A stretch of 64,000 bases of DNA from Enterococcus haemoperoxidus ATCC BAA-382 (lineage in GTDB: Bacteria > Bacillota > Bacilli > Lactobacillales > Enterococcaceae). The notes under the pieces are model-generated. The model did no database searches. It was not told the DNA's origin and saw nothing but the letters and a program-made list of their open reading frames with translations. Each line of letters starts with the position of its first letter. The first letter of the stretch is position 1. The DNA lies in contig NZ_KE136479.1 in NCBI RefSeq assembly GCF_000407165.1, forward strand, positions 2,181,464 through 2,245,463, read 5' to 3'. Shown one piece after another: positions 1-64,000 of the stretch. The translations under genes were made by a program, and so were the position numbers.

Positions 1-217
1 CATCAGCTTCGTCAACACCGTCAACTGAGATTGTTACGTCTGAACCTTGGCCAACGCCTAAAGACATAACGCCCATGATTGATTTAAGGTTAACAGATTT
101 ACCTTTGTATTCTAAGTTAATATCTGAGTTAAATTTACTTGCAGTTTGTACTAATAATGTAGCTGGACGAGCGTGAATCCCTGTTTCTGCTACGATGTGA
201 AATTCTTTCTTTTCCAT
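1..217 (-). CDS. ptsH: Phosphocarrier protein HPr, 5' part (cut by window edge)
   Basis: HPr carries phosphate from enzyme I to the sugar-specific PTS components in the cytoplasm, and in Firmicutes also acts in CcpA-dependent catabolite control. About 72 of the usual 88 residues are in the window; the C-terminus lies beyond base 1. The catalytic histidine is visible at residue 15 in GIHARPA, and the HPr-kinase target serine at residue 46 in [11 protein letters not shown]. The ATG at 217 is preceded by GAAGGAG. ptsI would be expected next, outside the window. The identification is secure from the two phosphorylation sites; only the end is missing. Confidence 0.97.
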
Positions 218-324
218 ATAAATCGGTCTCCTTCGTAAGTAAAATAATTTTTTATGTTAGGGTTTTCCTTTCTTGATACGTTTCAAATGAAACTAGAATC
301 TGGATAATACCCTTTCAATTTTTA

Positions 325-353
325 AGATTACCATTTTTTGTGAGTAGTTACAA
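325..353 (-). promoter_or_regulatory. Candidate ptsH promoter
   Basis: Read on the minus strand there is TTGTAA (348-353), a 17-base spacer and TAATCT (325-330), about 110 bases before the HPr start. The match to sigma-A hexamers is moderate. Two copies of TCAAATGAAAC (283-293 and 374-384, plus-strand sense) flank it. Functional assignment is inference. Confidence 0.4.
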
Positions 354-390
354 CACTTTTCACCTATTTTTTATCAAATGAAACGATCAA

Positions 391-582
391 TTATTTTGCT
401 TCTTTTATATAATGATATATAATTCGTCCATTTAATCCGGCTTCCCCAACAAAAGACATTCTATCGGGCAGATTTTTCCAAACTTCTCTAAAGGTTGTAA
501 AATCTTTTGGCTCTACAACAAGTTCAGCAATAGTCCCTTCTTTCAAGGCATTTATTTGTTCTTCAAATGGATTTTCATACAT
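391..582 (-). CDS. Small protein of unknown function (63 aa)
   Basis: A 63-residue acidic ORF between ptsH and clpE, in the same direction as ptsH. I do not recognise the family. It has no signal peptide, membrane segment or cysteine motif; the composition is that of a small soluble alpha/beta protein (ending GLNGRIIYHYIKEAK). The ribosome binding site before the ATG is weak (AAAGCTG). Balanced amino-acid usage and its position in an otherwise empty gap make it more likely real than random, but this is not proven. Confidence 0.55.
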   Translation of the reverse strand: MYENPFEEQINALKEGTIAELVVEPKDFTTFREVWKNLPDRMSFVGEAGLNGRIIYHYIKEAK

Positions 583-787
583 TGATTAATCACAGCTTTC
601 ACTTTTATTTTTAGACTGAAGATATTGTATGACAAAAATAGATATTTGTCTAAATTATACCTAAAACCTACATAAACAAACCTTAATAATTTCATAAAAA
701 CATAATAATTTCAATTAAGTGTAAACTATGCAACCTATTAATAGGATTTCCCACTCTATTTATCAGGCTACTTAAAAGTTCAATTGC
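583..787. other. AT-rich intergenic stretch, no feature seen
   Basis: Between the 63-residue ORF and the clpE promoter the sequence is AT-rich. I see no ORF, convincing hairpin or repeat in it. Confidence 0.6.
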
Positions 788-841
788 TTGATTCTTGTTA
801 AAAAGATGCTATAATATTCTCAAAGGTCAAAAATGGTCAGC
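788..841 (+). promoter_or_regulatory. clpE promoter with CtsR operator
   Basis: TTGATT (788-793), a 16-base spacer and a perfect TATAAT (810-815) form a sigma-A promoter. Just downstream, 825-841 reads GGTCAAA-AAT-GGTCAGC, matching the CtsR heptad direct repeat (GGTCAAA, 3 bases, GGTCAAA) except at the last positions. CtsR represses clp genes and is relieved on heat or protein stress. The operator overlaps the expected transcription start, so repression would block initiation. Confidence 0.85.
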
Positions 842-912
842 AGACTGTTTGACTTTAGAACAATGACTTTGATACATGATTAGTCTTATTATGAAAGGAC
901 GTGTTTTATCCT

Positions 913-3168
913 ATGATTTGTCAAAATTGTCAACAAAATCCAGCAACGATTCATTTGTACGCAAATGTTAATGGCCAAAGAAAACAATTGGACTATTGCC
1001 AAAGTTGCTATCAAAAATTAAAAGCACAAGCAAATGATAATCAACCAACAATGTCTCAACAAGATCCATTTGGTTTTGGAAGTTTAGATGATTTATACCG
1101 CTCACTGTCTCGTCAAATGCAAGAACAGCAAGGGAATCCTAACGGTCAAATCCCTCCTACTCAATTTGGGGACGGAAATGGCTTTAACGGAGGTCAACCG
1201 CCAAGAGGAGGGGCAGGTCAATCTAACGGGCTATTAGGTGAATATGGCATCAACATTACAGAAGCAGCTAGAAACGGCAACATTGATCCTGTCGTTGGCC
1301 GTGATGAAGAAATCAAACGTGTGATTGAAATCCTAAATCGCCGCACGAAGAATAATCCTGTCTTGATTGGTGAACCTGGTGTCGGTAAAACTGCCGTTGT
1401 TGAAGGTTTAGCACAAAAAATCGTAGATGGCGATGTACCGCAAAAATTATTGGACAAAGAAGTTATTCGTTTAGATGTGGTTTCTTTAGTGCAAGGAACT
1501 GGAATCCGTGGTCAATTTGAAGAACGTATGCAAAAATTGATCGAAGAAATCAAGCAAGCAGAGAATGTCATTTTATTCATCGATGAAGTCCATGAAATCG
1601 TTGGAGCAGGTTCTGCAGGTGATGGTAACATGGATGCAGGGAATATTTTGAAACCTGCACTTGCTCGTGGTGAGTTGCAAATGGTTGGAGCAACAACATT
1701 AAACGAATACCGCATCATCGAAAAAGACGCTGCTTTAGAACGTCGGATGCAACCGGTTCGTGTAGATGAACCGACAGTAGATGAAACAATCGCTATACTT
1801 AAAGGTTTGCAAAAACGCTATGAAGACTATCATCATGTGAAATACACTGATGAAGCGATCAAAGCAGCCGCAATCTTATCGAATCGTTATATCCAAGACC
1901 GCTTCTTGCCTGATAAAGCGATTGATTTGTTAGATGAATCCGGTTCTAAAATGAACTTGACGATCCAAATCGTCGATCCTAAAACAATCGAAAAGAAACT
2001 AGCAGATGCCGAACAACAAAAACAACAAGCTTCAGCAGAAGAAGATTTTGAAAAAGCGGCTTACTACCGTGACCAAATCAATAAATTACAAACAATGAAA
2101 GACAAACAAATCAGCGATGAAGAAACACCTGTGATCGATGAAAAAAATATTGAAGCAATTGTCGAACAAAAAACAGGTATTCCTGTCGGTGATTTAAAAG
2201 AAAAAGAACAAACACAATTAAAAAACTTAGCTGTCGATTTAAAAGCACATGTTGTTGGACAAGATGATGCAGTCGACAAAGTATCTAAAGCAATTCGACG
2301 TAATCGCGTTGGTTTAGGCAAACAAAACAGACCTATCGGCTCATTCTTATTTGTAGGACCAACCGGTGTTGGTAAAACTGAATTAGCGAAACAATTAGCA
2401 TATGAATTATTCGGCTCAGAAGATTCAATGATTCGTTTTGATATGAGTGAATACATGGAAAAACACAGTGTATCTAAATTGATTGGTTCACCTCCAGGTT
2501 ATGTTGGTTACGATGAAGCAGGACAATTAACTGAAAAAGTACGTCGTAATCCATACAGCTTAATCCTATTGGATGAAATCGAAAAAGCGCATCCGGATGT
2601 CTTGCATATGTTCTTACAAATCCTTGATGATGGTCGTTTAACAGATGCACAAGGCAGAACAGTCAGCTTCAAAGATACGATCATTATCATGACCAGTAAT
2701 GCTGGAACTGGTAATGTAGAAGCAAATGTCGGCTTTGGTGCTGCCCGCGCAGGACTTACAAAATCTGTTTTAGGACAGTTAAATAATTTCTTCACACCTG
2801 AATTCTTGAACCGTTTTGATGGAATCATTGAATTTAAGGCGTTGAGTAAAGAAAACTTGATGAACATTGTTAGCTTGATGTTAGATGACGTCAATAATTT
2901 ACTTGCTCATCAAAAAATCCATATTGATGTTCCTACAGATGTCAAAGAAAAATTAGTTGATTTAGGCTATGACCCTGCAATGGGTGCACGCCCTCTTCGT
3001 CGGACAATCCAAGAACAAATCGAAGACGGTATTGCTGAGTATTTCCTAGATCATCCAGAAGAACATCAATTGATCGCCAAACTAAACGATGATGGAAAAA
3101 TTATTGTTACTGGAGAAATCGCTGTAGATCCCAACGAGAATAACGACACTACATCAGAAGAAGAATAA
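913..3168 (+). CDS. clpE: ATP-dependent Clp protease ATP-binding subunit ClpE
   Basis: HSP100/AAA+ unfoldase that feeds substrates to ClpP. Domains in order: an N-terminal zinc finger (CQNC near residue 3 and CQSC near 29) typical of ClpE, a Gln/Asn/Gly-rich linker, a first AAA+ module with Walker A GEPGVGKT (about 155), a UVR-type coiled region (about 375-400), and a second AAA+ module with Walker A GPTGVGKT (about 482) and [14 protein letters not shown] at 901 would add four residues but sits one base after AAAGGA. The ATG at 913 gives the N-terminus usual in the family, though its spacing of 13 bases is long. Expression is probably CtsR-controlled. Confidence 0.96.
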
Positions 3169-3174
3169 CATGTG

Positions 3175-3206
3175 AAGTCAATCAGGCAAACTGATTGACT
3201 TTTTTG
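3175..3206 (+). terminator. clpE terminator
   Basis: An 11-bp perfect stem (AAGTCAATCAG, 3175-3185, with its complement at 3191-3201), a 5-base loop and a run of T, seven bases after the clpE stop. Confidence 0.92.
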
Positions 3207-3373
3207 TGTTTTCCAAGACAAATTTCTTTTTATTTAAGCTAAAAAAAATTATAATTAAGATGCATAGAATTTATATCAAATTTTAAAGAAGACTATTCCA
3301 GCTTTCTAAGTCTGTGAATACTCTGTTTTTTATTATTAACATACAAATAAAGAGTTAAACCGAGGTGAAAAAA

Positions 3374-3688
3374 ATGAAATTAGTCAATGTAACTAACAGT
3401 TACAAACAGTTAGTCAATAAACAACTAGAAAATACCGATGCATACTTTGTCAAAGTTTATTCAGCGGGTAACACGACCGTCGTTTATTCAGAAGCTACTC
3501 AACATGCTGAAATCTTGGTTGTAAATAAAAAACGTGCTGTTCGTAAAACTGAAATCAATGAAATTCTAACTTACTTCTTGAAACGTATTCCAAAAGAAAA
3601 ATACGACCGTGATCAAATTTCAATTATTGAATTAAAAGACGTTATAGAAATTTCGATTCCGATGACTTCTAGTCTTATTGAAAATTAG
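3374..3688 (+). CDS. DUF1827 family protein (104 aa)
   Basis: Small soluble protein matching the DUF1827 family found in lactobacilli and enterococci (start MKLVNVTNSYKQLVNKQ). Function is unknown. The ATG at 3374 is preceded by GAGGTG at six bases; an in-frame GTG at 3365 lies inside that ribosome binding site and is rejected. There are no membrane segments or cysteines. It is transcribed alone, between the clpE terminator and its own strong terminator. Confidence 0.8.
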   Translation: MKLVNVTNSYKQLVNKQLENTDAYFVKVYSAGNTTVVYSEATQHAEILVVNKKRAVRKTEINEILTYFLKRIPKEKYDRDQISIIELKDVIEISIPMTSSLIEN

Positions 3689-3697
3689 ACACGTACA

Positions 3698-3742
3698 GCT
3701 AAAAAGCCAGTTTATCACTTATATGATAAACCGGCTTTTTTA
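3698..3742. terminator. Bidirectional terminator
   Basis: A long stem (AAAAAGCCAGTTTATCA at 3701-3717 paired with 3724-3740, one mismatch), loop CTTATA, with A and T runs on the two sides. It serves the DUF1827 gene on plus and the convergent acetyltransferase gene on minus. Confidence 0.9.
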
Positions 3743-3743
3743 T

Positions 3744-4403
3744 TTAATTTAAGATGTGTTTTTTATAATAACAATATAGTTCCTCAATAGAGTTACTCAT
3801 CAAAATATCCATAGCCGCTTCGACCTGTTCTTCTGTCCAATCGAACCATCTCAGTTCTAAAAGCATCTTAATTTCATTATCTGAGAATCTTTGTTTTATC
3901 ACTTTCGCTGGATTACCACCAACAATCGTATAAGGTGGCACGTCTTTTATAACCATAGAACCTGCTGCGATTACAGCTCCTTCACCAATCGTAACACCTG
4001 GCATGATCATCGCATTCATCCCAATCCAAGCATCACTTTTAATGACTGTATCGCCTTTTGGTTCATAAGATTTTTCTACATGACTAGCAAAAGGATAAAC
4101 AGTGATCCAATCTGGATGGTGATTGTGATTACCACCCATTAAAATCGTGGCACCACCTGCAATGCAAACATAATTTCCAATAATCAATTTATCTAGATGC
4201 CAGCCCATATCTCTGACAGGATCAAAGGCCGCTCTTGTTAATGGATCTCCCCATAAATAACGAACACAACCATCTTCAAAATTCTGATTGCTGTAGTAAC
4301 CAGAATAATAAGAAAAATCACCGACCTCTATTAATGGATTCGTCACTAACTCTTTCAAATAGACTGTATCTGACCATTTTTCAAATTTATTATTGTTCTT
4401 CAT
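3744..4403 (-). CDS. Vat/CatB-type xenobiotic O-acetyltransferase
   Basis: A 219-residue left-handed beta-helix acetyltransferase of the XAT class (streptogramin Vat and CatB relatives). Visible are hexapeptide-repeat sequence (VTIGEGAVIAAGSMVIKDVP, about 145-165), the histidine-containing loop GGNHNHHPDW (about 95-104) where the catalytic His of Vat enzymes lies, and the late GGNPAKVIKQRF motif. The family acetylates hydroxyl groups of antibiotics or other small molecules with acetyl-CoA. Whether this copy confers resistance cannot be said from sequence; many such genes are chromosomal and of unknown substrate. The start has GAGGAAG upstream. A perfect 10-base inverted repeat lies just upstream (4415-4449). 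Confidence 0.85.
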   Translation of the reverse strand: MKNNNKFEKWSDTVYLKELVTNPLIEVGDFSYYSGYYSNQNFEDGCVRYLWGDPLTRAAFDPVRDMGWHLDKLIIGNYVCIAGGATILMGGNHNHHPDWITVYPFASHVEKSYEPKGDTVIKSDAWIGMNAMIMPGVTIGEGAVIAAGSMVIKDVPPYTIVGGNPAKVIKQRFSDNEIKMLLELRWFDWTEEQVEAAMDILMSNSIEELYCYYKKHILN

Positions 4404-4414
4404 TTTTCTTCCTC

Positions 4415-4449
4415 GCTTCTAAGTTAGATTATACTTTTGACTTAGAAGC
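4415..4449 (-). promoter_or_regulatory. Inverted repeat around the acetyltransferase -10 region
   Basis: Arms GCTTCTAAGT (4415-4424) and ACTTAGAAGC (4440-4449) are perfect complements 15 bases apart. Between them, on the minus strand, lies TATAAT (4428-4433). The arrangement fits a repressor operator over the promoter, or an RNA hairpin in a leader. No regulator gene is adjacent. Confidence 0.5.
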
Positions 4450-4551
4450 TTGCTACCACTGAAACATTTTTTAATAGTCTTAAACGACGACTCATATTTA
4501 TCACTCCAATAATGTTGTTGATTATACGTATTTGTTGCTTTAAAGTCAAAT

Positions 4552-4593
4552 GATAAAAAAATCGTTCCTATCAAAAGAAAATTGATAAGAACG
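4552..4593 (-). terminator. prfC terminator
   Basis: A 12-bp stem (4563-4574 with 4582-4593, one G-T pair) followed on the minus strand by a run of T, just past the prfC stop. Confidence 0.9.
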
Positions 4594-4608
4594 GTCAATA
4601 AAATAATC

Positions 4609-6186
4609 TTACATCAAACTCTTCAATTCAACATCTGGATATTTATCTGCAAACCAACGCATAGCAAATTGATTTTCAAATAAGAACAACGGCTGATCAA
4701 AGCGATCTCTTGCCAAGATATTCCGGCTAGAGCTCATGCGTTCATCTAAATCAGCTGGATCGATCCAACGAGCGATTTTCGAGCCCATTGGTGTCATGAT
4801 TACTTCTGCATTATATTCATTCAGCATACGATGTTGGAACACTTCAAACTGCAATTGACCTACCGCGCCAAGAATATATTCTTCTGTTAAATACGTTTTA
4901 TATAATTGGATTGCACCTTCTTGAACGAGTTGATTAATCCCTTTATGGAATGATTTTTGTTTCATCACATTTTTGGCACTAACTTTCATAAATAACTCTG
5001 GTGTAAATGAAGGTAACTCTTCGTACTGAACTTTTAATTTTCCTTCAAATAATGTATCCCCAATTTGATAATTACCCGTATCGTAGATTCCGATAATATC
5101 CCCCGCTACAGCTTCTTCTACATTTTCTCTAGCATCAGCCATAAATTGGGTTACGTTACTTAATTTGATTTTTTTACCAGTTCTGCCAAGTGTCACGTCC
5201 ATTCCACGTTCAAAAGTACCTGAACAGATACGGACAAAAGCAATTCGATCTCGGTGGGCAGGATTCATGTTTGCCTGAATTTTAAAGACAAAACCTGAAA
5301 ACTCTTCTTCATAAGGGCTAACTTCTTCTCCCTCTTCTGTCTTATGACCATAAGGTGATGGCGCAAATTGTAAGAATGTTTCTAGCATTGTTTGTACACC
5401 AAAGTTAGTTAACGCTGAACCAAAGAAAACTGGCGTTTGATCGCCGCGAGCAATTTTTTCCGTATCAAACTCGTCTCCTGCTTCAACCAACAATTCAACT
5501 TCTTCTAATACTTGTTTGTACACACTATCTTTATGCAACGGTAAATCACTTGGAATATCACCATCTACTAATGGAATGAAACGTTCTCCATTATTATTTT
5601 CAGGTCGATAAACTTCTACACGCTTGTTGTAGATATCATATAATCCTTCCAAGCCTTTTCCCATACCGATCGGCCAGTTCATTGGGTAAGATTCGATATC
5701 TAGCAATTCTTCTAATTCTTCAAGCAACTCTAACGGTTCACGACCATCTCTATCTAATTTATTGATAAAGGTAAAAATCGGTATTCCACGTTTTTTGACA
5801 ACTTGGAATAATTTCTTTGTTTGAGCTTCAATCCCTTTGGCGCTATCGATCACCATGACAGCACTATCCACGGCCATCAACGTTCGGTACGTATCTTCTG
5901 AAAAGTCTTCGTGTCCAGGTGTATCCAGAATGTTCACACGTTTTCCATCATAGTCAAACTGCATCACAGAACTGGTTACGGAAATGCCTCTTTGTTTTTC
6001 GATTTCCATCCAGTCAGATTTTGCAAAGTTTCCTGTTTTCTTTCCCTTGACAGTACCTGCTTGACGGATTGCTCCACCAAATAATAAAAGCTGTTCTGTA
6101 ATCGTTGTTTTACCAGCATCCGGATGGGAAATAATCGCAAACGTACGACGGCTATCTACTTGTTCTTTTAAATGTGGATTATTCAT
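4609..6186 (-). CDS. prfC: Peptide chain release factor 3
   Basis: RF3 is a translational GTPase that removes RF1/RF2 from the ribosome after termination. The 525 residues match the family length. G-domain motifs: P-loop HPDAGKTT (about 21-28), DTPGHEDF (G3) and FINKLD (G4); the switch I region contains [10 protein letters not shown]. Beta-barrel domains follow. The ATG at 6186 is preceded by GGAG at a good distance. Monocistronic, with its own terminator. An extra hairpin lies about 165-205 bases upstream of the start on the same strand. Confidence 0.97.
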
Positions 6187-6698
6187 TTGTTACTCCAATC
6201 TATTATTATTTTCTAAGAAAAAATCATTATTATTTATTTAAAGGATCTCTACATCGGAAAATTCTCCTTACTCTTTATTATTCAACTAGTGTAGTATATC
6301 ATGGAATTACAGTAGTTTTCAAAGTCTTTAGCTAAGTTTCAAAAAAATCAAAGAGACCAAAGTAAAATTCAATGAATTTTGCTTTGATCTCTATTAATTG
6401 GGGAAGAAATTGATCTTAATAGTTATTTTGCTAAAAGACTAGCATTATTACTAAAAATTGCTTTACAGTTAGCTTAGGTTAAGTATAAAGTTATGGACTT
6501 AATTGTGCAAATGTCTGTTTTTTTTGCTAAACCGTTGTATAACACTGTTATTTCGTTATTTATATAGATCACAGTTCTTATTAATTATACTTATAAGTAT
6601 TTAACATTGTTATTAAACCATATATTTTTTTATAAATTATTCAAATTAGTTCCATACTTTTCACTATATTGATAAACTTATTTTAAAGGAGGAATAAA
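6187..6698. other. 512-base AT-rich gap between divergent genes
   Basis: It holds the prfC ribosome binding site, the terminator-like hairpin at 6352-6392 and the upstream region of the Mga-like gene, whose ribosome binding site AAAGGAGG precedes 6699. No ORF on either strand looks coding. The roughly 300 bases between the hairpin and 6699 have no assigned role. Confidence 0.6.
6342..6392 (-). terminator. Terminator-like hairpin upstream of prfC with no gene before it
   Basis: A long imperfect stem (6352-6370 with 6374-6392) is followed on the minus strand by TTTGATTTTTTT. On the plus strand there is no T run, so it points towards prfC. No minus-strand ORF precedes it, so it would end either an untranslated RNA or a prfC leader. 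Confidence 0.6.
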
Positions 6699-8189
6699 AT
6701 GCTAGAATCGATGATGTTAGAAGACACCGCTAAACGTAAATTGACACTATTTAAATTGTTGACCATATTTTCTAATAAGCAACATAGCATCAATTTTTTT
6801 GAAAAAAGGTTAGATTATTCTTATAGCCGAGTCGTTTATCTTCTAGAATTGATTCAACAAGATCTCACTAAAATGATTGGAAAAAAAGAAGAAATTTTAC
6901 AAGTGAACGGTGTGCATTATAAACAAGATATTTCTTATGATATGTATTATCAGTTTTTGATTACCCAAAGTGTTCCCTATCAATTATTAATCTCGATTCT
7001 TTTTTATCCAAATGACAACTTAGCCAAATTTTGCGAGAAAAACTACCATAGTAGAACTACCGTTGTTCGAAAATCCAAGTTGTTAAGTGATTATTTTAAA
7101 CGGTTCAACATCAAATTGAATATCTCTCAATTAAGCCTTTCCGGTGATGAAAAGGTTATCCGAATAACATTGTACACACTGATCTGGTTAGCTTCACAAG
7201 GGACTAATCTACCAAAAATCAACAATAATCCAATCGATTATAAAAAAATCACCAAAATAATCAGTCCGTATTTCCCTGACAGTTACAGCTATTCAGCTCA
7301 CAAACAAATCACCTTGATATTGGATATCGTTTATCTAAGAGTACACTCTGGAAATGTATTGACAGAAAAAACAACGATTGATCCTTATATTCCGTCAAAT
7401 AAAACTTATACAAAAGCTTTATTTGGCGATCTGATCTGCGAGACAAAAACTTTGGAAGCAGAAGCTCAATTCGCAGCATATTTATTAATTTCTACACCAA
7501 ATTTTTTCAGAAATAATGACTATCGACTATCATTGTTAAATATTTATTTAAAAGAACAGACAAATTCAGCGACTAAATTATTAGATGAATTTTGCACTTT
7601 ATTTAGTAATGAGTTTGTCCCTAGTGACTTTTCTTGGAATGACGAACCCATTTTATTTGGAAATGTAGCAAATATTATTTTATCTGCTTCAATTATTGAA
7701 CAACCATTTCCAACTTTGTTTCATTTGATTAATCATTCGCTTTATTCAAAAAATGAATATTACTACCGTTTATTCACAAAATTTAAAGCTTTATTTCAAA
7801 AAGTTTCAAAAAGAAAGAACTTTAGCTGGCTCAAAGATAATATTGAGCAATTATCAGACACATTAGCTGCCTTGTTAGTGCCACTTTATGAATCATTTCA
7901 AGTAAATAATATTGTACGGATTGCATTAATTGCAGAGTCTAATTATTTACTTGTCCAACCATTAACACAGTTTATTGAAGAGTTACCTTTTGTTCAATTA
8001 GTTGCTTATCAGGAGAATCAGTTATCTTCTTTTGACTTTATCGTCGCTACTTCTTCGTATTTAATACCAGAAGAATGCCAAAAACCATCATTTGTTTTTC
8101 GCTTTTCAGCTGATAACGACGATCAATATATTGGTCTCTACCAAGCGATCAAAACCATCCATAATAAAAAAGACATTAATTCTATTTAA
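6699..8189 (+). CDS. Mga-family helix-turn-helix transcriptional regulator
   Basis: A 496-residue protein of the size and composition of Mga/AtxA-type stand-alone regulators. The N-terminal about 115 residues contain two helix-turn-helix-like segments (SYSRVVYLLELIQQDL and SRTTVVRKSKLLSDYF). The rest is Lys/Asn-rich and helical as in PTS-regulation-domain and EIIB-like parts of this family, with no membrane segment. Such regulators often act on surface or virulence genes and respond to carbohydrates; no target is apparent nearby. Start: ATG with AAAGGAGG at the ideal distance. Family call is by pattern, not a profile search. Confidence 0.75.
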   Translation: MLESMMLEDTAKRKLTLFKLLTIFSNKQHSINFFEKRLDYSYSRVVYLLELIQQDLTKMIGKKEEILQVNGVHYKQDISYDMYYQFLITQSVPYQLLISILFYPNDNLAKFCEKNYHSRTTVVRKSKLLSDYFKRFNIKLNISQLSLSGDEKVIRITLYTLIWLASQGTNLPKINNNPIDYKKITKIISPYFPDSYSYSAHKQITLILDIVYLRVHSGNVLTEKTTIDPYIPSNKTYTKALFGDLICETKTLEAEAQFAAYLLISTPNFFRNNDYRLSLLNIYLKEQTNSATKLLDEFCTLFSNEFVPSDFSWNDEPILFGNVANIILSASIIEQPFPTLFHLINHSLYSKNEYYYRLFTKFKALFQKVSKRKNFSWLKDNIEQLSDTLAALLVPLYESFQVNNIVRIALIAESNYLLVQPLTQFIEELPFVQLVAYQENQLSSFDFIVATSSYLIPEECQKPSFVFRFSADNDDQYIGLYQAIKTIHNKKDINSI

Positions 8190-8192
8190 ACT

Positions 8193-8246
8193 AAAAAGGA
8201 TAGTTCAAAACTAATCTCTAGTTTTGTCCTATCCTTTTTGACTTTT
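8193..8246. terminator. Bidirectional terminator
   Basis: Twenty-base arms (8193-8212 with 8220-8239) with two central mismatches and A/T runs on both flanks, between convergent genes. Confidence 0.9.
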
Positions 8247-9626
8247 TTATCTTCTTGGTTCGTCATCTTCCATTTCTTTACGGAAAAAGCGACGGTATTC
8301 TTCTGGTTCTTCATCAACGATTTCTTCATCATGGAAAACCACTTTTAATGCTAAAACTCTTGTTCCTTCCATCTCTTCAGAAGTCAGTGTGATATTTCCA
8401 ACGTCAAATGACAACTTCTCACCTTCATCAGGAATTGTGCCTAATGCTGTAATCAAGTATCCCGCCATTGTATCAACATCACTCATATGCAAATCTGTTC
8501 CAAATGCTTCATTGAATTCATCTATCAGCATTCTTCCTTGAATTAAATACTCGTGATCATTAATCTTAGAGTATAAATTTTCTACTTCATCTGTCTCATC
8601 ATCGATTTCTCCAACGATTTCCTCTAATAGATCTTCTAATGTAGCTAAACCAACCACGCCGCCATATTCGTCTAATAAAATAGCCATTTGATTTTGGGTT
8701 CTTTTTAGCTCATACAATAGATCATCGATAAAAATCGTTTCCGGGACAAAGAGCGGTTCTTGTATAATATTTTTTAATTGAATTTTGTCAAAGCCTAATT
8801 TATGGGCTGCTTTTAATAAATTTTTAGTATGAAGAACTCCAACGATTTTGTCTTTGTCTTCATTGTAAACTGGAATTCTTGAATAGTTTTCTGATAAAAC
8901 GGCATCGATATTTTTTTGAATGTCATCTTCAATATCGATCATAAAAGCATCTGTACGAGGAACCATTACTTCACGAGCAACTTTTGTATCTAAAGAAAAG
9001 ACACCTTGAAGCATTTCTAATTCATCGTTATCTAAAACACCTTCTGATTCCAACATATAACGCATTTCATCACGTGTCATTTTTGAATCGGCATCATCAA
9101 ATTTCATCGGTGTAAGTTTTGAAAGTAGATCTGTTGAAGCTGATAATAACCATACGAATGGTTTGGCCACAACACCTATAACACGAACAAAACCCGATGT
9201 AGCTTGAGCTACTTCTTCTGATTTATTCATAGCAATTCGTTTTGGATACAACTCACCAAAAACGATTGATACATAAGTCAACAACGCTAAAATAATAATA
9301 TTTGCAATATTTTTTGCAGCAGCACCGCCGCCTAGAACAGGAGCTAATTTTGCTGATAATGAATCAGCTAATGAGGCACCAGATAAAATATTGACTAAAG
9401 TGATACCAACTTGGATCGTCGATAAAAAGCTTGTAGGATCTTGCAAAACTTTTAATAATTTCTTAGCTTTTGCATCTCCTTCTTCTGCCTTTTGTTCGAC
9501 ACGATTCTTATTTACAGAAACTACCGCAATTTCTGAAGCTGCAAGAAAAGCGTTGATCAATGTCAAAACAACCAATAGCAAAATTTGCGCGATAAGCGAC
9601 TGACTCTCGGGGTCAGCATTATTCAT
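8247..9626 (-). CDS. CNNM/CorC-type membrane protein with CBS pair (hemolysin family)
   Basis: A 459-residue protein with the DUF21-CBS-CBS-CorC_HlyC order. Residues about 10-165 are the DUF21 membrane module (LINAFLAASEIAVVSVNK near the start), followed by a CBS pair (about 210-335, including LDEYGGVVGLATLEDLLEEI) and a C-terminal CorC domain (about 350-435). Family members are linked to magnesium or cobalt export and are often mis-called hemolysins. The tail is strongly acidic. Transcribed alone; the start codon follows GGAGAG. Ion specificity cannot be told. Confidence 0.88.
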   Translation of the reverse strand: MNNADPESQSLIAQILLLVVLTLINAFLAASEIAVVSVNKNRVEQKAEEGDAKAKKLLKVLQDPTSFLSTIQVGITLVNILSGASLADSLSAKLAPVLGGGAAAKNIANIIILALLTYVSIVFGELYPKRIAMNKSEEVAQATSGFVRVIGVVAKPFVWLLSASTDLLSKLTPMKFDDADSKMTRDEMRYMLESEGVLDNDELEMLQGVFSLDTKVAREVMVPRTDAFMIDIEDDIQKNIDAVLSENYSRIPVYNEDKDKIVGVLHTKNLLKAAHKLGFDKIQLKNIIQEPLFVPETIFIDDLLYELKRTQNQMAILLDEYGGVVGLATLEDLLEEIVGEIDDETDEVENLYSKINDHEYLIQGRMLIDEFNEAFGTDLHMSDVDTMAGYLITALGTIPDEGEKLSFDVGNITLTSEEMEGTRVLALKVVFHDEEIVDEEPEEYRRFFRKEMEDDEPRR

Positions 9627-9795
9627 AATGTTTTCTCTCCTTAAATGTTTGCGGGAATGACTATACGAGCTTATTTAATTAAAAAAATTAAAATTGTTGA
9701 ATATGATTTTTCTTATCCTATTCATTATATTTTTTCATAATAACTAGTTCGTAACGTAGACTATTCCCAAATCTAGAAAGGGTTACTTTCTTCGT

Positions 9796-9830
9796 TTTAA
9801 AAAAACGTGACTACATGATGTAGTCACGTT
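9796..9830 (-). terminator. Terminator of the AI-2E-family gene
   Basis: Perfect dyad AACGTGACTACAT (9804-9816) with its complement at 9818-9830, followed by a T run on the minus strand. Confidence 0.88.
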
Positions 9831-9872
9831 AAAATCGTATCACAAATGGCTTCCGATTTCAATATTCACAAA

Positions 9873-11018
9873 CTATTTTTCCTTACTTGGTGGCGAATTT
9901 ATTTCGCCGGCTATTTCAACGGCAGGTTCTTCTGTTGCTTTAGTTTGGCTATACATCGTATAAACATGGACAACAATTGTTTTACAGACTGCATAAAATG
10001 GTACTGCTAAGAAAATACCTAAAAGTCCAGCAATATTTCCTGCGACAAGTAAAATAATAATAATCGTCAATGGATGAATTTGCAAAGATTTACCAATCAC
10101 ATTTGGGTAGATAATATTGCCATCGATTTGTTGTACGATCAACACAACTAGACAACAAAGTAATGCTTTAAACGGTTCATCAAAAACTGTGACAAAAACT
10201 GCAGGGGCAAGACCGATGTATGGTCCTAAGTATGGAATCAAGTTGGTCACACCAGCAATTACGCCAAATAAAAATGCATAACGGACACCGATCAATGAAT
10301 AACCGATAACAGTAAATGTTGCAACGAATAAACATTCAATCGCCTGACCACTAATATAACTTGATAAGGTTTTATTCAATTTACCTAATAATTCAACAAT
10401 GTCATCTTGGCGCTTTTCAGGTAAAAATCTTTTAACTCCTGGAACTATGCGATCTCCATCTTTTAACATATAAAATAAAATGAATGGAGCTGTAACAATA
10501 ATGATCGTCGTTGAGGCAACCGTTGATACGATTGAACCTAAACTACTGGATAATCCGCTAATAAACTGTTGAATAATATTGCCATAAGAAATATCCAGTT
10601 GATCAATATATTTGGGCAAGTCAAAATCTTTAAAAATAGGCAACTCAGCCATTTGATAAACCCACGCCTCAACCCCTTTAAATACATCCGGCATGTTAGA
10701 AGCCAAACTAGATAGTTGCGAAACCAAGCTTGGAATCACACTTACTAAAAGCAATACAAGTGCTACAATCAAAAGTAAAAATACGATCAAAATCGCAAAA
10801 ATTCGTTTCATATTCGTTTTCATCAATAAATTGACGATTGGATTTAAAATATAATACAAAAAACCAGCTACCAAAACTGGGGCAAATAATGTTGAAAAGA
10901 ATGTTCCTATCGGTGTAAAGATAAAATTGATCTTTGATGATACAAAAATCAGCGTTGCAATCACCAATAATTCTGCTGACCAAAAAAATAATTTTGACTG
11001 TCTTAATTTTTCAAACAA
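9873..11018 (-). CDS. AI-2E family (PerM-like) membrane transporter
   Basis: A 381-residue membrane protein with the family's segment pattern: paired N-terminal helices (about 12-60), one near 75-95, then a cluster of four or five in the second half including ITNLIPYLGPYIGLAPAVF-like sequence (GVTNLIPYLGPYIGL). Relatives are AI-2 exporters or Na+/H+ antiporters; the substrate here is unknown. I place the start at a TTG (11018) because AAAGGAGG lies seven bases upstream. An ORF extends 28 codons further to 11102, but those residues are non-homologous and pass through the ribosome binding site. It has its own terminator. Confidence 0.85.
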   Translation of the reverse strand: MFEKLRQSKLFFWSAELLVIATLIFVSSKINFIFTPIGTFFSTLFAPVLVAGFLYYILNPIVNLLMKTNMKRIFAILIVFLLLIVALVLLLVSVIPSLVSQLSSLASNMPDVFKGVEAWVYQMAELPIFKDFDLPKYIDQLDISYGNIIQQFISGLSSSLGSIVSTVASTTIIIVTAPFILFYMLKDGDRIVPGVKRFLPEKRQDDIVELLGKLNKTLSSYISGQAIECLFVATFTVIGYSLIGVRYAFLFGVIAGVTNLIPYLGPYIGLAPAVFVTVFDEPFKALLCCLVVLIVQQIDGNIIYPNVIGKSLQIHPLTIIIILLVAGNIAGLLGIFLAVPFYAVCKTIVVHVYTMYSQTKATEEPAVEIAGEINSPPSKEK

Positions 11019-11167
11019 AGATGATCCTCCTTTAGCATTAAAAAATTCTCTGTTATTCTTTTTACAAAAAATAATTGCTTGTTTATAGATTCTAGCATAC
11101 ATTTTCCTAAATAAGATAGCAATACTTCTTTGTACCTATTTTTGATCTCTATATTTTCTCAATTCAT

Positions 11168-11208
11168 ACAAAAAACATCCGCTAAATTGGATAATACGGA
11201 TGTTTTTT
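11168..11208. terminator. Bidirectional terminator
   Basis: AAAAAACATCCG and CGGATGTTTTTT arms around a 15-base loop. On the minus strand it ends the 62-residue gene. Confidence 0.85.
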
Positions 11209-11236
11209 GCAGAAAATTTTAATTACAAAAATAAAT

Positions 11237-11425
11237 TTATTTTTTGAAAAATCCTTTTACTTTATCAGCCAAACTGCCTGCATCAATCTCGGGAATCATG
11301 GCTTTTAACTTTTCATAATGTTCACCAAGATCATCTTTGTGGTCATCAAGGAACTGTTTAGCTTTTTCAAAATTTCCTTCACCAACCAAGTCTTTTACTT
11401 TTTGCACGATTTCATCTGTATTCAT
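11237..11425 (-). CDS. Small helical protein of unknown function (62 aa)
   Basis: Sixty-two residues, predicted almost fully helical and highly charged (VGEGNFEKAKQFLDDHKDD), ending in SLADKVKGFFKK. I do not recognise a named family. The ATG at 11425 is chosen because GGAAGG lies upstream at about 11 bases; a GTG at 11434 is too close to that site. The gene has its own terminator and stands divergent to the GNAT gene. The helix with basic end may be amphipathic, but no function is claimed. Confidence 0.7.
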   Translation of the reverse strand: MNTDEIVQKVKDLVGEGNFEKAKQFLDDHKDDLGEHYEKLKAMIPEIDAGSLADKVKGFFKK

Positions 11426-11572
11426 TATGCACACAACCTTCCGTTTTTTTGTTATTTATACTGTACACTGCTGATACTTTTTTTACAAAAGATAAACACC
11501 AACCAATATCAACGTTCTAATGTCTGATTTTTTGGGGTATAATAAACGAAATACTTATAAGAGAGGTGCTAA

Positions 11573-12007
11573 ATGAAAATCGTCCACACTAAAGATACTA
11601 TGAGTGATATCTACTTAGATGCTGTTAAAATCCGCCGGCAAGTTTTTATGATTGAGCAAGGCGTTCCCGGTGAGATTGAAATTGATAAATACGAAGCGGC
11701 TTGTATTCATTTTGTTTTGTATGGTGATAATAACGAAGCTATTGCTACTTGTCGTTTGTTGCCGCTAGAAAATGGATTGATAAAATTACAGCGTATGGCT
11801 GTTCAAAAAGATTTTAGAGGGAATGATTATGGGCGTTTGATTGTAGCTAGTGCTGAACAGTTTGCAGACGAGCAAGGATACAATGCGATCACTTTAGGTG
11901 CACAAATCACAGCTCTTGGGTTTTATGAGAAAATGGGCTATACCAAGGAAGGCGAAATGTTTCTTGATGCAGCTATTGAACATTATCAGATGAATAAACG
12001 ATTTTAG
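11573..12007 (+). CDS. GNAT family N-acetyltransferase
   Basis: A 144-residue single-domain GNAT enzyme that transfers acetyl from acetyl-CoA to an unknown amine. Motif A, the acetyl-CoA pyrophosphate loop, is MAVQKDFRGNDYGRLIV (about 82-98), followed by motif B around ITALGFYEKMGY. The N-terminal RRQVFMIEQGVP segment is typical of the YjcF/ElaA-like subgroup. The promoter TATAAT is at 11538-11543 with a weak -35 (TTCTAA, 17-base spacer), and GAGAGG precedes the ATG. Single gene with a downstream terminator. Confidence 0.88.
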   Translation: MKIVHTKDTMSDIYLDAVKIRRQVFMIEQGVPGEIEIDKYEAACIHFVLYGDNNEAIATCRLLPLENGLIKLQRMAVQKDFRGNDYGRLIVASAEQFADEQGYNAITLGAQITALGFYEKMGYTKEGEMFLDAAIEHYQMNKRF

Positions 12008-12020
12008 ATTTCAAGTAAAA

Positions 12021-12066
12021 AAGAAGTCAAAGCAAAACTTAATCAGTCTTGCTTTGACTTCTTTTC
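12021..12066. terminator. Bidirectional terminator
   Basis: Fifteen-base perfect arms (12021-12035 with 12049-12063) between convergent genes, with T run on plus and A run before the left arm. Confidence 0.92.
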
Positions 12067-12087
12067 TCACTTTGCATCTTACATTGG

Positions 12088-12621
12088 CTATTTCTTTGAC
12101 AGCTCTTGATAACGCTTATACCAGATATCCACATAAGCTTCAGAGAAGGGACCTTTTTCGTTATTAATCCAATCGACTAGCGTCTTAACATTTTCTTTTA
12201 GAATAAAATCGATATCTTCTGGATAATCCATAATTTTACTGTGAAATTCATACTCATCCACATCCAATAATCGTTTTTCGCCATCAGGAAAAACTTTGAT
12301 ATCCAGATCATAATCAATATACTTCAATGCTTCATCATCTAAAAGATAAGGTGATGCTAAATTGCAGTAATAAGAAACCCCTTTTTCTCTAATCATCGCT
12401 ATTATGTTGAACCAGTATTTTTTATGGAAATAAACGATAGCTGGTTCCCGAGTAACCCAACGGCGTCCATCAGACTCTGTTACCAAAGTATGATCGTTCA
12501 CGCCGATTAAAGAATACTCGCTTGTTTTTAATACCATAGTATCACGCCATGTTCGATGCAAATGCCCATCGTGTTTGTAACTTTGGATCGTTACAAATTC
12601 ACCTTCTTTTGGAATTGCCAT
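12088..12621 (-). CDS. DUF402 nucleoside tri-/diphosphate phosphatase (Ntdp/YgaC type)
   Basis: A 177-residue DUF402 protein. Characterised relatives hydrolyse nucleoside tri- and diphosphates with divalent metal. Conserved segments visible: [16 protein letters not shown] (N-terminal barrel), [16 protein letters not shown], and the acidic [14 protein letters not shown] and LDVDEYEFH stretches that bind metal and phosphate. The ATG at 12621 is chosen because the family starts with this M-x-x-PKEGEFV sequence; an 11-codon extension exists but looks like untranslated sequence. The ribosome binding site is only GGGGG close to the ATG. The gene lies between a GNAT gene and the CRISPR array. Confidence 0.9.
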
Positions 12622-12827
12622 AGTCCCCCAACTTTCCCTAGTACGAAAAATCATTTCTAAAAGCTACTAACTTTTCGTTTGGGTGTTCATTACACCGATA
12701 TCAACATAATTATATCATAATTTTCAACTTTGCATACTAAGGAGTTTGCTTTCTCATCACAATGAAGGGGAACTATTAAAATAAATGGTTTGATTTTAGT
12801 TTTTTTGAAGGTTAATTGGTTATGATT

Positions 12828-13263
12828 TTGAAGAGGAGTGGGGTCTATACAGAGCTAGACATTTCTTGTGTTCCGACAACAGGTTCACCTATATTATTTC
12901 AATCCACTAGCTCTATACAGAGCTAGACCCTGTGTAATCGGGTGTAGATCCTTGATCTGTTTATTTCAATCCACTAGCTCTATACAGAGCTAGACTTTTA
13001 CAGGGATCATATAAAGACGATCATGCTTGATTTCAATCCACTAGCTCTATACAGAGCTAGACGAAAAGTGGCGAGTAGCTCAAAACAGTTTTGGGGAATT
13101 TCAATCCACTAGCTCTATACAGAGCTAGACAAAGAGAATAAATTTAGTCAAGCTTATATGCGTATTTCAATCCACTAGCTCTATACAGAGCTAGACCAGG
13201 GTTTATAGCAACCGTAACCCCAAACTCTAGATTTCAATCCACTAGCTCTATACAGAGCTAGAC
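12828..13263 (-). CRISPR. CRISPR array, type I-C repeat, six spacers, no cas genes
   Basis: Six identical 33-base repeats lie at 12896-12928, 12963-12995, 13030-13062, 13098-13130, 13164-13196 and 13231-13263, separated by spacers of 33-35 bases. A seventh, degenerate copy ends at 12860: its last 17-18 plus-strand bases match and the rest has diverged. In crRNA sense (minus) the repeat begins GTCTAGCTCTG, has CTAGCTCT/AGAGCTAG palindromic arms, and ends GTGGATTGAAAT, the 3' handle typical of subtype I-C. Polarity follows from that handle and from the degenerate copy at the low-coordinate (leader-distal) end. No cas gene is found anywhere in the window. All six spacers differ. Confidence 0.96.
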
Positions 13264-13425
13264 TGTGAAAATACTGCAAATACCTACCATATTTCCACTA
13301 TTCAACTATTAATCACAGTATAACATTAAATTAAAATGAGAAAAACCCTGTTTTTCCAACTAAAATCAGCAAAATTTTGGTGCGGACCTCCTAGGGGTTT
13401 TATGGGCACTTAGGGTTCGCACCTC
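13264..13425 (-). promoter_or_regulatory. CRISPR leader with terminal inverted repeat
   Basis: An AT-rich region on the leader-proximal side of the array. Its outer end carries an inverted repeat, GGTGCGGACC (13379-13388) and GGTTCGCACC (13415-13424), enclosing CTAGGGGTTTTATGGGCACT. As I recall, similar GGTGCGAACC...GGTCCGCACC blocks lie between cas2 and the array in type I-C loci, so this looks like an intact leader; that comparison needs an alignment. It ends four bases from the mutY stop codon. Confidence 0.7.
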
Positions 13426-13428
13426 AAT

Positions 13429-14604
13429 TTATTCTTCTATTTTAAATTCTTGTTTATAAAGTTCTACCATTTTTTGCTGAGGCTTCGGAAAAACATAATT
13501 TTGAAAGTCTTCTTTTTTTGACCAAATTTGATTTTCACCTGTATCTAGCTTCCCAGTTTGGCGTCCATAGAAAACTAAAATATGCCATTTTAAATGACTA
13601 AAAATATGAATAACCTCTCCTAGAGATCGCTTTTGCCAAACAACTTGAGAATAATCTTCAAAAATTGCTGTTTTTTCTTCAGCAACTAAAAGCGGTTCTT
13701 CAAAATCAAATGATAACTGTTGCTCTTCTCTAACCGATGTCTTTTGTAGAAAATCAAAACGCTCTTTACTAACTTCTTCTATTGGAAATAGCCACATATT
13801 AGCCAATAATCCTTTTGCACTACGCTGACTCAGTAAAAATTCTTGCTCTTTATTTTCAATAATTCCACCGACATAGTAGACATCTTTTGGTTTCAACTTT
13901 TTTGATTTGACTGGAAAATTCGTCATTGTATTATTCTGATAGCTCAAACAATAAGACTGAATCGGGCATTCTTCGCACTTTGGCGACGTTGGCGTACAAA
14001 TTGCTGAACCTAAGTCCATCATAGCTTGGTTAAAATCACCAGGACGATTTTGATCAATTATTTTATACATCGCTTCTTCAAACACCTTGCGGCTACTAGG
14101 TTTGGCAATGTCATCACTGATTTCAAACAAACGGCTCACAACACGCATAACGTTGCCATCAATTGCAGGTTCCGGGATTTGAAAAGCTATACTGCCGATT
14201 GCACCTGCCGTATACGGTCCAATTCCCTTTAATTGACGAATTTCTTCAATTGTTTCAGGCATCTGACCATTAAATTCTGTCATGATTTGTTGCGCTGCAA
14301 CTTTTAAATTTCTTGCTCTAGAGTAATAACCTAAACCTTCCCAAGCTTTTAACAATCGCTCATCTGGTGCTTCAGCTAAATCCTTGATTGTCGGAAACCA
14401 CTCCATAAAACGATAATAGTAATCGATCACTGTATCAACTCGAGTTTGCTGCAGCATAATTTCTGAGATCCAAATGCGGTATGGATCTAAATTGACTCGC
14501 CAAGGTAAATTTCGCTTTTCCTTTTCATACCAGGTGATAAATTCTTCTTGAAATGACTGGAGTTTATCATCACTCCACGTCTCCCAATATTTTTCATTCT
14601 TCAT
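13429..14604 (-). CDS. mutY: A/G-specific adenine glycosylase MutY
   Basis: Removes adenine mispaired with 8-oxoguanine or guanine. The 391 residues show a HhH-GPD catalytic domain with the catalytic Glu in SEIMLQQTRVD (about 48-58), the helix-hairpin-helix LKGIGPYTAGAI with the catalytic Asp in AIDGNVMRV, and the [4Fe-4S] cluster C-x6-C-x2-C-x5-C (CTPTSPKCEECPIQSYC, about 202-218). A NUDIX-like C-terminal domain (about 240-385) reads 8-oxoG. The start overlaps the recX end by 11 bases, so the two are one operon. No clear terminator separates the stop codon from the CRISPR leader on the same strand. Confidence 0.97.
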   Translation of the reverse strand: MKNEKYWETWSDDKLQSFQEEFITWYEKEKRNLPWRVNLDPYRIWISEIMLQQTRVDTVIDYYYRFMEWFPTIKDLAEAPDERLLKAWEGLGYYSRARNLKVAAQQIMTEFNGQMPETIEEIRQLKGIGPYTAGAIGSIAFQIPEPAIDGNVMRVVSRLFEISDDIAKPSSRKVFEEAMYKIIDQNRPGDFNQAMMDLGSAICTPTSPKCEECPIQSYCLSYQNNTMTNFPVKSKKLKPKDVYYVGGIIENKEQEFLLSQRSAKGLLANMWLFPIEEVSKERFDFLQKTSVREEQQLSFDFEEPLLVAEEKTAIFEDYSQVVWQKRSLGEVIHIFSHLKWHILVFYGRQTGKLDTGENQIWSKKEDFQNYVFPKPQQKMVELYKQEFKIEE

Positions 14605-15394
14605 TCTCTAATTCCTTTTCATCAAAATATTGCTGAATCAAATCTGAGTCAAAACGTTTTTGGAAAAGTCCTTGTTTGACTTTCATTAGGCGTTTATAAG
14701 AATCTAATTTACGATGCTTTTCCCATAATTTATCGCCTTCTTTTCTGATCACATCTAATTCTTGGTCTTCATCTTTTTCAAACGATAACTCTTCTAAAGC
14801 CAAATCGATCACTTCACGATTAAACCCTTTTTGCATCAGATGCATTTGAACTTTTTGCAAAGCATCTTTGAAACTCTTTGTTCGATAACGTCTCATTGCT
14901 TTTTCAGCAGTTGCTTTTGCTACTTCTACTTGTTCGTCCATAGTATAAAAAGTTAACCCATGTTGAATGTCTTCGTCATTCAAGCCTTTTCGTTTTAATT
15001 GTTGTTCAATCATTTTGGGTCCTTTATCACTTGTTCGCATTAAGGTTCGAACATAACTTTCACTAAATATTTTATCGTCTAAAAGGTTCATTTCTTCTAA
15101 GCGAATCACGATGTTTTTTCGATCTTCTGGTAAAATTTCCTTTTCTTTCAAGTAATCTAAAATTTCTTTTTTTGAACGTAATTGGTAGCTTAAATAATTT
15201 AAGGACATTTGCAAGCCCACATCATAAGAACCAGCTTTTTTTATTTTCTCGACCATTTCATCCGATAATTCTTGTCCTTTTAACAAACGTTGTCGGACTA
15301 AGGTATCCTCAGATACACGTAATTTTTCTCCTGAAGATAGCCAGATAAGATAAAACTGACCTTTGTCTTTTGTAATTTTCGTGATTGTTTCCAT
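14594..15394 (-). CDS. recX: Recombination regulator RecX
   Basis: A 266-residue RecX protein, which modulates RecA filaments. The long Firmicute form shows an N-terminal extension (about 1-60) and three tandem helical repeats, with typical sequence LSYQLRSKKEILDYLKEKEI (about 66-85), TSDKGPKMIEQQLKRKG, and a Lys/Glu-rich C-terminus. It overlaps mutY, tying recombination control and oxidised-base repair into one transcript. Start ATG at 15394, divergent from the methyltransferase gene. Confidence 0.92.
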   Translation of the reverse strand: METITKITKDKGQFYLIWLSSGEKLRVSEDTLVRQRLLKGQELSDEMVEKIKKAGSYDVGLQMSLNYLSYQLRSKKEILDYLKEKEILPEDRKNIVIRLEEMNLLDDKIFSESYVRTLMRTSDKGPKMIEQQLKRKGLNDEDIQHGLTFYTMDEQVEVAKATAEKAMRRYRTKSFKDALQKVQMHLMQKGFNREVIDLALEELSFEKDEDQELDVIRKEGDKLWEKHRKLDSYKRLMKVKQGLFQKRFDSDLIQQYFDEKELENEE

Positions 15395-15531
15395 CTTTCT
15401 CCGCCTTTCTAGTGAGAACGTATATTCTACTATAACATAAAATTGACAGAAGCTAAACTAGGCAAATTGTGCTAAAATAAGAACTATCGATATATTTGAT
15501 TAATGGATCTACGGATCAAAAGGATGGAATT

Positions 15532-16902
15532 ATGACCACACAACTATTAAAAGAAGGACAAACGATTCCTTTAAAAATAAAACGTTTAGGTATCAACGGT
15601 GAAGGCATCGGCTATTATAAAAAGACCATCGTTTTCGTACCTGGTGCTTTACCAAAAGAAGATGTCTCTGTAGAAATCACAAAAATAGCTCCACGTTTTG
15701 TGGAAGGGCAATTAAAAAAAATTGTAAAAGCAGCACCTGAACGTGTTGTACCGCCTTGTCCAGTTTACGAAGCCTGTGGTGGATGTCAGCTGCAACATTT
15801 GGCTTATCCGGCACAACTACTCTTTAAAAAAGATCTATTAAAACAGTCACTAAATAAGTTCAGACCAAGAAACTATGAACATTACCATTTACCAAAAACA
15901 ATCGGAATGAAAAATCCTTGGAATTATCGTAATAAAGCACAATTTCAATTGCGGAAAATCGATGGTGAAGTTGAAGCAGGACTTTATCAAGCCGAATCTC
16001 ATCGTCTAGTTCCAATCGATGATTGTCTCGTTCAACAACCTGCAACAACCAAAGTAATGAATGCTTTGGTAGAATTATTGAACAAATACCAATTACCAAT
16101 TTATAATGAACGAAAAAATAGCGGCATCTTCCGAACTTTAATGGTTCGTGTCGGTGTTAAAACAGATGAAGTTCAAGTGGTATTTATTACCCAATCCGTA
16201 AAATTCCCACAGAAGAAAGCCTTAATTGAGGAGATCACACAACATCTTCCAGAAGTTGTTTCTATTATGCAAAATGTTCAAAACAAAAGAACATCAATTG
16301 TTATGGGCGATGAGACAATCCATGTCTGGGGGAAAGAGAGTATTGAAGAGCAAATCAACGAAGTAACCTTTGATTTATCTCCTAGAGCTTTTTTCCAGCT
16401 AAATCCAGAACAAACAGAAGTATTATATAGTGAAGCTGTAAAGGCTTTAGATTTACAACAAAATGAAACCGTTGTTGATGCCTATTGCGGGGTTGGAACA
16501 ATTGGTTTAAGTATCGCTAAACAAGCCAAAGAAGTTCGTGGAATGGATATTATTCCAGCGGCGATCGAAGATGCTAAGTTGAATGCTGAACGCTTAGGCG
16601 TTACGAATACCCATTATGAGGTTGGAACAGCTGAAGAATTGCTCCCTAAATGGCTTCAGAGCGGTTTTAAACCTGATGCAATCATCGTTGACCCTCCTAG
16701 AACCGGATTGGATCAAAAATTACTAAAAGCTATTTTAAAGCAGCCTCCTAAAAAGATGGTCTATATTTCTTGTAATGTCTCAACACTTGCAAAAGATTTA
16801 GTTGATTTGGCTAAAGTCTTTGACGTGAAGTATTTACAATCAGTTGATATGTTTCCACAAACAGCGCGATGTGAAGTCGTCGTGAAATTAACTAAGAGAT
16901 AA
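15532..16902 (+). CDS. rlmCD: 23S rRNA (uracil-5-)-methyltransferase, RlmCD type
   Basis: SAM-dependent m5U methyltransferase of the RumA/TrmA superfamily. Firmicute members modify 23S rRNA U747 and U1939. The 456 residues comprise an N-terminal TRAM RNA-binding domain (about 5-60), an iron-sulphur cysteine cluster (CPVYEACGGCQLQH, about 75-88), the SAM-binding motif VDAYCGVGTIGL, DPPRTGLD, and the catalytic cysteine in YISCNVSTLAKDL near the end. The ATG at 15532 has AAAGGATGG upstream; a TTG 12 codons earlier has no support. Single-gene unit with a terminator. Which uridine is modified is inferred from the family. Confidence 0.92.
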   Translation: MTTQLLKEGQTIPLKIKRLGINGEGIGYYKKTIVFVPGALPKEDVSVEITKIAPRFVEGQLKKIVKAAPERVVPPCPVYEACGGCQLQHLAYPAQLLFKKDLLKQSLNKFRPRNYEHYHLPKTIGMKNPWNYRNKAQFQLRKIDGEVEAGLYQAESHRLVPIDDCLVQQPATTKVMNALVELLNKYQLPIYNERKNSGIFRTLMVRVGVKTDEVQVVFITQSVKFPQKKALIEEITQHLPEVVSIMQNVQNKRTSIVMGDETIHVWGKESIEEQINEVTFDLSPRAFFQLNPEQTEVLYSEAVKALDLQQNETVVDAYCGVGTIGLSIAKQAKEVRGMDIIPAAIEDAKLNAERLGVTNTHYEVGTAEELLPKWLQSGFKPDAIIVDPPRTGLDQKLLKAILKQPPKKMVYISCNVSTLAKDLVDLAKVFDVKYLQSVDMFPQTARCEVVVKLTKR

Positions 16903-16912
16903 TTTGATAATA

Positions 16913-16957
16913 AAAAGATCCAACAATCAAAAAAATCTGGTTGTTGGATCTTTTTTA
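16913..16957 (+). terminator. rlmCD terminator
   Basis: Fourteen-base arms AAAAGATCCAACAA (16913-16926) and complement (16941-16954), followed by T run. Confidence 0.92.
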
Positions 16958-17065
16958 AGCTCACTGCTAAAGTACTTCCACTATGCATCAAAAAAAGTTA
17001 AAGATTTCAAAGGATTTATTGTTTAGTTAATTAAACACAATTACTAAATGATTTACGTTATAGAA

Positions 17066-17103
17066 AAAAAGGCTAAGAGAATTTAATCTCCTAGCACTTT
17101 TTC
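17066..17103 (-). terminator. Terminator of the GlsB/YeaQ-type gene
   Basis: GGCTAAGAGA...TCTCCTAGC hairpin with T run on the minus strand, just after the stop. Confidence 0.82.
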
Positions 17104-17115
17104 TTATTGATTCAC

Positions 17116-17358
17116 TTAGTTTTTACCTACAAAAAATGATACTACTGCAACTAAAATCACAGCACCAATAATTGACGGAAACAATGCCATACCGGCAACT
17201 TGAGGTCCCCAACTTCCTAGAAGTGCTTGACCAATCGATGAACCTACAAGACCTGCAATAATATTGAAGATCCAACCCATTGATTTACCTTTACTTGTGA
17301 TCGCTCCAGCAATTGCTCCGATAACGCCACCTACGATTAAAACCCATAACCAATGCAT
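17116..17358 (-). CDS. GlsB/YeaQ/YmgE family membrane protein (80 aa)
   Basis: A small, very hydrophobic protein with three predicted membrane segments (about 3-22, 28-48 and 57-78) and the glycine-rich GGVIGAIAGAI and IIAGLVGSSIGQALLG motifs of the transglycosylase-associated/GlsB family. In enterococci such proteins accompany stress regulons; the biochemical role is unknown. The ATG at 17358 has AGGGAGG upstream. Monocistronic. Confidence 0.88.
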   Translation of the reverse strand: MHWLWVLIVGGVIGAIAGAITSKGKSMGWIFNIIAGLVGSSIGQALLGSWGPQVAGMALFPSIIGAVILVAVVSFFVGKN

Positions 17359-17482
17359 ACATATGACCTCCCTTACAAATAAAATAATATTAAAAATGAT
17401 TACTTAATTATGCTAACAGATTATTTATTTTCTTGCGAAAGAAATGCACTTAAAATAAATTTATATCATTTAATTATCATTT

Positions 17483-17746
17483 TTATTTCATCTCATCTAT
17501 TGCATGAATCGTCACATGATTTTTAGTACCGCAACTTTTGCAATCGTAGTGAAGATTTATTTCATCATCTACCAAAATATCATCACATTTTAATTCAATT
17601 TCATTATCTGAAAGCGTCAATTCTCCTAAAGGAATGTTTACTCTTTGATGATCTGCTTTGTCGGTTCTCGTATTCAACAAAAATTTACCCACCATTTCAT
17701 TTTCGCAATTTTTACAAGTTACAGCAACGCTGATTTCTCTTTCCAT
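17483..17746 (-). CDS. Small protein with paired CxxC motifs (87 aa)
   Basis: Eighty-seven residues with CKNC (about 11-14) and CKSC (about 71-74), spaced as in a zinc ribbon whose halves are separated by a beta-rich middle. A further Cys lies near 54. No named family recognised. The ATG at 17746 is chosen because AAGGAGAG lies upstream; the ORF could extend nine codons. The acidic middle (SDNEIELKCDDILVDDEI) suggests a soluble protein. Position between GlsB-like and rplL tells nothing certain. Confidence 0.7.
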   Translation of the reverse strand: MEREISVAVTCKNCENEMVGKFLLNTRTDKADHQRVNIPLGELTLSDNEIELKCDDILVDDEINLHYDCKSCGTKNHVTIHAIDEMK

Positions 17747-17854
17747 CTTAAGCTCTCCTTCATTTTTTATCAAATAGATGATTATACATCTATAATTTTA
17801 AACGCCTACTAAAAAAAATTCGATTGATATGCTCTAAGCTTAATTTAGGCAAAC

Positions 17855-17887
17855 AAAAAAAGCTAGAATCCAAATGAATTCTAGCTT
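17855..17887 (-). terminator. Terminator of the rplJ-rplL transcript
   Basis: AGCTAGAATC (17861-17870) pairs with GAATTCTAGCT (17876-17886), followed on minus by TTTTTTT. Confidence 0.9.
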
Positions 17888-17907
17888 GAAAGTTAATCTT
17901 AAAAAGA

Positions 17908-18273
17908 TTATTTTACTGTGATTGAAGCGCCAACTTCTTCTAAAGCAGCTTTTAAAGCTTCTGCTTCATCTTTAGAAACGCCTTCTTTGATTGGTGCAGG
18001 AGCGCCATCAACTACTGCTTTAGCTTCTTTCAAGCCAAGACCAGTTGCTTCACGAACTGCTTTGATTACTTTAACTTTTTGATCGCCTGCAGAAGTTAAT
18101 TCTACAGTGAATTCAGTTTGTTCTTCGCCAGCTGCTGCTGGTCCTGCTGCTGCTGCTACAGGAGCTGCTGCAGATACGTCAAATTTTTCTTCAATAGCTT
18201 TTACTAAGTCGTTTAATTCTAAAATAGTTGCGCCTTCTAATTCTGCAACAATGTTTTCAATGTTCAATGCCAT
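17908..18273 (-). CDS. rplL: Ribosomal protein L7/L12
   Basis: The 121-residue stalk protein that recruits translational GTPases. N-terminal dimerisation domain (1-30), Ala/Gly-rich hinge ([17 protein letters not shown], about 34-50) and a C-terminal factor-binding domain with [13 protein letters not shown]. The start has GGAGG upstream. Last gene of the rplJ-rplL unit, followed by a terminator. Confidence 0.99.
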
Positions 18274-18335
18274 TATGGTTTCCTCCGTTTTAATAATTCA
18301 TTATTTTTTTAATTTAGTTTGTTACTAGGCTGCAA

Positions 18336-18836
18336 TTATGCAACTTCTTCTTCTTTTTCTGCCACTGCTTTGACAGCGTAAGCCACTTGTCTGACTGGCG
18401 CTTGTAATACAGATAATAGCATAGAAAGTAGTCCATCGCGACTTGGAAGTTTTGCTAAAGATGTCATTTCTTCTACTGAAGATACTTTACCTTCAATAAC
18501 GCCACCTTTAATTTCCAATGCTTTGGCAGTACTTGCGAATTCGTCGATGATTTTAGCAGGTGCTACTACATCGTCGTTACTGAAAGCGACTGCTGTAGGT
18601 CCTGTAAATACTTCGTCCAAGCCTTCTAGTCCAGCTTTTTTGGCTGCACGTGAAAGGATAGAGTTTTTGATAACTTTCATTTCAACATTTGCATCACGCA
18701 ATTGTTTACGTAAGTTAGTCACTTCCTCAACAGTTAAACCACGGTAGTCAACGATGACTACAGAAGCTGCTGCTTGGAACTTAGCTGTTGCTTCTTCGAC
18801 TAGGGTTTCTTTTTTAGCGATTGCTGCTTCACTCAT
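18336..18836 (-). CDS. rplJ: Ribosomal protein L10
   Basis: L10 anchors L7/L12 dimers to 23S rRNA and, with L12, autoregulates its mRNA. The 166 residues show the conserved [19 protein letters not shown] (about 30-48) and a C-terminal helix ([19 protein letters not shown]) that holds L12. AGGAGGTG precedes the ATG. The preceding 250 bases contain the L10 leader. Confidence 0.99.
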
Positions 18837-18897
18837 TTATTTTCACCTCCTGATTATTGATGGAGAAGTTTATATTGTTATTAAAACAAAACAAACT

Positions 18898-19039
18898 CCA
18901 TGCCACCGTTGACATAGAGGGACGTAATTGTATGTATCAACAATTGTCCTCGGTAGGAAATTAAGACTTACGTCACCTACTGTCTTCGGTACAGTTAATT
19001 ATTAACCTCAACTACCTTACCATGGTAAAGGTAGTTGAG
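18898..19039 (-). promoter_or_regulatory. Ribosomal protein L10 leader
   Basis: On the minus strand the region contains the conserved segments ACCGAAGACAGTAGGTGACG and TTAATTTCCTACCGAGG (18944-18990), which match the L10-leader family where L10-L12 binds to repress rplJL. A separate, nearly perfect hairpin without a T run (19007-19039) lies between the rplA stop and this leader and may be a processing or attenuation site. Confidence 0.85.
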
Positions 19040-19086
19040 TCAAGTAAAATTTCTAATTGTCTAGTTTCATGAACTAGCTTTGCTAA

Positions 19087-19776
19087 TTAAAATGAAGCTT
19101 GGTCAACGTGGATTCCAGGTCCAAATGTAGTTGTTACTGAAATGTTCTTGATATATTGACCTTTAGCTGCTGATGGTTTAGCTTTCAACAATACATCGTT
19201 GATTGTATTGAAGTTTTCTAGTAATTTTTCATTATCAAATGAAACTTTACCAATTGGCACGTGGATGTTTCCAGCTTTGTCAACACGGTAAGTTACTTTA
19301 CCAGCTTTTACTTCGTTAACAGCTTTTGTTACGTCCATTGTTACAGTACCAGTTTTAGGGTTAGGCATAAGGCCTTTAGGACCTAAGACACGACCTAATT
19401 TACCAACTTCAGCCATCATGTCTGGAGTTGCTACAACTACGTCAAATCCAAACCATCCACCTTGGATTTTTTGAACCATATCAGCGTCACCTACGTAATC
19501 AGCACCAGCTGCTTCAGCTTCTTTCGCTTTTTCGCCTTTAGCAAAAACTAAAACGCTTTGTGTTTTACCAGTTCCGTTAGGTAATACTACTGCACCACGG
19601 ATTTGTTGGTCCGCTTTTTTAGGGTCTACATTTAAACGGTAAGCAACTTCAACAGTTGCGTCGAATTTTGCAATATTTGTATCTTTAGCCAAAGCGATTG
19701 CTTCTGCTACAGGGTAAACTTTTGTTGCTTCAACTTTTTTTAATGCATCTTGCATTTTTTTGCTTTTTTTAGCCAT
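19087..19776 (-). CDS. rplA: Ribosomal protein L1
   Basis: The 229-residue L1 protein forms the mobile stalk at the tRNA exit site and represses its own operon by binding mRNA. Characteristic [15 protein letters not shown] (about 130-145) is visible. The ATG is preceded by AAGGAGG. Separated from rplK by 110 bases that contain an L1-site candidate. Confidence 0.99.
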
Positions 19777-19793
19777 TTTGTTTCCTCCTTGAT

Positions 19794-19827
19794 TGTGGTT
19801 ATAACGGTCGAACCTCCCACGTAATTC
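19794..19827 (-). promoter_or_regulatory. Candidate L1-binding site before rplA
   Basis: On the minus strand ACGTGGGAGG, eleven bases, then TAACCACA. The same two blocks occur before rplK (20333-20380), and the pairing GTGGG..AACCAC gives the short stem expected for L1 mRNA targets. Confidence 0.65.
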
Positions 19828-19886
19828 ATATCTTTGAATATGAAATAAACTGAGAAGCTACTTCTTTGGGTTCTATAGAATAAAAA

Positions 19887-20309
19887 TTATCCTACAGTGA
19901 TTCCCATGCTTCTTGCAGTTCCTTCAACCATGCGCATAGCCGCTTCAACGTCTGCTGCGTTTAGGTCTGCCATTTTAAGTTCAGCGATTTCTTTCACTTG
20001 TTCTTTAGAAACATTCGCTACTTTATTTTTGTTTGGCTCACCAGAACCTTTTTCGATTTTTGCAGCTTTTTTAAGTAATACTGCAGCTGGTGGTGTTTTC
20101 GTAATAAATGTAAATGAACGGTCTTCATATACAGAAATTACTACTGGAATAATCAAACCAGCTTGATCAGCTGTACGAGCGTTGAATTCTTTAGTGAATC
20201 CCATAATGTTGATACCCGCTTGACCTAGTGCTGGACCTACTGGCGGAGCTGGTGTTGCTTTACCTGCAGGAATTTGCAATTTAACTAATTTTTCTACTTT
20301 TTTTGCCAC
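19887..20309 (-). CDS. rplK: Ribosomal protein L11
   Basis: L11 (140 residues) lies at the GTPase-associated centre and is the site of thiopeptide action. Conserved [17 protein letters not shown] (about 14-30) and the C-terminal RNA-binding GTARSMGI are present. The start is GTG at 20309 with AAGGAGG upstream; an ATG inside GGTATGTCTC is out of frame. Heads rplK-rplA. Confidence 0.98.
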
Positions 20310-20332
20310 GAGACATACCTCCTTGGGTCCGT

Positions 20333-20451
20333 GATGTGGTTAATTGGAGATGAAGATTTCTCCTCCCACGTCATTCTTTGACGAATCAAAGAAATTCTGC
20401 ATGCAAAAATGCACACTCAAATAGTATACTCTGCTTCTGATTAAATTTCAA
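20333..20451 (-). promoter_or_regulatory. rplK promoter and L1-binding leader
   Basis: TTGAAA (20446-20451), a 17-base spacer and TATACT (20423-20428) form a strong promoter on the minus strand. The leader then contains ACGTGGGAGG (about 20367-20376) and TAACCACA (about 20334-20341) around a small GGAG..CTCC hairpin, the expected L1 autoregulatory target. Confidence 0.8.
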
Positions 20452-20490
20452 TACCTTTCTATTCTTTTTGCACATAGAATTATGTTTAGA

Positions 20491-20524
20491 AATGAGAGAA
20501 AGATAAGTTTTTCTCGCATTTTTA
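20491..20524 (+). terminator. Terminator-like hairpin upstream of sdaAB
   Basis: AATGAGAGAAA and TTTCTCGCATT arms (one mismatch) followed by TTTAT on the plus strand. No plus-strand gene precedes it closely, so it may be part of the sdaAB leader or only a chance dyad. Confidence 0.4.
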
Positions 20525-20609
20525 TTACCGTTCTAGTGTATTCTCTTTAATTATGATAGACTTTCGTTAGAAAAATCCTGATTCAAACAAAAGGATAGGT
20601 GAATAAACA

Positions 20610-21278
20610 ATGGAAAATTTACGTTATAAAAGTGTTTTTGACATCATTGGTCCGGTAATGATTGGTCCAAGTAGTTCGCATACTGCTGGCGCTGCTCGTA
20701 TTGGTAAAATCGTCCGTAGTATTTTTGGTGAACAACCAGATACTGTTGATATCTATTTATATGAGTCTTTTGCTAAAACGTATCGTGGTCATGGAACAGA
20801 CATTGCCTTGGTTGGCGGTTTATTAGATATGGAACCAGATGACGAACGGCTTGCTGATTCGTTAAAGATTGCTCATGAACAAAATATGGAGGTTCTATTT
20901 GTTCCGCTTAAAGAAAAAGCTGAACACCCAAATTCAGTCAAATTACTTGTTTCTAAAGGAGATCGAAAACTTTCAGTTACAGGAATATCGATTGGCGGCG
21001 GTAATATTCAAATCTCAGAACTGAACGGTTTTAAAATTTCTCTGACGATGGGGACACCCACATTTATTATCGTACATCAGGATGTACCAGGAATGATCGC
21101 TAAAGTTACCAATCTGTTATCTGATACAAACATCAATATTGGCACGATGACTGTAACACGGGAATCAAAAGGTGAAAAAGCGATCATGATCATCGAAATC
21201 GACCATGCTGATATTGGTGATATTACAATGAAATTAGTCCAAATCCCTCATATTTATAGTGTAAATTATTTTGATTAA
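20610..21278 (+). CDS. sdaAB: L-serine dehydratase, beta subunit
   Basis: With SdaAA it forms the iron-sulphur L-serine deaminase that makes pyruvate and ammonia. The 222 residues contain the GPSSSHTAGAARIGKI motif (about 16-31) of the beta domain and an ACT-like C-terminal domain (about 148-220, starting FIIVHQDVPGMIAKV). AAAGGATAGG lies upstream of the ATG. The alpha gene follows after 25 bases. Confidence 0.96.
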   Translation: MENLRYKSVFDIIGPVMIGPSSSHTAGAARIGKIVRSIFGEQPDTVDIYLYESFAKTYRGHGTDIALVGGLLDMEPDDERLADSLKIAHEQNMEVLFVPLKEKAEHPNSVKLLVSKGDRKLSVTGISIGGGNIQISELNGFKISLTMGTPTFIIVHQDVPGMIAKVTNLLSDTNINIGTMTVTRESKGEKAIMIIEIDHADIGDITMKLVQIPHIYSVNYFD

Positions 21279-21303
21279 TCTAAATTAAAGGAGCAAATCA
21301 GTT

Positions 21304-22191
21304 ATGTTTCTATCTATAGAAGAATTAGTGCAACAAGCCGCAGATTTTCCATCAGTTGCTGAATTAATGATCGCAACTGAGATAGAAAATCACGGTCATA
21401 GCCGCGAACGGATCATCGAAACAATGGAACGTAATCTTGCGGTCATGAAGCAATCGATCGAAGAAGGTGTCGATGGTGTGACCTCTGTCACAGGAATTAC
21501 TGGCGGTGATGCTACTCGACTAGATGAATATATTAAAAATGGAAACTTTTTAAGTGGAGAAACAATTTTAACAGCGGTTAGAAATGCAGTGGCCGTCAAT
21601 GAAGTCAATGCCAATATGGGCTTGATCTGTGCAACGCCGACTGCTGGAAGTGCTGGTGTAGTGCCAGGTGTTTTGATGGCAGCAATTGAAAAATTACAGC
21701 TCACACATGAACAGCAATTAGATTTTCTTTTTACTGCTGGTGCTTTTGGACTAGTGATTGCCAACAACTCATCGATCAGCGGTGCTGAAGGCGGTTGTCA
21801 GGCAGAAGTTGGTTCTGCTAGTGCGATGGCGAGTGCCGCTTTAGTTTGTGCTGCTGGTGGCTCAGCTGATCAAGCCGCACAAGCGATTGCAATTACTTTA
21901 AAAAATATGATGGGATTGATTTGTGATCCTGTAGCGGGTCTAGTGGAAGTCCCTTGTGTAAAACGTAATGCATTGGGCTCTTCGCAAGCTTTTATTTCAG
22001 CTGATATGGCTTTAGCCGGTATTCGTAGTGTGATTCCACCAGATGAAGTCGTGGCTGCAATGTATCAAGTTGGTCGTCAAATGCCGCAAATCTTTAAAGA
22101 AACGGCTGAGGGTGGTTTGGCTGTTACACCGACTGCGCAACGATTGGCAAAGGAAATTTTAGAAAATCAAACAGAAAACCCAACTAAATAA
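21304..22191 (+). CDS. sdaAA: L-serine dehydratase, alpha subunit
   Basis: The 295-residue catalytic subunit carrying the [4Fe-4S] cluster. Conserved cysteines are in GGCQAEVGSASAMAS (about 160-174), GLICDPVAGLVEVPC (about 200-214) and earlier ICATPTAGSAG. AAAGGAG precedes the ATG. The pair is co-transcribed and ends at a bidirectional terminator. Confidence 0.96.
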   Translation: MFLSIEELVQQAADFPSVAELMIATEIENHGHSRERIIETMERNLAVMKQSIEEGVDGVTSVTGITGGDATRLDEYIKNGNFLSGETILTAVRNAVAVNEVNANMGLICATPTAGSAGVVPGVLMAAIEKLQLTHEQQLDFLFTAGAFGLVIANNSSISGAEGGCQAEVGSASAMASAALVCAAGGSADQAAQAIAITLKNMMGLICDPVAGLVEVPCVKRNALGSSQAFISADMALAGIRSVIPPDEVVAAMYQVGRQMPQIFKETAEGGLAVTPTAQRLAKEILENQTENPTK

Positions 22192-22192
22192 T

Positions 22193-22242
22193 AACGAAAA
22201 GGAGTAGTCAAAATGAGTTGATTTTGACTACTCCTTTTCGTT
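22193..22242. terminator. Bidirectional terminator
   Basis: Perfect 22-base arms (22193-22214 with 22221-22242) around GAGTTG, between convergent genes. Confidence 0.93.
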
Positions 22243-22490
22243 TAATCCATTTTCGGTTGCAATAACGTAGTAACCCCAATACGGTTATAGATATTGATTG
22301 TTCCAATAAGAATAAGTAATGCACCAATTTCTTTTTCACTGTAATGCTTCTGCAATTCTTGATACGTTTCATCACTGACCCCACCTTGATGAATCAGTGT
22401 AACTTCTTTCGTAAATGCAAGCACCGCACGCTCTTCTGCTGTATAAAATGATGCTTCTTCCCATGCAATCAATCCGAGGATTCTTTGCAA
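22242..22490 (-). pseudogene. Carboxymuconolactone decarboxylase family, C-terminal half only
   Basis: The 82 residues correspond to the second half of AhpD-like carboxymuconolactone decarboxylase proteins (LIAWEEASFYTAEERAVLAFTKEVT and the terminal INIYNRIGV). The usual length is about 150, and the N-terminal half with the CxxxH redox site is absent. A TTG start with AAGGAG at a good distance does exist, so a short product may be made. Upstream bases show no rest of the gene. Best read as a decayed remnant, less likely a distinct short protein. Confidence 0.6.
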
Positions 22491-22613
22491 CTTCTCTCCT
22501 TACTATTTTCTCCTCATTTCTGCTAGTCAATTCCTTAACATATACAACTAGATATTATTATAATTCTTATTAACAATTGAGACAATCCAGATTTATTTCT
22601 ATGCTTTTTTAGT

Positions 22614-22655
22614 CAAAAAAACTGTTCTCTCCATTAAATTGAATGAAGAAAACAG
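22614..22655 (-). terminator. Terminator of the nucleoside operon
   Basis: Fourteen-base stem (22622-22635 with 22642-22655, with G-T pairs) followed by a T run on minus. Confidence 0.88.
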
Positions 22656-22672
22656 TGTACAGTTTTATAAAA

Positions 22673-23572
22673 TTAGAATGCTGCAATTTCTGTTAATGTC
22701 GGCATGCCGGTTTGTGCACCTAATTTAGTTACAGAAAGTGTCGCACCTTTTCCAGAAATCTCAACTGACTCTGAAACAGTCATTCCTTTTGCTAAACACG
22801 CTGCCAAAATCCCATTAAATGTATCACCCGCACCTGTTGTATCAACAACAGTTACTTTTTCAGCCGGAATCGTAATGACATTATTCTCAGCGGTATAAGA
22901 GATTCCGTCCCCTCCACGCGTTACAATCAATTGTGTGTCATTTGTTTTTGACCAGTCCAGCATTTCCTTTTCAAATTGCATAGTATCTGTGATCGAGTGA
23001 CCCAATAACCCTTCAAATTCCGTTTCATTTGGTGTAATGATATCCACAAACGGCAACATGTCGATGACGCTCTCGTTATAAGGAGCTGGATTTAAAATCG
23101 TTATTGCGCCTTTATCTTTTGCTAGTGCTAACCCTTTTTTTACAGTTTCGATTGGAATTTCTAGCTGAGTCAATAACACATCTTCAGCCTTAATTTTTTC
23201 GTTTAATTCCTCATTGATATCTCCCAACAACATATTTGCACCCGGCAATACAACGATTGCATTGTCTTCTTGTAGTTTAAAAATAGAGGCTACACCTGTA
23301 AAAATATTTTTTTCAGATGTGACTGCACTGACATCTACCTTTTCTTTTTCCAGATGTTTATAAACTTTTGAACCAAATGTATCATCACCAATTTTCCCAA
23401 TCAAAGCCACATCGACTCCGATACGAGCAGCAGCAACTGCTTGATTGGCTCCTTTTCCGCCAACATAATAGTTGATACTGTCTCCCAAAAGGGTCTCTCC
23501 CACTTTAGGTAGTCGATCTGTTTCCATGACCATATCCATATTGATACTTCCTAAAACTGTTACTTTATTCAT
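22673..23572 (-). CDS. rbsK: Ribokinase
   Basis: PfkB-family kinase making ribose-5-phosphate. The 299 residues have GSINMDMVM at the start, the first signature GGKGANQAVAAARIG (about 38-52) and the second signature with the catalytic Asp in DTTGAGDTFNG (about 244-254). AAGGAG precedes the ATG. As last gene of the cluster it would use ribose released by the nucleoside hydrolase. Confidence 0.94.
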   Translation of the reverse strand: MNKVTVLGSINMDMVMETDRLPKVGETLLGDSINYYVGGKGANQAVAAARIGVDVALIGKIGDDTFGSKVYKHLEKEKVDVSAVTSEKNIFTGVASIFKLQEDNAIVVLPGANMLLGDINEELNEKIKAEDVLLTQLEIPIETVKKGLALAKDKGAITILNPAPYNESVIDMLPFVDIITPNETEFEGLLGHSITDTMQFEKEMLDWSKTNDTQLIVTRGGDGISYTAENNVITIPAEKVTVVDTTGAGDTFNGILAACLAKGMTVSESVEISGKGATLSVTKLGAQTGMPTLTEIAAF

Positions 23573-23588
23573 CGCGGACTCTCCTTAT

Positions 23589-24056
23589 TTATATTTTCTT
23601 CAAATACTTATAGAAAGAACCCAGATGCTCTCTTTCAATTTCAGTATACTCTGAAATCTTTTCAAAACCGTGCTTTTTAAAAAAATGCTGCATTTTGAGA
23701 TTGGAGTGATTTGTACTTGAATAAATATGTTTCCCATTTTTTTCTTTTATATTATTTATTATATCATTCAGTAAGTTTGATGCATAACCTTTAGACAAAT
23801 AATTTGGATTTGTTGCAATTCGTCTTAAAATATAACTCTCCTGATTCATAACTTCTATGGTCGCCACCGCAACTATGATACAGTTATCAACTAATTTATA
23901 TAAGTGCTGATCATAGATATCGTGTTGAATGGTTTGTTCATTAGGATAAGTACTAGTCCATTGATACACACTCGTTTGATACATATAGCTTTTTGCCGCT
24001 TCAAATAAATCGTTGATTTCTTTATAGTCTTTTGAATCAGCCAACATTATTTTCAT
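23589..24056 (-). CDS. GNAT family N-acetyltransferase
   Basis: A 155-residue GNAT protein. The acetyl-CoA motif is RRIATNPNYLSKGYASNLL (about 79-97), followed by MQHFFKKHGF (motif B). The canonical R/Q-x-x-G-x-G/A is present in modified form as L-S-K-G-Y-A. Substrate unknown. It lies between the DcuC-like transporter and rbsK in the nucleoside operon with short gaps, so it is co-transcribed, but nothing shows it takes part in nucleoside use. Confidence 0.82.
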   Translation of the reverse strand: MKIMLADSKDYKEINDLFEAAKSYMYQTSVYQWTSTYPNEQTIQHDIYDQHLYKLVDNCIIVAVATIEVMNQESYILRRIATNPNYLSKGYASNLLNDIINNIKEKNGKHIYSSTNHSNLKMQHFFKKHGFEKISEYTEIEREHLGSFYKYLKKI

Positions 24057-24092
24057 TTATACTCATCTCCGAAAATACTGACCCTCACCTTG

Positions 24093-25466
24093 TTAATAGG
24101 GCAACAGAAGAATAGATAATACAACCACACAAATAATCCCTATGATTGTCGGCACACTTGTCCGCTTCAAAATACGAACTGGACTTACACCTACTGTTGA
24201 CGCTACGATCATTACAACTGCTGCAACAGGTGAAATTGTTCTCGCTAAATTTGCGATCATTTGCATTGGTAATGCGATCAAAATACCATCGATACCAGCT
24301 TTTGCTGCAATATCAGGGATCAATTCGATCACCGCATAAAACATCGCTAAGCCACCACCACTTAAAATCCCAAAGACTGTTGTTGCTCCACTAAAAATCA
24401 GGGTTGTCACAAGGCCTGCAGAAGCTGAAGATTCTACAGAGGACATGATATTATCAATGATTCCTAGCGATTGGATAGCTGTTGTAAACAATGAACCACC
24501 CACAACTAGCATAACCACTTGGCTAAATCCTTGTCCCATGCCTCTGAACATTTCAGCTGCTGAATCTTGAATTTTTTTATATGATTTATGTCTGATCGTT
24601 TCAAAAGCGACAGCAACAAAAAATGAAATAAAGGTCAAAACAAAAATATCCATTTGGATTCCTTTAACAAACATCCCAGTAATTCCAACAATTAAAATCA
24701 ACATTAATGGTAACAATGGTAACAGCGCATAAATTTTGGGCGTATCTGATTCTTCTTGTTTAGTTAATCCGTCCTCTTCGATCGTGACAAAAGCTTGGTC
24801 ACCTTCTTTTTTGTCACAATATTTTTGCCAGAAATAATGAGCGACTGCCATGATTAATAATGTTGGAATTGAAATTTTCGCATTCCAAGCTACATAGGTT
24901 AACAAATCATAACCTAACGTTTCAGCAGCAATCACATTATCCGCTCCAAGTGGTGTCGGCATGATCGTTGCAGTCATTGCGATGACTCCAGCAGCAGTCA
25001 ATGAAGAAATTCCCATACTAGACAGCATTGGATATAAAATTGCCATCAAAATAATCGCTAAACTAGACGCACTTGGAACTACTAAAGACATTAAATTTCC
25101 TACTAAGAATACAAGTGGTACAAACAAAGCTTTTGATTTAATTTTTTGTAGTGGTTTTACCAGAATATTGACCGCTACCTGATTGGCACCGATTACATTC
25201 ATATACCCAGAGTAGCCAAATAAAATCATGATCACGATCCCTGCTGAACTAACTTGAGCGATGATCGTATCTTTAAATTTCAAAAAGACATCAAAAAAGG
25301 CTAAACCTGTACCTTCTCCTGCTGGATAAAGAGGATGACCTAGCAAGACTGCAAATAGTAACAAAATCAGCGCCCCGCTAATCAAACTTAGAGCAGGATG
25401 GTAATTTTTAATAATCAAATAAGCAACAAGAGCTAAAACAACTAACACTAACAATGACTCAATCAT
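24093..25466 (-). CDS. DcuC-family transporter in a nucleoside cluster
   Basis: A 457-residue membrane protein with about 12 predicted segments and the DcuC-type motifs SASSLAIILMAILYPML and TPLGADNVIAAE. A charged cytoplasmic loop lies at about 215-240. Characterised family members exchange C4-dicarboxylates. Here the gene sits between a nucleoside hydrolase and ribokinase, so the physiological substrate may instead be a nucleoside; that is inference from context. AAAGGAG precedes the ATG. Confidence 0.82.
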   Translation of the reverse strand: MIESLLVLVVLALVAYLIIKNYHPALSLISGALILLLFAVLLGHPLYPAGEGTGLAFFDVFLKFKDTIIAQVSSAGIVIMILFGYSGYMNVIGANQVAVNILVKPLQKIKSKALFVPLVFLVGNLMSLVVPSASSLAIILMAILYPMLSSMGISSLTAAGVIAMTATIMPTPLGADNVIAAETLGYDLLTYVAWNAKISIPTLLIMAVAHYFWQKYCDKKEGDQAFVTIEEDGLTKQEESDTPKIYALLPLLPLMLILIVGITGMFVKGIQMDIFVLTFISFFVAVAFETIRHKSYKKIQDSAAEMFRGMGQGFSQVVMLVVGGSLFTTAIQSLGIIDNIMSSVESSASAGLVTTLIFSGATTVFGILSGGGLAMFYAVIELIPDIAAKAGIDGILIALPMQMIANLARTISPVAAVVMIVASTVGVSPVRILKRTSVPTIIGIICVVVLSILLLPY

Positions 25467-25481
25467 AGTATGACTCCTTTT

Positions 25482-26402
25482 TTAATTTATTTTTTCTAAA
25501 TTTGAGACAACCCATTTTTGGAATGCTGGAACATCGATATCTAAACAAACAATCGCATTCGTCGTATCATGATATTTCATTTTTAGATCAGCAACTGTAG
25601 CACCTGCTGCTGGACCATCTAAAGCGATTTCAATAAACGTTTCTTGAACTGTGAATAATTCTGAGTCAGTTAAATAGGCGATGGCACATACATCATGCAT
25701 TTTTAAGCCCGTCTGTAAACTGCCCCCACGATAATGTTGAAATAATGAATAAAACATATTCCCGACTTTCCCGAATTCTTTGATTTTTTCTGTTTCATTT
25801 TTAGTCAATACTGCTGTACTAGTCACATCTAAGCCAACCATCACGATTGGAACACCTGATTGAAAAACGATTTGAGCAGCATGTGGATCGACATACGTGT
25901 TAAATTCTGCACTTGTATTCGTGTTTCCCCTTGATAAAGAGCCGCCCATCATAACGATTTCTTTAATATTTTGCTTTGTTTCTGGATACATACTGAAAAG
26001 TAATGCGATATTCGTTAATGCTGCTATTGGTACTAACGTGATTGGATCTGTGCTTTCAAGAATGCAGTCTTTCATTGCTTCAACAGCATGGACATCAAGT
26101 GTTTTAGTTGTAGCTTCCGGAAAATCATACCCATCCATACCGCTTTCTCCATGAATCTCTGCTGAATCTTCAAGCTGGATCAGCAAAGGAGTGTCGCAAC
26201 CTTTAGCAACAGGTACTTGTTTACCAAAAAATGACACTAGTTTCAACGTATTCTCAGTCGTTTTGTTTACGTTTACATTTCCTGCAACAGTTGTTAATAA
26301 CTTAACGTCTAATTCGGGGTGATTAAGGGCGATCGATAAAGCTACTGCGTCGTCAATTCCTGGGTCTGTGTCAATGATGATAGGTCTTTTCTTTTTTGCC
26401 AT
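25482..26402 (-). CDS. Inosine/uridine-preferring nucleoside hydrolase
   Basis: Cleaves the N-glycosidic bond of ribonucleosides to base and ribose. The 306 residues carry the N-terminal calcium-binding motif PIIIDTDPGIDDAVAL (about 7-22), VAGNVNVNKTTENTL, and the later LKMHDVCAIAYL with the conserved His-Asp. GAAGGAGG lies before the ATG. First gene of the operon, with candidate LacI operators in its upstream region. Base preference cannot be told from sequence. Confidence 0.94.
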   Translation of the reverse strand: MAKKKRPIIIDTDPGIDDAVALSIALNHPELDVKLLTTVAGNVNVNKTTENTLKLVSFFGKQVPVAKGCDTPLLIQLEDSAEIHGESGMDGYDFPEATTKTLDVHAVEAMKDCILESTDPITLVPIAALTNIALLFSMYPETKQNIKEIVMMGGSLSRGNTNTSAEFNTYVDPHAAQIVFQSGVPIVMVGLDVTSTAVLTKNETEKIKEFGKVGNMFYSLFQHYRGGSLQTGLKMHDVCAIAYLTDSELFTVQETFIEIALDGPAAGATVADLKMKYHDTTNAIVCLDIDVPAFQKWVVSNLEKIN

Positions 26403-26417
26403 AAATGCTTCCTCCTT

Positions 26418-26502
26418 CTTAGGTTAAGCGCATTACCTAAATGGTATAAAAAAATACCTTTTCAATAATTAAAAAAGTATTTTTCAGATTAACCGCTTAA
26501 TC
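26418..26502 (-). promoter_or_regulatory. Candidate LacI-type operators before the nucleoside hydrolase gene
   Basis: Two dyads lie between the repressor and hydrolase genes: an imperfect 22-base palindrome TTAGGT...ACCTAA around AAGCGC (about 26419-26440), and GATTAA-CCGC-TTAATC (26487-26502). Both have the central CG common to LacI-family operators. The first overlaps the mRNA leader close to the ribosome binding site. Confidence 0.5.
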
Positions 26503-26546
26503 TATCTGCTTATTATGATAGCGTTTTATTTCTGGTTAGTCAATAA

Positions 26547-27563
26547 CTATTTTATTTTTTTAACACTTTCACCTTTAAATAGGTTGGGTTTCAAAATAAT
26601 CGATTCCGTTTTTGGATTTTCCTTGGTAAGTATATTCTTCAATAATGTAACAGCCTGTTCTGTTAAAGATGAGATATTTTGCTCTACTGTAGCTAATGAA
26701 ATCCCAAGAATATCTGCCATTTCTAAACGGTCATACCCAATAATCGAAAGATCTTCTGGAATCGACTTCCCACTACTCAAAGCTTGTTTTAATACACCAA
26801 AAGCAACCATATCATTGGATGTGAGTACAGCCGTTACATCTGTAAGCGCAAAAAGTGCCTTTGCTTTTTCTATACCGTAGTTAAAGCGATAACCCGTTTC
26901 AATGATGTAGTCTTCTCTTATCTTTACACCATAGCTTTCTAATGCTTGTTTATAGCCATTGATTCGATCAAGTGTACTTGGGACTTTAAAATCACCTGTC
27001 ATAAAAGCAATATTTCGATGGCCATTTTCCAAAAGATATTCTGTTGAAAGTTTGCCACCAGCTTGGCTATCAAAATAGACTTGATTAACCCCTGCAAATG
27101 AAACCTGTCTATCAACTAAAACAAACGGTGCATCGATTTCTTTCAAGAAAAATTCTTGTTCTTCTTTAAATGAAAAAGATTCATTTGATAAAGCAATGAT
27201 CAATCCGTCAACACCACGATTCAACAACATTTGAATCAGATTTTTTTCTACAGTAAAATCATCATTTGAATTAACGATGATGGTTAAGTAGCCCCATACT
27301 CTAAAACGTTCTTCTAATTGTTTGCAAAGCTTTGAAAAAAACGGATTTTCAATATCTGGAATCACGACACCAATAGTTTGTGAGGCTTTTTTGGCGAGGC
27401 TTTGCGCTGCAATATTTGGAACATAATTCAATTCTTTTGCGATTGTTTTTATTTCTTGCTTCTTTTTTTCAGAGATTCTAGAAGGTTTATCATTTAATAC
27501 TAAAGAAACCGCAGCTTCAGATACGTTGGCCATTTTTGCAATGTCTTTCATTCTGATTTTCAT
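26547..27563 (-). CDS. LacI family transcriptional repressor of the nucleoside cluster
   Basis: A 338-residue regulator with an N-terminal LacI helix-turn-helix (MKDIAKMANVSEAAVSLVLN, about 4-23), a hinge helix with IAAQSLAKKASQTIGVV, and a periplasmic-binding-like effector domain typical of RbsR/PurR relatives (LLNRGVDGLIIAL). The ATG at 27563 has AAAGGAG upstream; a start six codons earlier runs through that site. Lying just upstream of iunH-transporter-GNAT-rbsK on the same strand, it most likely controls them in response to a nucleoside or ribose derivative; the effector is inferred. Confidence 0.9.
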   Translation of the reverse strand: MKIRMKDIAKMANVSEAAVSLVLNDKPSRISEKKKQEIKTIAKELNYVPNIAAQSLAKKASQTIGVVIPDIENPFFSKLCKQLEERFRVWGYLTIIVNSNDDFTVEKNLIQMLLNRGVDGLIIALSNESFSFKEEQEFFLKEIDAPFVLVDRQVSFAGVNQVYFDSQAGGKLSTEYLLENGHRNIAFMTGDFKVPSTLDRINGYKQALESYGVKIREDYIIETGYRFNYGIEKAKALFALTDVTAVLTSNDMVAFGVLKQALSSGKSIPEDLSIIGYDRLEMADILGISLATVEQNISSLTEQAVTLLKNILTKENPKTESIILKPNLFKGESVKKIK

Positions 27564-27599
27564 GGCTTTCTCCTTTATCAATACACATGTTTTAGTCGT

Positions 27600-28466
27600 T
27601 TATTTCCATAAAAAATTTGCAACAAGTTGATCTACTTCTGTATTTTCGTGCAGTTGGCTGTGTTGTGCTGATTTTCCGTAAAATATTTTTTCTTGTACTA
27701 CGTTACCACGTGTTTTAAACAATGACACAACGCTTAGTGCATCTGCAACTGGAACAGCTTCATCACTTGAACTACCATCCTCTACATCTCCTGCAACAAT
27801 CATGACTTTCATGTCTTTAGACACATTTTCGATTCCATTGACATAGTCAGTATAGCGTTCACTTTGAACGATAGGACCTTTATTGATGACATCATCGATT
27901 GTCTCTCCATTAGATAATTCTACAAAATTATTAAAGGGTGCAGCGATACCAACAAATTTATTGATTTTGGGAAGGTTTGTATCATTACCAAATGTAGTTA
28001 AATAGCGTAAAGAGCTTGCTCCACCCATTGAATGACCTACCAAATTAACTTGCGTCACGTCATAATTATCTCGAATATATATCAAACAATTCTTGATCCA
28101 CTCAGCTTGATTCCACTCATTGTTTTTATTATCTTCAAAAAGAACTTGGATACTTGGGTTGTTTTCTTTGCCCGTAAGTTTCCCTTTTGCTTGAACTTTT
28201 CCGTCAACACTAACAGTCAAAACGAGCTCTTTTTTAGTAAGATCATTTTTCTCCATCCTTTTGATCATGCGTCCGAAAGAATTATTACCACCACTATAAC
28301 CGTGGATAAACAGTGTGGGAATCGATGATTTTTGAGTCGTTTCAGTAGCTTCTGAATTTTTATTTATTTGTTTATTTTCATTTTGGGATGATTTCTTACT
28401 CGTACAACCAGCAAAAATTAACAAGAGACAAACCATTATCAGCAAATAATATTTCTTATTTTTCAT
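27600..28466 (-). CDS. DUF915-type alpha/beta hydrolase lipoprotein
   Basis: A 288-residue secreted hydrolase. The N-terminal signal peptide ends in a lipobox (LIFAGC, Cys about 21), followed by an Asn/Ser/Lys-rich linker to about 48. The hydrolase core has PTLFIHGYSGG (oxyanion region), the nucleophile elbow GHSMGG (Ser about 150), an Asp in AGDVEDG and the late His in SAQHSQLHEN. It is probably anchored on the outer face of the membrane. Substrate unknown. A membrane-anchored paralogue lies at 41743-42588. Confidence 0.87.
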   Translation of the reverse strand: MKNKKYYLLIMVCLLLIFAGCTSKKSSQNENKQINKNSEATETTQKSSIPTLFIHGYSGGNNSFGRMIKRMEKNDLTKKELVLTVSVDGKVQAKGKLTGKENNPSIQVLFEDNKNNEWNQAEWIKNCLIYIRDNYDVTQVNLVGHSMGGASSLRYLTTFGNDTNLPKINKFVGIAAPFNNFVELSNGETIDDVINKGPIVQSERYTDYVNGIENVSKDMKVMIVAGDVEDGSSSDEAVPVADALSVVSLFKTRGNVVQEKIFYGKSAQHSQLHENTEVDQLVANFLWK

Positions 28467-28495
28467 TTTCTCACCTTTTCAATCATCACTATAGT

Positions 28496-28547
28496 AAGAA
28501 GAGAGCAGGACAAAACTACGGTTAGTTTTGCTCCACTCTCTCGTTTC
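28496..28547 (-). terminator. nusG terminator
   Basis: A long imperfect stem (AGAGAGCAGGACAAAACTA and its counterpart) with loop CGGT directly after the nusG stop; T run on minus is interrupted. Confidence 0.75.
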
Positions 28548-28553
28548 CCAACT

Positions 28554-29099
28554 TTATTGAATTGAATCTACTTGTTCAAAATCTAATTCTGTACTTGTTT
28601 CACGACCGAACATGTCGATATTAACTTTTAATTTTTGACGTTCTTCATCAACTTCTGTTACTTCACCTTCAAGACCAGAAAACGCACCTTCAATAATACG
28701 AACAGTATCGCCTAGTGCAACATCCAAATCAGATTGACGTGTGCTCATACCGATTGAACGCAAGATGTGATTGATTTCTTCTTGCAATAACGGCGCTGGT
28801 TTGCTTCCTGCACCATGTGATCCAACAAACCCAGTAACGCCTGGTGTATTACGCACTACATACCAAGAATCATCTGTCATCGTCATTTCCACTAACACAT
28901 AACCAGGGAAAGTTTTATGAACGATTTCTTTTGACTTACCATTTTTTACTTCTGTTTCAGTTTCTTCTGGAACAACGACACGGAAAATGAAATCTCCCAT
29001 GCCCATGCTTTGTGCACGTGATTCAATGTTCGCTTTTACTTTGTTTTCATAACCTGAGTATGTATGCAGTACATACCAATTTTTTTCAAATGATTCCAT
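28554..29099 (-). CDS. nusG: Transcription termination/antitermination protein NusG
   Basis: A 181-residue NusG. The NGN domain begins NWYVLHTYSGYENKVKANI (about 7-25) and includes FPGYVLVEM; the C-terminal KOW domain has GDTVRIIEGAFSGLEGEV (about 128-145). It binds RNA polymerase and Rho or ribosome partners. The ATG at 29099 matches the family start; a longer ORF to 29156 passes through the ribosome binding site AAAGGAG. Here secE-nusG is not joined to rplK, which lies 8 kb away. Confidence 0.97.
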   Translation of the reverse strand: MESFEKNWYVLHTYSGYENKVKANIESRAQSMGMGDFIFRVVVPEETETEVKNGKSKEIVHKTFPGYVLVEMTMTDDSWYVVRNTPGVTGFVGSHGAGSKPAPLLQEEINHILRSIGMSTRQSDLDVALGDTVRIIEGAFSGLEGEVTEVDEERQKLKVNIDMFGRETSTELDFEQVDSIQ

Positions 29100-29193
29100 T
29101 TCTGATTCGGCTCCTTTAGGTTTATTAGTTGGTGAAACAATCATTAAGAGTAACAAGAATGCCTTGCACTCATTTTCTTTTTCTCATGTGAAA

Positions 29194-29224
29194 ATAAAAA
29201 AACCTCAGTTCCCCGAAGTTTTTC
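29194..29224. terminator. Short terminator between secE and nusG
   Basis: AACCTC/GAAGTT arms with A and T runs on the sides. The stem is only six pairs, so termination is probably partial and nusG may be reached by read-through. Confidence 0.6.
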
Positions 29225-29270
29225 CTCATGTGTTATTATAGCACTTCTCATAATGAAATACTAGTTTGAA

Positions 29271-29441
29271 TTACTTAAGAATCCAGCCAAAAGCAGTTTG
29301 GATCACTGTATCCATTACAAAGAATAATGCTGCAAAAAGAATTGATGTTTCGATAACAACCAATGTGTCTTTGCGTAATTGTTTTTTAGATGGCCAAGAA
29401 ACTTGTTTCATCTCATCTTTTACACTACGTAAAAATTTCAT
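29271..29441 (-). CDS. secE: Preprotein translocase subunit SecE (56 aa)
   Basis: Fifty-six residues, the short single-helix Gram-positive form. Cytoplasmic part MKFLRSVKDEMKQVSWPSKK with the conserved VSWPS, then one membrane segment (about 27-50). SecE clamps SecY in the translocon. AGGAGG lies before the ATG. Reads from 29441 to a TAA at 29271-29273. Confidence 0.96.
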   Translation of the reverse strand: MKFLRSVKDEMKQVSWPSKKQLRKDTLVVIETSILFAALFFVMDTVIQTAFGWILK

Positions 29442-29458
29442 TTGAACTCCTCCTAAAT

Positions 29459-29611
29459 CTATTTCGTCTCTTTATGTAACGTGTATTTTTGACAGTATTT
29501 ACAGAATTTTTTGATTTCTAACCGTTCTCCACGCTTTCCTTCACTGACGGCTTTAGAATAGTTTCTGGAGCCACAATCTGAACAAGCAAGTGCTGATTTT
29601 TTTGTTGCCAT
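29459..29611 (-). CDS. rpmG: Ribosomal protein L33 (50 aa, zinc form)
   Basis: Fifty residues, [18 protein letters not shown] at the start and [14 protein letters not shown] at the end: the two CxxC pairs show the zinc-binding form. GAGGAGG precedes the ATG. Directly upstream of secE, the usual Firmicute rpmG-secE-nusG order. Confidence 0.96.
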
Positions 29612-29646
29612 TGTTCAACCTCCTCTATTCACAAATTTACTCAATA

Positions 29647-29675
29647 ACATTATCATTATTTCACCAAAATGTCAA
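29647..29675 (-). promoter_or_regulatory. rpmG-secE promoter
   Basis: TTGACA (29670-29675), 17-base spacer, TAATGT (29647-29652) on the minus strand, 36 bases before rpmG. Confidence 0.75.
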
Positions 29676-29759
29676 TGGATACTCAATAAACTATGGTTTT
29701 CTTTCAAATTATGTTATCATTAGCTTGTTAGACGAATTTAACCTACGGGGGGTCAAGAC

Positions 29760-30404
29760 ATGTTATTAAAATCCGTTGTTATCAAAAAGAAAAATCTTAC
29801 AACAGTCAATGAATCTTGTACTTTGGAAGAGGCTTTGACAATCCTTGAAGATTCAGGGTATCGTTGTGTACCGATCTTAGATGAATCGGAAAAGATCTTT
29901 AGAGGAAATATCTATAAAATGCACATCTACCGCCATAAAGCTAACGGTGGAGACATGAGTTTACCAGTTACTTATTTATTAAAAAATGCGACAAAATTTA
30001 TTTTTTTGAACACTTCATTTTTCAAGGTTTTCTTTACGATCAAAGAATTACCTTACATTGCTGTGTTGGATGAGAATAACTATTTTTATGGTATTTTAAC
30101 ACATAGCACGTTATTGAATATCCTTGCTCAATCTTGGAATATTCAAAGAGGTAGTTATGTTTTGACAATTGCTACGACAGGTAAACAAGGAGATTTAGCT
30201 GCTATGACGAAGATCATTGCGAAACACAGCAGCATTGCCAGCTGTATTACATTGGATATCGGTGAAGATGAATTTATCCGCCGTACTTTGATTACTTTAC
30301 CTGCTGAAACAACAGAAGAAACTTGTGCAGTTATCGTTGAGAATTTAGAGCGTAAAAATCTTAAAGTAGTTGAGATCGAAGATTTACAAGCAAATGCTGA
30401 ATAA
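29760..30404 (+). CDS. CBS-ACT domain protein, possible c-di-AMP receptor
   Basis: A 214-residue cytoplasmic protein with a CBS pair (about 8-130; motifs GYRCVPILDE and ELPYIAVLDE...YGILTHSTLL) and a C-terminal ACT-like domain (about 138-205, starting GSYVLTIATTGKQGDLAAM). This CBS-ACT order is that of the cyclic-di-AMP-binding CbpA/CbpB type proteins of Firmicutes; ligand binding here is inferred. GGGGGG precedes the ATG. Single gene with its own terminator. Confidence 0.8.
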   Translation: MLLKSVVIKKKNLTTVNESCTLEEALTILEDSGYRCVPILDESEKIFRGNIYKMHIYRHKANGGDMSLPVTYLLKNATKFIFLNTSFFKVFFTIKELPYIAVLDENNYFYGILTHSTLLNILAQSWNIQRGSYVLTIATTGKQGDLAAMTKIIAKHSSIASCITLDIGEDEFIRRTLITLPAETTEETCAVIVENLERKNLKVVEIEDLQANAE

Positions 30405-30418
30405 AATGCTAAAGAAAA

Positions 30419-30447
30419 GAAGCCTTTCAGTTGGAAGGCTTTTTTTA
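30419..30447 (+). terminator. Terminator of the CBS-ACT gene
   Basis: AGCCTTTC (30421-30428) pairs with GGAAGGCT (30433-30440), followed by seven T. Confidence 0.9.
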
Positions 30448-30525
30448 TCTTTACTGTAGAAAATTTATTTATACTCAGTACTTTCTATGCTGCAATTTAC
30501 TTTACATGAGAAAGGTAGGTCTCTT

Positions 30526-31383
30526 ATGAAATTATCTGTTTATGTTGCAAGTGCATTTAGTAAGGATCATACAGGCGGAAATAAAGCAGGAGTCGTATTA
30601 TTTGAAGATACATTGACCACTACTCAAAAAATGTCAATCGCCAAGCAACTAGGCTATGCCGAAACTGCATTTATATCAGAATCTGACATTGCTGATTATA
30701 AATTCGAGTATTTTACACCAAAAGAAGAAGTTGATTTATGTGGTCATGCTACAATTGGCTCTTTTTCAATACTGATGCATTTAAATAAACTTTTCAAAAA
30801 TTGTTATACGATTGAAACAAACAGCGGTGTTCTTGCGATTACCATAAAAGATGACACTATATTCATGGAGCAAAACAAACCGATATTCTATGATGCTATA
30901 TCACCAACTGAGTTCATCGATTGTTTTGCTAGTAAATCTATAGACAGCAAGTCTCCAATTCAAATTGTCTCAACAGGTCTAAAAGATATTTTAGTCCCCA
31001 TAAAAAGTGAAACACAATTACATGCTCTGGAACCTAATTTTGATAAAATTAAAGAAATCAGCAAGTATTATAATGTTGTCGGGATGCATCTATATACATT
31101 TAATGACGATCGAATAATATGCAGAAATTTTGCTCCACTATACGAGATCAATGAAGAAGCAGCAACTGGGACTTCAAACGGCGCGTTAGCTTGCTACCTT
31201 TATGAACAGCACTCATTGCAAAAAGATGTCTATGTATTTGAACAAGGTTACTCCTTATACTCGCCTTCTGAAATATTAGTTAAATTAGTAACCAATAACA
31301 AAAATGAAATAGAAAAAGTTTATGTTGGTGGCAAAGGGTATTATTGTGAAACGAAGTGTTTAAATATAGAAGATCGTGAATAG
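30526..31383 (+). CDS. PhzF family isomerase-like protein
   Basis: A 285-residue protein of the PhzF/diaminopimelate-epimerase-like fold. Conserved features: FTGGNKAGVV-like TGGNKAGVVLF (about 17-27), the catalytic-Glu region GYAETAFI (about 44-51), and GHATIGS (about 74-80); late EEAATGTSNGALA matches the second half motif. Function of most members is unknown and phenazine production is not implied. The ATG at 30526 has AAAGGTAGG upstream; a start 13 codons earlier is not supported. Confidence 0.87.
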   Translation: MKLSVYVASAFSKDHTGGNKAGVVLFEDTLTTTQKMSIAKQLGYAETAFISESDIADYKFEYFTPKEEVDLCGHATIGSFSILMHLNKLFKNCYTIETNSGVLAITIKDDTIFMEQNKPIFYDAISPTEFIDCFASKSIDSKSPIQIVSTGLKDILVPIKSETQLHALEPNFDKIKEISKYYNVVGMHLYTFNDDRIICRNFAPLYEINEEAATGTSNGALACYLYEQHSLQKDVYVFEQGYSLYSPSEILVKLVTNNKNEIEKVYVGGKGYYCETKCLNIEDRE

Positions 31384-31401
31384 ACAAAGAAACCTAGACG
31401 T

Positions 31402-31437
31402 AAAAAGAAGCCTTCCAATAGAAAGGCTTCTTTTTTA
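31402..31437. terminator. Bidirectional terminator
   Basis: AAAAGAAGCCTT and AAGGCTTCTTTT arms, between the convergent PhzF and murB genes; the right arm reaches the murB stop. Confidence 0.9.
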
Positions 31438-32337
31438 ACGTTCTTCACCAATAATACGTACTTCTGTCTCCAATACAACATCAAATTTTTCTTTGATCAC
31501 TTGTTGGATATGGGCAATCAATTCGACATAATCTGTCGCTGTCGCATGATCGATATTCACGATAAAGCCAGCATGTTTTTCTGAAATTTGAGCGCCGCCC
31601 CATTTCAGACCTTGCAATCCAGCGTCTTGAATCAATTTCCCAGTGAAATGTCCTTCTGGTCGTTTAAAGACGCTACCACAAGATGGATATTCTAATGGTT
31701 GTTTCGACTCTCTAAGCTCAGTCAATTCAGCCATCTGACTCTTGATTACGCTATTTTCTCCTTCTTCTAAAGAAAAAATCGCTTCTAACACAATACAATG
31801 CATGTCTTGAATCGCACTGTGACGATAAGAAAATGCCATTTCTTCATTTGTAAATGTTTTGATCGTTCCGTCTTCCAATAAAACATCAACACTTGCGAAA
31901 ACATCTTTGATTTCTCCGCCATAAGCACCTGCATTCATATAAACAGCTCCGCCTATACTACCTGGAATACCGCAAGCAAATTCAAAACCAGTCAAATCAT
32001 GCTCTAAAGCAACGTAGGTTGTATCAATCAATTTTGCTCCTGCCTCAACAACAATTTGATTTTTAGAAACAGAGATTTGTTTCATATGCTCCAACATGAT
32101 TACCATTCCACGAATACCGCCATCTCGAACAATCAAGTTGCTAGCATTGCCTAAAACAAGCCAAGGGATTTCATGACTTCTGCAGTATTCGACCAGAGCA
32201 ATTATTTCCATTTTTGTTTTTGGAAAAGCTAAGACATCTACAGGCCCACCAGTTTTAGTAAAGGTAAAATTCATCAAAGGTTCATCAAATAGTAAGGTTA
32301 TATCTGTTAATTCATTCATCATTTCAATTTTATTCAT
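31435..32337 (-). CDS. murB: UDP-N-acetylenolpyruvoylglucosamine reductase
   Basis: FAD enzyme making UDP-MurNAc for peptidoglycan. The 300 residues show the FAD-binding [15 protein letters not shown] (about 59-73), [21 protein letters not shown] (split: [19 protein letters not shown], about 119-137), SYRHS, and the active-site [17 protein letters not shown] (about 218). The ATG at 32337 is preferred since AAAGGAA lies upstream; a nine-codon extension has no usable site. Gfo/Idh and CLC genes precede it on the same strand. Confidence 0.96.
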
Positions 32338-32408
32338 CGAAAGTCGTTCCTTTCTTTCAAACATCCTACTTATTCTAGCATGTCAAAGACAAACTTTCTA
32401 GTCTGACT

Positions 32409-33323
32409 CTATAAAATATGTTCTTGATGCTTGCGTATCATTTGGGCACATAGCTCATGACTAGTGAAGACTTTTTCTTGTTTTAACCGCGATCCCTCAT
32501 TTGTTTGAACCGCTTTGATAAATTCCTCCACCATTTGCTGGAAACCGCGTTTTTCTAGTGTTGTTGCCCAATCACCAAAGTTTTTTTGTTGCGTCCCTAG
32601 TTGATTTTTGATTGTTAAATCTGTCAAGTTTTCTAATATTAACGTTCCTTCTGGACTTGTCAGTTGGTAGGTTTCAGTATTTGCCCCAGCATAAAGATTC
32701 ATTGAAGCAATTGCTGTTGTGGTTGCTGTTTCTACATGGAGTATGGCTCTTTTTAATAGATTATTTTCCTCGATGATTTTAGTTTGGACATGTCGAATCT
32801 CATCATCAAGTAGATAAACAAGTATATCAGCTACATGTAAAAATAAATCATAAATCACAAAATTAGCTGTGGATTCTGACGCTATTCGATTTTTTTGGAT
32901 CAGCAGCATATTTTTATTTTCAACTGCTTTTAATTCCTCGACCAATGGCGCAAAACGACGATTAAAGCCTACCATTAAAAGAAGATTTTTTTCTGCTGCT
33001 AGAGTTTGGATTTCTTTGACTTCTGCTAAATTTTCACTTAATGGTTTGTCAACGAAAACGTGAATACCAGCTTCTAGTAGTTGTTTTACTAGTTGACCAT
33101 GAACTTTGGTTGCCGCATGGACGAAACAGGCTGACACTTTAGCTTCAATCAACTCTTCTGTTGAAGCAACCATCTCGTTGAAGTCGTATTTTTCACTGAT
33201 TTCTTTACGGGTTTCTTCATTTCTGGTGGATAATATAAAAGTTGCTTGGTCTCTTAGTTGAGAGTACACGGGTAGATACGCTTTTTGCGCGATATTTCCT
33301 AAGCCAATAATTCCTATTTTCAT
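32409..33323 (-). CDS. Gfo/Idh/MocA family oxidoreductase
   Basis: A 304-residue NAD(P)-dependent oxidoreductase. Rossmann motif GIIGLGNIAQKAYL (about 3-16), the family EKP-like motif as VDKPLSENL (about 92-100), GFNRRFAPL, and a C-terminal alpha/beta substrate domain. Substrate is unknown (sugars or sugar-like compounds in this family). AGGAGG precedes the ATG. It lies 71 bases upstream of murB on the same strand. Confidence 0.88.
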   Translation of the reverse strand: MKIGIIGLGNIAQKAYLPVYSQLRDQATFILSTRNEETRKEISEKYDFNEMVASTEELIEAKVSACFVHAATKVHGQLVKQLLEAGIHVFVDKPLSENLAEVKEIQTLAAEKNLLLMVGFNRRFAPLVEELKAVENKNMLLIQKNRIASESTANFVIYDLFLHVADILVYLLDDEIRHVQTKIIEENNLLKRAILHVETATTTAIASMNLYAGANTETYQLTSPEGTLILENLTDLTIKNQLGTQQKNFGDWATTLEKRGFQQMVEEFIKAVQTNEGSRLKQEKVFTSHELCAQMIRKHQEHIL

Positions 33324-33358
33324 GAAAAATCCTCCTAGTTCAACACATTATTTTTTTA

Positions 33359-34639
33359 TTAGAATGTTTGATCAACTGTTTTCTTTTTAGTTAAGTCAGC
33401 AATTATCTTTTTGGCTACAAATAATATAGTTGCTACCGCTAAAATGATTGGGCTTAGATTCAGTGGGAAAAACAATATCATAAACAGTCCAACTGGAAAC
33501 GGTGCTTTTATGATTGCTATAGCGATGCTCGTACTTACGATAGCAACAATCAATAAGCGATCTGTTTGAGGAAATAATTGCGATACAGCAAACCCTTGAA
33601 TGATCGCAGAAAATACAATCGGGAAAATATCCCCACCAATCCAACCTGTATTAAGACATATTTGTAAGAACAATAACTTAAGCAATGCAATCATTGTCAA
33701 TACTAAAAACGAGGCGTGACTTCCAACAAATGGCGCAAGTGATAATGATAGTTGTCCTGAAAAAAGTAAATTAGGTAGAAAAATGCCTATTAAAAAAATT
33801 GCTACAGACCCTATCAATGCTTTACGAATTGGGAACTCTTGCCAAAAATCTAAACGTTTCTTTAAAAAATTAGTAATGAGATGATAACCTTTTCCAAATA
33901 ATACACCAAACATAATCAATGGCAATCCTAGCCACAACTCTCTCCATATCCAATTAGATTCGCCCATTTTTGAAACAAAAGAAGGTTGTCCTGTCATTTT
34001 CATCAAGAGAAAAAAAGTGGCTAAACCATTGATAATAAATAATAGATAAAAAAACTTTTTTTTCGATTTTTGTCGCTCTTTTACAGCCCTTTTTTCATCA
34101 TAGGTCAATAAATATTTTTGAGGATTTAACAAATGTGCTACTCGTTTTTGCACAGACAGGCCTTTCAACTCGCTGTAATTAAAGTAATAATAACGCAGCT
34201 TATCTGCTTGCCAGACTGAAAAATAAATAACTGCACTTAATAATCCCGCTTCTGGTCCCACACCTGCACCAAAAATCAATACAATAAGCGCAATCCATAA
34301 GCTACGGAAAACACTACTGTAATTTAGTGTTTTCGTTTGCTTTAATTCTGTCACTGAATCATGAACTGTATGAGGTAAATTTCCCCATCTCTTTCGATAA
34401 AAACCTAGTAGAATACCACCTATTACAGTAATCCCCAGTATATATAACACTCGGAAACGATTGTCAGGTGAAACTAAATTCCAAAGCAATTCAGATCCTA
34501 TTCCTTCTAATCTTAGAAAGATAAAGGATATAACACTAATAATACTACTTAGTACAATCCCATAAATCAATAAACCAATCTCTTTTGCGTTCAATTTGAT
34601 AGATCCTTTCAGGTCAGAAAAATTAAAATACTTTTTCAC
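33359..34639 (-). CDS. CLC-type chloride channel/antiporter
   Basis: A 426-residue membrane protein of the CLC superfamily. The selectivity motif GAGVGPEAGL (about 122-131) and the later GWIGGDIFPIVF (about 333-344) match CLC GxGPE and GxxGGxFxP. About ten membrane segments; a basic cytoplasmic loop (about 165-195) with KRAVKERQKSKKKFF. No CBS domains. The GTG at 34639 has a poor ribosome binding site; a TTG at 34594 preceded by AAAGGATC is a fair alternative start. Transport mode cannot be decided. Confidence 0.82.
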   Translation of the reverse strand: MKKYFNFSDLKGSIKLNAKEIGLLIYGIVLSSIISVISFIFLRLEGIGSELLWNLVSPDNRFRVLYILGITVIGGILLGFYRKRWGNLPHTVHDSVTELKQTKTLNYSSVFRSLWIALIVLIFGAGVGPEAGLLSAVIYFSVWQADKLRYYYFNYSELKGLSVQKRVAHLLNPQKYLLTYDEKRAVKERQKSKKKFFYLLFIINGLATFFLLMKMTGQPSFVSKMGESNWIWRELWLGLPLIMFGVLFGKGYHLITNFLKKRLDFWQEFPIRKALIGSVAIFLIGIFLPNLLFSGQLSLSLAPFVGSHASFLVLTMIALLKLLFLQICLNTGWIGGDIFPIVFSAIIQGFAVSQLFPQTDRLLIVAIVSTSIAIAIIKAPFPVGLFMILFFPLNLSPIILAVATILFVAKKIIADLTKKKTVDQTF

Positions 34640-34816
34640 ATCTTTCTCTATAACTCTATCACAATTCTAATTACCTGAATACAAAAATGCTACTCATTGT
34701 TTTGAATCAGTATGCTGACAAAGAATACCAAAATCTAGATTATATATGTTAAACTATTCTAAAGTCTTGCTTGCAAGAATCAATAGCTATTGCCAAATTT
34801 GAAGGAGGTTCTCAAG

Positions 34817-35575
34817 GTGAAATGTATTTCATGGAATGTCAACGGCTTACGTGCTGTTGTTAAAAAGAATTTTATGGATGTTTTTAACGAATTAGATGCA
34901 GATTTTTTCTGCTTACAGGAAACAAAATTGCAAGAAGGTCAAATCGATTTAGAGCTACCTGGGTACCATCAATACTGGAATTACGCTGAGAAAAAAGGCT
35001 ACTCTGGTACTGCGATTTTTGCTAAAGAAGAAGCGCTAAGCGTTCGATACGGCATGGATCTTGAAGAACATGATCAAGAAGGTCGCTTGATTACATTAGA
35101 ATATGCTAACTTCTTTATGGTCACTTGTTATACACCCAATTCACAAAATGAATTGAAACGTTTAGACTATCGTATGACTTGGGAAGATGCTTTTCGTTCG
35201 TATTTAAATGAATTGAGTAAAGAAAAACCAGTGATTTTATGTGGTGACTTGAATGTAGCCCATCAAAATATTGATTTGAAAAACTGGAAAACCAATCAAA
35301 AAAATGCTGGTTTTACACCAGAAGAACGTGAGAAGTTTACAGAATTATTGGATAGTGGCTTTATTGATACTTACCGTTATTTCTATCCTGACCAAGAAGG
35401 CGTTTATTCTTGGTGGAGTTATCGCTTTAATGCTCGGAAAAATAATGCTGGATGGAGAATCGATTACTTTGTCGTTTCTGATGGATTGAAAGAAGCTTTG
35501 ACTAGTGCGAAGATCCACACTGAAATTACTGGTAGCGATCATTGTCCAGTTGAAGTTGATTTAACAATTGCTTAA
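34817..35575 (+). CDS. exoA: Exodeoxyribonuclease III / AP endonuclease
   Basis: Class II AP endonuclease of base-excision repair. The 252 residues show the endonuclease/exonuclease/phosphatase fold: ISWNVNGLRA (about 3-12), the metal-binding Glu in FCLQETKLQ, LCGDLNVAH, WWSYRFNARKNNAGWRIDYF, and terminal GSDHCPV with the catalytic His. The GTG at 34817 is selected: AGGAGG lies eight bases upstream and the family begins M-K-x-I-S-W-N. An upstream TTG in the same frame lies before that site. Confidence 0.96.
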   Translation: MKCISWNVNGLRAVVKKNFMDVFNELDADFFCLQETKLQEGQIDLELPGYHQYWNYAEKKGYSGTAIFAKEEALSVRYGMDLEEHDQEGRLITLEYANFFMVTCYTPNSQNELKRLDYRMTWEDAFRSYLNELSKEKPVILCGDLNVAHQNIDLKNWKTNQKNAGFTPEEREKFTELLDSGFIDTYRYFYPDQEGVYSWWSYRFNARKNNAGWRIDYFVVSDGLKEALTSAKIHTEITGSDHCPVEVDLTIA

Positions 35576-35602
35576 CGAGAGAGTCTTTCTCTCGTTTTTT
35601 AT
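35574..35602 (+). terminator. exoA terminator
   Basis: AACGAGAGA/TCTCTCGTT stem overlapping the exoA stop, followed by T run. Confidence 0.9.
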
Positions 35603-35695
35603 TTAGTTTCTGTTAATATTTTTCAATTAGACTTACTTTGCGTCACTCATTTTGTTATACTACATGTATGAATTAATTTTGAACCGAAAGGGATA

Positions 35696-36235
35696 ATGAA
35701 CATGAATTTTTATTCCATAGACTTTGAAACAGCTAGTTATGCTAAGCATAGTGCCTGTTCTGTCGCACTAGTAAAAGTAGAAAATAATAAAATCGTTGAT
35801 GAATACTATTCCTTGATTAAACCAGAAACAGATTTTTTCTGGAAAAATATCCAAATCCATGGTATCAAACCGGAAGATGTTGCGGATGCACCGAAGTTTC
35901 CTGACGTTTGGAATCAAATCCAAAATTGCTTTAAACCGAATAGTTTAGTGGTCGCTCATAATGCCCCGTTTGATTGTGGAGTTTTAGCTGGTTGTTTAGA
36001 TTATTATGGTATTGACCAACCGAATTATCTTTCATTGTGCACAGTGAAAACTAGTCGTAAGTTATTTCCAGAATTACCAAATCACAAGTTAAATACGATT
36101 TGTGAGAATCTAGATATTCAATTGAATAATCACCACGATGCGTTGGAGGATAGCCGAGCCTGTGCCGAAATTTTGTTGTATCAAGAGAAGCATTTTGGTG
36201 TGGAGCCTTTGAAAAAACTTGTCACGATAAAATAG
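35696..36235 (+). CDS. DnaQ-like 3'-5' exonuclease
   Basis: A 179-residue DEDD exonuclease related to the epsilon subunit. Exo I motif SIDFETASY (about 7-15), Exo II in VVAHNAPFDCGVL (about 83-95) and Exo III in NNHHDALEDSRACAEILL (about 143-160), the DEDDh form. The enzyme trims DNA or RNA 3' ends; a stand-alone repair or RNA role is possible. Promoter TTACTT-17-TATACT lies at 35633-35661. ATG at 35696 or 35702; AAAGGG fits the second better. The stop codon abuts the left end of the ISL3-type element. Confidence 0.9.
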   Translation: MNMNFYSIDFETASYAKHSACSVALVKVENNKIVDEYYSLIKPETDFFWKNIQIHGIKPEDVADAPKFPDVWNQIQNCFKPNSLVVAHNAPFDCGVLAGCLDYYGIDQPNYLSLCTVKTSRKLFPELPNHKLNTICENLDIQLNNHHDALEDSRACAEILLYQEKHFGVEPLKKLVTIK

Positions 36236-37600
36236 GGCTCTTTGTCAACTAATGTTGGTGAAGAAAATCAAAAAAATTAAATCGATTAGTATGATTCCTA
36301 GAGGAACTGTCCTCTAGTTTTTTTTCTTGAAAAAGAATGGTGCCAAAACACAAAGAAATTCTCAATTTGAAATTGTAAAAGTTACGAAACCCGTAAGCAT
36401 TTCTCTTTAACACTTTAATATGATTATTTAAACATTCTAATGGCCCATTGGAATAAGGCAATTCTAGCACATTTTTAATTTCATTTTGATACTTCTTAAA
36501 AGTAGAAATAGTCGTTTGATAGCAGGTAGGAAGATGGTGGAAATTTTCGGTCTAATAGTGCATAAAACCGAGCAAAATTTCTTGTTTGTACGGCATAAAG
36601 AAAGTCCTGATAATAGGTCTAGCCACTTTTCAACTCGTTATCATACGTAAGTAATCGATCAACGACTTCTGTTTCAGTTAAATAGGTGCCAAAGGCGTTT
36701 TTCAAAATCAAGCTTCAATTGATTTTTTTGAAGAAGTTTCCAGTATTTCTTCAAGTGTCGATATTTTTTTGCTTCTGTATTTCCCTGATGAAGAAACGTA
36801 TCCATTCTCTGAATACGGTGTTTTAAAAAGGTTCGACCGATGAGTTGGACAATATGAAGACGATCAAGAATAATCTGTGTCGTCGGAAATAACTTTTTGA
36901 TGAGAGAAAAATAAGGTGCATACATATCACAAACAATATACTTTACCATTTTACGAACAGACAAAGGAAATCTTGAAAAGTAACGCTCTAGAAAAGGTAG
37001 TTGCCGGTTTTCAACGACATCACTTAACTGCTTTGTTTGACCGTCCATCATGATGAAACTCATAGAAGCCTCGACTTGCCTAACTGATTTAAATTCATCG
37101 AAGCAGAGGTCTTCAGGTAATGTGAGTCGATTAATTTTTTTGGTTCATAAAATCGTTTCAAGACACGATACACAGAGGAAACAGAGACCTTCTTTTGACG
37201 CGCAATTTCACTCATAGAGGTGACATTTCTGAGCCGATCGGCAATTGATAGCTTCACTTTAGTTAAAATCGAACACTATTTTCTCAACAAGACTCGTCTT
37301 AGCAACGAACGATCGATTGCAGGAGTGACAGAAGAAACGGCTTTTCTTCAAGCGTAAATATGTTTGATATTCAGAAACATCATTCAATAAAATTAGATAA
37401 AGGGTAAAGCCCCAACAATAATAGCCGCTTGATATTCCGATTCGCAATGAGGACAAGTGTGAGCTGAATAATCGAGCGTACCTGATAAGACCTGACAGAT
37501 TCTTCCTTTGATTCGTTCCTTTTTTAAGAAATTTTCATTAAAAATGATGTTTAAGTCTAGAATATCTAAGGTTTCTTTGCTAAGTTTTGTATAGGACATC
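36236..37600 (-). mobile_element. Degenerate ISL3-family insertion sequence
   Basis: The left end GGCTCTTTGTCAACTAATG begins at 36236, directly after the exonuclease stop codon, and resembles ISL3-family terminal repeats. The element contains only a broken transposase. No convincing right-hand repeat was found in 37600-37720, so the right border is uncertain and no target duplication can be shown. Confidence 0.75.
36249..37599 (-). pseudogene. ISL3-family transposase, multiply frameshifted
   Basis: Fragments in at least five reading frames assemble to one ISL3 transposase: N-terminus with a CPHC zinc pair (37599-37393), second zinc pair FCHSCNRSF (about 37320), helix-turn-helix MSEIARQKKVSVSSVYRVLK (37257-37060), DDE domain beginning near CFDEFKSV and MDGQTKQLSD with the second Asp in YIVCDMYAPYF (37063-36674), and the C-terminal SNGPLECLNNHIKVLKRNAY (36470-36249). 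The typical SNGPxEG has Cys for Gly. The enzyme cannot be made whole; the copy is dead. Confidence 0.92.
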
Positions 37601-37677
37601 TTGATTTCCCCATTTGATTAGTTTTCTTCGACTTAATTCTAAAGGATATCAGGTTGTCTTTTCTATTATTTTGCACT

Positions 37678-37709
37678 AAAAAAGATGCTGGTGATTTCTC
37701 ACCAACATC
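37678..37709 (-). terminator. Terminator of the membrane acyltransferase gene
   Basis: GATGCTGGTGA (37684-37694) pairs with TCACCAACATC (37699-37709), one mismatch on plus but a G-T pair on minus, followed on minus by six T. Confidence 0.85.
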
Positions 37710-37789
37710 AGATTTTTCGAGGTCTTATTATATTCGATTAGATATCTTCATATTTTTTCTATTCATCTAATACATACTAATTTATTTTC

Positions 37790-38815
37790 TTATGCTCCAA
37801 TGCGCAATAAAGCAAATAGCTGTTGTCTCAAAATATCGATTAGCGAGCAGACTATATAAACTAAAATAATAATTACAATAGAAGTCACAACTAAATTTAC
37901 CCCATAATATGATGCTTTAAATGCCGTCAACTCTTTCCATAGAAAATGGCGAATATAATTATTATCATGAATTAGATAAACACCTAATGTTGCGGAACCC
38001 AATAAATTTACAAAAGGTATAGAACCGATATTCCAATTTTTAACACCACAAAAAAGCAAGATTGACAAAAGAAGATATAGAGGACTTTCAATGTCCATCA
38101 TTAAACTTTTAGAAAGTGCATTTTCATTTTGGTGATTGTAAAAAGCAAGTAATGCAATTAAAAAAGCTATAATCATAAAAACAACAGCACTTTTTATAAA
38201 ATAACTTTTAGCGCTTTTAGCAAATGACTCAGGGTATACCTTTATATAGGCAGCAATAAAATAAATAAACAAAAACCACATACCACTTTCGACCTCACCG
38301 TAATTAGCTACTAACAACGATATAACTGGTTTAATTGATAGAAACACAAAAAAAACTATTAAAAGGATTGCATGTTGCTTTCTGTTCATATTTTCCACCA
38401 AAATATTTAAGAACGGCGCCAAGCAGTATAATAGCACATAAGAACTAATAAACCAATATTGCTGAAACACAATTGGCAAACTTGCTACGATGCTATTTTT
38501 AACGTTCAATATAGAATGGTCTTTTCCAAAAAATGCAAAAATGAAGAAGATGGCAATTGAGTAAAAAAAGACTTGTAACCACAACTGTAATAATTTTTTT
38601 GGCTTAAATACCTTATCCACTAAAAAATATCCACTAATCAATAAAAAACAATTTACACCAAATTTCCCAGCCGATCCAATAATATCGAGAAAAATTGGCT
38701 TCATACGTAAAGTTTCTCCAAAATCCCATTCGGAATGAACAACATAATGGTGCATTACAATAACAAAGGCGCTTAATATCCGAAAAAACTCAAAATTTGA
38801 TTTTCTAACATTCAT
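37790..38815 (-). CDS. Acyltransferase 3 family membrane protein
   Basis: A 341-residue, ten-segment membrane acyltransferase (OafA/NodX type). The N-terminal motif FEFFRILSAFVIVMHHYVVH (about 8-27) holds the paired catalytic histidines; FGVNCFLLISGYFLVDK (about 52-68) is also typical. These proteins transfer acyl groups, often acetyl, to surface sugars. The coding sequence is more AT-rich than its neighbours and lies beside a dead IS with no polysaccharide genes near, which may hint at acquisition. Start ATG 38815 with a weak site (TAAGG). Confidence 0.85.
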   Translation of the reverse strand: MNVRKSNFEFFRILSAFVIVMHHYVVHSEWDFGETLRMKPIFLDIIGSAGKFGVNCFLLISGYFLVDKVFKPKKLLQLWLQVFFYSIAIFFIFAFFGKDHSILNVKNSIVASLPIVFQQYWFISSYVLLYCLAPFLNILVENMNRKQHAILLIVFFVFLSIKPVISLLVANYGEVESGMWFLFIYFIAAYIKVYPESFAKSAKSYFIKSAVVFMIIAFLIALLAFYNHQNENALSKSLMMDIESPLYLLLSILLFCGVKNWNIGSIPFVNLLGSATLGVYLIHDNNYIRHFLWKELTAFKASYYGVNLVVTSIVIIILVYIVCSLIDILRQQLFALLRIGA

Positions 38816-38985
38816 GTATTATATACCTTACTTACCTATTTTTAAATTTTGTATCTTCTTTAACCTATTATACTAGATTTTATAAGTAATTAAAGTACTT
38901 TAGCGAAAATTAACTATCAAGTTAGCATTTTAAAATTCTTGACTCAGCTTTCAATAATCAGTTTGACTTAATAAAAATAAATAAC

Positions 38986-39025
38986 CAAAAAAGACATCTG
39001 AATTAATTTTCAATACAGATGTCTT
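38986..39025 (-). terminator. Terminator of the ahpC-reductase transcript
   Basis: AAGACATCTG (38991-39000) and CAGATGTCTT (39016-39025), then six T on minus. Confidence 0.9.
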
Positions 39026-39029
39026 TACT

Positions 39030-40718
39030 CTATTTTTCTAAAATCTCAATGATTTCGTCCATGTTTTTAGAACCAAAAATAATGTCTTTATCATCAATGA
39101 TCATCGCAGGGACACTCATGATTTTCTTTTCTGTTTTCAACTCTGGGAAAACACCGATATCGATCATTTCCGCTTCAACATTGTGATTGATCGAAGCAAT
39201 TCTCTGACAAGCTGCTACAACATCTGGGCAGTAATGACAAGTCAATGAAACAAAAATCTGTACTTTCTTTTTAGGTAATTCTTTGATTTTATTGACCACA
39301 GGCTCTTCTATTGGCTGTCCAGCACTTCCTACATTATAGACAGCTAAAACAATTGAGTTCACTTCATGCCCGCTTGGAATACCACTAAATTTGATTCCGG
39401 TATATTCACCTTGATCATTTAAAATAACAACACTTGGTAATTTATCAATACCATATTTCGCTTCTATATCAGAATCAGCACCTTTTTGAACAGTTTCCAG
39501 CAAGATTTTGTCGCTTAATGAGGCAAATTCTGTTAGGAAAGAATTCAATTCAAGTGATTTATCTTCGCTGCTATCCATCACTTGTAATAAAGTTACATTT
39601 TTCGTTAATTTACCAAAAATACCACCCAATTGTTCTCTCATTGCATCAGGGAACCATGTATTATTAACACTTGTCGCCTTAGTAGGTTTCTTCTCTGCTT
39701 TTGGTTGAGTTTCTTTATTTTCAGCATGTTGCTTCGCTAAACGTTTTTCCATGCGTTCATTGACAATTGGCAAACCAGCTTTTGTTTTTTCTTCTGTGAT
39801 ATATTTTTGTGCATTTGTTGCAGCGATTGCGCCATCTGCAACAGCGGTAACGATTTGACGTAATTCTTTGATACGTAAATCTCCAGCTGCATAAACACCT
39901 GGTACATTGGTTTCCATATTTTCATTTGTCGGTACATAGCCGCGGTCTAATTCGACTTTCCCTTCAAAAATCTCTGTACTTGGTTTGTTCCCTGCAAAAA
40001 CAAACATACCAAACGTGCTGTCTGCTGGTGCTTCATATGTTGTTTCTTCACCAGTTTCATTATTAACAAAAACAGCTTTACGAACAAAGTCATCTCCAGT
40101 AATTTCTTTGACTTCTGTATTGTAAATAATTTTGATATCTGGATGTTGTTTAGCTGCTTCTGCTGTTAATTTCGCACAAGTAAAATCAGGCTCACGAATG
40201 ATCATTGTGACTGATTTACCATAACGAGTTAAATAGACTGCTTCTTCCGCTGCTGCATATCCGCCACCAAGTACAAAAATATCTAATCCTTGGAAAAATT
40301 CACCATCACATGTTGAACAATAGGCAATACCGCGTCCTGTAAATTCAACTTCACCTGGGAAACCAATTTTACGTGCTGAAGCGCCTGTTGCGATAATTAC
40401 AGCATACGCTTGATAGGTTTTAGTCGCGGACTTGACTGTTTTAACTGTTTGGCTTAGATCAACATCGATGATTTCATCTGTTGTAAATTCAACACCAAAA
40501 TCAAGGGCTTGTAAACGCATGTCTTCCATCAACTCAGGACCAGTTGTTGCTCTAATCGCTGGGTAATTCACGATTTCAGATGTTGTCGTTACTTGTCCGC
40601 CAATCTTGTCTTTTTCAATGATCAATGTATCTAACATCGCACGACCTGCATAAATCCCTGCTGATAAAGCAGCCGATCCGCCGCCGATTACGATTAAATC
40701 ATAAATTTCTTGACTCAT
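39030..40718 (-). CDS. AhpF-like flavoprotein with permuted domain order
   Basis: A 562-residue fusion. Residues about 1-310 are a thioredoxin-reductase-type flavoprotein: FAD motif VIGGGSAALSAGIYAGR (about 10-26), redox CSTCDGEFF (about 135-143), NAD motif VLGGGYAAAEEAVYLT, and PGVYAAGDLR. After a charged linker (about 312-350) comes a tandem thioredoxin-fold region like the AhpF N-terminal domain, with its disulphide in SLTCHYCPDVVAAC (about 490-503). In enterobacterial AhpF this domain is N-terminal, so the order is swapped. It lies 95 bases after ahpC and probably reduces AhpC. Confidence 0.9.
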   Translation of the reverse strand: MSQEIYDLIVIGGGSAALSAGIYAGRAMLDTLIIEKDKIGGQVTTTSEIVNYPAIRATTGPELMEDMRLQALDFGVEFTTDEIIDVDLSQTVKTVKSATKTYQAYAVIIATGASARKIGFPGEVEFTGRGIAYCSTCDGEFFQGLDIFVLGGGYAAAEEAVYLTRYGKSVTMIIREPDFTCAKLTAEAAKQHPDIKIIYNTEVKEITGDDFVRKAVFVNNETGEETTYEAPADSTFGMFVFAGNKPSTEIFEGKVELDRGYVPTNENMETNVPGVYAAGDLRIKELRQIVTAVADGAIAATNAQKYITEEKTKAGLPIVNERMEKRLAKQHAENKETQPKAEKKPTKATSVNNTWFPDAMREQLGGIFGKLTKNVTLLQVMDSSEDKSLELNSFLTEFASLSDKILLETVQKGADSDIEAKYGIDKLPSVVILNDQGEYTGIKFSGIPSGHEVNSIVLAVYNVGSAGQPIEEPVVNKIKELPKKKVQIFVSLTCHYCPDVVAACQRIASINHNVEAEMIDIGVFPELKTEKKIMSVPAMIIDDKDIIFGSKNMDEIIEILEK

Positions 40719-40765
40719 GTATGTTCTCCTTTATGTCGATTTCATTATTTTGCTCTATAAATTTT

Positions 40766-40793
40766 AAGAAAGACTTCCTAGAAAGGAAGTCTT
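40766..40793 (-). terminator. Hairpin between ahpC and the reductase gene
   Basis: Perfect AAGACTTCCT/AGGAAGTCTT stem with AGAA loop and a weak T run on minus. Probably partial termination or mRNA stabilisation, giving more AhpC than reductase. Confidence 0.65.
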
Positions 40794-40813
40794 AAGGTCA
40801 TCTATTTGATCGT

Positions 40814-41377
40814 TTAGATTTTACCAACTAAGTCTAAACTTGGTGCGATTGTTTCTTCGCCTGGTTTCCAATTTGCTGGACAAACTTTATCGCCATGTTT
40901 TGCTACAAATTGAGATGCTTCTAATTTACGAACTAGCTCATCCGCATTACGGCCAATACCCATATCATTGATTTCGTATGATTTGATTTCGCCTTCTGGG
41001 CTAACGATAAATGTACCACGGTAAGCTTGACCTAGATCTTCGTTTAAAACACCGAAGAAACGAGCAATTTTACCATTTGGGTCAGCTAACATTGGGTATT
41101 TGATTTTACCGATCGTATCTGTCGCATCAGCCCATGCTTTATGAACAAAGTGGCTATCTTCTGATACTGAATATACTTCACAATTCAACTCTTTTAAGTG
41201 ATCATAATGATCTTGCATGTCCCCTAATTCCGTTGGACAAACAAATGAAAAGTCTGCTGGATAGAAGAAGAAAATACTCCATTTACCTAATACATCTGCT
41301 GTTGATACTTTGATAAAATCTCCATCTTGGTAAGCGTCACATTCAAAGTCTAATAGTTTTGTGTTGATTAAATTCAT
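40814..41377 (-). CDS. ahpC: Alkyl hydroperoxide reductase subunit C (peroxiredoxin)
   Basis: Typical 2-Cys peroxiredoxin, 187 residues, reducing H2O2 and organic peroxides. Peroxidatic Cys in DFSFVCPTELGD (about 47) and resolving Cys in KVCPANWKPG (about 166). The second ATG (41377) is used because AGGAGG is nine bases upstream, versus three for the first (41383). Expression likely responds to peroxide: a PerR-like box lies in its promoter. The leader is long and structured. Confidence 0.96.
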   Translation of the reverse strand: MNLINTKLLDFECDAYQDGDFIKVSTADVLGKWSIFFFYPADFSFVCPTELGDMQDHYDHLKELNCEVYSVSEDSHFVHKAWADATDTIGKIKYPMLADPNGKIARFFGVLNEDLGQAYRGTFIVSPEGEIKSYEINDMGIGRNADELVRKLEASQFVAKHGDKVCPANWKPGEETIAPSLDLVGKI

Positions 41378-41383
41378 ATACAT

Positions 41384-41525
41384 ATTCCTCCTAAAATTTA
41401 AAAGCGTAACGGGTTGATTTAGTCACAATTGAAAACAGGAAAATATGAATGTGATGCTTTCTATTCTCAATCATATTTTAGCTTTTTTCCATGAAACTAG
41501 CCCGTGAAGCTAGGTATTTTTCTAC
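41384..41525 (-). promoter_or_regulatory. Structured ahpC 5' leader
   Basis: About 145 untranslated bases with nested pairing: TAGCTTCACGGG (5' side) faces CCCGTTACG near the 3' end, and AAAATATGA pairs with TCATATTTT inside. The 3' end CCCGTTACGCTTTTAAATTT then runs into AGGAGG. The leader of the M42 peptidase gene (51732-51855) shares both conserved ends. Confidence 0.55.
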
Positions 41526-41531
41526 ACTCTT

Positions 41532-41560
41532 AGCGTATCAATTTAAAATTATTATGTCAA
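41532..41560 (-). promoter_or_regulatory. ahpC promoter with PerR-like box
   Basis: TTGACA (41555-41560), 17-base spacer, TACGCT (41532-41537) on minus. Within the spacer, 41543-41557 reads ACATAATAATTTTAA, matching the PerR consensus (TTATAATnATTATAA) at 11 of 14 fixed positions. Binding there would block polymerase. Confidence 0.7.
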
Positions 41561-41684
41561 TAGAATTATTACAGTTTAGTTATTTTATTTTTGCTATTTT
41601 CGTCTTTTCTTTGAGAAAATAGCTCTTTCATTCTCAATAAGATGAAAAAACAACGTTTATTGTTTGTCTGATCATATTTACACA

Positions 41685-41726
41685 ATAAAATAAAAATAGA
41701 ACAAAGGCAAGCACCTCTATCCTATT
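41685..41726 (-). terminator. Terminator of the second DUF915 gene
   Basis: Thirteen-base arms (41695-41707 with 41714-41726) with several G-T pairs, followed by TTTTATTTTATT on minus. Confidence 0.85.
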
Positions 41727-41742
41727 TCATCTTCACTTTATT

Positions 41743-42588
41743 CTACCAAAAAAAATCTTTCACTAATTGAACGACTCTCTGATTTTCAACTAACTCACTG
41801 TGACTGGTATTTTCTCCTTTAATCAATATTTCTTGATACTCGGCTACCTGATCCTGAAAAATATACCTTCCTGAAAAAACGCTTTGTACAGGAACGGTAT
41901 TGTCAGATGCAGTATCATTAACTTCTCCAGCAATATTTAACATCTTGATCGTATCAGGGATGTTTTCTAAATTCGTTAAATAGCCTTTTAGCAGATCACT
42001 AGTTTCTTTTAGTTGTGTAAAGGAGGTCACAGCGTCATTATATTTTTTTAACGTATCATTATATGGTGTCCCAAGTGTTATCAGTTTGGCTAATTTAGGA
42101 TCGTCAGATTGCTGAAATTCTTCCAGATAAGAAGTGATCACTAATCCGCCATTGGAATGTCCCAGATAATTGTATGTTTCAAATGAATACTTTTCTTGTA
42201 TATAACGCAATGCTAATTGATACCATTTACCTTGAACAGATAATGTTTTGTTACTACTGTCTTCAAAAGCAATCACTATCATAGGGTGTTTTGTTGAACT
42301 CGTTAGTTTCCCCTTAGATGAAACAGTTCCATCCGTTGCCACAGTAACTTTTAGCACATCCGCTTTTAGATCTAATGTTTTGATTAAGCCATTGAATCGA
42401 TTTACGGTTCCATTAGTCCCTGGAACAAAAATCGTTGGGATTTGAATTGCCACAGGTTCACTCGTTGGCGTAAATTTTTCGGCAAATGCAGTTATGCCTT
42501 TTTGAAGTAAAAGAAAGAGCATTAGAACAACACCTACAATCAAAAGTATTTTTGGAACCTTTCTTTTTATGTTTTTAGTATTATTCAT
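41743..42588 (-). CDS. DUF915-type alpha/beta hydrolase, membrane-anchored
   Basis: A 281-residue hydrolase with a basic N-terminus and one membrane segment (about 12-30) but no lipobox Cys. The core matches its paralogue at 27600-28466: PTIFVPGTNGTVNRFNGLI, nucleophile elbow GHSNGG (Ser about 142), acidic VNDTASDNTVPV, and late His in NTSHSELVEN. The oxyanion motif has PGTNG in place of HGYSG. Probably extracytoplasmic. Function unknown. AGGAGGG precedes the ATG. Confidence 0.85.
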   Translation of the reverse strand: MNNTKNIKRKVPKILLIVGVVLMLFLLLQKGITAFAEKFTPTSEPVAIQIPTIFVPGTNGTVNRFNGLIKTLDLKADVLKVTVATDGTVSSKGKLTSSTKHPMIVIAFEDSSNKTLSVQGKWYQLALRYIQEKYSFETYNYLGHSNGGLVITSYLEEFQQSDDPKLAKLITLGTPYNDTLKKYNDAVTSFTQLKETSDLLKGYLTNLENIPDTIKMLNIAGEVNDTASDNTVPVQSVFSGRYIFQDQVAEYQEILIKGENTSHSELVENQRVVQLVKDFFW

Positions 42589-42671
42589 GACGTTTCCCTC
42601 CTCTTATAGAGAAAGTGTACGCCTTGAAACTTAAACGAAGGTTAAACACAATCGAAAGAAGGAAACTAAGC

Positions 42672-43298
42672 TTAAGAGATTAAAAATGATTCATCCATAT
42701 TCTTGTCTTTGCCAAAATGCTTACCATGAACATCAATCACTGCATGCCATTCTTTACATAAATCATGAGGGATTTCTTCGGTCAAATGAATAAAGTCTTT
42801 CCGCATTTCTTCATAAGTCTTATATGGACCAAACCCTAAACGATTAAACAAACGAATGGCATATTGATCTGCAATAAAAACATTTCGTTCAAAGATATAA
42901 AGGAGCATTGCATCCGCCGTTTCAGAACCAACACCTTTGATCGTCAATAGCTCTTTTCTAAGCGCCTCAGTGGAGTAAGTACGAAACTTCTCAAAATCAC
43001 TACCATGAGAAATAAACCAACTGATTAATGCTTTGATATAGTTACTTTTTTGAGTGAAGAATCCTGCTGGACGAATCAATTCTTGCAGTATTTCTAATTC
43101 GATTTCATGGAGACTTTCCACAGTTAAATAAGGTTCCAAATTATTCAATGCTTTATGAGCATTTTTTTCAGTCGTCTGCTGGATCAAAATCATTGAGACC
43201 CAATCAGAAATACGATTGGTATCTTCCCACCAATACTGGAAACCGTAATGCGCAACTAAATTATTTAACACTTGGCGCTTCTCTTTATCTGATTTCAT
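42672..43298 (-). CDS. EndoIII-like HhH-GPD protein without iron-sulphur cysteines
   Basis: A 208-residue HhH-GPD protein related to endonuclease III and MutY. ILIQQTTEKNA (about 37-47), the helix-hairpin-helix LLTIKGVGSETADAMLLY (about 117-134) and the catalytic Asp in VFIADQYAIR (about 143) are present. The lysine that gives EndoIII its lyase activity (GVGxKTA) is replaced by Glu here (GSETA), and the C-terminal four-cysteine cluster is missing: only one Cys occurs in the last 40 residues. It may be a monofunctional glycosylase of unknown specificity. Confidence 0.82.
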   Translation of the reverse strand: MKSDKEKRQVLNNLVAHYGFQYWWEDTNRISDWVSMILIQQTTEKNAHKALNNLEPYLTVESLHEIELEILQELIRPAGFFTQKSNYIKALISWFISHGSDFEKFRTYSTEALRKELLTIKGVGSETADAMLLYIFERNVFIADQYAIRLFNRLGFGPYKTYEEMRKDFIHLTEEIPHDLCKEWHAVIDVHGKHFGKDKNMDESFLIS

Positions 43299-43324
43299 CT
43301 TTATCTACTCCTTTATTATCACAT

Positions 43325-43363
43325 AAAAAAACTTAGGTCAAAATACTTAAATCCTGACCCAAG
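43325..43363 (-). terminator. trmR terminator
   Basis: CTTAGGTCA (43332-43340) pairs with TGACCCAAG (43355-43363), then seven T on minus. Confidence 0.85.
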
Positions 43364-43374
43364 CCGTATAATTG

Positions 43375-44055
43375 TTATTCACTTATTTCTCTTTCTTTTG
43401 TGATCATGATCACGCCATCACCTAATGGCAATAAAGTTGAGGTCAAATCTGGGTGGGTCATGACTGTATCCAAAAATTGATTCAACTTTCTGTGGATCGT
43501 TCTTTGACTACGCGGAATGTCTTCGATCGGATCTAAAATTGTGCCTGATTGGAACACATCATCCACCATCAACACGCCACCAACGCGTAATAAACGTAAG
43601 CATTCAGGTAAAAATTCGATGTATTTTGATTTCGCACTATCCATAAAAATAAAGTCATAGGGACCCGTTAATGTGGGTAAAACTTCTGCTGCTTGTCCTT
43701 CTAATAAAGTCACTTTATCTGTTAACCCTAAGCGTTCATAGGTTACTTTCGCTTTTCTGATCATCACATCAAATCGATCAATTGTAGTGACATGTCCGTC
43801 TTCTCCAACATATTGGGCCATCAAGCTAGAGGAAAAACCGATTGCTGTACCAATTTCTAGAATATTTTTAGGTTTGATTTGATCTAAAAAAAATTGTAGA
43901 AACACTACTGTTTCATGAGGAATGATCGGCACTCCAGCAACGTGTGCTTCTTCTTCAATCACGCCAAGTTCTCCTTGGATTTTTTTTTGTTTATTTCGCA
44001 TAAAATCAACAAGTTCTTGTTTCACAACTGGTCGATGCATCATTTCGTTTCGCAT
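43375..44055 (-). CDS. trmR: SAM-dependent O-methyltransferase, TrmR type
   Basis: A 226-residue class I O-methyltransferase close to B. subtilis YrrM/TrmR, which methylates 5-hydroxyuridine in tRNA wobble positions. SAM motif NILEIGTAIGFSSSLMA (about 65-81), TIDRFDVMIRKAK, FIFMDSAKSKYIEFLP (about 136-151) and VDDVFQSG with metal-binding Asp residues. AAAGGAG precedes the ATG. The tRNA role is inferred from family resemblance; some members act on small phenols. Confidence 0.8.
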   Translation of the reverse strand: MRNEMMHRPVVKQELVDFMRNKQKKIQGELGVIEEEAHVAGVPIIPHETVVFLQFFLDQIKPKNILEIGTAIGFSSSLMAQYVGEDGHVTTIDRFDVMIRKAKVTYERLGLTDKVTLLEGQAAEVLPTLTGPYDFIFMDSAKSKYIEFLPECLRLLRVGGVLMVDDVFQSGTILDPIEDIPRSQRTIHRKLNQFLDTVMTHPDLTSTLLPLGDGVIMITKEREISE

Positions 44056-44141
44056 ATTATCGCTCCTTTTCGCTTCTTTATTATACGAAGAGAAGGATAT
44101 GATGTCAAAAAATAATTTTAATTTTTACTTACTAAATTTTT

Positions 44142-44507
44142 CTATTTTTTGTTGATTTTTTTAGTGATTCGTTCGTTCATTTTTCTTTTTAGTTCGTTGA
44201 TTCGTGTTTTCGCTTGCATTTCATGTAGTGTATTTTCTGCGAAAGAGCCCACATCTTCACCAACCAATTGTAAGACTGGTATATTATTTGTGGCACCTTC
44301 TTCAAAAAAATCTAGTAGTTCCAACATTGGTGGCAGCATATCCATACCATCGCCTGCAGTAAATTCCCATAAAAACTTTTGAACTTCTTTGTACACGATT
44401 TGATAGTCAGAAGGAAGTTCCTTCAAGCGCGCCATTTGTTTATTGTATTCTACCTTGTCTGCATGAACCTGTTTAAAATAATTGATGACATTTTTATTTT
44501 TCATCAT
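44142..44507 (-). CDS. DUF1048 family protein
   Basis: A 121-residue, largely helical soluble protein of the DUF1048 family, which commonly follows PadR genes. The core includes YKEVQKFLWEFTAGDGMDML; the C-terminus is a basic helix. Function unknown, perhaps a partner of the regulator. It overlaps padR by 14 bases and has AAGGAGGG before its two ATGs. Confidence 0.82.
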   Translation of the reverse strand: MMKNKNVINYFKQVHADKVEYNKQMARLKELPSDYQIVYKEVQKFLWEFTAGDGMDMLPPMLELLDFFEEGATNNIPVLQLVGEDVGSFAENTLHEMQAKTRINELKRKMNERITKKINKK

Positions 44508-44829
44508 CTTTTCCCTCCTTTAATTTTTCGATCTGGCCTGAAATAAATGTCCAGCGTTGCCAAAATAGGTCGAGTTCTTTTTCTCCTGCTTCATTTAGGG
44601 AATAAAATTTACGCATTGGTCCAACAGTTGATTTCTTCTTTGTAACAGTGACTAAGTTCTTTTTTTCTAAACGTAAAAGAATAGTATAAACCGTTCCTTC
44701 AACGATATCTTCAAATCCATGTTCTTGTAAATTATTGGTTATTTCATAACCATATGTTTCATGTCGCTTGATAATTTCCAGAATAACTCCTTCTAGAACG
44801 CCCTTAAGCATTTCTGTGGTCCCGTTCAT
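44494..44829 (-). CDS. PadR family transcriptional regulator
   Basis: A 111-residue PadR-type winged-helix regulator: KGVLEGVILEIIKRHETYGYEI (as two parts: GVLEGVILEIIKRHETYGYE, about 10-29), the recognition region EGTVYTILLRLEKKNLV and a short helical dimerisation tail. It likely represses its own operon with the DUF1048 gene. No transporter is adjacent, so the regulon is unknown. Confidence 0.9.
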   Translation of the reverse strand: MNGTTEMLKGVLEGVILEIIKRHETYGYEITNNLQEHGFEDIVEGTVYTILLRLEKKNLVTVTKKKSTVGPMRKFYSLNEAGEKELDLFWQRWTFISGQIEKLKEGKDDEK

Positions 44830-44885
44830 AATACTTCATCACCTATTCTTTCATATGATACTTGAGGTTCATATTATTTTCCCTC

Positions 44886-44942
44886 ACTACTCAGTAATAT
44901 TAGGTACAGGTATATAGTATAGCTTAGTAGTTAACTTGTCAA
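44886..44942 (-). promoter_or_regulatory. padR promoter with inverted repeat
   Basis: TTGACA (44937-44942) and TACTAT (44914-44919) with a 17-base spacer on minus. Arms ACTACTCAG (44886-44894) and CTTAGTAGT (44923-44931) form an inverted repeat around the -10 and start region, a candidate autoregulatory operator. Confidence 0.55.
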
Positions 44943-44978
44943 CTACTTTGTTTTGCTAAGTAGTCTGCAATGGAATTA

Positions 44979-45025
44979 AAAGAACCTGTATTAAAACTAT
45001 TTTCTAGTTTTAATACAGGTTCTTT
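44979..45025 (-). terminator. lplA terminator
   Basis: Perfect 21-base arms (44979-44999 with 45005-45025) and a 5-base loop, with a short T run on minus, ten bases past the lplA stop. Confidence 0.88.
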
Positions 45026-45035
45026 GTTTTCTACT

Positions 45036-46040
45036 TTAATAAAGTAAACCGACCAAATCTTCTTTTTCAATATTACCGAAATACTTTTTAATATCGATTT
45101 GATCAACCGCTGCTTCAATTGCTGATTTTTCATATTTTGTGCCAGTCAAAATTTCTTCTACATCTTTGATTTCACCTAGACCAAAGAAATCGCCAAAGAT
45201 TTTGATCTCTTTGATTTCTCCATCTTCTACATTCATTTGTGCATCGATGGATCCAATTGGAAAGCGTTGATGACGTTCTAAGTTAAAGGCTGGCGATTTA
45301 CCATAATTCCAATCCCAATTACGATAGTATTCGTCAGAAATTTTATTGATTTTTTCCCAGTCTTCATCCGTTAGTTCGTATGTTTTTACTTGATCAACAG
45401 AGTCTACACCAAAGATCTTCAATAAAATATCTTCACGGAATTCTTCTGTCGTCATACCTTGTTTATCTGCCGGTAAGAATGGTTTGATATTGGTTACTCG
45501 TGAACGAACAGATTTGATTCCTTTTGATTCGATTTTATCTTTGCGAACTTTTAATGTGTTCACTACTTCATCAATGTCGCTATCAAACATCAACGTGCCA
45601 TGAGCAAACATTCTTCCAGCAGTAGCATACATCGCATTCCCAGAAAATTTCATTCCATCAATGACTAAATCGTTTCGGCCTTTTAATTCGGCACCAGAAA
45701 CCCCTAGCTCATGCAAAGCTTGAATGATTGGTTGTGTCACTTTTGCAAAATCACGGAAAGAATTACCATCATCAGGCATAATAAAGCTAAAATTCAAATT
45801 TCCATGATCGTGATAAACAGCACCACCGCCACTTAAACGACGAACGACATGAATGCCATGTTCATCTACATATTCTTTGTTGATTTCTTCGATTGTATTT
45901 TGATTACGACCAATAATAATTGAGGGGTCATTGATATAAAATAATAGAATGGGCTCATCTAGAGGTTTTTCTTTTAATAAATACGTCTCGATCGCTAAGT
46001 TGACTCTTGGGTCATTATTTTCATTTGGTACAAAAATCAC
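45036..46040 (-). CDS. lplA: Lipoate-protein ligase
   Basis: Attaches lipoate to E2 and GcvH proteins through lipoyl-AMP. The 334 residues show the BPL/LplA fold: IIIGRNQNTIEEIN (about 41-54), the adenylate/lipoate motif RRLSGGGAVYHDHGNLNFSF (about 67-86), KGRNDLVIDGMKFSGNAMY (about 118-136) with the catalytic Lys, and a C-terminal accessory domain (about 245-330). Start GTG at 46040 with AAGGAG upstream. The MBL-fold gene lies 13 bases upstream, so they form one operon. Confidence 0.95.
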   Translation of the reverse strand: MIFVPNENNDPRVNLAIETYLLKEKPLDEPILLFYINDPSIIIGRNQNTIEEINKEYVDEHGIHVVRRLSGGGAVYHDHGNLNFSFIMPDDGNSFRDFAKVTQPIIQALHELGVSGAELKGRNDLVIDGMKFSGNAMYATAGRMFAHGTLMFDSDIDEVVNTLKVRKDKIESKGIKSVRSRVTNIKPFLPADKQGMTTEEFREDILLKIFGVDSVDQVKTYELTDEDWEKINKISDEYYRNWDWNYGKSPAFNLERHQRFPIGSIDAQMNVEDGEIKEIKIFGDFFGLGEIKDVEEILTGTKYEKSAIEAAVDQIDIKKYFGNIEKEDLVGLLY

Positions 46041-46053
46041 AGTTCACCACTCC

Positions 46054-46800
46054 TTAAATTTCGATAACTAAATTTTTCTCTGCTAAACTAACGGATACTT
46101 GGTCGCCAGCGGCTTTTTTGGCTTGTCTCTTCAGTTCTTCTAGTGAGCCATGTTGTGGTAAATGGGTCAGAATCAGATTTTTAACTTGCGCTGCTTTTGC
46201 GATTTCCCCTGATTCTTTAGATGTAAAATGAGCATGGTGCTGCTCGTTTCCTTCAAATAGATACGTATCTGCTAAAAAGACATCAGCATCTTTCGCAAAA
46301 TCGACAAAACTTTCCAAGTAGCCAGAATCACCGGTGAAAACAAATACTTTGCCTGTTTTTTCTTCTACAAAACGCATCGCATAACAGGGTACAGGATGGA
46401 TCGTTTTCATAAATGTTACAAGAAAAGGACCTAGCTTTAATTCTTCTGCTTCAAAATAAGGAACGGCTACTGACACCCCAGGCATATTCAATGCTTCAAA
46501 GTGTACAGCATCGTCTGTATGACCATAAATCGGCAAAATAGGTGTTGGTTCCATCACTGGATATAATTGGCGATAATACTGTAGCACACCAAGATCTGCG
46601 ATATGATCATAATGGTAATGAGACAAAATCACGGCATCTAATGTTAATGGATCAAGATGCTCTTCTAAATTGACTAAGGTTGTACTTCCAGCATCTAGTA
46701 ACAACTTAAAACCATCTGATTCTAGTAGATAAGAACTGGTTCCTTCTCCTTTATAAGGATAAGCACCTAAACAGCCTAAAACGGTTATTTTCAACTTCAT
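46054..46800 (-). CDS. MBL-fold metallohydrolase (YhfI-like)
   Basis: A 248-residue metallo-beta-lactamase-fold hydrolase. Zinc ligands: HYHYDHIAD (about 60-68), His in MKTIHPVPCYAMR, Asp in FTGDSGY and His in LILTHLPQHG. Similar to B. subtilis YhfI, of which the substrate is not known to me; RNase Z-like or cyclic phosphodiesterase functions are possible. The ATG at 46800 follows AAGGAGG closely; a 17-codon extension is unlikely. Co-transcribed with lplA. Confidence 0.85.
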   Translation of the reverse strand: MKLKITVLGCLGAYPYKGEGTSSYLLESDGFKLLLDAGSTTLVNLEEHLDPLTLDAVILSHYHYDHIADLGVLQYYRQLYPVMEPTPILPIYGHTDDAVHFEALNMPGVSVAVPYFEAEELKLGPFLVTFMKTIHPVPCYAMRFVEEKTGKVFVFTGDSGYLESFVDFAKDADVFLADTYLFEGNEQHHAHFTSKESGEIAKAAQVKNLILTHLPQHGSLEELKRQAKKAAGDQVSVSLAEKNLVIEI

Positions 46801-46875
46801 CGACCTCCTTGATTCGTTTTCACTTAATGGTAACATAAAAATGGAAATCATTGATAGAAACAGGCATGATTGTAC

Positions 46876-46924
46876 AAAAAAAACTAAAAAATAACTATTT
46901 TAAGTTATCTTTTAGTTTTTTATT
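46876..46924. terminator. Terminator after the MucBP surface protein gene
   Basis: AAAACTAAAA-ATAACT and AGTTATC-TTTTAGTTTT arms with A and T runs, 30 bases after the stop of the surface protein gene. Confidence 0.85.
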
Positions 46925-46956
46925 GCCTCTAAAGATAGTTTAATTAAAGAGTTAGG

Positions 46957-49596
46957 TCAGCTATGCTTTTGTTTTCTTTTATTAACAAAGTATAGAACGC
47001 CACTTAATAATATAATTCCTGTCCCCATCATCATTAATGATTGTTTATTAGTCTCACCAGCTAAAGGCAATTGTTTATTAGTATTAGTCGGCTTTTGGTT
47101 ATTTTGGATTGTTTTATTCTGGCTGTATACATACGTTACTGTCTGATTTTGTTTTTCAAATGTACCTTTTGAATTTTTTGGTAATTTACTTTCATTTAGT
47201 GTATAGCCGTTTATCGTAAGCTTATATTTTGCTGTTGAAACATCATATTGGGTGTCGATATTACCACTAACGACTATAGAATCATGGATTTTTTTACCAT
47301 TCTCATCTACATAGTTAATCGTGATAGTTGCCATTTTCAAAGTGTTCTTTGTATAGACATATTCCACTGCTTGCGGTTTATCACTCAATACTCCTGACAT
47401 ATGTTCAGGTAACTTGCTTTCATCAAGTGTATAACCGTCTATTGCAAGCTTATACTCTGGACTTGTTGCATCGTACGGTTCTCCAATATTTCCACCGATT
47501 GTTTGAGCAGTATGGATTTCTTCGCCCATTACATCTACATAAGTGACTCTCACATTGGCGGCTTTTACTGGGTCTTTTTTGTACTTATACACTACTGTTT
47601 GGGCATCAGCACTGAATGTACCTGATGCATTGTCTGGTAGATTCGATTCGTCTAATGTATAGCCATCTATTATAAGCTTATACTCTGGACTTGTTGCATC
47701 GTATGGTTCTCCAATCTTTCCACCGATTGTTTGAGCAGTATGGATTTCTTCGCCCATTACATCTACATAAGCGACTCTCACATTGGCGGCTTTTACTGGG
47801 TCTTTTTTGTACTTATACACTACTGTTTGGGCATCAGCACTGAATGTACCTGATGCATTGTCTGGTAGATTCGATTCGTCTAATTTATAACCCTCTATTG
47901 CAAGCTTATACTCTGGACTTGTTGCATCGTATGGTTCTCCAATCTTTCCACCGATTGTTTGAGCAGTATGGATTTCTTCGCCCATTTCATCTACATAAGT
48001 GACTCTCACATCGGCGGCTTTTACTGGGTCTTTTTTGTACTTATACACTACTGTTTGGGCATCAGCACTGAATGTACCTGATGCATTGTCTGGTAGATTC
48101 GATTCGTCTAATTTATAACCCTCTATTGCAAGCTTATACTCTGGACTTGTTGCATCGTATGGTTCTCCAATCTTTCCACCGATTGTTTGAGCAGTATGGA
48201 TTTCTTCGCCCATTTCATCTACATAAGTGACTCTCACATCGGCGGCTTTTACTGGGTCTTTTTTGTACTTATACACTACTGTTTGGGCATCAGCACTGAA
48301 TGTACCTGATGCATTGTCTGGTAGATTCGATTCGTCTAATTTATAACCCTCTATTGTAAGCTTATACTCTGGACTTGTTGCATCGTATAACTCTCCAATA
48401 TTTCCGCCAATCGTTATGGGCGTGTAAATTTCTTCGTCCTTTTCATCTACATAGATTACTGTAACGTCAGCGGCTATTCTCTTAGCAGGCTGCCAAACAT
48501 ACGTATCATTTTTTGGAGTAAGATCAAAATTACTCATCAATTCTCTGCTCGTCCAACTATCTGTACCCTTAGGATTATCGATCGTCCCTTCACCAACATT
48601 TTGCCATATTCCAGTATAGTTATCATCTGCAGTAATCATGGGTAATTCAGGATTAGTATTAGTGTCACTGCCTATAAATCTAAAATTTGAACTCAGCTTT
48701 AATTCTTTTAAGGCACTAGTATTTTGGAAAAATCGTGATGTTGCATAAGGATTTGAACGATCTAAATTAGTCATGTTAAATCCAGACAAGTCTAATGATT
48801 CTAATGAACTATCTTCCATGAAAACCCCTTGTGCTGAATTAATTGGAGCAAGTTTCCAATTTGATAAGTCTAATACTTTTAATTTTGGCAGCCTCGCAAA
48901 TGCATAGGTTATTGCAGTCATATTTTGTGTGTTCCAAGTCGAAACCTCTAAATTTTCCAAGTTCACACATCCGTTAAATAATGAAAAAATATCTTGAACT
49001 TTAGATGTATCCCAACTGGTCAAGTCTAATGAGACCAGATTCGTACAGTCAGCAAAAACGCGTTGCATATTGATTGTATTTGACGTGTCTAGATAGGAAA
49101 TATTTTCAATTTCAGTTACATTAGGTAGACTTTCAAATAAACGTTCCATAATGGTTGAAGCTACAACAGGTCCTTCAAATACAATCTTGTTTATAGAATT
49201 TCTATACGCGTACCAAGGACTTTGATGATAAGTTCCCACCATCGGAGTATCATCAAACTCACCTTGCTGAATATGAAGTACACCTGCATTATCTATAAAC
49301 CAATCACTAGTTCCAAAGCGACCTGTTGCAATATCAGTAGTAGATATGTCTGGCATGAAAACTTCTCTTTCTTTACTATCATTTGAAACTGTAGATTCAG
49401 TCGTTTCCTGGCTATTAGACAATTCATTCGTCTCGATTGTCGCACTAGATTCTAAAGAATCTAAATCTTCTACTGTTTCTTTTAACTCATTAGTAATTGT
49501 ATGATTAGAGTTATTGATTGTTTCAGCCCAAATAATATTAGGTTGGCAAATACTAAATAATAAAGTAAACAGTAATGTAATACTAATTTTCTTCAA
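46957..49596 (-). CDS. Wall-anchored surface protein with BspA-type and MucBP repeats
   Basis: An 879-residue secreted protein. Signal peptide 1-24 (ending IWAET), Ser/Thr/Glu-rich spacer to about 75, a BspA-like leucine-rich region (about 100-345; LDLTSWDTSKV and relatives, DUF285 type), then six tandem 75-76-residue MucBP-like repeats (about 373-830), each with Y-V-D-x-x-G-E-E-I and ending V-V-Y-K-Y-K-K. Anchor: LPLAGE, hydrophobic helix, KRKQKHS, where Ala replaces the Thr of LPXTG. Start is TTG with TAGGAG upstream. Probably binds host mucins or glycans; that is inferred from domains. Confidence 0.9.
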   Translation of the reverse strand: MKKISITLLFTLLFSICQPNIIWAETINNSNHTITNELKETVEDLDSLESSATIETNELSNSQETTESTVSNDSKEREVFMPDISTTDIATGRFGTSDWFIDNAGVLHIQQGEFDDTPMVGTYHQSPWYAYRNSINKIVFEGPVVASTIMERLFESLPNVTEIENISYLDTSNTINMQRVFADCTNLVSLDLTSWDTSKVQDIFSLFNGCVNLENLEVSTWNTQNMTAITYAFARLPKLKVLDLSNWKLAPINSAQGVFMEDSSLESLDLSGFNMTNLDRSNPYATSRFFQNTSALKELKLSSNFRFIGSDTNTNPELPMITADDNYTGIWQNVGEGTIDNPKGTDSWTSRELMSNFDLTPKNDTYVWQPAKRIAADVTVIYVDEKDEEIYTPITIGGNIGELYDATSPEYKLTIEGYKLDESNLPDNASGTFSADAQTVVYKYKKDPVKAADVRVTYVDEMGEEIHTAQTIGGKIGEPYDATSPEYKLAIEGYKLDESNLPDNASGTFSADAQTVVYKYKKDPVKAADVRVTYVDEMGEEIHTAQTIGGKIGEPYDATSPEYKLAIEGYKLDESNLPDNASGTFSADAQTVVYKYKKDPVKAANVRVAYVDVMGEEIHTAQTIGGKIGEPYDATSPEYKLIIDGYTLDESNLPDNASGTFSADAQTVVYKYKKDPVKAANVRVTYVDVMGEEIHTAQTIGGNIGEPYDATSPEYKLAIDGYTLDESKLPEHMSGVLSDKPQAVEYVYTKNTLKMATITINYVDENGKKIHDSIVVSGNIDTQYDVSTAKYKLTINGYTLNESKLPKNSKGTFEKQNQTVTYVYSQNKTIQNNQKPTNTNKQLPLAGETNKQSLMMMGTGIILLSGVLYFVNKRKQKHS
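47540..48452 (-). repeat. Tandem 228-base repeats in the MucBP region
   Basis: Four of the six protein repeats are encoded by near-identical 228-base DNA units (for example the start at 48001 recurs at 48229). Protein repeats two and three are identical in sequence. The outer units are diverged. Such identity indicates recent expansion or gene conversion. Confidence 0.92.
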
Positions 49597-49741
49597 AAAA
49601 ATTCTCCTATCAGATTTTCATTTTGAATAATACTAATCGAAAAATTTCGTTATGTACAGTAAAAAAGCTCTCAAAAACACATTATTTTTATATATTTTCA
49701 AAAAAATATCTTTTTTTAACATTAAATATTCAATCATTTAA

Positions 49742-49791
49742 AAAAAGCTCTCTTTTGTTTATTTTTAATAAAAAACAAAAGAGAGTTCTTA
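49742..49791. terminator. Terminator of the DUF975 gene
   Basis: AAAAAAGCTCTCTTTTGTTT and AAACAAAAGAGAGTTCTT arms; on minus it follows the DUF975 stop and ends with six T. Confidence 0.88.
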
Positions 49792-49815
49792 TTTATAATA
49801 ACATGTCATATAAGG

Positions 49816-50628
49816 TTAAAAGTTTGACTCATTATCTACGACAAGCGGTGCACCTTTTTCTTCACGAGCTGTATCATAAAAACTTGCCACAGCAACATCA
49901 TGGTAAGGAATTACCCATAATAAACCAATCCCGAAAACTAGTGCCCCTATAATAAACCAGCCAATAAATGAAATTTGAAGAAGCAAATATTGACCAAAAC
50001 GGCCTTTCATCAAGAACAATGCATATTTCAGGGCATCTCCTACTGATAATTCAGGATCATCAAGTTTTACCCAAACTGCAAATTGGAAGACACCACTAAC
50101 AAAAATACCCACTAGAATCATTAAAAATCCGAAGATCAGTAATAATAAAGCTAGAAAGATATCTCCCCCCATTTCAGATTGAAATTGTTCAACTGAAACA
50201 GTATTAAACATCAATCCAAAGTACATAGTCACTCCAGATGATAGAAGAATTGGCAGTAATACAATTAAATTTAACAGTAATTCAACAACGTATTGGATAA
50301 GATTAATCACTAACATCGGAATATAAAACTTACCTTGAAAAATAGTTGTTAACATTCCTGCTTGAACTCTTTTACCACGTAAAACTTGCAACGCACAATA
50401 ATAAGTACCATAAGTAATAGCAAAAAAGAGAAAGTTATTTAGTAAAAAGGACATAAAATTACTTCCTGCACTATCTTGTGGTAAATTGGCAATACTACCG
50501 ATCACTGAGCCTATGATAAAACGGATAAATACAGCTAGAAATGTAATCCAAGCCATCGTTCCCCATTGATTTTTTAATGATATTCGAGCTTGTTCTCGAT
50601 GCATGCCATTCGTTATTTGACTTTTCAT
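49816..50628 (-). CDS. DUF975 family membrane protein
   Basis: A 270-residue protein with about six membrane segments (approx. 25-45, 62-82, 100-135, 158-185, 218-245) and the DUF975 features LRGKRVQAGMLTTIFQG and VWVKLDDPELSVGDALKYA. Function unknown. Start set at the ATG at 50628, nine bases from GAGGAG; the first ATG (50637) lies against that site. It follows the M42 peptidase gene by 20 bases on the same strand, so probably one operon. Confidence 0.85.
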   Translation of the reverse strand: MKSQITNGMHREQARISLKNQWGTMAWITFLAVFIRFIIGSVIGSIANLPQDSAGSNFMSFLLNNFLFFAITYGTYYCALQVLRGKRVQAGMLTTIFQGKFYIPMLVINLIQYVVELLLNLIVLLPILLSSGVTMYFGLMFNTVSVEQFQSEMGGDIFLALLLLIFGFLMILVGIFVSGVFQFAVWVKLDDPELSVGDALKYALFLMKGRFGQYLLLQISFIGWFIIGALVFGIGLLWVIPYHDVAVASFYDTAREEKGAPLVVDNESNF

Positions 50629-50648
50629 ATTATTCATCTCCTCTTTGA

Positions 50649-51731
50649 TTAATAACTGCGAAGCTTATCTACTGTTTCTTTGTCTAATCGCTTCACTACT
50701 TCCGTTACTAATTTAACCGTATTAAAATAATCATCTTCATGAATCATGGATGTGTGGGAATGCAAATAACGAACTGGAACTGTGATTGCGAGTGATGGAA
50801 CACCATTTCGAGTTAAATGCATTCTCCCCGCATCTGTGCCCCCTCCTGTAATCACTGTGTATTGGAACGGGATGTTATTTTCTTCCGCCACTTGAATCAC
50901 AAAATCACGTAACTTTTTATGCGGAATCATTGAAGCATCAAAAATTAAGATTTGTGGCCCTTTTCCAAGCTCAGAGTCAGCTTCTTTTGGTGTCATACCA
51001 GGAGTATCTCCTGCGGTTCCTGTATCTAATGCAAAAGCAATATCTGGATCAACTAAATGCGTACTTGTTTGTGCACCGCGCAAGCCAACTTCTTCTTGTA
51101 CATCACTTCCGGCAAATAAAATATTAGGATGACCTTCTTCTGCTAAGTTTTCTAACACTCTTAAAGACACCGCTGTGCCAATACGATTATCCCAAGCTTT
51201 GGCTAACATAAACTTTGTATCATTCATTCGACGGTATTCAATATAAGGTGTGATCATATCTCCGGGTTTGATGCCCCACTCAGCCACTTGCTTGTCACTA
51301 GAAGCGCCAATGTCAATAAACATATCTGCAACATCATAAGGTTGTTTTCTGGCTTCTGCTGTTAAAACATGAGGCGGTTTTGAGCCAATCACACCATGAA
51401 ACAGCTCACCTTTTCCTGTCTTGATCTGCACTTGTTGAGCCAACATTACTTGTCCCCACCAACCGCCAAGTGTTTGGAATTTAATAAACCCTTTTTCTGT
51501 AATTTGTGTCACCATAAAACCGACTTCATCTAAATGTCCTGAGAAAAAAACTTTTGGACCTTCTTTATCACCAACACGCTTAGCAATAATACTACCTAAA
51601 CCATCATACATGATTTTATCTGCAAAAGGCTCTGCATATTTTTTGAATACTTCTCTGACTTCCCCTTCATTTCCAGGTACTCCTTTAGCATTTGTTAAGT
51701 CTATTAATAAACGTTCTTCTTTTTGATCCAA
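50649..51731 (-). CDS. pepA: M42 family metallo-aminopeptidase (PepA-type)
   Basis: A 360-residue M42 peptidase, related to lactococcal glutamyl aminopeptidase. Metal and catalytic residues: [11 protein letters not shown] (about 64-74), [12 protein letters not shown] (about 176-187), Glu pair in [12 protein letters not shown] (about 211-222), [12 protein letters not shown] (about 234) and late [11 protein letters not shown]. Forms large cytosolic oligomers that trim peptides. Start is TTG, seven bases after AGGAGGG. Its 5' leader shares conserved ends with that of ahpC. Confidence 0.92.
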
Positions 51732-51880
51732 AATATTCCCTCCTAAATTTAAAAACGTAGCGGACTCATTCAGCTTTGATTGAAAATAAAAAAATAAAAA
51801 TGACGCGCTGAAATATCATTATTTTTTTCAAAAAAGCTAAACTTTGAGGCTACTTATTCATTATTAATCGTATTATATCA
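51732..51880 (-). promoter_or_regulatory. pepA promoter region and structured leader
   Basis: On minus, TATAAT lies near 51872-51877. The leader then reads GTAGCCTCAAAG, TTTAGCTTT, a long A/T stem, AAAGCTGAATGAGTCCGCTACG and TTTTTAAATTTAGGAGG. Pairs seen: GTAGC/GCTAC, CTCA/TGAG, TTTAGCTTT/AAAGCTGAA and an inner AAAAAATAATGA/TCATTTTTATTTTTT stem. Its two ends resemble those of the ahpC leader. Confidence 0.55.
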
Positions 51881-51913
51881 CTTCTTAACATTCTTGAAAA
51901 ATTAACTATATAT

Positions 51914-51956
51914 ATAAAAACGACTAGGATATGACTCTGCGAGTCATATCCCAGTC
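51914..51956 (-). terminator. Terminator of the large adhesin gene
   Basis: GACTAGGATATGACTC (51922-51937) pairs with GAGTCATATCCCAGTC (51941-51956), one mismatch, then T run on minus. Confidence 0.9.
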
Positions 51957-51965
51957 ATGTAGAAT

Positions 51966-52050
51966 CCGGATAAGTTGAAAAGCACAGTGATGTAATGAAC
52001 TGATGTTCACAATACCTACTTAGTTCTCGGAATTAAACTCTTCTGTCCTT
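51966..52050 (-). repeat. 3'-untranslated repeat element, copy A
   Basis: Between the adhesin stop codon and its terminator. It aligns end to end with 56305-56400: CGG..ATAAG, TGAAAAGCAC, CACTTA-like CTACTTAG, TTCTCGGAATTAAAC and CTTCTGTC. Partially palindromic. This copy is more diverged, with a 2-base gap. Confidence 0.65.
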
Positions 52051-52061
52051 AGATAAAAAAA

Positions 52062-55000
52062 TTATCTTTTATCTATTTGTTTTTTTCTATAGTTATACAT
52101 AATGTAGTAAGCTAATAGGCTAATAATCAAGCTATTTCCTAATACATTACACCAGTAGTCTACCTGTTCATTTGTCCTTGGTAATTTCTTCTCAGCAACT
52201 GAGGTTGTTTTTGGTAGTTGATTGTTTTTAGTCTGCACTACAGTTTTTTCTGTAGGTACATCCGGATCAATGATCGGTGGTACTGATACTTTTTCATATA
52301 CATAAACAATTTTTTGTGGTGCCTCTGTAAACATAACTTCGTCAGTTCCGACTAATTGCCCCACTCTATTTGTGAATTTAGCTATTGGTTGTTGGACTTC
52401 TTTAAATCGAAAACCTTTGATTTCTTTCGGTTGAAATTTTTGTTTTGTACCAACTATCCCTTTGGCTATCCCATCATCCCCAATTTTGATTCCATTGGTA
52501 TCTACATGGCTGATTAAAATTTCCCCTATTATGAGCAATTTGTTCACTTTAATCCCTTTGGCTGCAGTTTCTGATTCGATCAAATCCTTCGTCAATAGCA
52601 ATGAAACTGGTTCTTGATCTAATACGTAACCGATTGGTGCCTCGATTTCTGTAAAAACATATTCACCCTCAGTCAGATCATCAACAGTGATTATCCCATG
52701 TTCATTTGAGTTAAAAACGTGAGCTTCTTTTTGATCCGGTATCCAATTTACCTCACCATTTTTATCTATCTGGTAATATTCATTTGTTCCCAGATTATTG
52801 CGAGATAAATTAAATTTAGCTCCTGGTAAATCTATTTTATTTTGATCCACTTTTTTCAATTCTAAAGTCCCTGTTGTGATGATCGGTTGGTTTTTAATGA
52901 TTGTTACATAATCTGGAGCGTTTATGTCATCATCTGATTTTGTTGATAACAGTATGCCTTTTTGAGACTCATCAGATACTTTATAACCATCCGGTGCGGT
53001 GATTTCTTTAATCAAATACTCACCTTCAGCGACTGATTGGAATGTTGCGTTTCCATCCTGATCAGACGTCACCTTTAATCCTAGTGATTGGCTACTTTTG
53101 TTGTCAAACAGTTCAAACACAGCTCCTTTTAGTGGTTCTTGTGTAAGAGCATCAACTTTTTTCAATGGAATTTGCCCTACGCCTTTTCCTGAACCAGAAC
53201 CACTTGTAACAGTATGATTTACTGTTGACCAATCTGTTTTGATCGCTTTATCATTTGAAAAAACAGCAGTATTAAGTACATTTGCTGATTTTGTTGTAAC
53301 TGTTTGATACTCAACAGAAACACCTCGAGTTTCCTTTTTAAACGTAATTTTGAAATAATTCGTGTTAAAATTTTTGAGCAACGCACCTGCTGGACTCTGA
53401 TCTGCATCGTATGTGAATGTAATTTCGTAGTCTTCACCTAGCTTAAGAACTTTATTCGTCACTAATTCCCTGACAACAAATGCATCATTTCCTATCACAA
53501 AATTAGTGTTTTCGGCTTTTGAGGAATCACTCAGTGTGAAACTATCCTCTAAAACTAAGTTTTTATAGGGCTTGTTTTCGGGCATGATATTCGTTTGAAC
53601 ATACCAGCTGGCAAGCTTATTATCTACTGTAGAAACTCTACCAGTTTTATAAGTATTTATTCCTAAAGCAACCAGTTGTTCCGCTTTAAGGTCATGTTTG
53701 TAGCCTTGTTCATCACTGATTTTAGCTGTATTCGTAAAATTAGTGTAGTAATCAGAAACAGGTGCTGTGCTTGGTGCTGTTTTATATCTGATTGCTACTT
53801 TTTTATTTCCAATCGAAGAAAATTCTAGATGAATATGGTTGTCTTTGATTTCCATAACGGTTGGATAGCGGGCATCTCCAGGTTGGATTTTTTCACCTGT
53901 CATAACGACTTCCTTGCCGTCTTGATTGATAATTTTATCTAGTTCAAGAATCTCAATTGAGTCTTTATCTAATTTTTGAATTGACTCAATGTCATCATCT
54001 AAAATTAGATTTTTGTATTTATGACGTTCTTCATTGATTCCTATCGTCCAAGTAAATACTCCAGCGGTGCTTGCATAAACTACGTTTTTCTTGCCGCCTT
54101 CAACTAAAAAGTTTGGAATATTAAAGGTTGCCGAAGCTTCCATCGGAATAGAGCCATTTCCTGCAAGAGAGACTTTATTACTTAGTTCGTCTCCTACTTT
54201 AACGTCTGTATTGTCAAATTTGCTTGTATACGTTAAAACATATTTATTGGTTGTAACGTCTCTATGCCCACCTAACATATCCACTGTAAAACCCGAACTT
54301 GTTTTACTGATCGTATAATCTAGTCCAGCAACTAATGGATGTTTGGTTTTGTCATCACCTTTTGCATAATAGTAAAAATCAGCAGATCCGTCCACTAATT
54401 CTTTAACTCGCTCACCAAAGGTATCGATCATTTGATTAAACTGCATCCCCCAATGTTTACTATTGACAATAATGGACCAGTCCACTGTACCCTCTGTCAA
54501 ATCTAGAGAATCTTCTTCCAATATTTTAGAAATATTGGATGGCGCTAGGTTGATTTTTGCTTCATCACTTCCTAAAGTATCTGAAGCTTTATTTTCTATC
54601 ATACGTGGACTAGGATTTTGAACTGCCGTCTCATAGACAAAGCGATAAGCCTGTGCTGTTGGGCTTTGATTATTGGTATAAGTATACTCCGTTGTGTATT
54701 GACCAAAACCACTTGTATCCCAATGACTTGTTGGAGCAAAACCGCCTTGACTGATTGAATTGGTGCCATAAACATATAAATAGTAAATTTTCAAATTGGA
54801 AAAAGTTAAATCATTCGCAACCTCATCCTTGAGAATATCTGTAAATTTTGTGTCCTGATTCAGCTCTGTGCTATCTAAATTGTAATCAATCGTCCAGACA
54901 ATTGTGTTCGTTTTTACATTGTATTCACCTTTTTTGGTTATATGAGGGTTATGATTATACTGGAAGTAAACATAACTTGAAAGTGATGTTCCATAGACAG

Positions 55001-56123
55001 TCGCCTCAGTTATCAGATTGTAAAGCTCTTCATTAACGATCGAGTCTTCATTGATGACCGATTCATACGTAAGAATCACAGCTTTATTTGTTTCTTTCGT
55101 TAAGATAACTTCTAAATTAGCATTGTTTTGTTGAATTGTGTAATCTCTGCCGCCTAACAAAACAGGTTCTCCAATCAAATTTCCACCCATGGAAACATCT
55201 TGTGAGAAGACTTTCACATCCCTGATATTGAGATAGGCTGATGCATCTTCACTTTGATTTGAGCCTTTTTTATTGATTGTATTTTTGACTATTATTTTTT
55301 GATTTGGCTGTATTGTTTGTCGATTGATATTGGTTTTTATCTCAGTAGAAACAATATCTGTATTGAAGTTTTTATTTTTATTCAGGCTAACGCTTCCCTC
55401 ACCGGAAAGTTTGAATAAAAACTCGTATTGTTTTTCTTGATTATTTGCTAATTGAAAAACAATTGTTTTAAGTAAATCACTATCATCGCTATATGGAATA
55501 AAACTTGTTTCTACATCAATTTGATATTTTCCATTGATTACTGTTTCAGTAAAAATGATCGTAAGTTTTCCAGTCATATCGATAGTCCAGCTTCCGACTG
55601 TCTCTAATCTTCCAGAAATGTTGTTTGAAATTGCAATATCTGCTGGTAATTGATATTCATAGGTTCCAGCCTGAATCGTTTGATTATCTGTTCCAACTTG
55701 TAATATTAAAGTTAATGGTGCTTGTCTTTGCGGACGATTTGTTGTGGTGTTGTACTCTATACCTTTAGGATCAGTCAGCGTAGCATTGGTTACTAAGTTC
55801 TCAGTTTGTTGTATATCTGCTTGATTCGATTTAAGCAAGGTTTCAGTAGAGAAACTTGTTTCTGGCTGCTTGGGCGTTTCTACGTTTGTAGCGTTTCCAT
55901 TTGATTCTGTTGGCTTATCTGTTGTGTCATCTGTTGAAGACTCACTTATAATAGCGCTTTCCGAACTGTCTGAAGAATCCCCTTTGTTCAATGTCTCACT
56001 TGTTAGCTCATGAATAGACGTTTCTTCGGTTGTTAATGTTTCAGCAAAACTAAATACAGGAATCAAAGAGTTAGCAATCATTAATAGTATCGCCATTACT
56101 ATCCAAAATTTCTGTTTTTTCAT
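52062..56123 (-). CDS. Large Cna-B-type wall-anchored adhesin
   Basis: A 1353-residue secreted protein. Signal peptide 1-28 (ending FSFAET), Ser/Thr-rich spacer to about 110, several collagen-adhesin-like beta domains (about 130-1000; recurring VDWSIIVN, FTWTIGIN and ASWYVQTN strands), two Cna-B domains (about 1010-1095 and 1105-1205; PLKKVDALTQEPLKGAVFEL and LELKKVDQNKIDLPGAKFNL) with Lys, Glu and Asn able to form isopeptide bonds, and a MucBP-like domain. The C-terminus has LPKTT and, 12 residues on, LPRTN, then a membrane helix and RKKQIDKR. Neither matches LPXTG fully. ATG at 56123 has AGAGGA. Confidence 0.9.
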   Translation of the reverse strand: MKKQKFWIVMAILLMIANSLIPVFSFAETLTTEETSIHELTSETLNKGDSSDSSESAIISESSTDDTTDKPTESNGNATNVETPKQPETSFSTETLLKSNQADIQQTENLVTNATLTDPKGIEYNTTTNRPQRQAPLTLILQVGTDNQTIQAGTYEYQLPADIAISNNISGRLETVGSWTIDMTGKLTIIFTETVINGKYQIDVETSFIPYSDDSDLLKTIVFQLANNQEKQYEFLFKLSGEGSVSLNKNKNFNTDIVSTEIKTNINRQTIQPNQKIIVKNTINKKGSNQSEDASAYLNIRDVKVFSQDVSMGGNLIGEPVLLGGRDYTIQQNNANLEVILTKETNKAVILTYESVINEDSIVNEELYNLITEATVYGTSLSSYVYFQYNHNPHITKKGEYNVKTNTIVWTIDYNLDSTELNQDTKFTDILKDEVANDLTFSNLKIYYLYVYGTNSISQGGFAPTSHWDTSGFGQYTTEYTYTNNQSPTAQAYRFVYETAVQNPSPRMIENKASDTLGSDEAKINLAPSNISKILEEDSLDLTEGTVDWSIIVNSKHWGMQFNQMIDTFGERVKELVDGSADFYYYAKGDDKTKHPLVAGLDYTISKTSSGFTVDMLGGHRDVTTNKYVLTYTSKFDNTDVKVGDELSNKVSLAGNGSIPMEASATFNIPNFLVEGGKKNVVYASTAGVFTWTIGINEERHKYKNLILDDDIESIQKLDKDSIEILELDKIINQDGKEVVMTGEKIQPGDARYPTVMEIKDNHIHLEFSSIGNKKVAIRYKTAPSTAPVSDYYTNFTNTAKISDEQGYKHDLKAEQLVALGINTYKTGRVSTVDNKLASWYVQTNIMPENKPYKNLVLEDSFTLSDSSKAENTNFVIGNDAFVVRELVTNKVLKLGEDYEITFTYDADQSPAGALLKNFNTNYFKITFKKETRGVSVEYQTVTTKSANVLNTAVFSNDKAIKTDWSTVNHTVTSGSGSGKGVGQIPLKKVDALTQEPLKGAVFELFDNKSSQSLGLKVTSDQDGNATFQSVAEGEYLIKEITAPDGYKVSDESQKGILLSTKSDDDINAPDYVTIIKNQPIITTGTLELKKVDQNKIDLPGAKFNLSRNNLGTNEYYQIDKNGEVNWIPDQKEAHVFNSNEHGIITVDDLTEGEYVFTEIEAPIGYVLDQEPVSLLLTKDLIESETAAKGIKVNKLLIIGEILISHVDTNGIKIGDDGIAKGIVGTKQKFQPKEIKGFRFKEVQQPIAKFTNRVGQLVGTDEVMFTEAPQKIVYVYEKVSVPPIIDPDVPTEKTVVQTKNNQLPKTTSVAEKKLPRTNEQVDYWCNVLGNSLIISLLAYYIMYNYRKKQIDKR

Positions 56124-56126
56124 CAA

Positions 56127-56232
56127 TATCCTCTTTTCTTTTTATTAAAAAATATATAACTATCATTATTTTAACATATAAAAAGTTTTTTTATAGTCTA
56201 ATTCACAATATATTTTAATTTATATTAAATAA
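56127..56232. other. AT-rich upstream region of the adhesin gene
   Basis: Very AT-rich stretch before the adhesin ribosome binding site. It must hold the adhesin promoter, but I cannot fix the hexamers. No ORF. Confidence 0.5.
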
Positions 56233-56278
56233 AAAAGAGCATGAAACAAAACTAAAGAACAGTTTTGTTTCACGCTCT
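56230..56278 (-). terminator. dlt operon terminator
   Basis: AGAGCATGAAACAAAACT (56236-56253) pairs with AGTTTTGTTTCACGCTCT (56261-56278), followed on minus by six T. Confidence 0.92.
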
Positions 56279-56284
56279 AAATCC

Positions 56285-56402
56285 GAATAAATGGCGAGAA
56301 AAAAGCAACTCCTTCGGAAATAAGCTGAAATTCACAAAAATTTGAAAAGCAATTTTCGTGAATTCCCACTTATTTCTCGGAGCTAAACGCTTTTGTCTCG
56401 GC
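56285..56402 (-). repeat. 3'-untranslated repeat element, copy B
   Basis: Between the dltD stop and the operon terminator. Arms of about 30 bases (CGGAAATAAGCTGAAATTCA... at 56315 and its complement ending CTTATTTCTCGG at 56380) form a long hairpin with loop GAAAAGC; outer GCGAGA/TCTCGG also pair. Related in sequence and position to 51966-52050. Confidence 0.75.
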
Positions 56403-56418
56403 CTATTTTTCGTTTTAT

Positions 56419-57690
56419 CTACTTATTTATTTCATTTGGCTCTTTCTGCTGCCATTCTTTTGAATAAAATGACTCATCAAGTTTATAATTTGGGGCTTTG
56501 CCTGAATCACTTTCAAGAAATGGCTTAATCTTTTGATCTGCAGCCAACCAACCGCGCCAGCCTAAGTGAATCGTATCGGCCATAAAGTATTGTGTACCAC
56601 TTTCTTTAGTAAAATCTGCAATATTATTAAAGCCTTGGGTCGTTAATTGATACTTGACCTTCTTTGCAAAGTCTTGCAACATCTCTTGAGAAAGTCCTGT
56701 GAAATCCGACCAATGCTTATTCACTGGTGGAATAATAAATAATACTTCCGCATTATCTTGAGCCAATTGGCTTAGGACTAGCTGTAAATCAGAAAACTCA
56801 GGAGAATAACGATAATCTAAATCTGTTTGAGAATTTTCTAAACGATTCAATTTCTTCTTTAGTCGTTTAGTATAAAATGAATTAGAGATCTCAAACGAGT
56901 TGTTGCTCGTTTCTTTTTGACCTATTTCTGCGGCTAATTGATCTAACTCATTTGCATTATATGCGTTAGGCAGTGGTTTCTTAGCCTTTTTAATTTCTTT
57001 GTCTTTGCTTACCATTCCGATTTTGCCAAATAATTCATCTTCACGAGAAAACATATTGATCATCCAATCGATATATTGCTTATTGGAAGAACTTGGTAAT
57101 TTTCCTGAAATGATCTCTTTCAAAGCACTATCTAAACGTTTGTCTTCTTTTACTTTTGGAAAGTCCATTAAACGTGTTGCCAGATAAATATCATCAGCTG
57201 TCACTTGTTTTAAATCACTGACCCATTGATAGGTTTGCAGCTCAGAATAATAAGCATTGAAGTAATCATTGGTTACTCCATTTTTCACAAACCACTGTGG
57301 TGAAAGAATGAAAACGACTTTTTTATGAGAAAGATTTTTCCCCATCGATTGCATCATCAAAGCCTGTGTTAAGGATTGTGTGCCTGGCGCTCCTAATAAG
57401 AACGGTCGGTAACTCCGATCATATTTGTCTGCTAAAACAGAGGGGTGAAATGGACTGATTCGGCTCAACTCCGAAGAGCCAAAAAATGGAATGTATTCCT
57501 TTGAACCAATTGCTTTATTTTTTATTGCATTGCCTCTAAGCACATTGGTCGCCATAGAAGTTGAAGCCTCCGCTAATACACGTTTGCTATCCAAATCTAT
57601 TTTAAACGGTGCAAAGAAGAATCCAACTAGTAGCACCGCGGAAATCAGGATCGGTCCAAAGATTCCAAAGATTTTTTTCTTCATGCTCAT
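56419..57690 (-). CDS. dltD: D-alanyl-lipoteichoic acid biosynthesis protein DltD
   Basis: A 423-residue membrane-anchored extracellular protein with one N-terminal helix (about 8-28) and an SGNH-hydrolase-like domain: the catalytic Ser is in FFGSSELSRI (about 70-79) and the Asp/His pair in MADTIHLGWRGWL (about 370-382). It completes transfer of D-Ala to teichoic acid on the outside of the cell. The start overlaps the dltC stop by one base (TAATG). Last gene of the operon. Confidence 0.96.
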   Translation of the reverse strand: MSMKKKIFGIFGPILISAVLLVGFFFAPFKIDLDSKRVLAEASTSMATNVLRGNAIKNKAIGSKEYIPFFGSSELSRISPFHPSVLADKYDRSYRPFLLGAPGTQSLTQALMMQSMGKNLSHKKVVFILSPQWFVKNGVTNDYFNAYYSELQTYQWVSDLKQVTADDIYLATRLMDFPKVKEDKRLDSALKEIISGKLPSSSNKQYIDWMINMFSREDELFGKIGMVSKDKEIKKAKKPLPNAYNANELDQLAAEIGQKETSNNSFEISNSFYTKRLKKKLNRLENSQTDLDYRYSPEFSDLQLVLSQLAQDNAEVLFIIPPVNKHWSDFTGLSQEMLQDFAKKVKYQLTTQGFNNIADFTKESGTQYFMADTIHLGWRGWLAADQKIKPFLESDSGKAPNYKLDESFYSKEWQQKEPNEINK

Positions 57691-57926
57691 TATTGTAATG
57701 CTTTCACTTGTTCGATAACTTTATTTGGTGTGTTCCATAAATCGCGGTCAAATTCTGAAACTGGTACTTGTACACCTAATTGTCCATCGATTTCAACTAA
57801 TAGCTGAACGGTTGCTAGTGAATCCATCAAGCCTTCTTCAAATAAATCAACGTCTCTATTTTCTTTGACTTCATCTGTACCAGCAATTTCTTCTAAAATA
57901 TCTAAAACTGTTTCTTCTATATTCAT
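57690..57926 (-). CDS. dltC: D-alanine carrier protein DltC
   Basis: A 78-residue acyl-carrier-type protein. The phosphopantetheine Ser is residue 36 in LMDSLATVQLL. It receives D-Ala from DltA. GAGGAG precedes the ATG; 48 bases separate it from dltB. Confidence 0.98.
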   Translation of the reverse strand: MNIEETVLDILEEIAGTDEVKENRDVDLFEEGLMDSLATVQLLVEIDGQLGVQVPVSEFDRDLWNTPNKVIEQVKALQ

Positions 57927-57974
57927 GTGTCGTTCTCCTCTGTCGTACAGCTTTTAACTGTAAATTATTTGTTT

Positions 57975-59180
57975 TTATTTAAAGAATAATGTATCTAAAA
58001 ATCCTGAGAAAATCAAGAAGCTAAAGCAAACTGCATTAAAAGTTAAGAAAATCGCAAAAGCATGTGTGAATTTATTAGATGGTATTTGCTCCTTATGTTT
58101 TTTCTTGAAACGCAACCAAGCATCGGTTAAACAAATCAGCGCAGCATGGTAAAACCCATAAGCCAAATAATACCATGTTAATCCATGCCATACTCCCATC
58201 AATAAGAATAAAGCAAAATAACCTACATTTGAAGCAACGATCCTACTCTTGAAAACTTTTTTCTTTATCAAAGTAAACATTAAACGCATATAAACATAAT
58301 CACGAAACCAAAATGATAGCGTCATATGCCAACGATTCCAAAATTCTTTGATATTCCAACTTAAGAAAGGCTTGTTAAAGTTAACTGGTGTATCATAGCC
58401 CATCAAATAGCTAGTTCCAACAGCAAATAAGCTATAACCAGCAAAATCAAAGAATAAATACATACTATAAATATACATATAAGCAACTAGTTCCCAAGAA
58501 AAACCACCTGTTTTAACAGCCATCTTAGCTACAACTGGCATCAGTACCTGACCAAAATAATAGCCAATAATAAATTTGTATAAGAATCCTAGGAAAAAAT
58601 TATGAATTCCTTTTCCTAGAAAGTCGACATATTTTTCGGGTGCTGGCGGATTTTCTACATCTTTTTCAAAACGGCGATAACGATCGATCGGTCCCGATGA
58701 AATCGTTGGAAAGAATAACAGAAATTCAATATAACGGAAAATATTGTATTCTTTGATCGAACCATCACGCATTTCCATGATGATCTGCACAGATTTAAAG
58801 GTCAAATAAGAAATACCAAGAAATCCTAACAATGAAGCATGTCCAGAAACAAAAGGCATTACCTTAACCAAAACTAAGGGCAAAATTGCTAAAAATACAG
58901 CTAGATAAAAGACCATACTTTCATTTTTCTTTTGACGATAATGAAAGTAAAACCAAACCAAGATCGTCTGCCAGATGACATAACCAATCAATGCCGCGCC
59001 TTGCTTCCAGTCTTCACCGCCAAAGCTCATATACAAGAATAACAGTGTAACTAAAACCTGATACCAAGCCCAACGTTTGCCTTTGATCAATAAAGTCAGA
59101 ATCATCGGTAAAAGCGCTATTAGCAAATAAACAAAATAAATCGGATTCGCGTAAGGAATCATGTGAGGAAAGTCGATCAC
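57975..59180 (-). CDS. dltB: D-alanyl transfer protein DltB (MBOAT)
   Basis: A 401-residue membrane O-acyltransferase with about 11 segments. The MBOAT core has LSWNIKEFWNRWHMTLSFWF (about 265-284) and the catalytic His in LLMGVWHGLTWYYLAYG (about 332). It passes D-Ala from DltC across the membrane. Start overlaps dltA by four bases (ATGA), indicating translational coupling. Confidence 0.97.
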   Translation of the reverse strand: MIDFPHMIPYANPIYFVYLLIALLPMILTLLIKGKRWAWYQVLVTLLFLYMSFGGEDWKQGAALIGYVIWQTILVWFYFHYRQKKNESMVFYLAVFLAILPLVLVKVMPFVSGHASLLGFLGISYLTFKSVQIIMEMRDGSIKEYNIFRYIEFLLFFPTISSGPIDRYRRFEKDVENPPAPEKYVDFLGKGIHNFFLGFLYKFIIGYYFGQVLMPVVAKMAVKTGGFSWELVAYMYIYSMYLFFDFAGYSLFAVGTSYLMGYDTPVNFNKPFLSWNIKEFWNRWHMTLSFWFRDYVYMRLMFTLIKKKVFKSRIVASNVGYFALFLLMGVWHGLTWYYLAYGFYHAALICLTDAWLRFKKKHKEQIPSNKFTHAFAIFLTFNAVCFSFLIFSGFLDTLFFK

Positions 59181-60694
59181 GTTGCATTCACCTCATTCAT
59201 CAACCCTTTGCGGTCGATCTTTCCATTCGCTGTCAGTGGCAATTGTTCTACATAAATGAACTTTTGAGGAATCATATACTCCATCACTGACAAGCTTAAC
59301 TCTTCTTTGATAGCCTTCGTTAATTTAAATTCTTTTTCAAAATCATGAGGATGAGCGACCACAAATGCTACTAGCTGCTGAACTTTATGATTTTGATATT
59401 TTGGAACTACGGCTGCCTGTTTTACATAAGAAACACTTGCTAAATGGTGATCGATATCTTCAAGTTCAATTCGATAGCCATGAAGTTTAACCTGGAAATC
59501 GATCCGTCCATCATAAATCAGCATACCATTTTTTAGTTTCCCAGCATCTCCCGTACGGTATGCTGCTTGACCTTTGTATTCAAAAAAAGCATCTGCTGTT
59601 TTTTCTGGATTATGCAGATAGCCTTTAGAAACGCTCGGACCTGCAATCACGATTTCACCAACGTCTCCAGCTGAGACTTCTTGATCACCATTCATGATAT
59701 AAACATCCGTATCATTTTTAACACGGCCAATTGGCACACGACTATACTCATCTAGAATTTCTGGTGTAATCTCCACACCAGAAATAGCTACCGTAGCTTC
59801 TGTTGGACCATAGGTATTAAAAACATGTGCATTAGGAAAACGTTCCAATAATTTCTGAGCTGTTGCTTTAGGTAGTTCTTCTCCACAGAACAGAAAAATC
59901 TTCAAGCTATCAACATGTTCTCCATCAAATGTCGGTTCCATCAGACAAATATCCATAAATGACGGTGTTGAAACCCAAACTTCAATATCTAAAGTCGGCA
60001 ATACAGTAAATAGTTGTTTAAAATCATTGATAACCTCTTTGCGCATTGGTGTTAAAGAACCACCAGAAGTCAAGGCAGGATAAACATCCATCACTGATAA
60101 ATCAAAAGAATAAGGTGCCTGCGATAAAAAGCGCATCCCCTCTGTTATGCCAAAATCTGTCAATTCCCAATTAACAAAGCTTAAAAGATTTGTATGACTG
60201 ATTTGAACCCCTTTAGGTACACCTGTCGTGCCCGAGGTAAAAATAATATAGTAGGTTTGTGATGCCTTAACTGGTTCAAGCGGCGTATCAACATTCCATG
60301 ATGTAGCACAGATATCCTGAAGTTCCCCTAGCGAAACAATCTCAGCAGCTGTTTCGAGTTCTGGCCATTCCTTGATAGAAAATACCACTGCTGGATCAGC
60401 TACTTCTAAAATCATTTCAACTCTCTCTTTTGGTGTGTGTGCTTCAATAGGTATATATGCATGTCCGGCCTTTGATGCACCTAAAAAACAAGCCAGCATT
60501 TCAAATTCCAACTCTCCATAAACAACGAGCGGACGAGTCTTTTCTATGTTTTTATGCAAATAAGCAGCAATTGCATCGGAGTCTTTCTTCAGCTCTCCAT
60601 AAGTATACGTTCGATTGGTTTCAATATAAACGGGACGGTTTGGTTCCTTCATCCCCCAACGGTCGATTGCTTCAATAATATTTAAAATCGTCAT
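59177..60694 (-). CDS. dltA: D-alanine--D-alanyl carrier protein ligase DltA
   Basis: A 505-residue adenylating enzyme that activates D-Ala and loads DltC. Adenylation motifs: YIIFTSGTTGVPKGVQ (about 150-165), VFNTYGPTEATV (about 290-301), AYRTGDAGKL (about 379), YDGRIDFQVKLHGYRIE (about 393) and the terminal lysine motif PLTANGKIDRKGL. GGGAGG before the ATG overlaps the dltX stop. D-alanylation lowers surface charge and protects against cationic peptides. Confidence 0.98.
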   Translation of the reverse strand: MTILNIIEAIDRWGMKEPNRPVYIETNRTYTYGELKKDSDAIAAYLHKNIEKTRPLVVYGELEFEMLACFLGASKAGHAYIPIEAHTPKERVEMILEVADPAVVFSIKEWPELETAAEIVSLGELQDICATSWNVDTPLEPVKASQTYYIIFTSGTTGVPKGVQISHTNLLSFVNWELTDFGITEGMRFLSQAPYSFDLSVMDVYPALTSGGSLTPMRKEVINDFKQLFTVLPTLDIEVWVSTPSFMDICLMEPTFDGEHVDSLKIFLFCGEELPKATAQKLLERFPNAHVFNTYGPTEATVAISGVEITPEILDEYSRVPIGRVKNDTDVYIMNGDQEVSAGDVGEIVIAGPSVSKGYLHNPEKTADAFFEYKGQAAYRTGDAGKLKNGMLIYDGRIDFQVKLHGYRIELEDIDHHLASVSYVKQAAVVPKYQNHKVQQLVAFVVAHPHDFEKEFKLTKAIKEELSLSVMEYMIPQKFIYVEQLPLTANGKIDRKGLMNEVNAT

Positions 60695-60708
60695 GAAGTA
60701 TTCCCTCC

Positions 60709-60858
60709 CTAAAACTCATTATAAATAAATGAGCCGCCATCAATATTTTTATAATGATATAAATAAATCAACATTAGTAGTATCGCAAAATAAAAAACGG
60801 TTTTTCCAATGAATTTCCCCCAATATTGTACAGTGGGTTTATCAAAAAATTGTTTCAT
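60709..60858 (-). CDS. dltX: DltX, small membrane protein of the dlt operon (49 aa)
   Basis: Forty-nine residues: MKQFFDKPTVQYWGKFIGKT, one membrane helix (about 18-36), and a C-terminal YHYKNIDGGSFIYNEF that matches the conserved tail of DltX. This tail is thought to serve as an intermediate D-Ala acceptor on the outer face. GGAGG precedes the ATG at 60858; stop TAG at 60709. First gene of the operon, too short for most gene finders. Confidence 0.95.
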   Translation of the reverse strand: MKQFFDKPTVQYWGKFIGKTVFYFAILLMLIYLYHYKNIDGGSFIYNEF

Positions 60859-60983
60859 TTTATGCCTCCAAAATTACATATATTCACATTTTCGTACTGT
60901 TATTGTAATCAAAAGCAATAAAAAAAGAAACTTAATTCGTAAATTAAAGCCCCTTTTACACTAACAGTTTTGTCACTTCTGCA

Positions 60984-61025
60984 TAAAAAGAAGGTGGGAC
61001 AAAACATAAAACTGATTGTTCCACC
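60984..61025 (-). terminator. Terminator of the ABC transporter operon
   Basis: GGTGGGACAA (60993-61002) pairs with TTGTTCCACC (61016-61025), then TTCTTTTT on minus. It separates the transporter transcript from dltX. Confidence 0.88.
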
Positions 61026-61116
61026 CTATTTATAGTAAAAGAAATACAAAAAAATTTGTATTTTTAGTCAATTCTCCCATTCAAAGATGCCATAAAAGCC
61101 TTAAAAAAAATTTAAG

Positions 61117-63201
61117 CTATTTCTGATTTCTTCCATGGATAATCCGTGAATAAATCGCAGATGTCAAGAAGTAATACGCTAGGTAAATCAAAATCAATAG
61201 CCCACAAGAAAGATAAGCCAACCAGTAACCAGAACTTGAAATATATTTACTAAAAACATAGATTGCAAAGGTTGCATGTAAAACGCCTATGATCATTGGT
61301 GGGAAAAAGATAATACTATTTTGCTGATAGACTAGTTTTGTAATATCTTTTTTAGGAACACCGATTTTCTTTAATAAATCATAACTTTCCTTTTCTCGCT
61401 CTGCCTCAGAAAATTGCTGCAGCATCAAGATACTACCAGTGATGATCAAGGCTAAGATGCCTAAAAACATTGCCACATATATGAATAATCCCATCACTCT
61501 TCTCTGATATCTTAAATCTGAAAAACGACTAGTATAATTCAATTGCCAATATTCCTGCTCATCCTCTTCCGAAAATTGTTCACTTTTTTTCTCAGTTTGC
61601 CGGCTTGTTTTTGATATATAGCCTTCTACCTGATTGTTTTTCAACTCAAACTTATAGTAAACAGGTGTGTCCCATTTAGGTTTTACGCTTTCTGATAATT
61701 TATTTGCAAGTGCTTCTTCATCTTTTGTTTCAATATTAAACGCCCTCAGTTGATATACCATATCGGAATTTATCGCATTGAATTGCTCATCGGATACAAT
61801 CACTGTTGGGAAACTGTATCTTAATAAATCTTGACCTAAGTAATCTGGTCTTACATCCGATACATGAAGATTTATTCCATTTGGTAAATTAAAGTTAGAA
61901 TCATAACGAATAAATCCACTTAAAATATTTTGAATACTATCTAAAATGACAATATCTTGATTATTTTTCAATTCAATATTTTTTAAATAAGGGTTTATTT
62001 TTTGAAATTCTTGATAATTTGAGAGTGCCAATAAATTTATTAATCCCAGTGTATTTTGATCTTCTTCCTGTCCAATTTTAAGATGAAATTGGCTACCCGT
62101 CAACTTATAATTTAATGTGACTAGTGAATCAATTTTTGTATCCGGTTCCTTTTCAATTATTTGCGCTATTTTTTCAAAATCATTCTCAGCCACGATAAAG
62201 TCAGTCGGTGCTGTTGTGTTTACGGAATTCATCCCTATAGTATAAATAGAAGCCGCACCACCGATCATGCCTAAAGCAATGGCAATAAAAACAGTCACAG
62301 CAGATAATGTATTTCCGCCTCTTTTAATATGAAGTTTTGTATTTCCTAAAGCGAGCATATTTAAATTTCGATAGTAGTTGAATTTACTTTTCCCAAATAA
62401 AAATGCAATTAGGTACATTGTGTATTTAAAAAATAAATACGTTCCTACTATACAGATAAACATGATGACCAAAGGAGCAATCAAAAAACCAGAAAACCCC
62501 AATCTCGTATGCAGTAACAGTGTACCAAAATGAATAACATTATAGGATAAAAAATAGCCAGTACAGATAAGTATTACACCAAGGATACCTAAAAAAATCT
62601 TTGCGATAGATTGTTTGTTTGAATGGATCGTATTTTTTCCGACTGGTTTAAGCAAATTGGTTACTTGATAGCGGTAGATCAACCAACTGCTTCGAATAGA
62701 AACCATTACTAACATAAAAACAAACACTAAACTTGTTTGGATCATGGAAGGAACCGAAACAAAAAAGAGACTTTCTACTTGTAAAAACATCGCTTTTGCT
62801 AGAATCATCGAAAATAACTTAGAAAAAACAATCCCTAAGAGAATCCCAGTAACTAACGAAACTGCGCCTAAAATCAGCGTTTCTACAAAAAATAAAAAAG
62901 AAATCTGTCCTTTACGCATCCCAATTAAATGATATAAACCAATTTCTTTTCCCCTTTTTAATAAGAAGAAATGATTTGCCGCAAACATAAAGCCTAAAAT
63001 CATGACTACAACCAGAATACCACCTAAGTTCATCGCACCATTGATATGAACCTCTTGTCCGACTCTGTTAGCCAGTGATCGATTATAAGTAATCGCACTA
63101 AAACAATAGTAAACAACCACGGCAAACGTCATACTGACAAAATAAACTAAATAATTAAGAAATTGTCCTTTGAAATTTTTCCAAGACAAATTAAAAATCA
63201 T
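61117..63201 (-). CDS. BceB-type ABC transporter permease
   Basis: A 694-residue FtsX-like permease with ten predicted segments and the large extracellular domain (about 320-545) between segments seven and eight that marks BceAB/VraDE-type peptide-antibiotic transporters. N-terminal FNLSWKNFKGQFLNYLVYFV and RGKEIGLYHLIGMRKGQISF are characteristic. The ATG at 63201 follows GGAGG and overlaps the ATPase gene by 11 bases. Role: sensing or removing bacitracin-like or lipid II-binding peptides. From memory, an E. faecalis BceAB-type pair also sits next to dlt; orthology is not tested. Confidence 0.9.
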   Translation of the reverse strand: MIFNLSWKNFKGQFLNYLVYFVSMTFAVVVYYCFSAITYNRSLANRVGQEVHINGAMNLGGILVVVMILGFMFAANHFFLLKRGKEIGLYHLIGMRKGQISFLFFVETLILGAVSLVTGILLGIVFSKLFSMILAKAMFLQVESLFFVSVPSMIQTSLVFVFMLVMVSIRSSWLIYRYQVTNLLKPVGKNTIHSNKQSIAKIFLGILGVILICTGYFLSYNVIHFGTLLLHTRLGFSGFLIAPLVIMFICIVGTYLFFKYTMYLIAFLFGKSKFNYYRNLNMLALGNTKLHIKRGGNTLSAVTVFIAIALGMIGGAASIYTIGMNSVNTTAPTDFIVAENDFEKIAQIIEKEPDTKIDSLVTLNYKLTGSQFHLKIGQEEDQNTLGLINLLALSNYQEFQKINPYLKNIELKNNQDIVILDSIQNILSGFIRYDSNFNLPNGINLHVSDVRPDYLGQDLLRYSFPTVIVSDEQFNAINSDMVYQLRAFNIETKDEEALANKLSESVKPKWDTPVYYKFELKNNQVEGYISKTSRQTEKKSEQFSEEDEQEYWQLNYTSRFSDLRYQRRVMGLFIYVAMFLGILALIITGSILMLQQFSEAEREKESYDLLKKIGVPKKDITKLVYQQNSIIFFPPMIIGVLHATFAIYVFSKYISSSGYWLAYLSCGLLILIYLAYYFLTSAIYSRIIHGRNQK

Positions 63202-63958
63202 TGGCACGGCCACCTCCGCCAATCGTTGCCTGCATATCGATCACCCGATTAAAGAATTCTTTTCTTGAACCTTGACGAACAACTTCTGAAAAAATCACCC
63301 CATCTTTAATAAATAAGATGCGATTGCAATAACTTGCTGTATACGGATCATGAGTAACCATCATGATCGTTGCATCATCTTGTAAATTCATAGTTGTCAT
63401 ATATTGAAGTAACTCGGCAGCTGATTTTGAATCCAGTGATCCAGTAGGTTCATCTGCAAATATGATTTTAGGTTTGGTGATCAATGCTCGTGCTGCGGCC
63501 ACACGTTGTTTTTGCCCAACAGAAATCATATTAGGGTAAGCAGTCAATAACTGATCGATTCCTAAAATGTTGGCAACATGAGTTAGACGTTGTTCCATTT
63601 CAACTAATGGCATTCGATCAACAGCCAACGGTAACAAGATATTATCTTTCACCGTCAACGTATCCATTAAATTAAAATTCTGAAAAATAAACCCTAACTT
63701 TTTACGACGAAAATCGCTAATTTGATGGTCCCGCATTTTCAAAATATCTTGACCATCGATTTGAACACTTCCAGTTGTTGGTAATGCGATTGTTGAAATA
63801 GTACTCAATAATGTTGATTTTCCTGCACCACTTGGACCCATGATTCCCACAAATTCACCTTGATCAACAGAAAAGGAAATATTATTTAAAACTTGTACTT
63901 TATTACTTCGATACCCATAAGATTTGCTTAAATGGTTCACTTCTAAAATTTTTTTCAT
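63191..63958 (-). CDS. BceA-type ABC transporter ATP-binding protein
   Basis: A 255-residue ATPase: Walker A GPSGAGKST (about 41-49), Q-loop GFIFQNFNLMDTLTV (about 88-102), signature as SVGQKQRVAAARAL (about 145-158; V-G-Q replaces the usual SGGQ), Walker B IIFADEPTGSLDSKS and H-loop MVTHDP. Energises the adjacent permease. Start ATG at 63958 with GGAGAG upstream. No two-component system is seen in the 42 bases left of the window. Confidence 0.95.
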   Translation of the reverse strand: MKKILEVNHLSKSYGYRSNKVQVLNNISFSVDQGEFVGIMGPSGAGKSTLLSTISTIALPTTGSVQIDGQDILKMRDHQISDFRRKKLGFIFQNFNLMDTLTVKDNILLPLAVDRMPLVEMEQRLTHVANILGIDQLLTAYPNMISVGQKQRVAAARALITKPKIIFADEPTGSLDSKSAAELLQYMTTMNLQDDATIMMVTHDPYTASYCNRILFIKDGVIFSEVVRQGSRKEFFNRVIDMQATIGGGGRANDF

Positions 63959-64000
63959 CTATTTCTCTCCAGTTTAGTCATTGTCCTTATTCTACCAATA

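Follow-up and report, generated by a model that had tools for sequence, protein, structure and literature searches.

A detached type I-C CRISPR array beside mutY in Enterococcus haemoperoxidus, probably served in trans by a single cas operon

Several CRISPR arrays per cas locus are common in general. The orphan array CRISPR2 of E. faecalis has been described as working with the Cas9 of CRISPR1 and as being kept in strains without cas genes (PMC4580645, PMC5491264), and a 2026 survey inferred a similar rate of spacer gain for arrays that have one repeat in common, whether they are located near cas or far from it (PMC12814883). For enterococcal type I-C systems, PMC10165109 gives the order of the effector and adaptation genes, and its Table 1 contains one E. 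silesiacus strain with four arrays. The array reported here, which lies beside mutY in E. haemoperoxidus, resembles CRISPR2 as portrayed in these accounts in its conserved chromosomal position, in having no cas genes beside it and in a cas locus that lies elsewhere; the service in trans is what we infer for it, and by analogy CRISPR2 is its closest working parallel. CRISPR2 is of type II-A and its repeats are identical to those of CRISPR1, whereas the present arrangement is of type I-C and comprises four detached slots and two stem types. It also differs from the multi-array genomes as presented in PMC12814883 in that leaders are shared here though the repeats differ. The array itself belongs to a known kind; the unusual part is the set of slots with two stems. 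Shared slots, shared leaders and two stem families under one operon are not described in PMC10165109 as far as compared, and a literature search of titles and abstract openings found neither a mutY slot nor a five-slot I-C arrangement.

The window, i.e. the whole stretch of 64,000 nucleotides that was analysed, corresponds to G000:C1:2181464-2245463, where G000 denotes the genome of E. haemoperoxidus ATCC BAA-382. Its array occupies the gap between mutY (TIGR01084; 13429..14604, minus strand), which precedes the slot and is context outside the system, and a DUF402-type gene (12088..12654, minus strand) that follows the slot and is assigned by NCBIfam to the nucleoside tri-diphosphate phosphatase NtdP. 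The coordinates bear out the six identical 33-nt repeats of the preliminary description and add a seventh half repeat; six spacers of 33-35 nt and a leader of 165 nt complete the gap. The repeat is ATTTCAATCCACTAGCTCTATACAGAGCTAGAC on the plus strand, but the array itself reads on the minus strand, where the repeat is GTCTAGCTCTGTATAGAGCTAGTGGATTGAAAT and forms a hairpin of 8 pairs. All features are given here in that reading direction and on the minus strand. The leader (13264..13428) extends between the mutY stop codon and repeat 1, at whose end it carries TTTTCACA, and it contains an inverted repeat (13379..13423, with arms 13379-13388 and 13414-13423) that is present in the leaders of all five slots described below, as well as the conserved TTTTTCTCATT box (13335..13345). 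It is followed by the leader-proximal repeat 1 (13231..13263), spacer 1 of 34 nt (13197..13230), repeats 2 (13164..13196), 3 (13098..13130), 4 (13030..13062), 5 (12963..12995) and 6 (12896..12928), the leader-distal spacer 6 of 35 nt (12861..12895) and the degenerate terminal half repeat (12843..12860). Repeat 6, like the other copies, is 33 nt long with the handle GTGGATTGAAAT and a GTCTAGCTCT/AGAGCTAG stem around a T-type loop, and the starts of the six copies at 12896, 12963, 13030, 13098, 13164 and 13231 correspond to a spacing of 66-68. I-C arrays have direct repeats of about 32-33 nt with a hairpin and a GTGGATTGAAAY-type handle, and the window array has the repeat length, hairpin, handle and unique spacers of this class; as a control, the repeat pattern read backwards had no match in G000. 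The claim of a full leader holds with its 165 nt and conserved elements, while the outer arm of the inverted repeat lies five bases from the mutY stop codon by our count and not four. A promoter scan of the leader was not above chance (2 found versus 2.8 in shuffles) and a terminator scan found none in the window; in some relatives the terminal half repeat appears by eye as a hairpin followed by T-rich DNA. At gathering thresholds, Rfam recognizes a single element in the window, an ordinary ribosomal protein L10 leader (RF00557, 18880-19007).

Searched against the whole window with tblastn, the seven I-C Cas proteins of G000 gave no significant match (best E 0.051, Cas7), and the reported lack of cas genes thus stands for type I-C. 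A complete I-C operon with the gene order cas3-cas5-cas8c-cas7-cas4-cas1-cas2 and seven uninterrupted ORFs is located on contig C2 of the same genome, and genome-wide searches with Cas1 (Pfam), Cas7 and Cas8c had matches on this contig only. NCBIfam typing recognized Cas5c, Cas8c/Csd1, Cas7/Csd2, Cas4, Cas1c, Cas2 and the core and HD models of Cas3, with scores above the cut-offs for Cas5c, Cas8c/Csd1, Cas7/Csd2 and Cas1c; the whole I-C set (cas8c, cas7c, cas5c, cas3, cas4, cas1c and cas2) is accordingly present. The operon is adjoined by an array of four repeats that differ from those of the window in one loop base (A beside cas2, T in the window), and T-loop arrays adjoin cas2 in three other genomes (G010, G011 and G020). 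The genes and their order are the same as given for enterococcal I-C in PMC10165109, Table 2 of which lists the A-loop repeat as DR11 (type I-C), and the subtype originally proposed is in agreement with both the operon and this entry. Because a complete I-C operon and an array with near-identical repeats exist in the same genome, the window array is not an orphan; the preliminary description had read it as one, while stating that an operon elsewhere in the genome would speak against this reading, and its suggestion of possible maintenance in trans agrees with the reading preferred below. The case shows that the label “orphan” is premature for a cas-less array seen in a single window as long as its genome has not been searched in full.

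In the genus as a whole, Cas1 of any type was found in 15 of 22 genomes and the combination of I-C Cas7 and Cas8c in 12; type I-C, which the preliminary description took to be uncommon in enterococci, is not rare in this group. In G006, which has no cas match, some 2.4 kb that correspond to the left flanking region of the cas site of G000 type are retained with 80% identity and without a repeat beside them. In G010 the frame of cas1 (L083:3386-4485) is broken into two pieces by one TGA, reflecting either recent damage or an assembly error, and the arrays of this genome nevertheless contain 28 and 34 spacers. A tyrosine-recombinase gene (L031:8304-9395, G000:C2) is located some 700 nt past the cas-linked array of G000, and close relatives of it are found beside the cas-linked array in several genomes; the family has 6 to 13 matches per genome.

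A second search with the start of a related repeat (ATTTCAATCCACTCACTC, at most one mismatch) had matches in 17 of the 22 genomes, including G000, in which three further cas-less arrays are located at C1:663955 (10 repeats), C1:838253 (14) and C1:2138169 (18). The flanking genes define three additional cas-less slots, namely pcrA-amylase, nadE-E1-E2 ATPase and a locus near DUF975/mobA, the assignment of L161, L178 and L182 being based on one or two flanking genes each. Repeats of the pcrA, nadE and mobA slots have the stem GTCTCACTC/GAGTGAG, those of the cas2 and mutY slots the stem GTCTAGCTCT/AGAGCTAG; the repeat most often seen in the pcrA slot is DR10 in Table 2 of PMC10165109, and G014 has DR9 of that table in its nadE slot. 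Altogether, the five G000 arrays of these two repeat types add up to 52 full-length repeats, and the genome has one I-C operon. In the neighbouring stem pairs 5-20 and 6-19 both bases are different between the repeat families, with the pairing kept. For the 12 of 20 distinct repeats that entered the covariation test (33-nt ones without gaps), the score was 0.263 compared with 0.121 in shuffles, none of which was as high (0/500), and 8 cells were changed on both sides compared with 3.1, more than in any of the 500 shuffles. Two of the five covariation measures were not above the shuffles (both-side-changed pairs, 2 versus 2.1; pair types, 3 versus 4.1), and the two changed stem pairs may represent one event.

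Seven mobA-slot loci harbor a two-gene module for proteins of 180 aa, with a DUF6232 match below the cut-off, and 108 aa. It ends 172-187 nt before repeat 1 in the five loci checked, and its G000 copy is located at L145:3896-4761. A fused relative of 297 aa is found between cas1 and cas2 in G001 (L033:8292-9185) and G008 (L039:10360-11253). PADLOC found no match for the module, which may be an accessory of the I-C CRISPR system. As a further observation, a pcrA-slot array used as query resembles short stretches of Streptococcus satellite phages, for example Javan145 (L222, 1350-1401), perhaps a repeat-like hairpin beside an integrase gene.

The leaders of 63 arrays were compared (15 mutY, 12 cas2, 13 pcrA, 13 nadE, 9 mobA and 1 other), including the second array of G012 (C28), which is placed in no slot group; L157, L158 and L176, remnants in G006 and G017 where no leader was found, stand outside this set and are yet counted as arrays in the size comparison below. 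The aligned leaders share an inverted repeat near GTGCGAACCc.AAGTGc.CAT.AAA..CT.gG.GAt.CGCACC, the TTTTTCTCATT box and, next to the repeat, TTTTCAC. When the gap between the arms was left free, the inverted repeat invariably spanned 44 nt in the 49 leaders for which both arms lay inside the 165-nt slice; of the other 14 of the 63 leaders, which had no match, 13 were truncated by the slice. When the span was set to 44 nt and the slices were lengthened, the inverted repeat was present in 62 of the 63 leaders compared with a mean of 0.015 per shuffled set; the one leader without it belongs to the mutY slot of G013, which has no cas matches. The distance from the end of the inverted repeat to the repeat is 112-115 nt, except for 12 of the 13 nadE leaders and one cas2 leader, in which it amounts to 123-125 nt, i.e. 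about one helical turn more. Within G000, the cas2 leader has 64.8% identity with the mutY leader, and the window array accordingly shares its leader with the cas-linked array. That the inverted repeat might be the terminator of mutY was rejected, since the same element is present in leaders after other genes.

The phylogenetic tree of the leaders is largely in accordance with the slots: the five groups require 5 changes, where 4 would be the minimum and shuffling gives 37.8 on average. The mutY leaders occupy one side of a branch with a support of 99/93, and the nadE group is supported by 98/84. Exceptions are the pcrA group with 3 changes and the mobA group with 2, and the pcrA leaders of G017 and G020 fall with or beside mobA; the cas leader group has 2 changes and the mutY leaders nest among them. 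These groupings are to be read in the light of 20 weakly supported inner branches among 60. Judged from the leaders, the slots seem to be older than the split of these species and to have been mostly inherited in place.

Among 705 extracted spacers, 693 of which are distinct, three are shared between different arrays. Spacer 1 of the window (34 nt) has the same 34 bases as spacer 9 of the G007 cas-linked array (35 nt), spacer 1 of the G003 mutY slot (36 nt) corresponds to spacer 8 of the G003 mobA slot (35 nt), and spacer 2 of the G008 mutY slot (37 nt) corresponds to spacer 1 of the G008 pcrA slot (35 nt). Two of the three pairs thus join arrays of different stem families within one genome. 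In each pair the 5' ends are identical and the 3' ends lie 1-2 nt apart. A spacer copied from another array would agree with it at both ends, and the pattern fits independent captures anchored on the PAM side. Further spacer pairs, which match at 19/33, 26/34 and 23/34 positions, were attributed to chance and left unused.

We consider it very probable that the window array is a detached array to which a single I-C system adds spacers, and which it also reads, in trans; CRISPR2 of E. faecalis would be its analogue. This reading draws on the anatomy of the array, the operon in the same genome, the conservation of slot and leader, the hairpin in both repeat families and the sharing of spacers with a fixed 5' end; the size of detached arrays in genomes with and without the operon and the resemblance of window spacer 1 to plasmid DNA, both described below, also speak for it. 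The difference in the loop allele between the operon's neighbour array (A) and the window array (T), the mixed PAM evidence and the promoter scan count against it. Four of the G000 arrays would accordingly represent detached ones at cas-less slots shared with related species, the fifth following cas2. A single adaptation complex of Cas1c, Cas2 and Cas4 would recognize the common leader, which carries the inverted repeat at a fixed spacing, and would add spacers beside repeat 1 at any slot in trans. The fixed distance of the inverted repeat suggests a putative bent-DNA dock, and upstream leader motifs serve other type I systems in like manner. The leader would drive a transcript toward ntdP. 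Each repeat hairpin of this transcript would be cut by Cas5c, which would accept either stem in view of the conserved GTGGATTGAAAT handle and hairpin shape. Finally, Cas5c-Cas7-Cas8c together with Cas3 would use the crRNAs against plasmids and phages.

A wider proposal is put forward tentatively, as one joint claim that could well fail as a whole. It holds that one I-C adaptation complex feeds five slots of two stems and finds them by the leader, not the repeat; that the 44-nt inverted repeat located 112-115 nt from repeat 1, or farther off by roughly one helical turn in the case of the nadE slot, may be a DNA-bending dock; that the slots were vertically inherited with their own repeat alleles; that arrays wither upon operon loss; and that the DUF6232-like module, tied to one slot and fused between cas1 and cas2 in two species, would be an accessory.

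The size of the arrays differs with the presence of the operon. The median for detached arrays is 10 repeats where it is present (35 arrays, 11 genomes) and 3 where it is absent (18 arrays, 6 genomes), with a one-sided P of about 1e-5 and P = 0.0028 by genome mean; these tests ignore shared ancestry, and arrays within a genome and among related genomes are not independent. For the mutY slot alone, with the terminal repeat counted, which is not the case in the test of all detached arrays, the sizes are 7-40 in ten genomes with the operon versus 2, 2, 2, 5 and 13 in five without (P = 0.0033), whereas the mere presence of a mutY array has no significant tie to that of cas (P = 0.17). Within operon-bearing genomes, the other-stem arrays (slots 3-5) have a median of 9 repeats, which is not significantly below that of the cas-linked ones (10.5, P = 0.54); the mutY arrays, which have the stem of the cas-linked ones, are longer than the other-stem arrays (17, P = 0.015). 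G012 enters the size comparisons solely with its cas-linked array, in this last contrast of cas-linked, other-stem and mutY arrays. Array length is no proof of current activity, because G003 has no Cas1, Cas7 or Cas8c match and yet keeps arrays of 12 and 18 repeats.

These observations bear on the alternative that the window array is a relic, which was seeded long ago, kept a good leader and is no longer updated or read, so that the identity of its repeats would reflect slow decay only. Such arrays do persist in six genomes without Cas1, Cas7 or Cas8c matches, and the window array with 6 repeats is the shortest detached array of G000 (the others have 10, 14 and 18). However, the operon of G000 is intact, the leader retains the shared elements, the leader-proximal spacer was also captured by the cas-linked array of another species with a different 3' end, and arrays are shorter where cas is absent. 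We regard a relic as unlikely in comparison with a detached array served in trans.

The distribution of the mutY slot allowed us to judge the model of the preliminary description, according to which a local cas operon was once located between mutY and the DUF402 gene and was lost. With at most three mismatches, the window repeat has matches in 17 of the 22 genomes, including the second G000 array on C2. The gene mutY itself is present in all 22, and in 15 the gap between mutY and DUF402 contains the array, with 1 to 39 full repeats at the same chromosomal position. The gap is present without the array in G019, G007 and G012, and no array was seen within 10 kb around mutY in G002, G005, G015 and G016. 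All 15 occupied slots have a leader of about 165 nt whose inverted repeat starts a few bases past the mutY stop codon. An exact search with the leader-plus-repeat pattern in 84,980 species genomes, among which that of the window is possibly absent, retrieved 14 stretches, all from Enterococcus. The absence of I-C cas genes beside the window array would suit a local loss, as would a leader that ends beside a gene's stop codon in the same way as the leader beside cas2. Nonetheless, none of the seven Cas proteins of G000 had a match in the mutY-DUF402 interval of the 15 array-bearing genomes, so that local cas loss is not the natural explanation, and both the I-C cas genes located elsewhere in 12 of 22 genomes and the constant start of the leader beside mutY in those 15 add to the case against this highly improbable scenario. 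The least probable reading of all is a different job for the detached array, for example a regulatory effect of its transcript or an RNA that acts without cas, as has been reported for RliB-CRISPR of Listeria. Such a job would account for the conserved position and leader and for the persistence in cas-less genomes, but it conflicts with a spacer content that differs among species, with only three of 705 spacers common to different arrays, and with a mean size of the detached arrays of 1.2 to 3.5 repeats in four of the six cas-less genomes (8 and 10.2 in the other two).

With the same slots, the same leader type, two repeat stems and species with and without the operon, the genus represents a natural experiment, in which it becomes testable whether an array is chosen by its leader or its repeat and how fast arrays decay after cas loss. 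In G018 the mutY-slot array (L091, about 10000-15000) is interrupted by an insert of 4471 nt, one ORF of which resembles by eye the ATPase of an ABC transporter.

Potential targets were found for spacer 1 of the window array, which matches ten Enterococcus plasmid records with 90.9-93.5% over 31-33 nt. In the three plasmids examined, one of which has annotations for prgX, traC and surface exclusion, 29-30 of 34 positions match, position 1 is mismatched throughout, and the next base is the extra one of the G007 copy. A TTC-type PAM is expected for type I-C. The plasmid copies are preceded by CTT or TCC in place of TTC, and because of this and the difference at position 1 they may have escaped or be merely related to the true source of the spacer. 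TTC precedes two imperfect protospacers of the G014 cas-linked array (29/33 and 32/36), whereas those of mutY-slot spacers follow GTC (G014 spacer 13, 30/34) and AAT (G020 spacer 27, 28/35); the PAM evidence is thin and mixed. The window array had no match among phages, and an exact IMG/VR search with 27-31-nt parts of its spacers 1, 2, 4 and 5 returned none. Spacer 1 and the two other shared spacers, searched with at most three mismatches in 105 genomes of the family, retrieved the arrays themselves only. Weak phage and plasmid matches of other arrays led nowhere (H14, H15, H19 and H38 examined), and matches to Paenibacillus plasmids, which look like matches to the repeats of other arrays, were set aside. 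Identical spacers are repeated within a single array in L096, L083, L097, L092 and L037, with four copies, for example, in the mutY-slot array of G010 and in the cas-linked array of G018.
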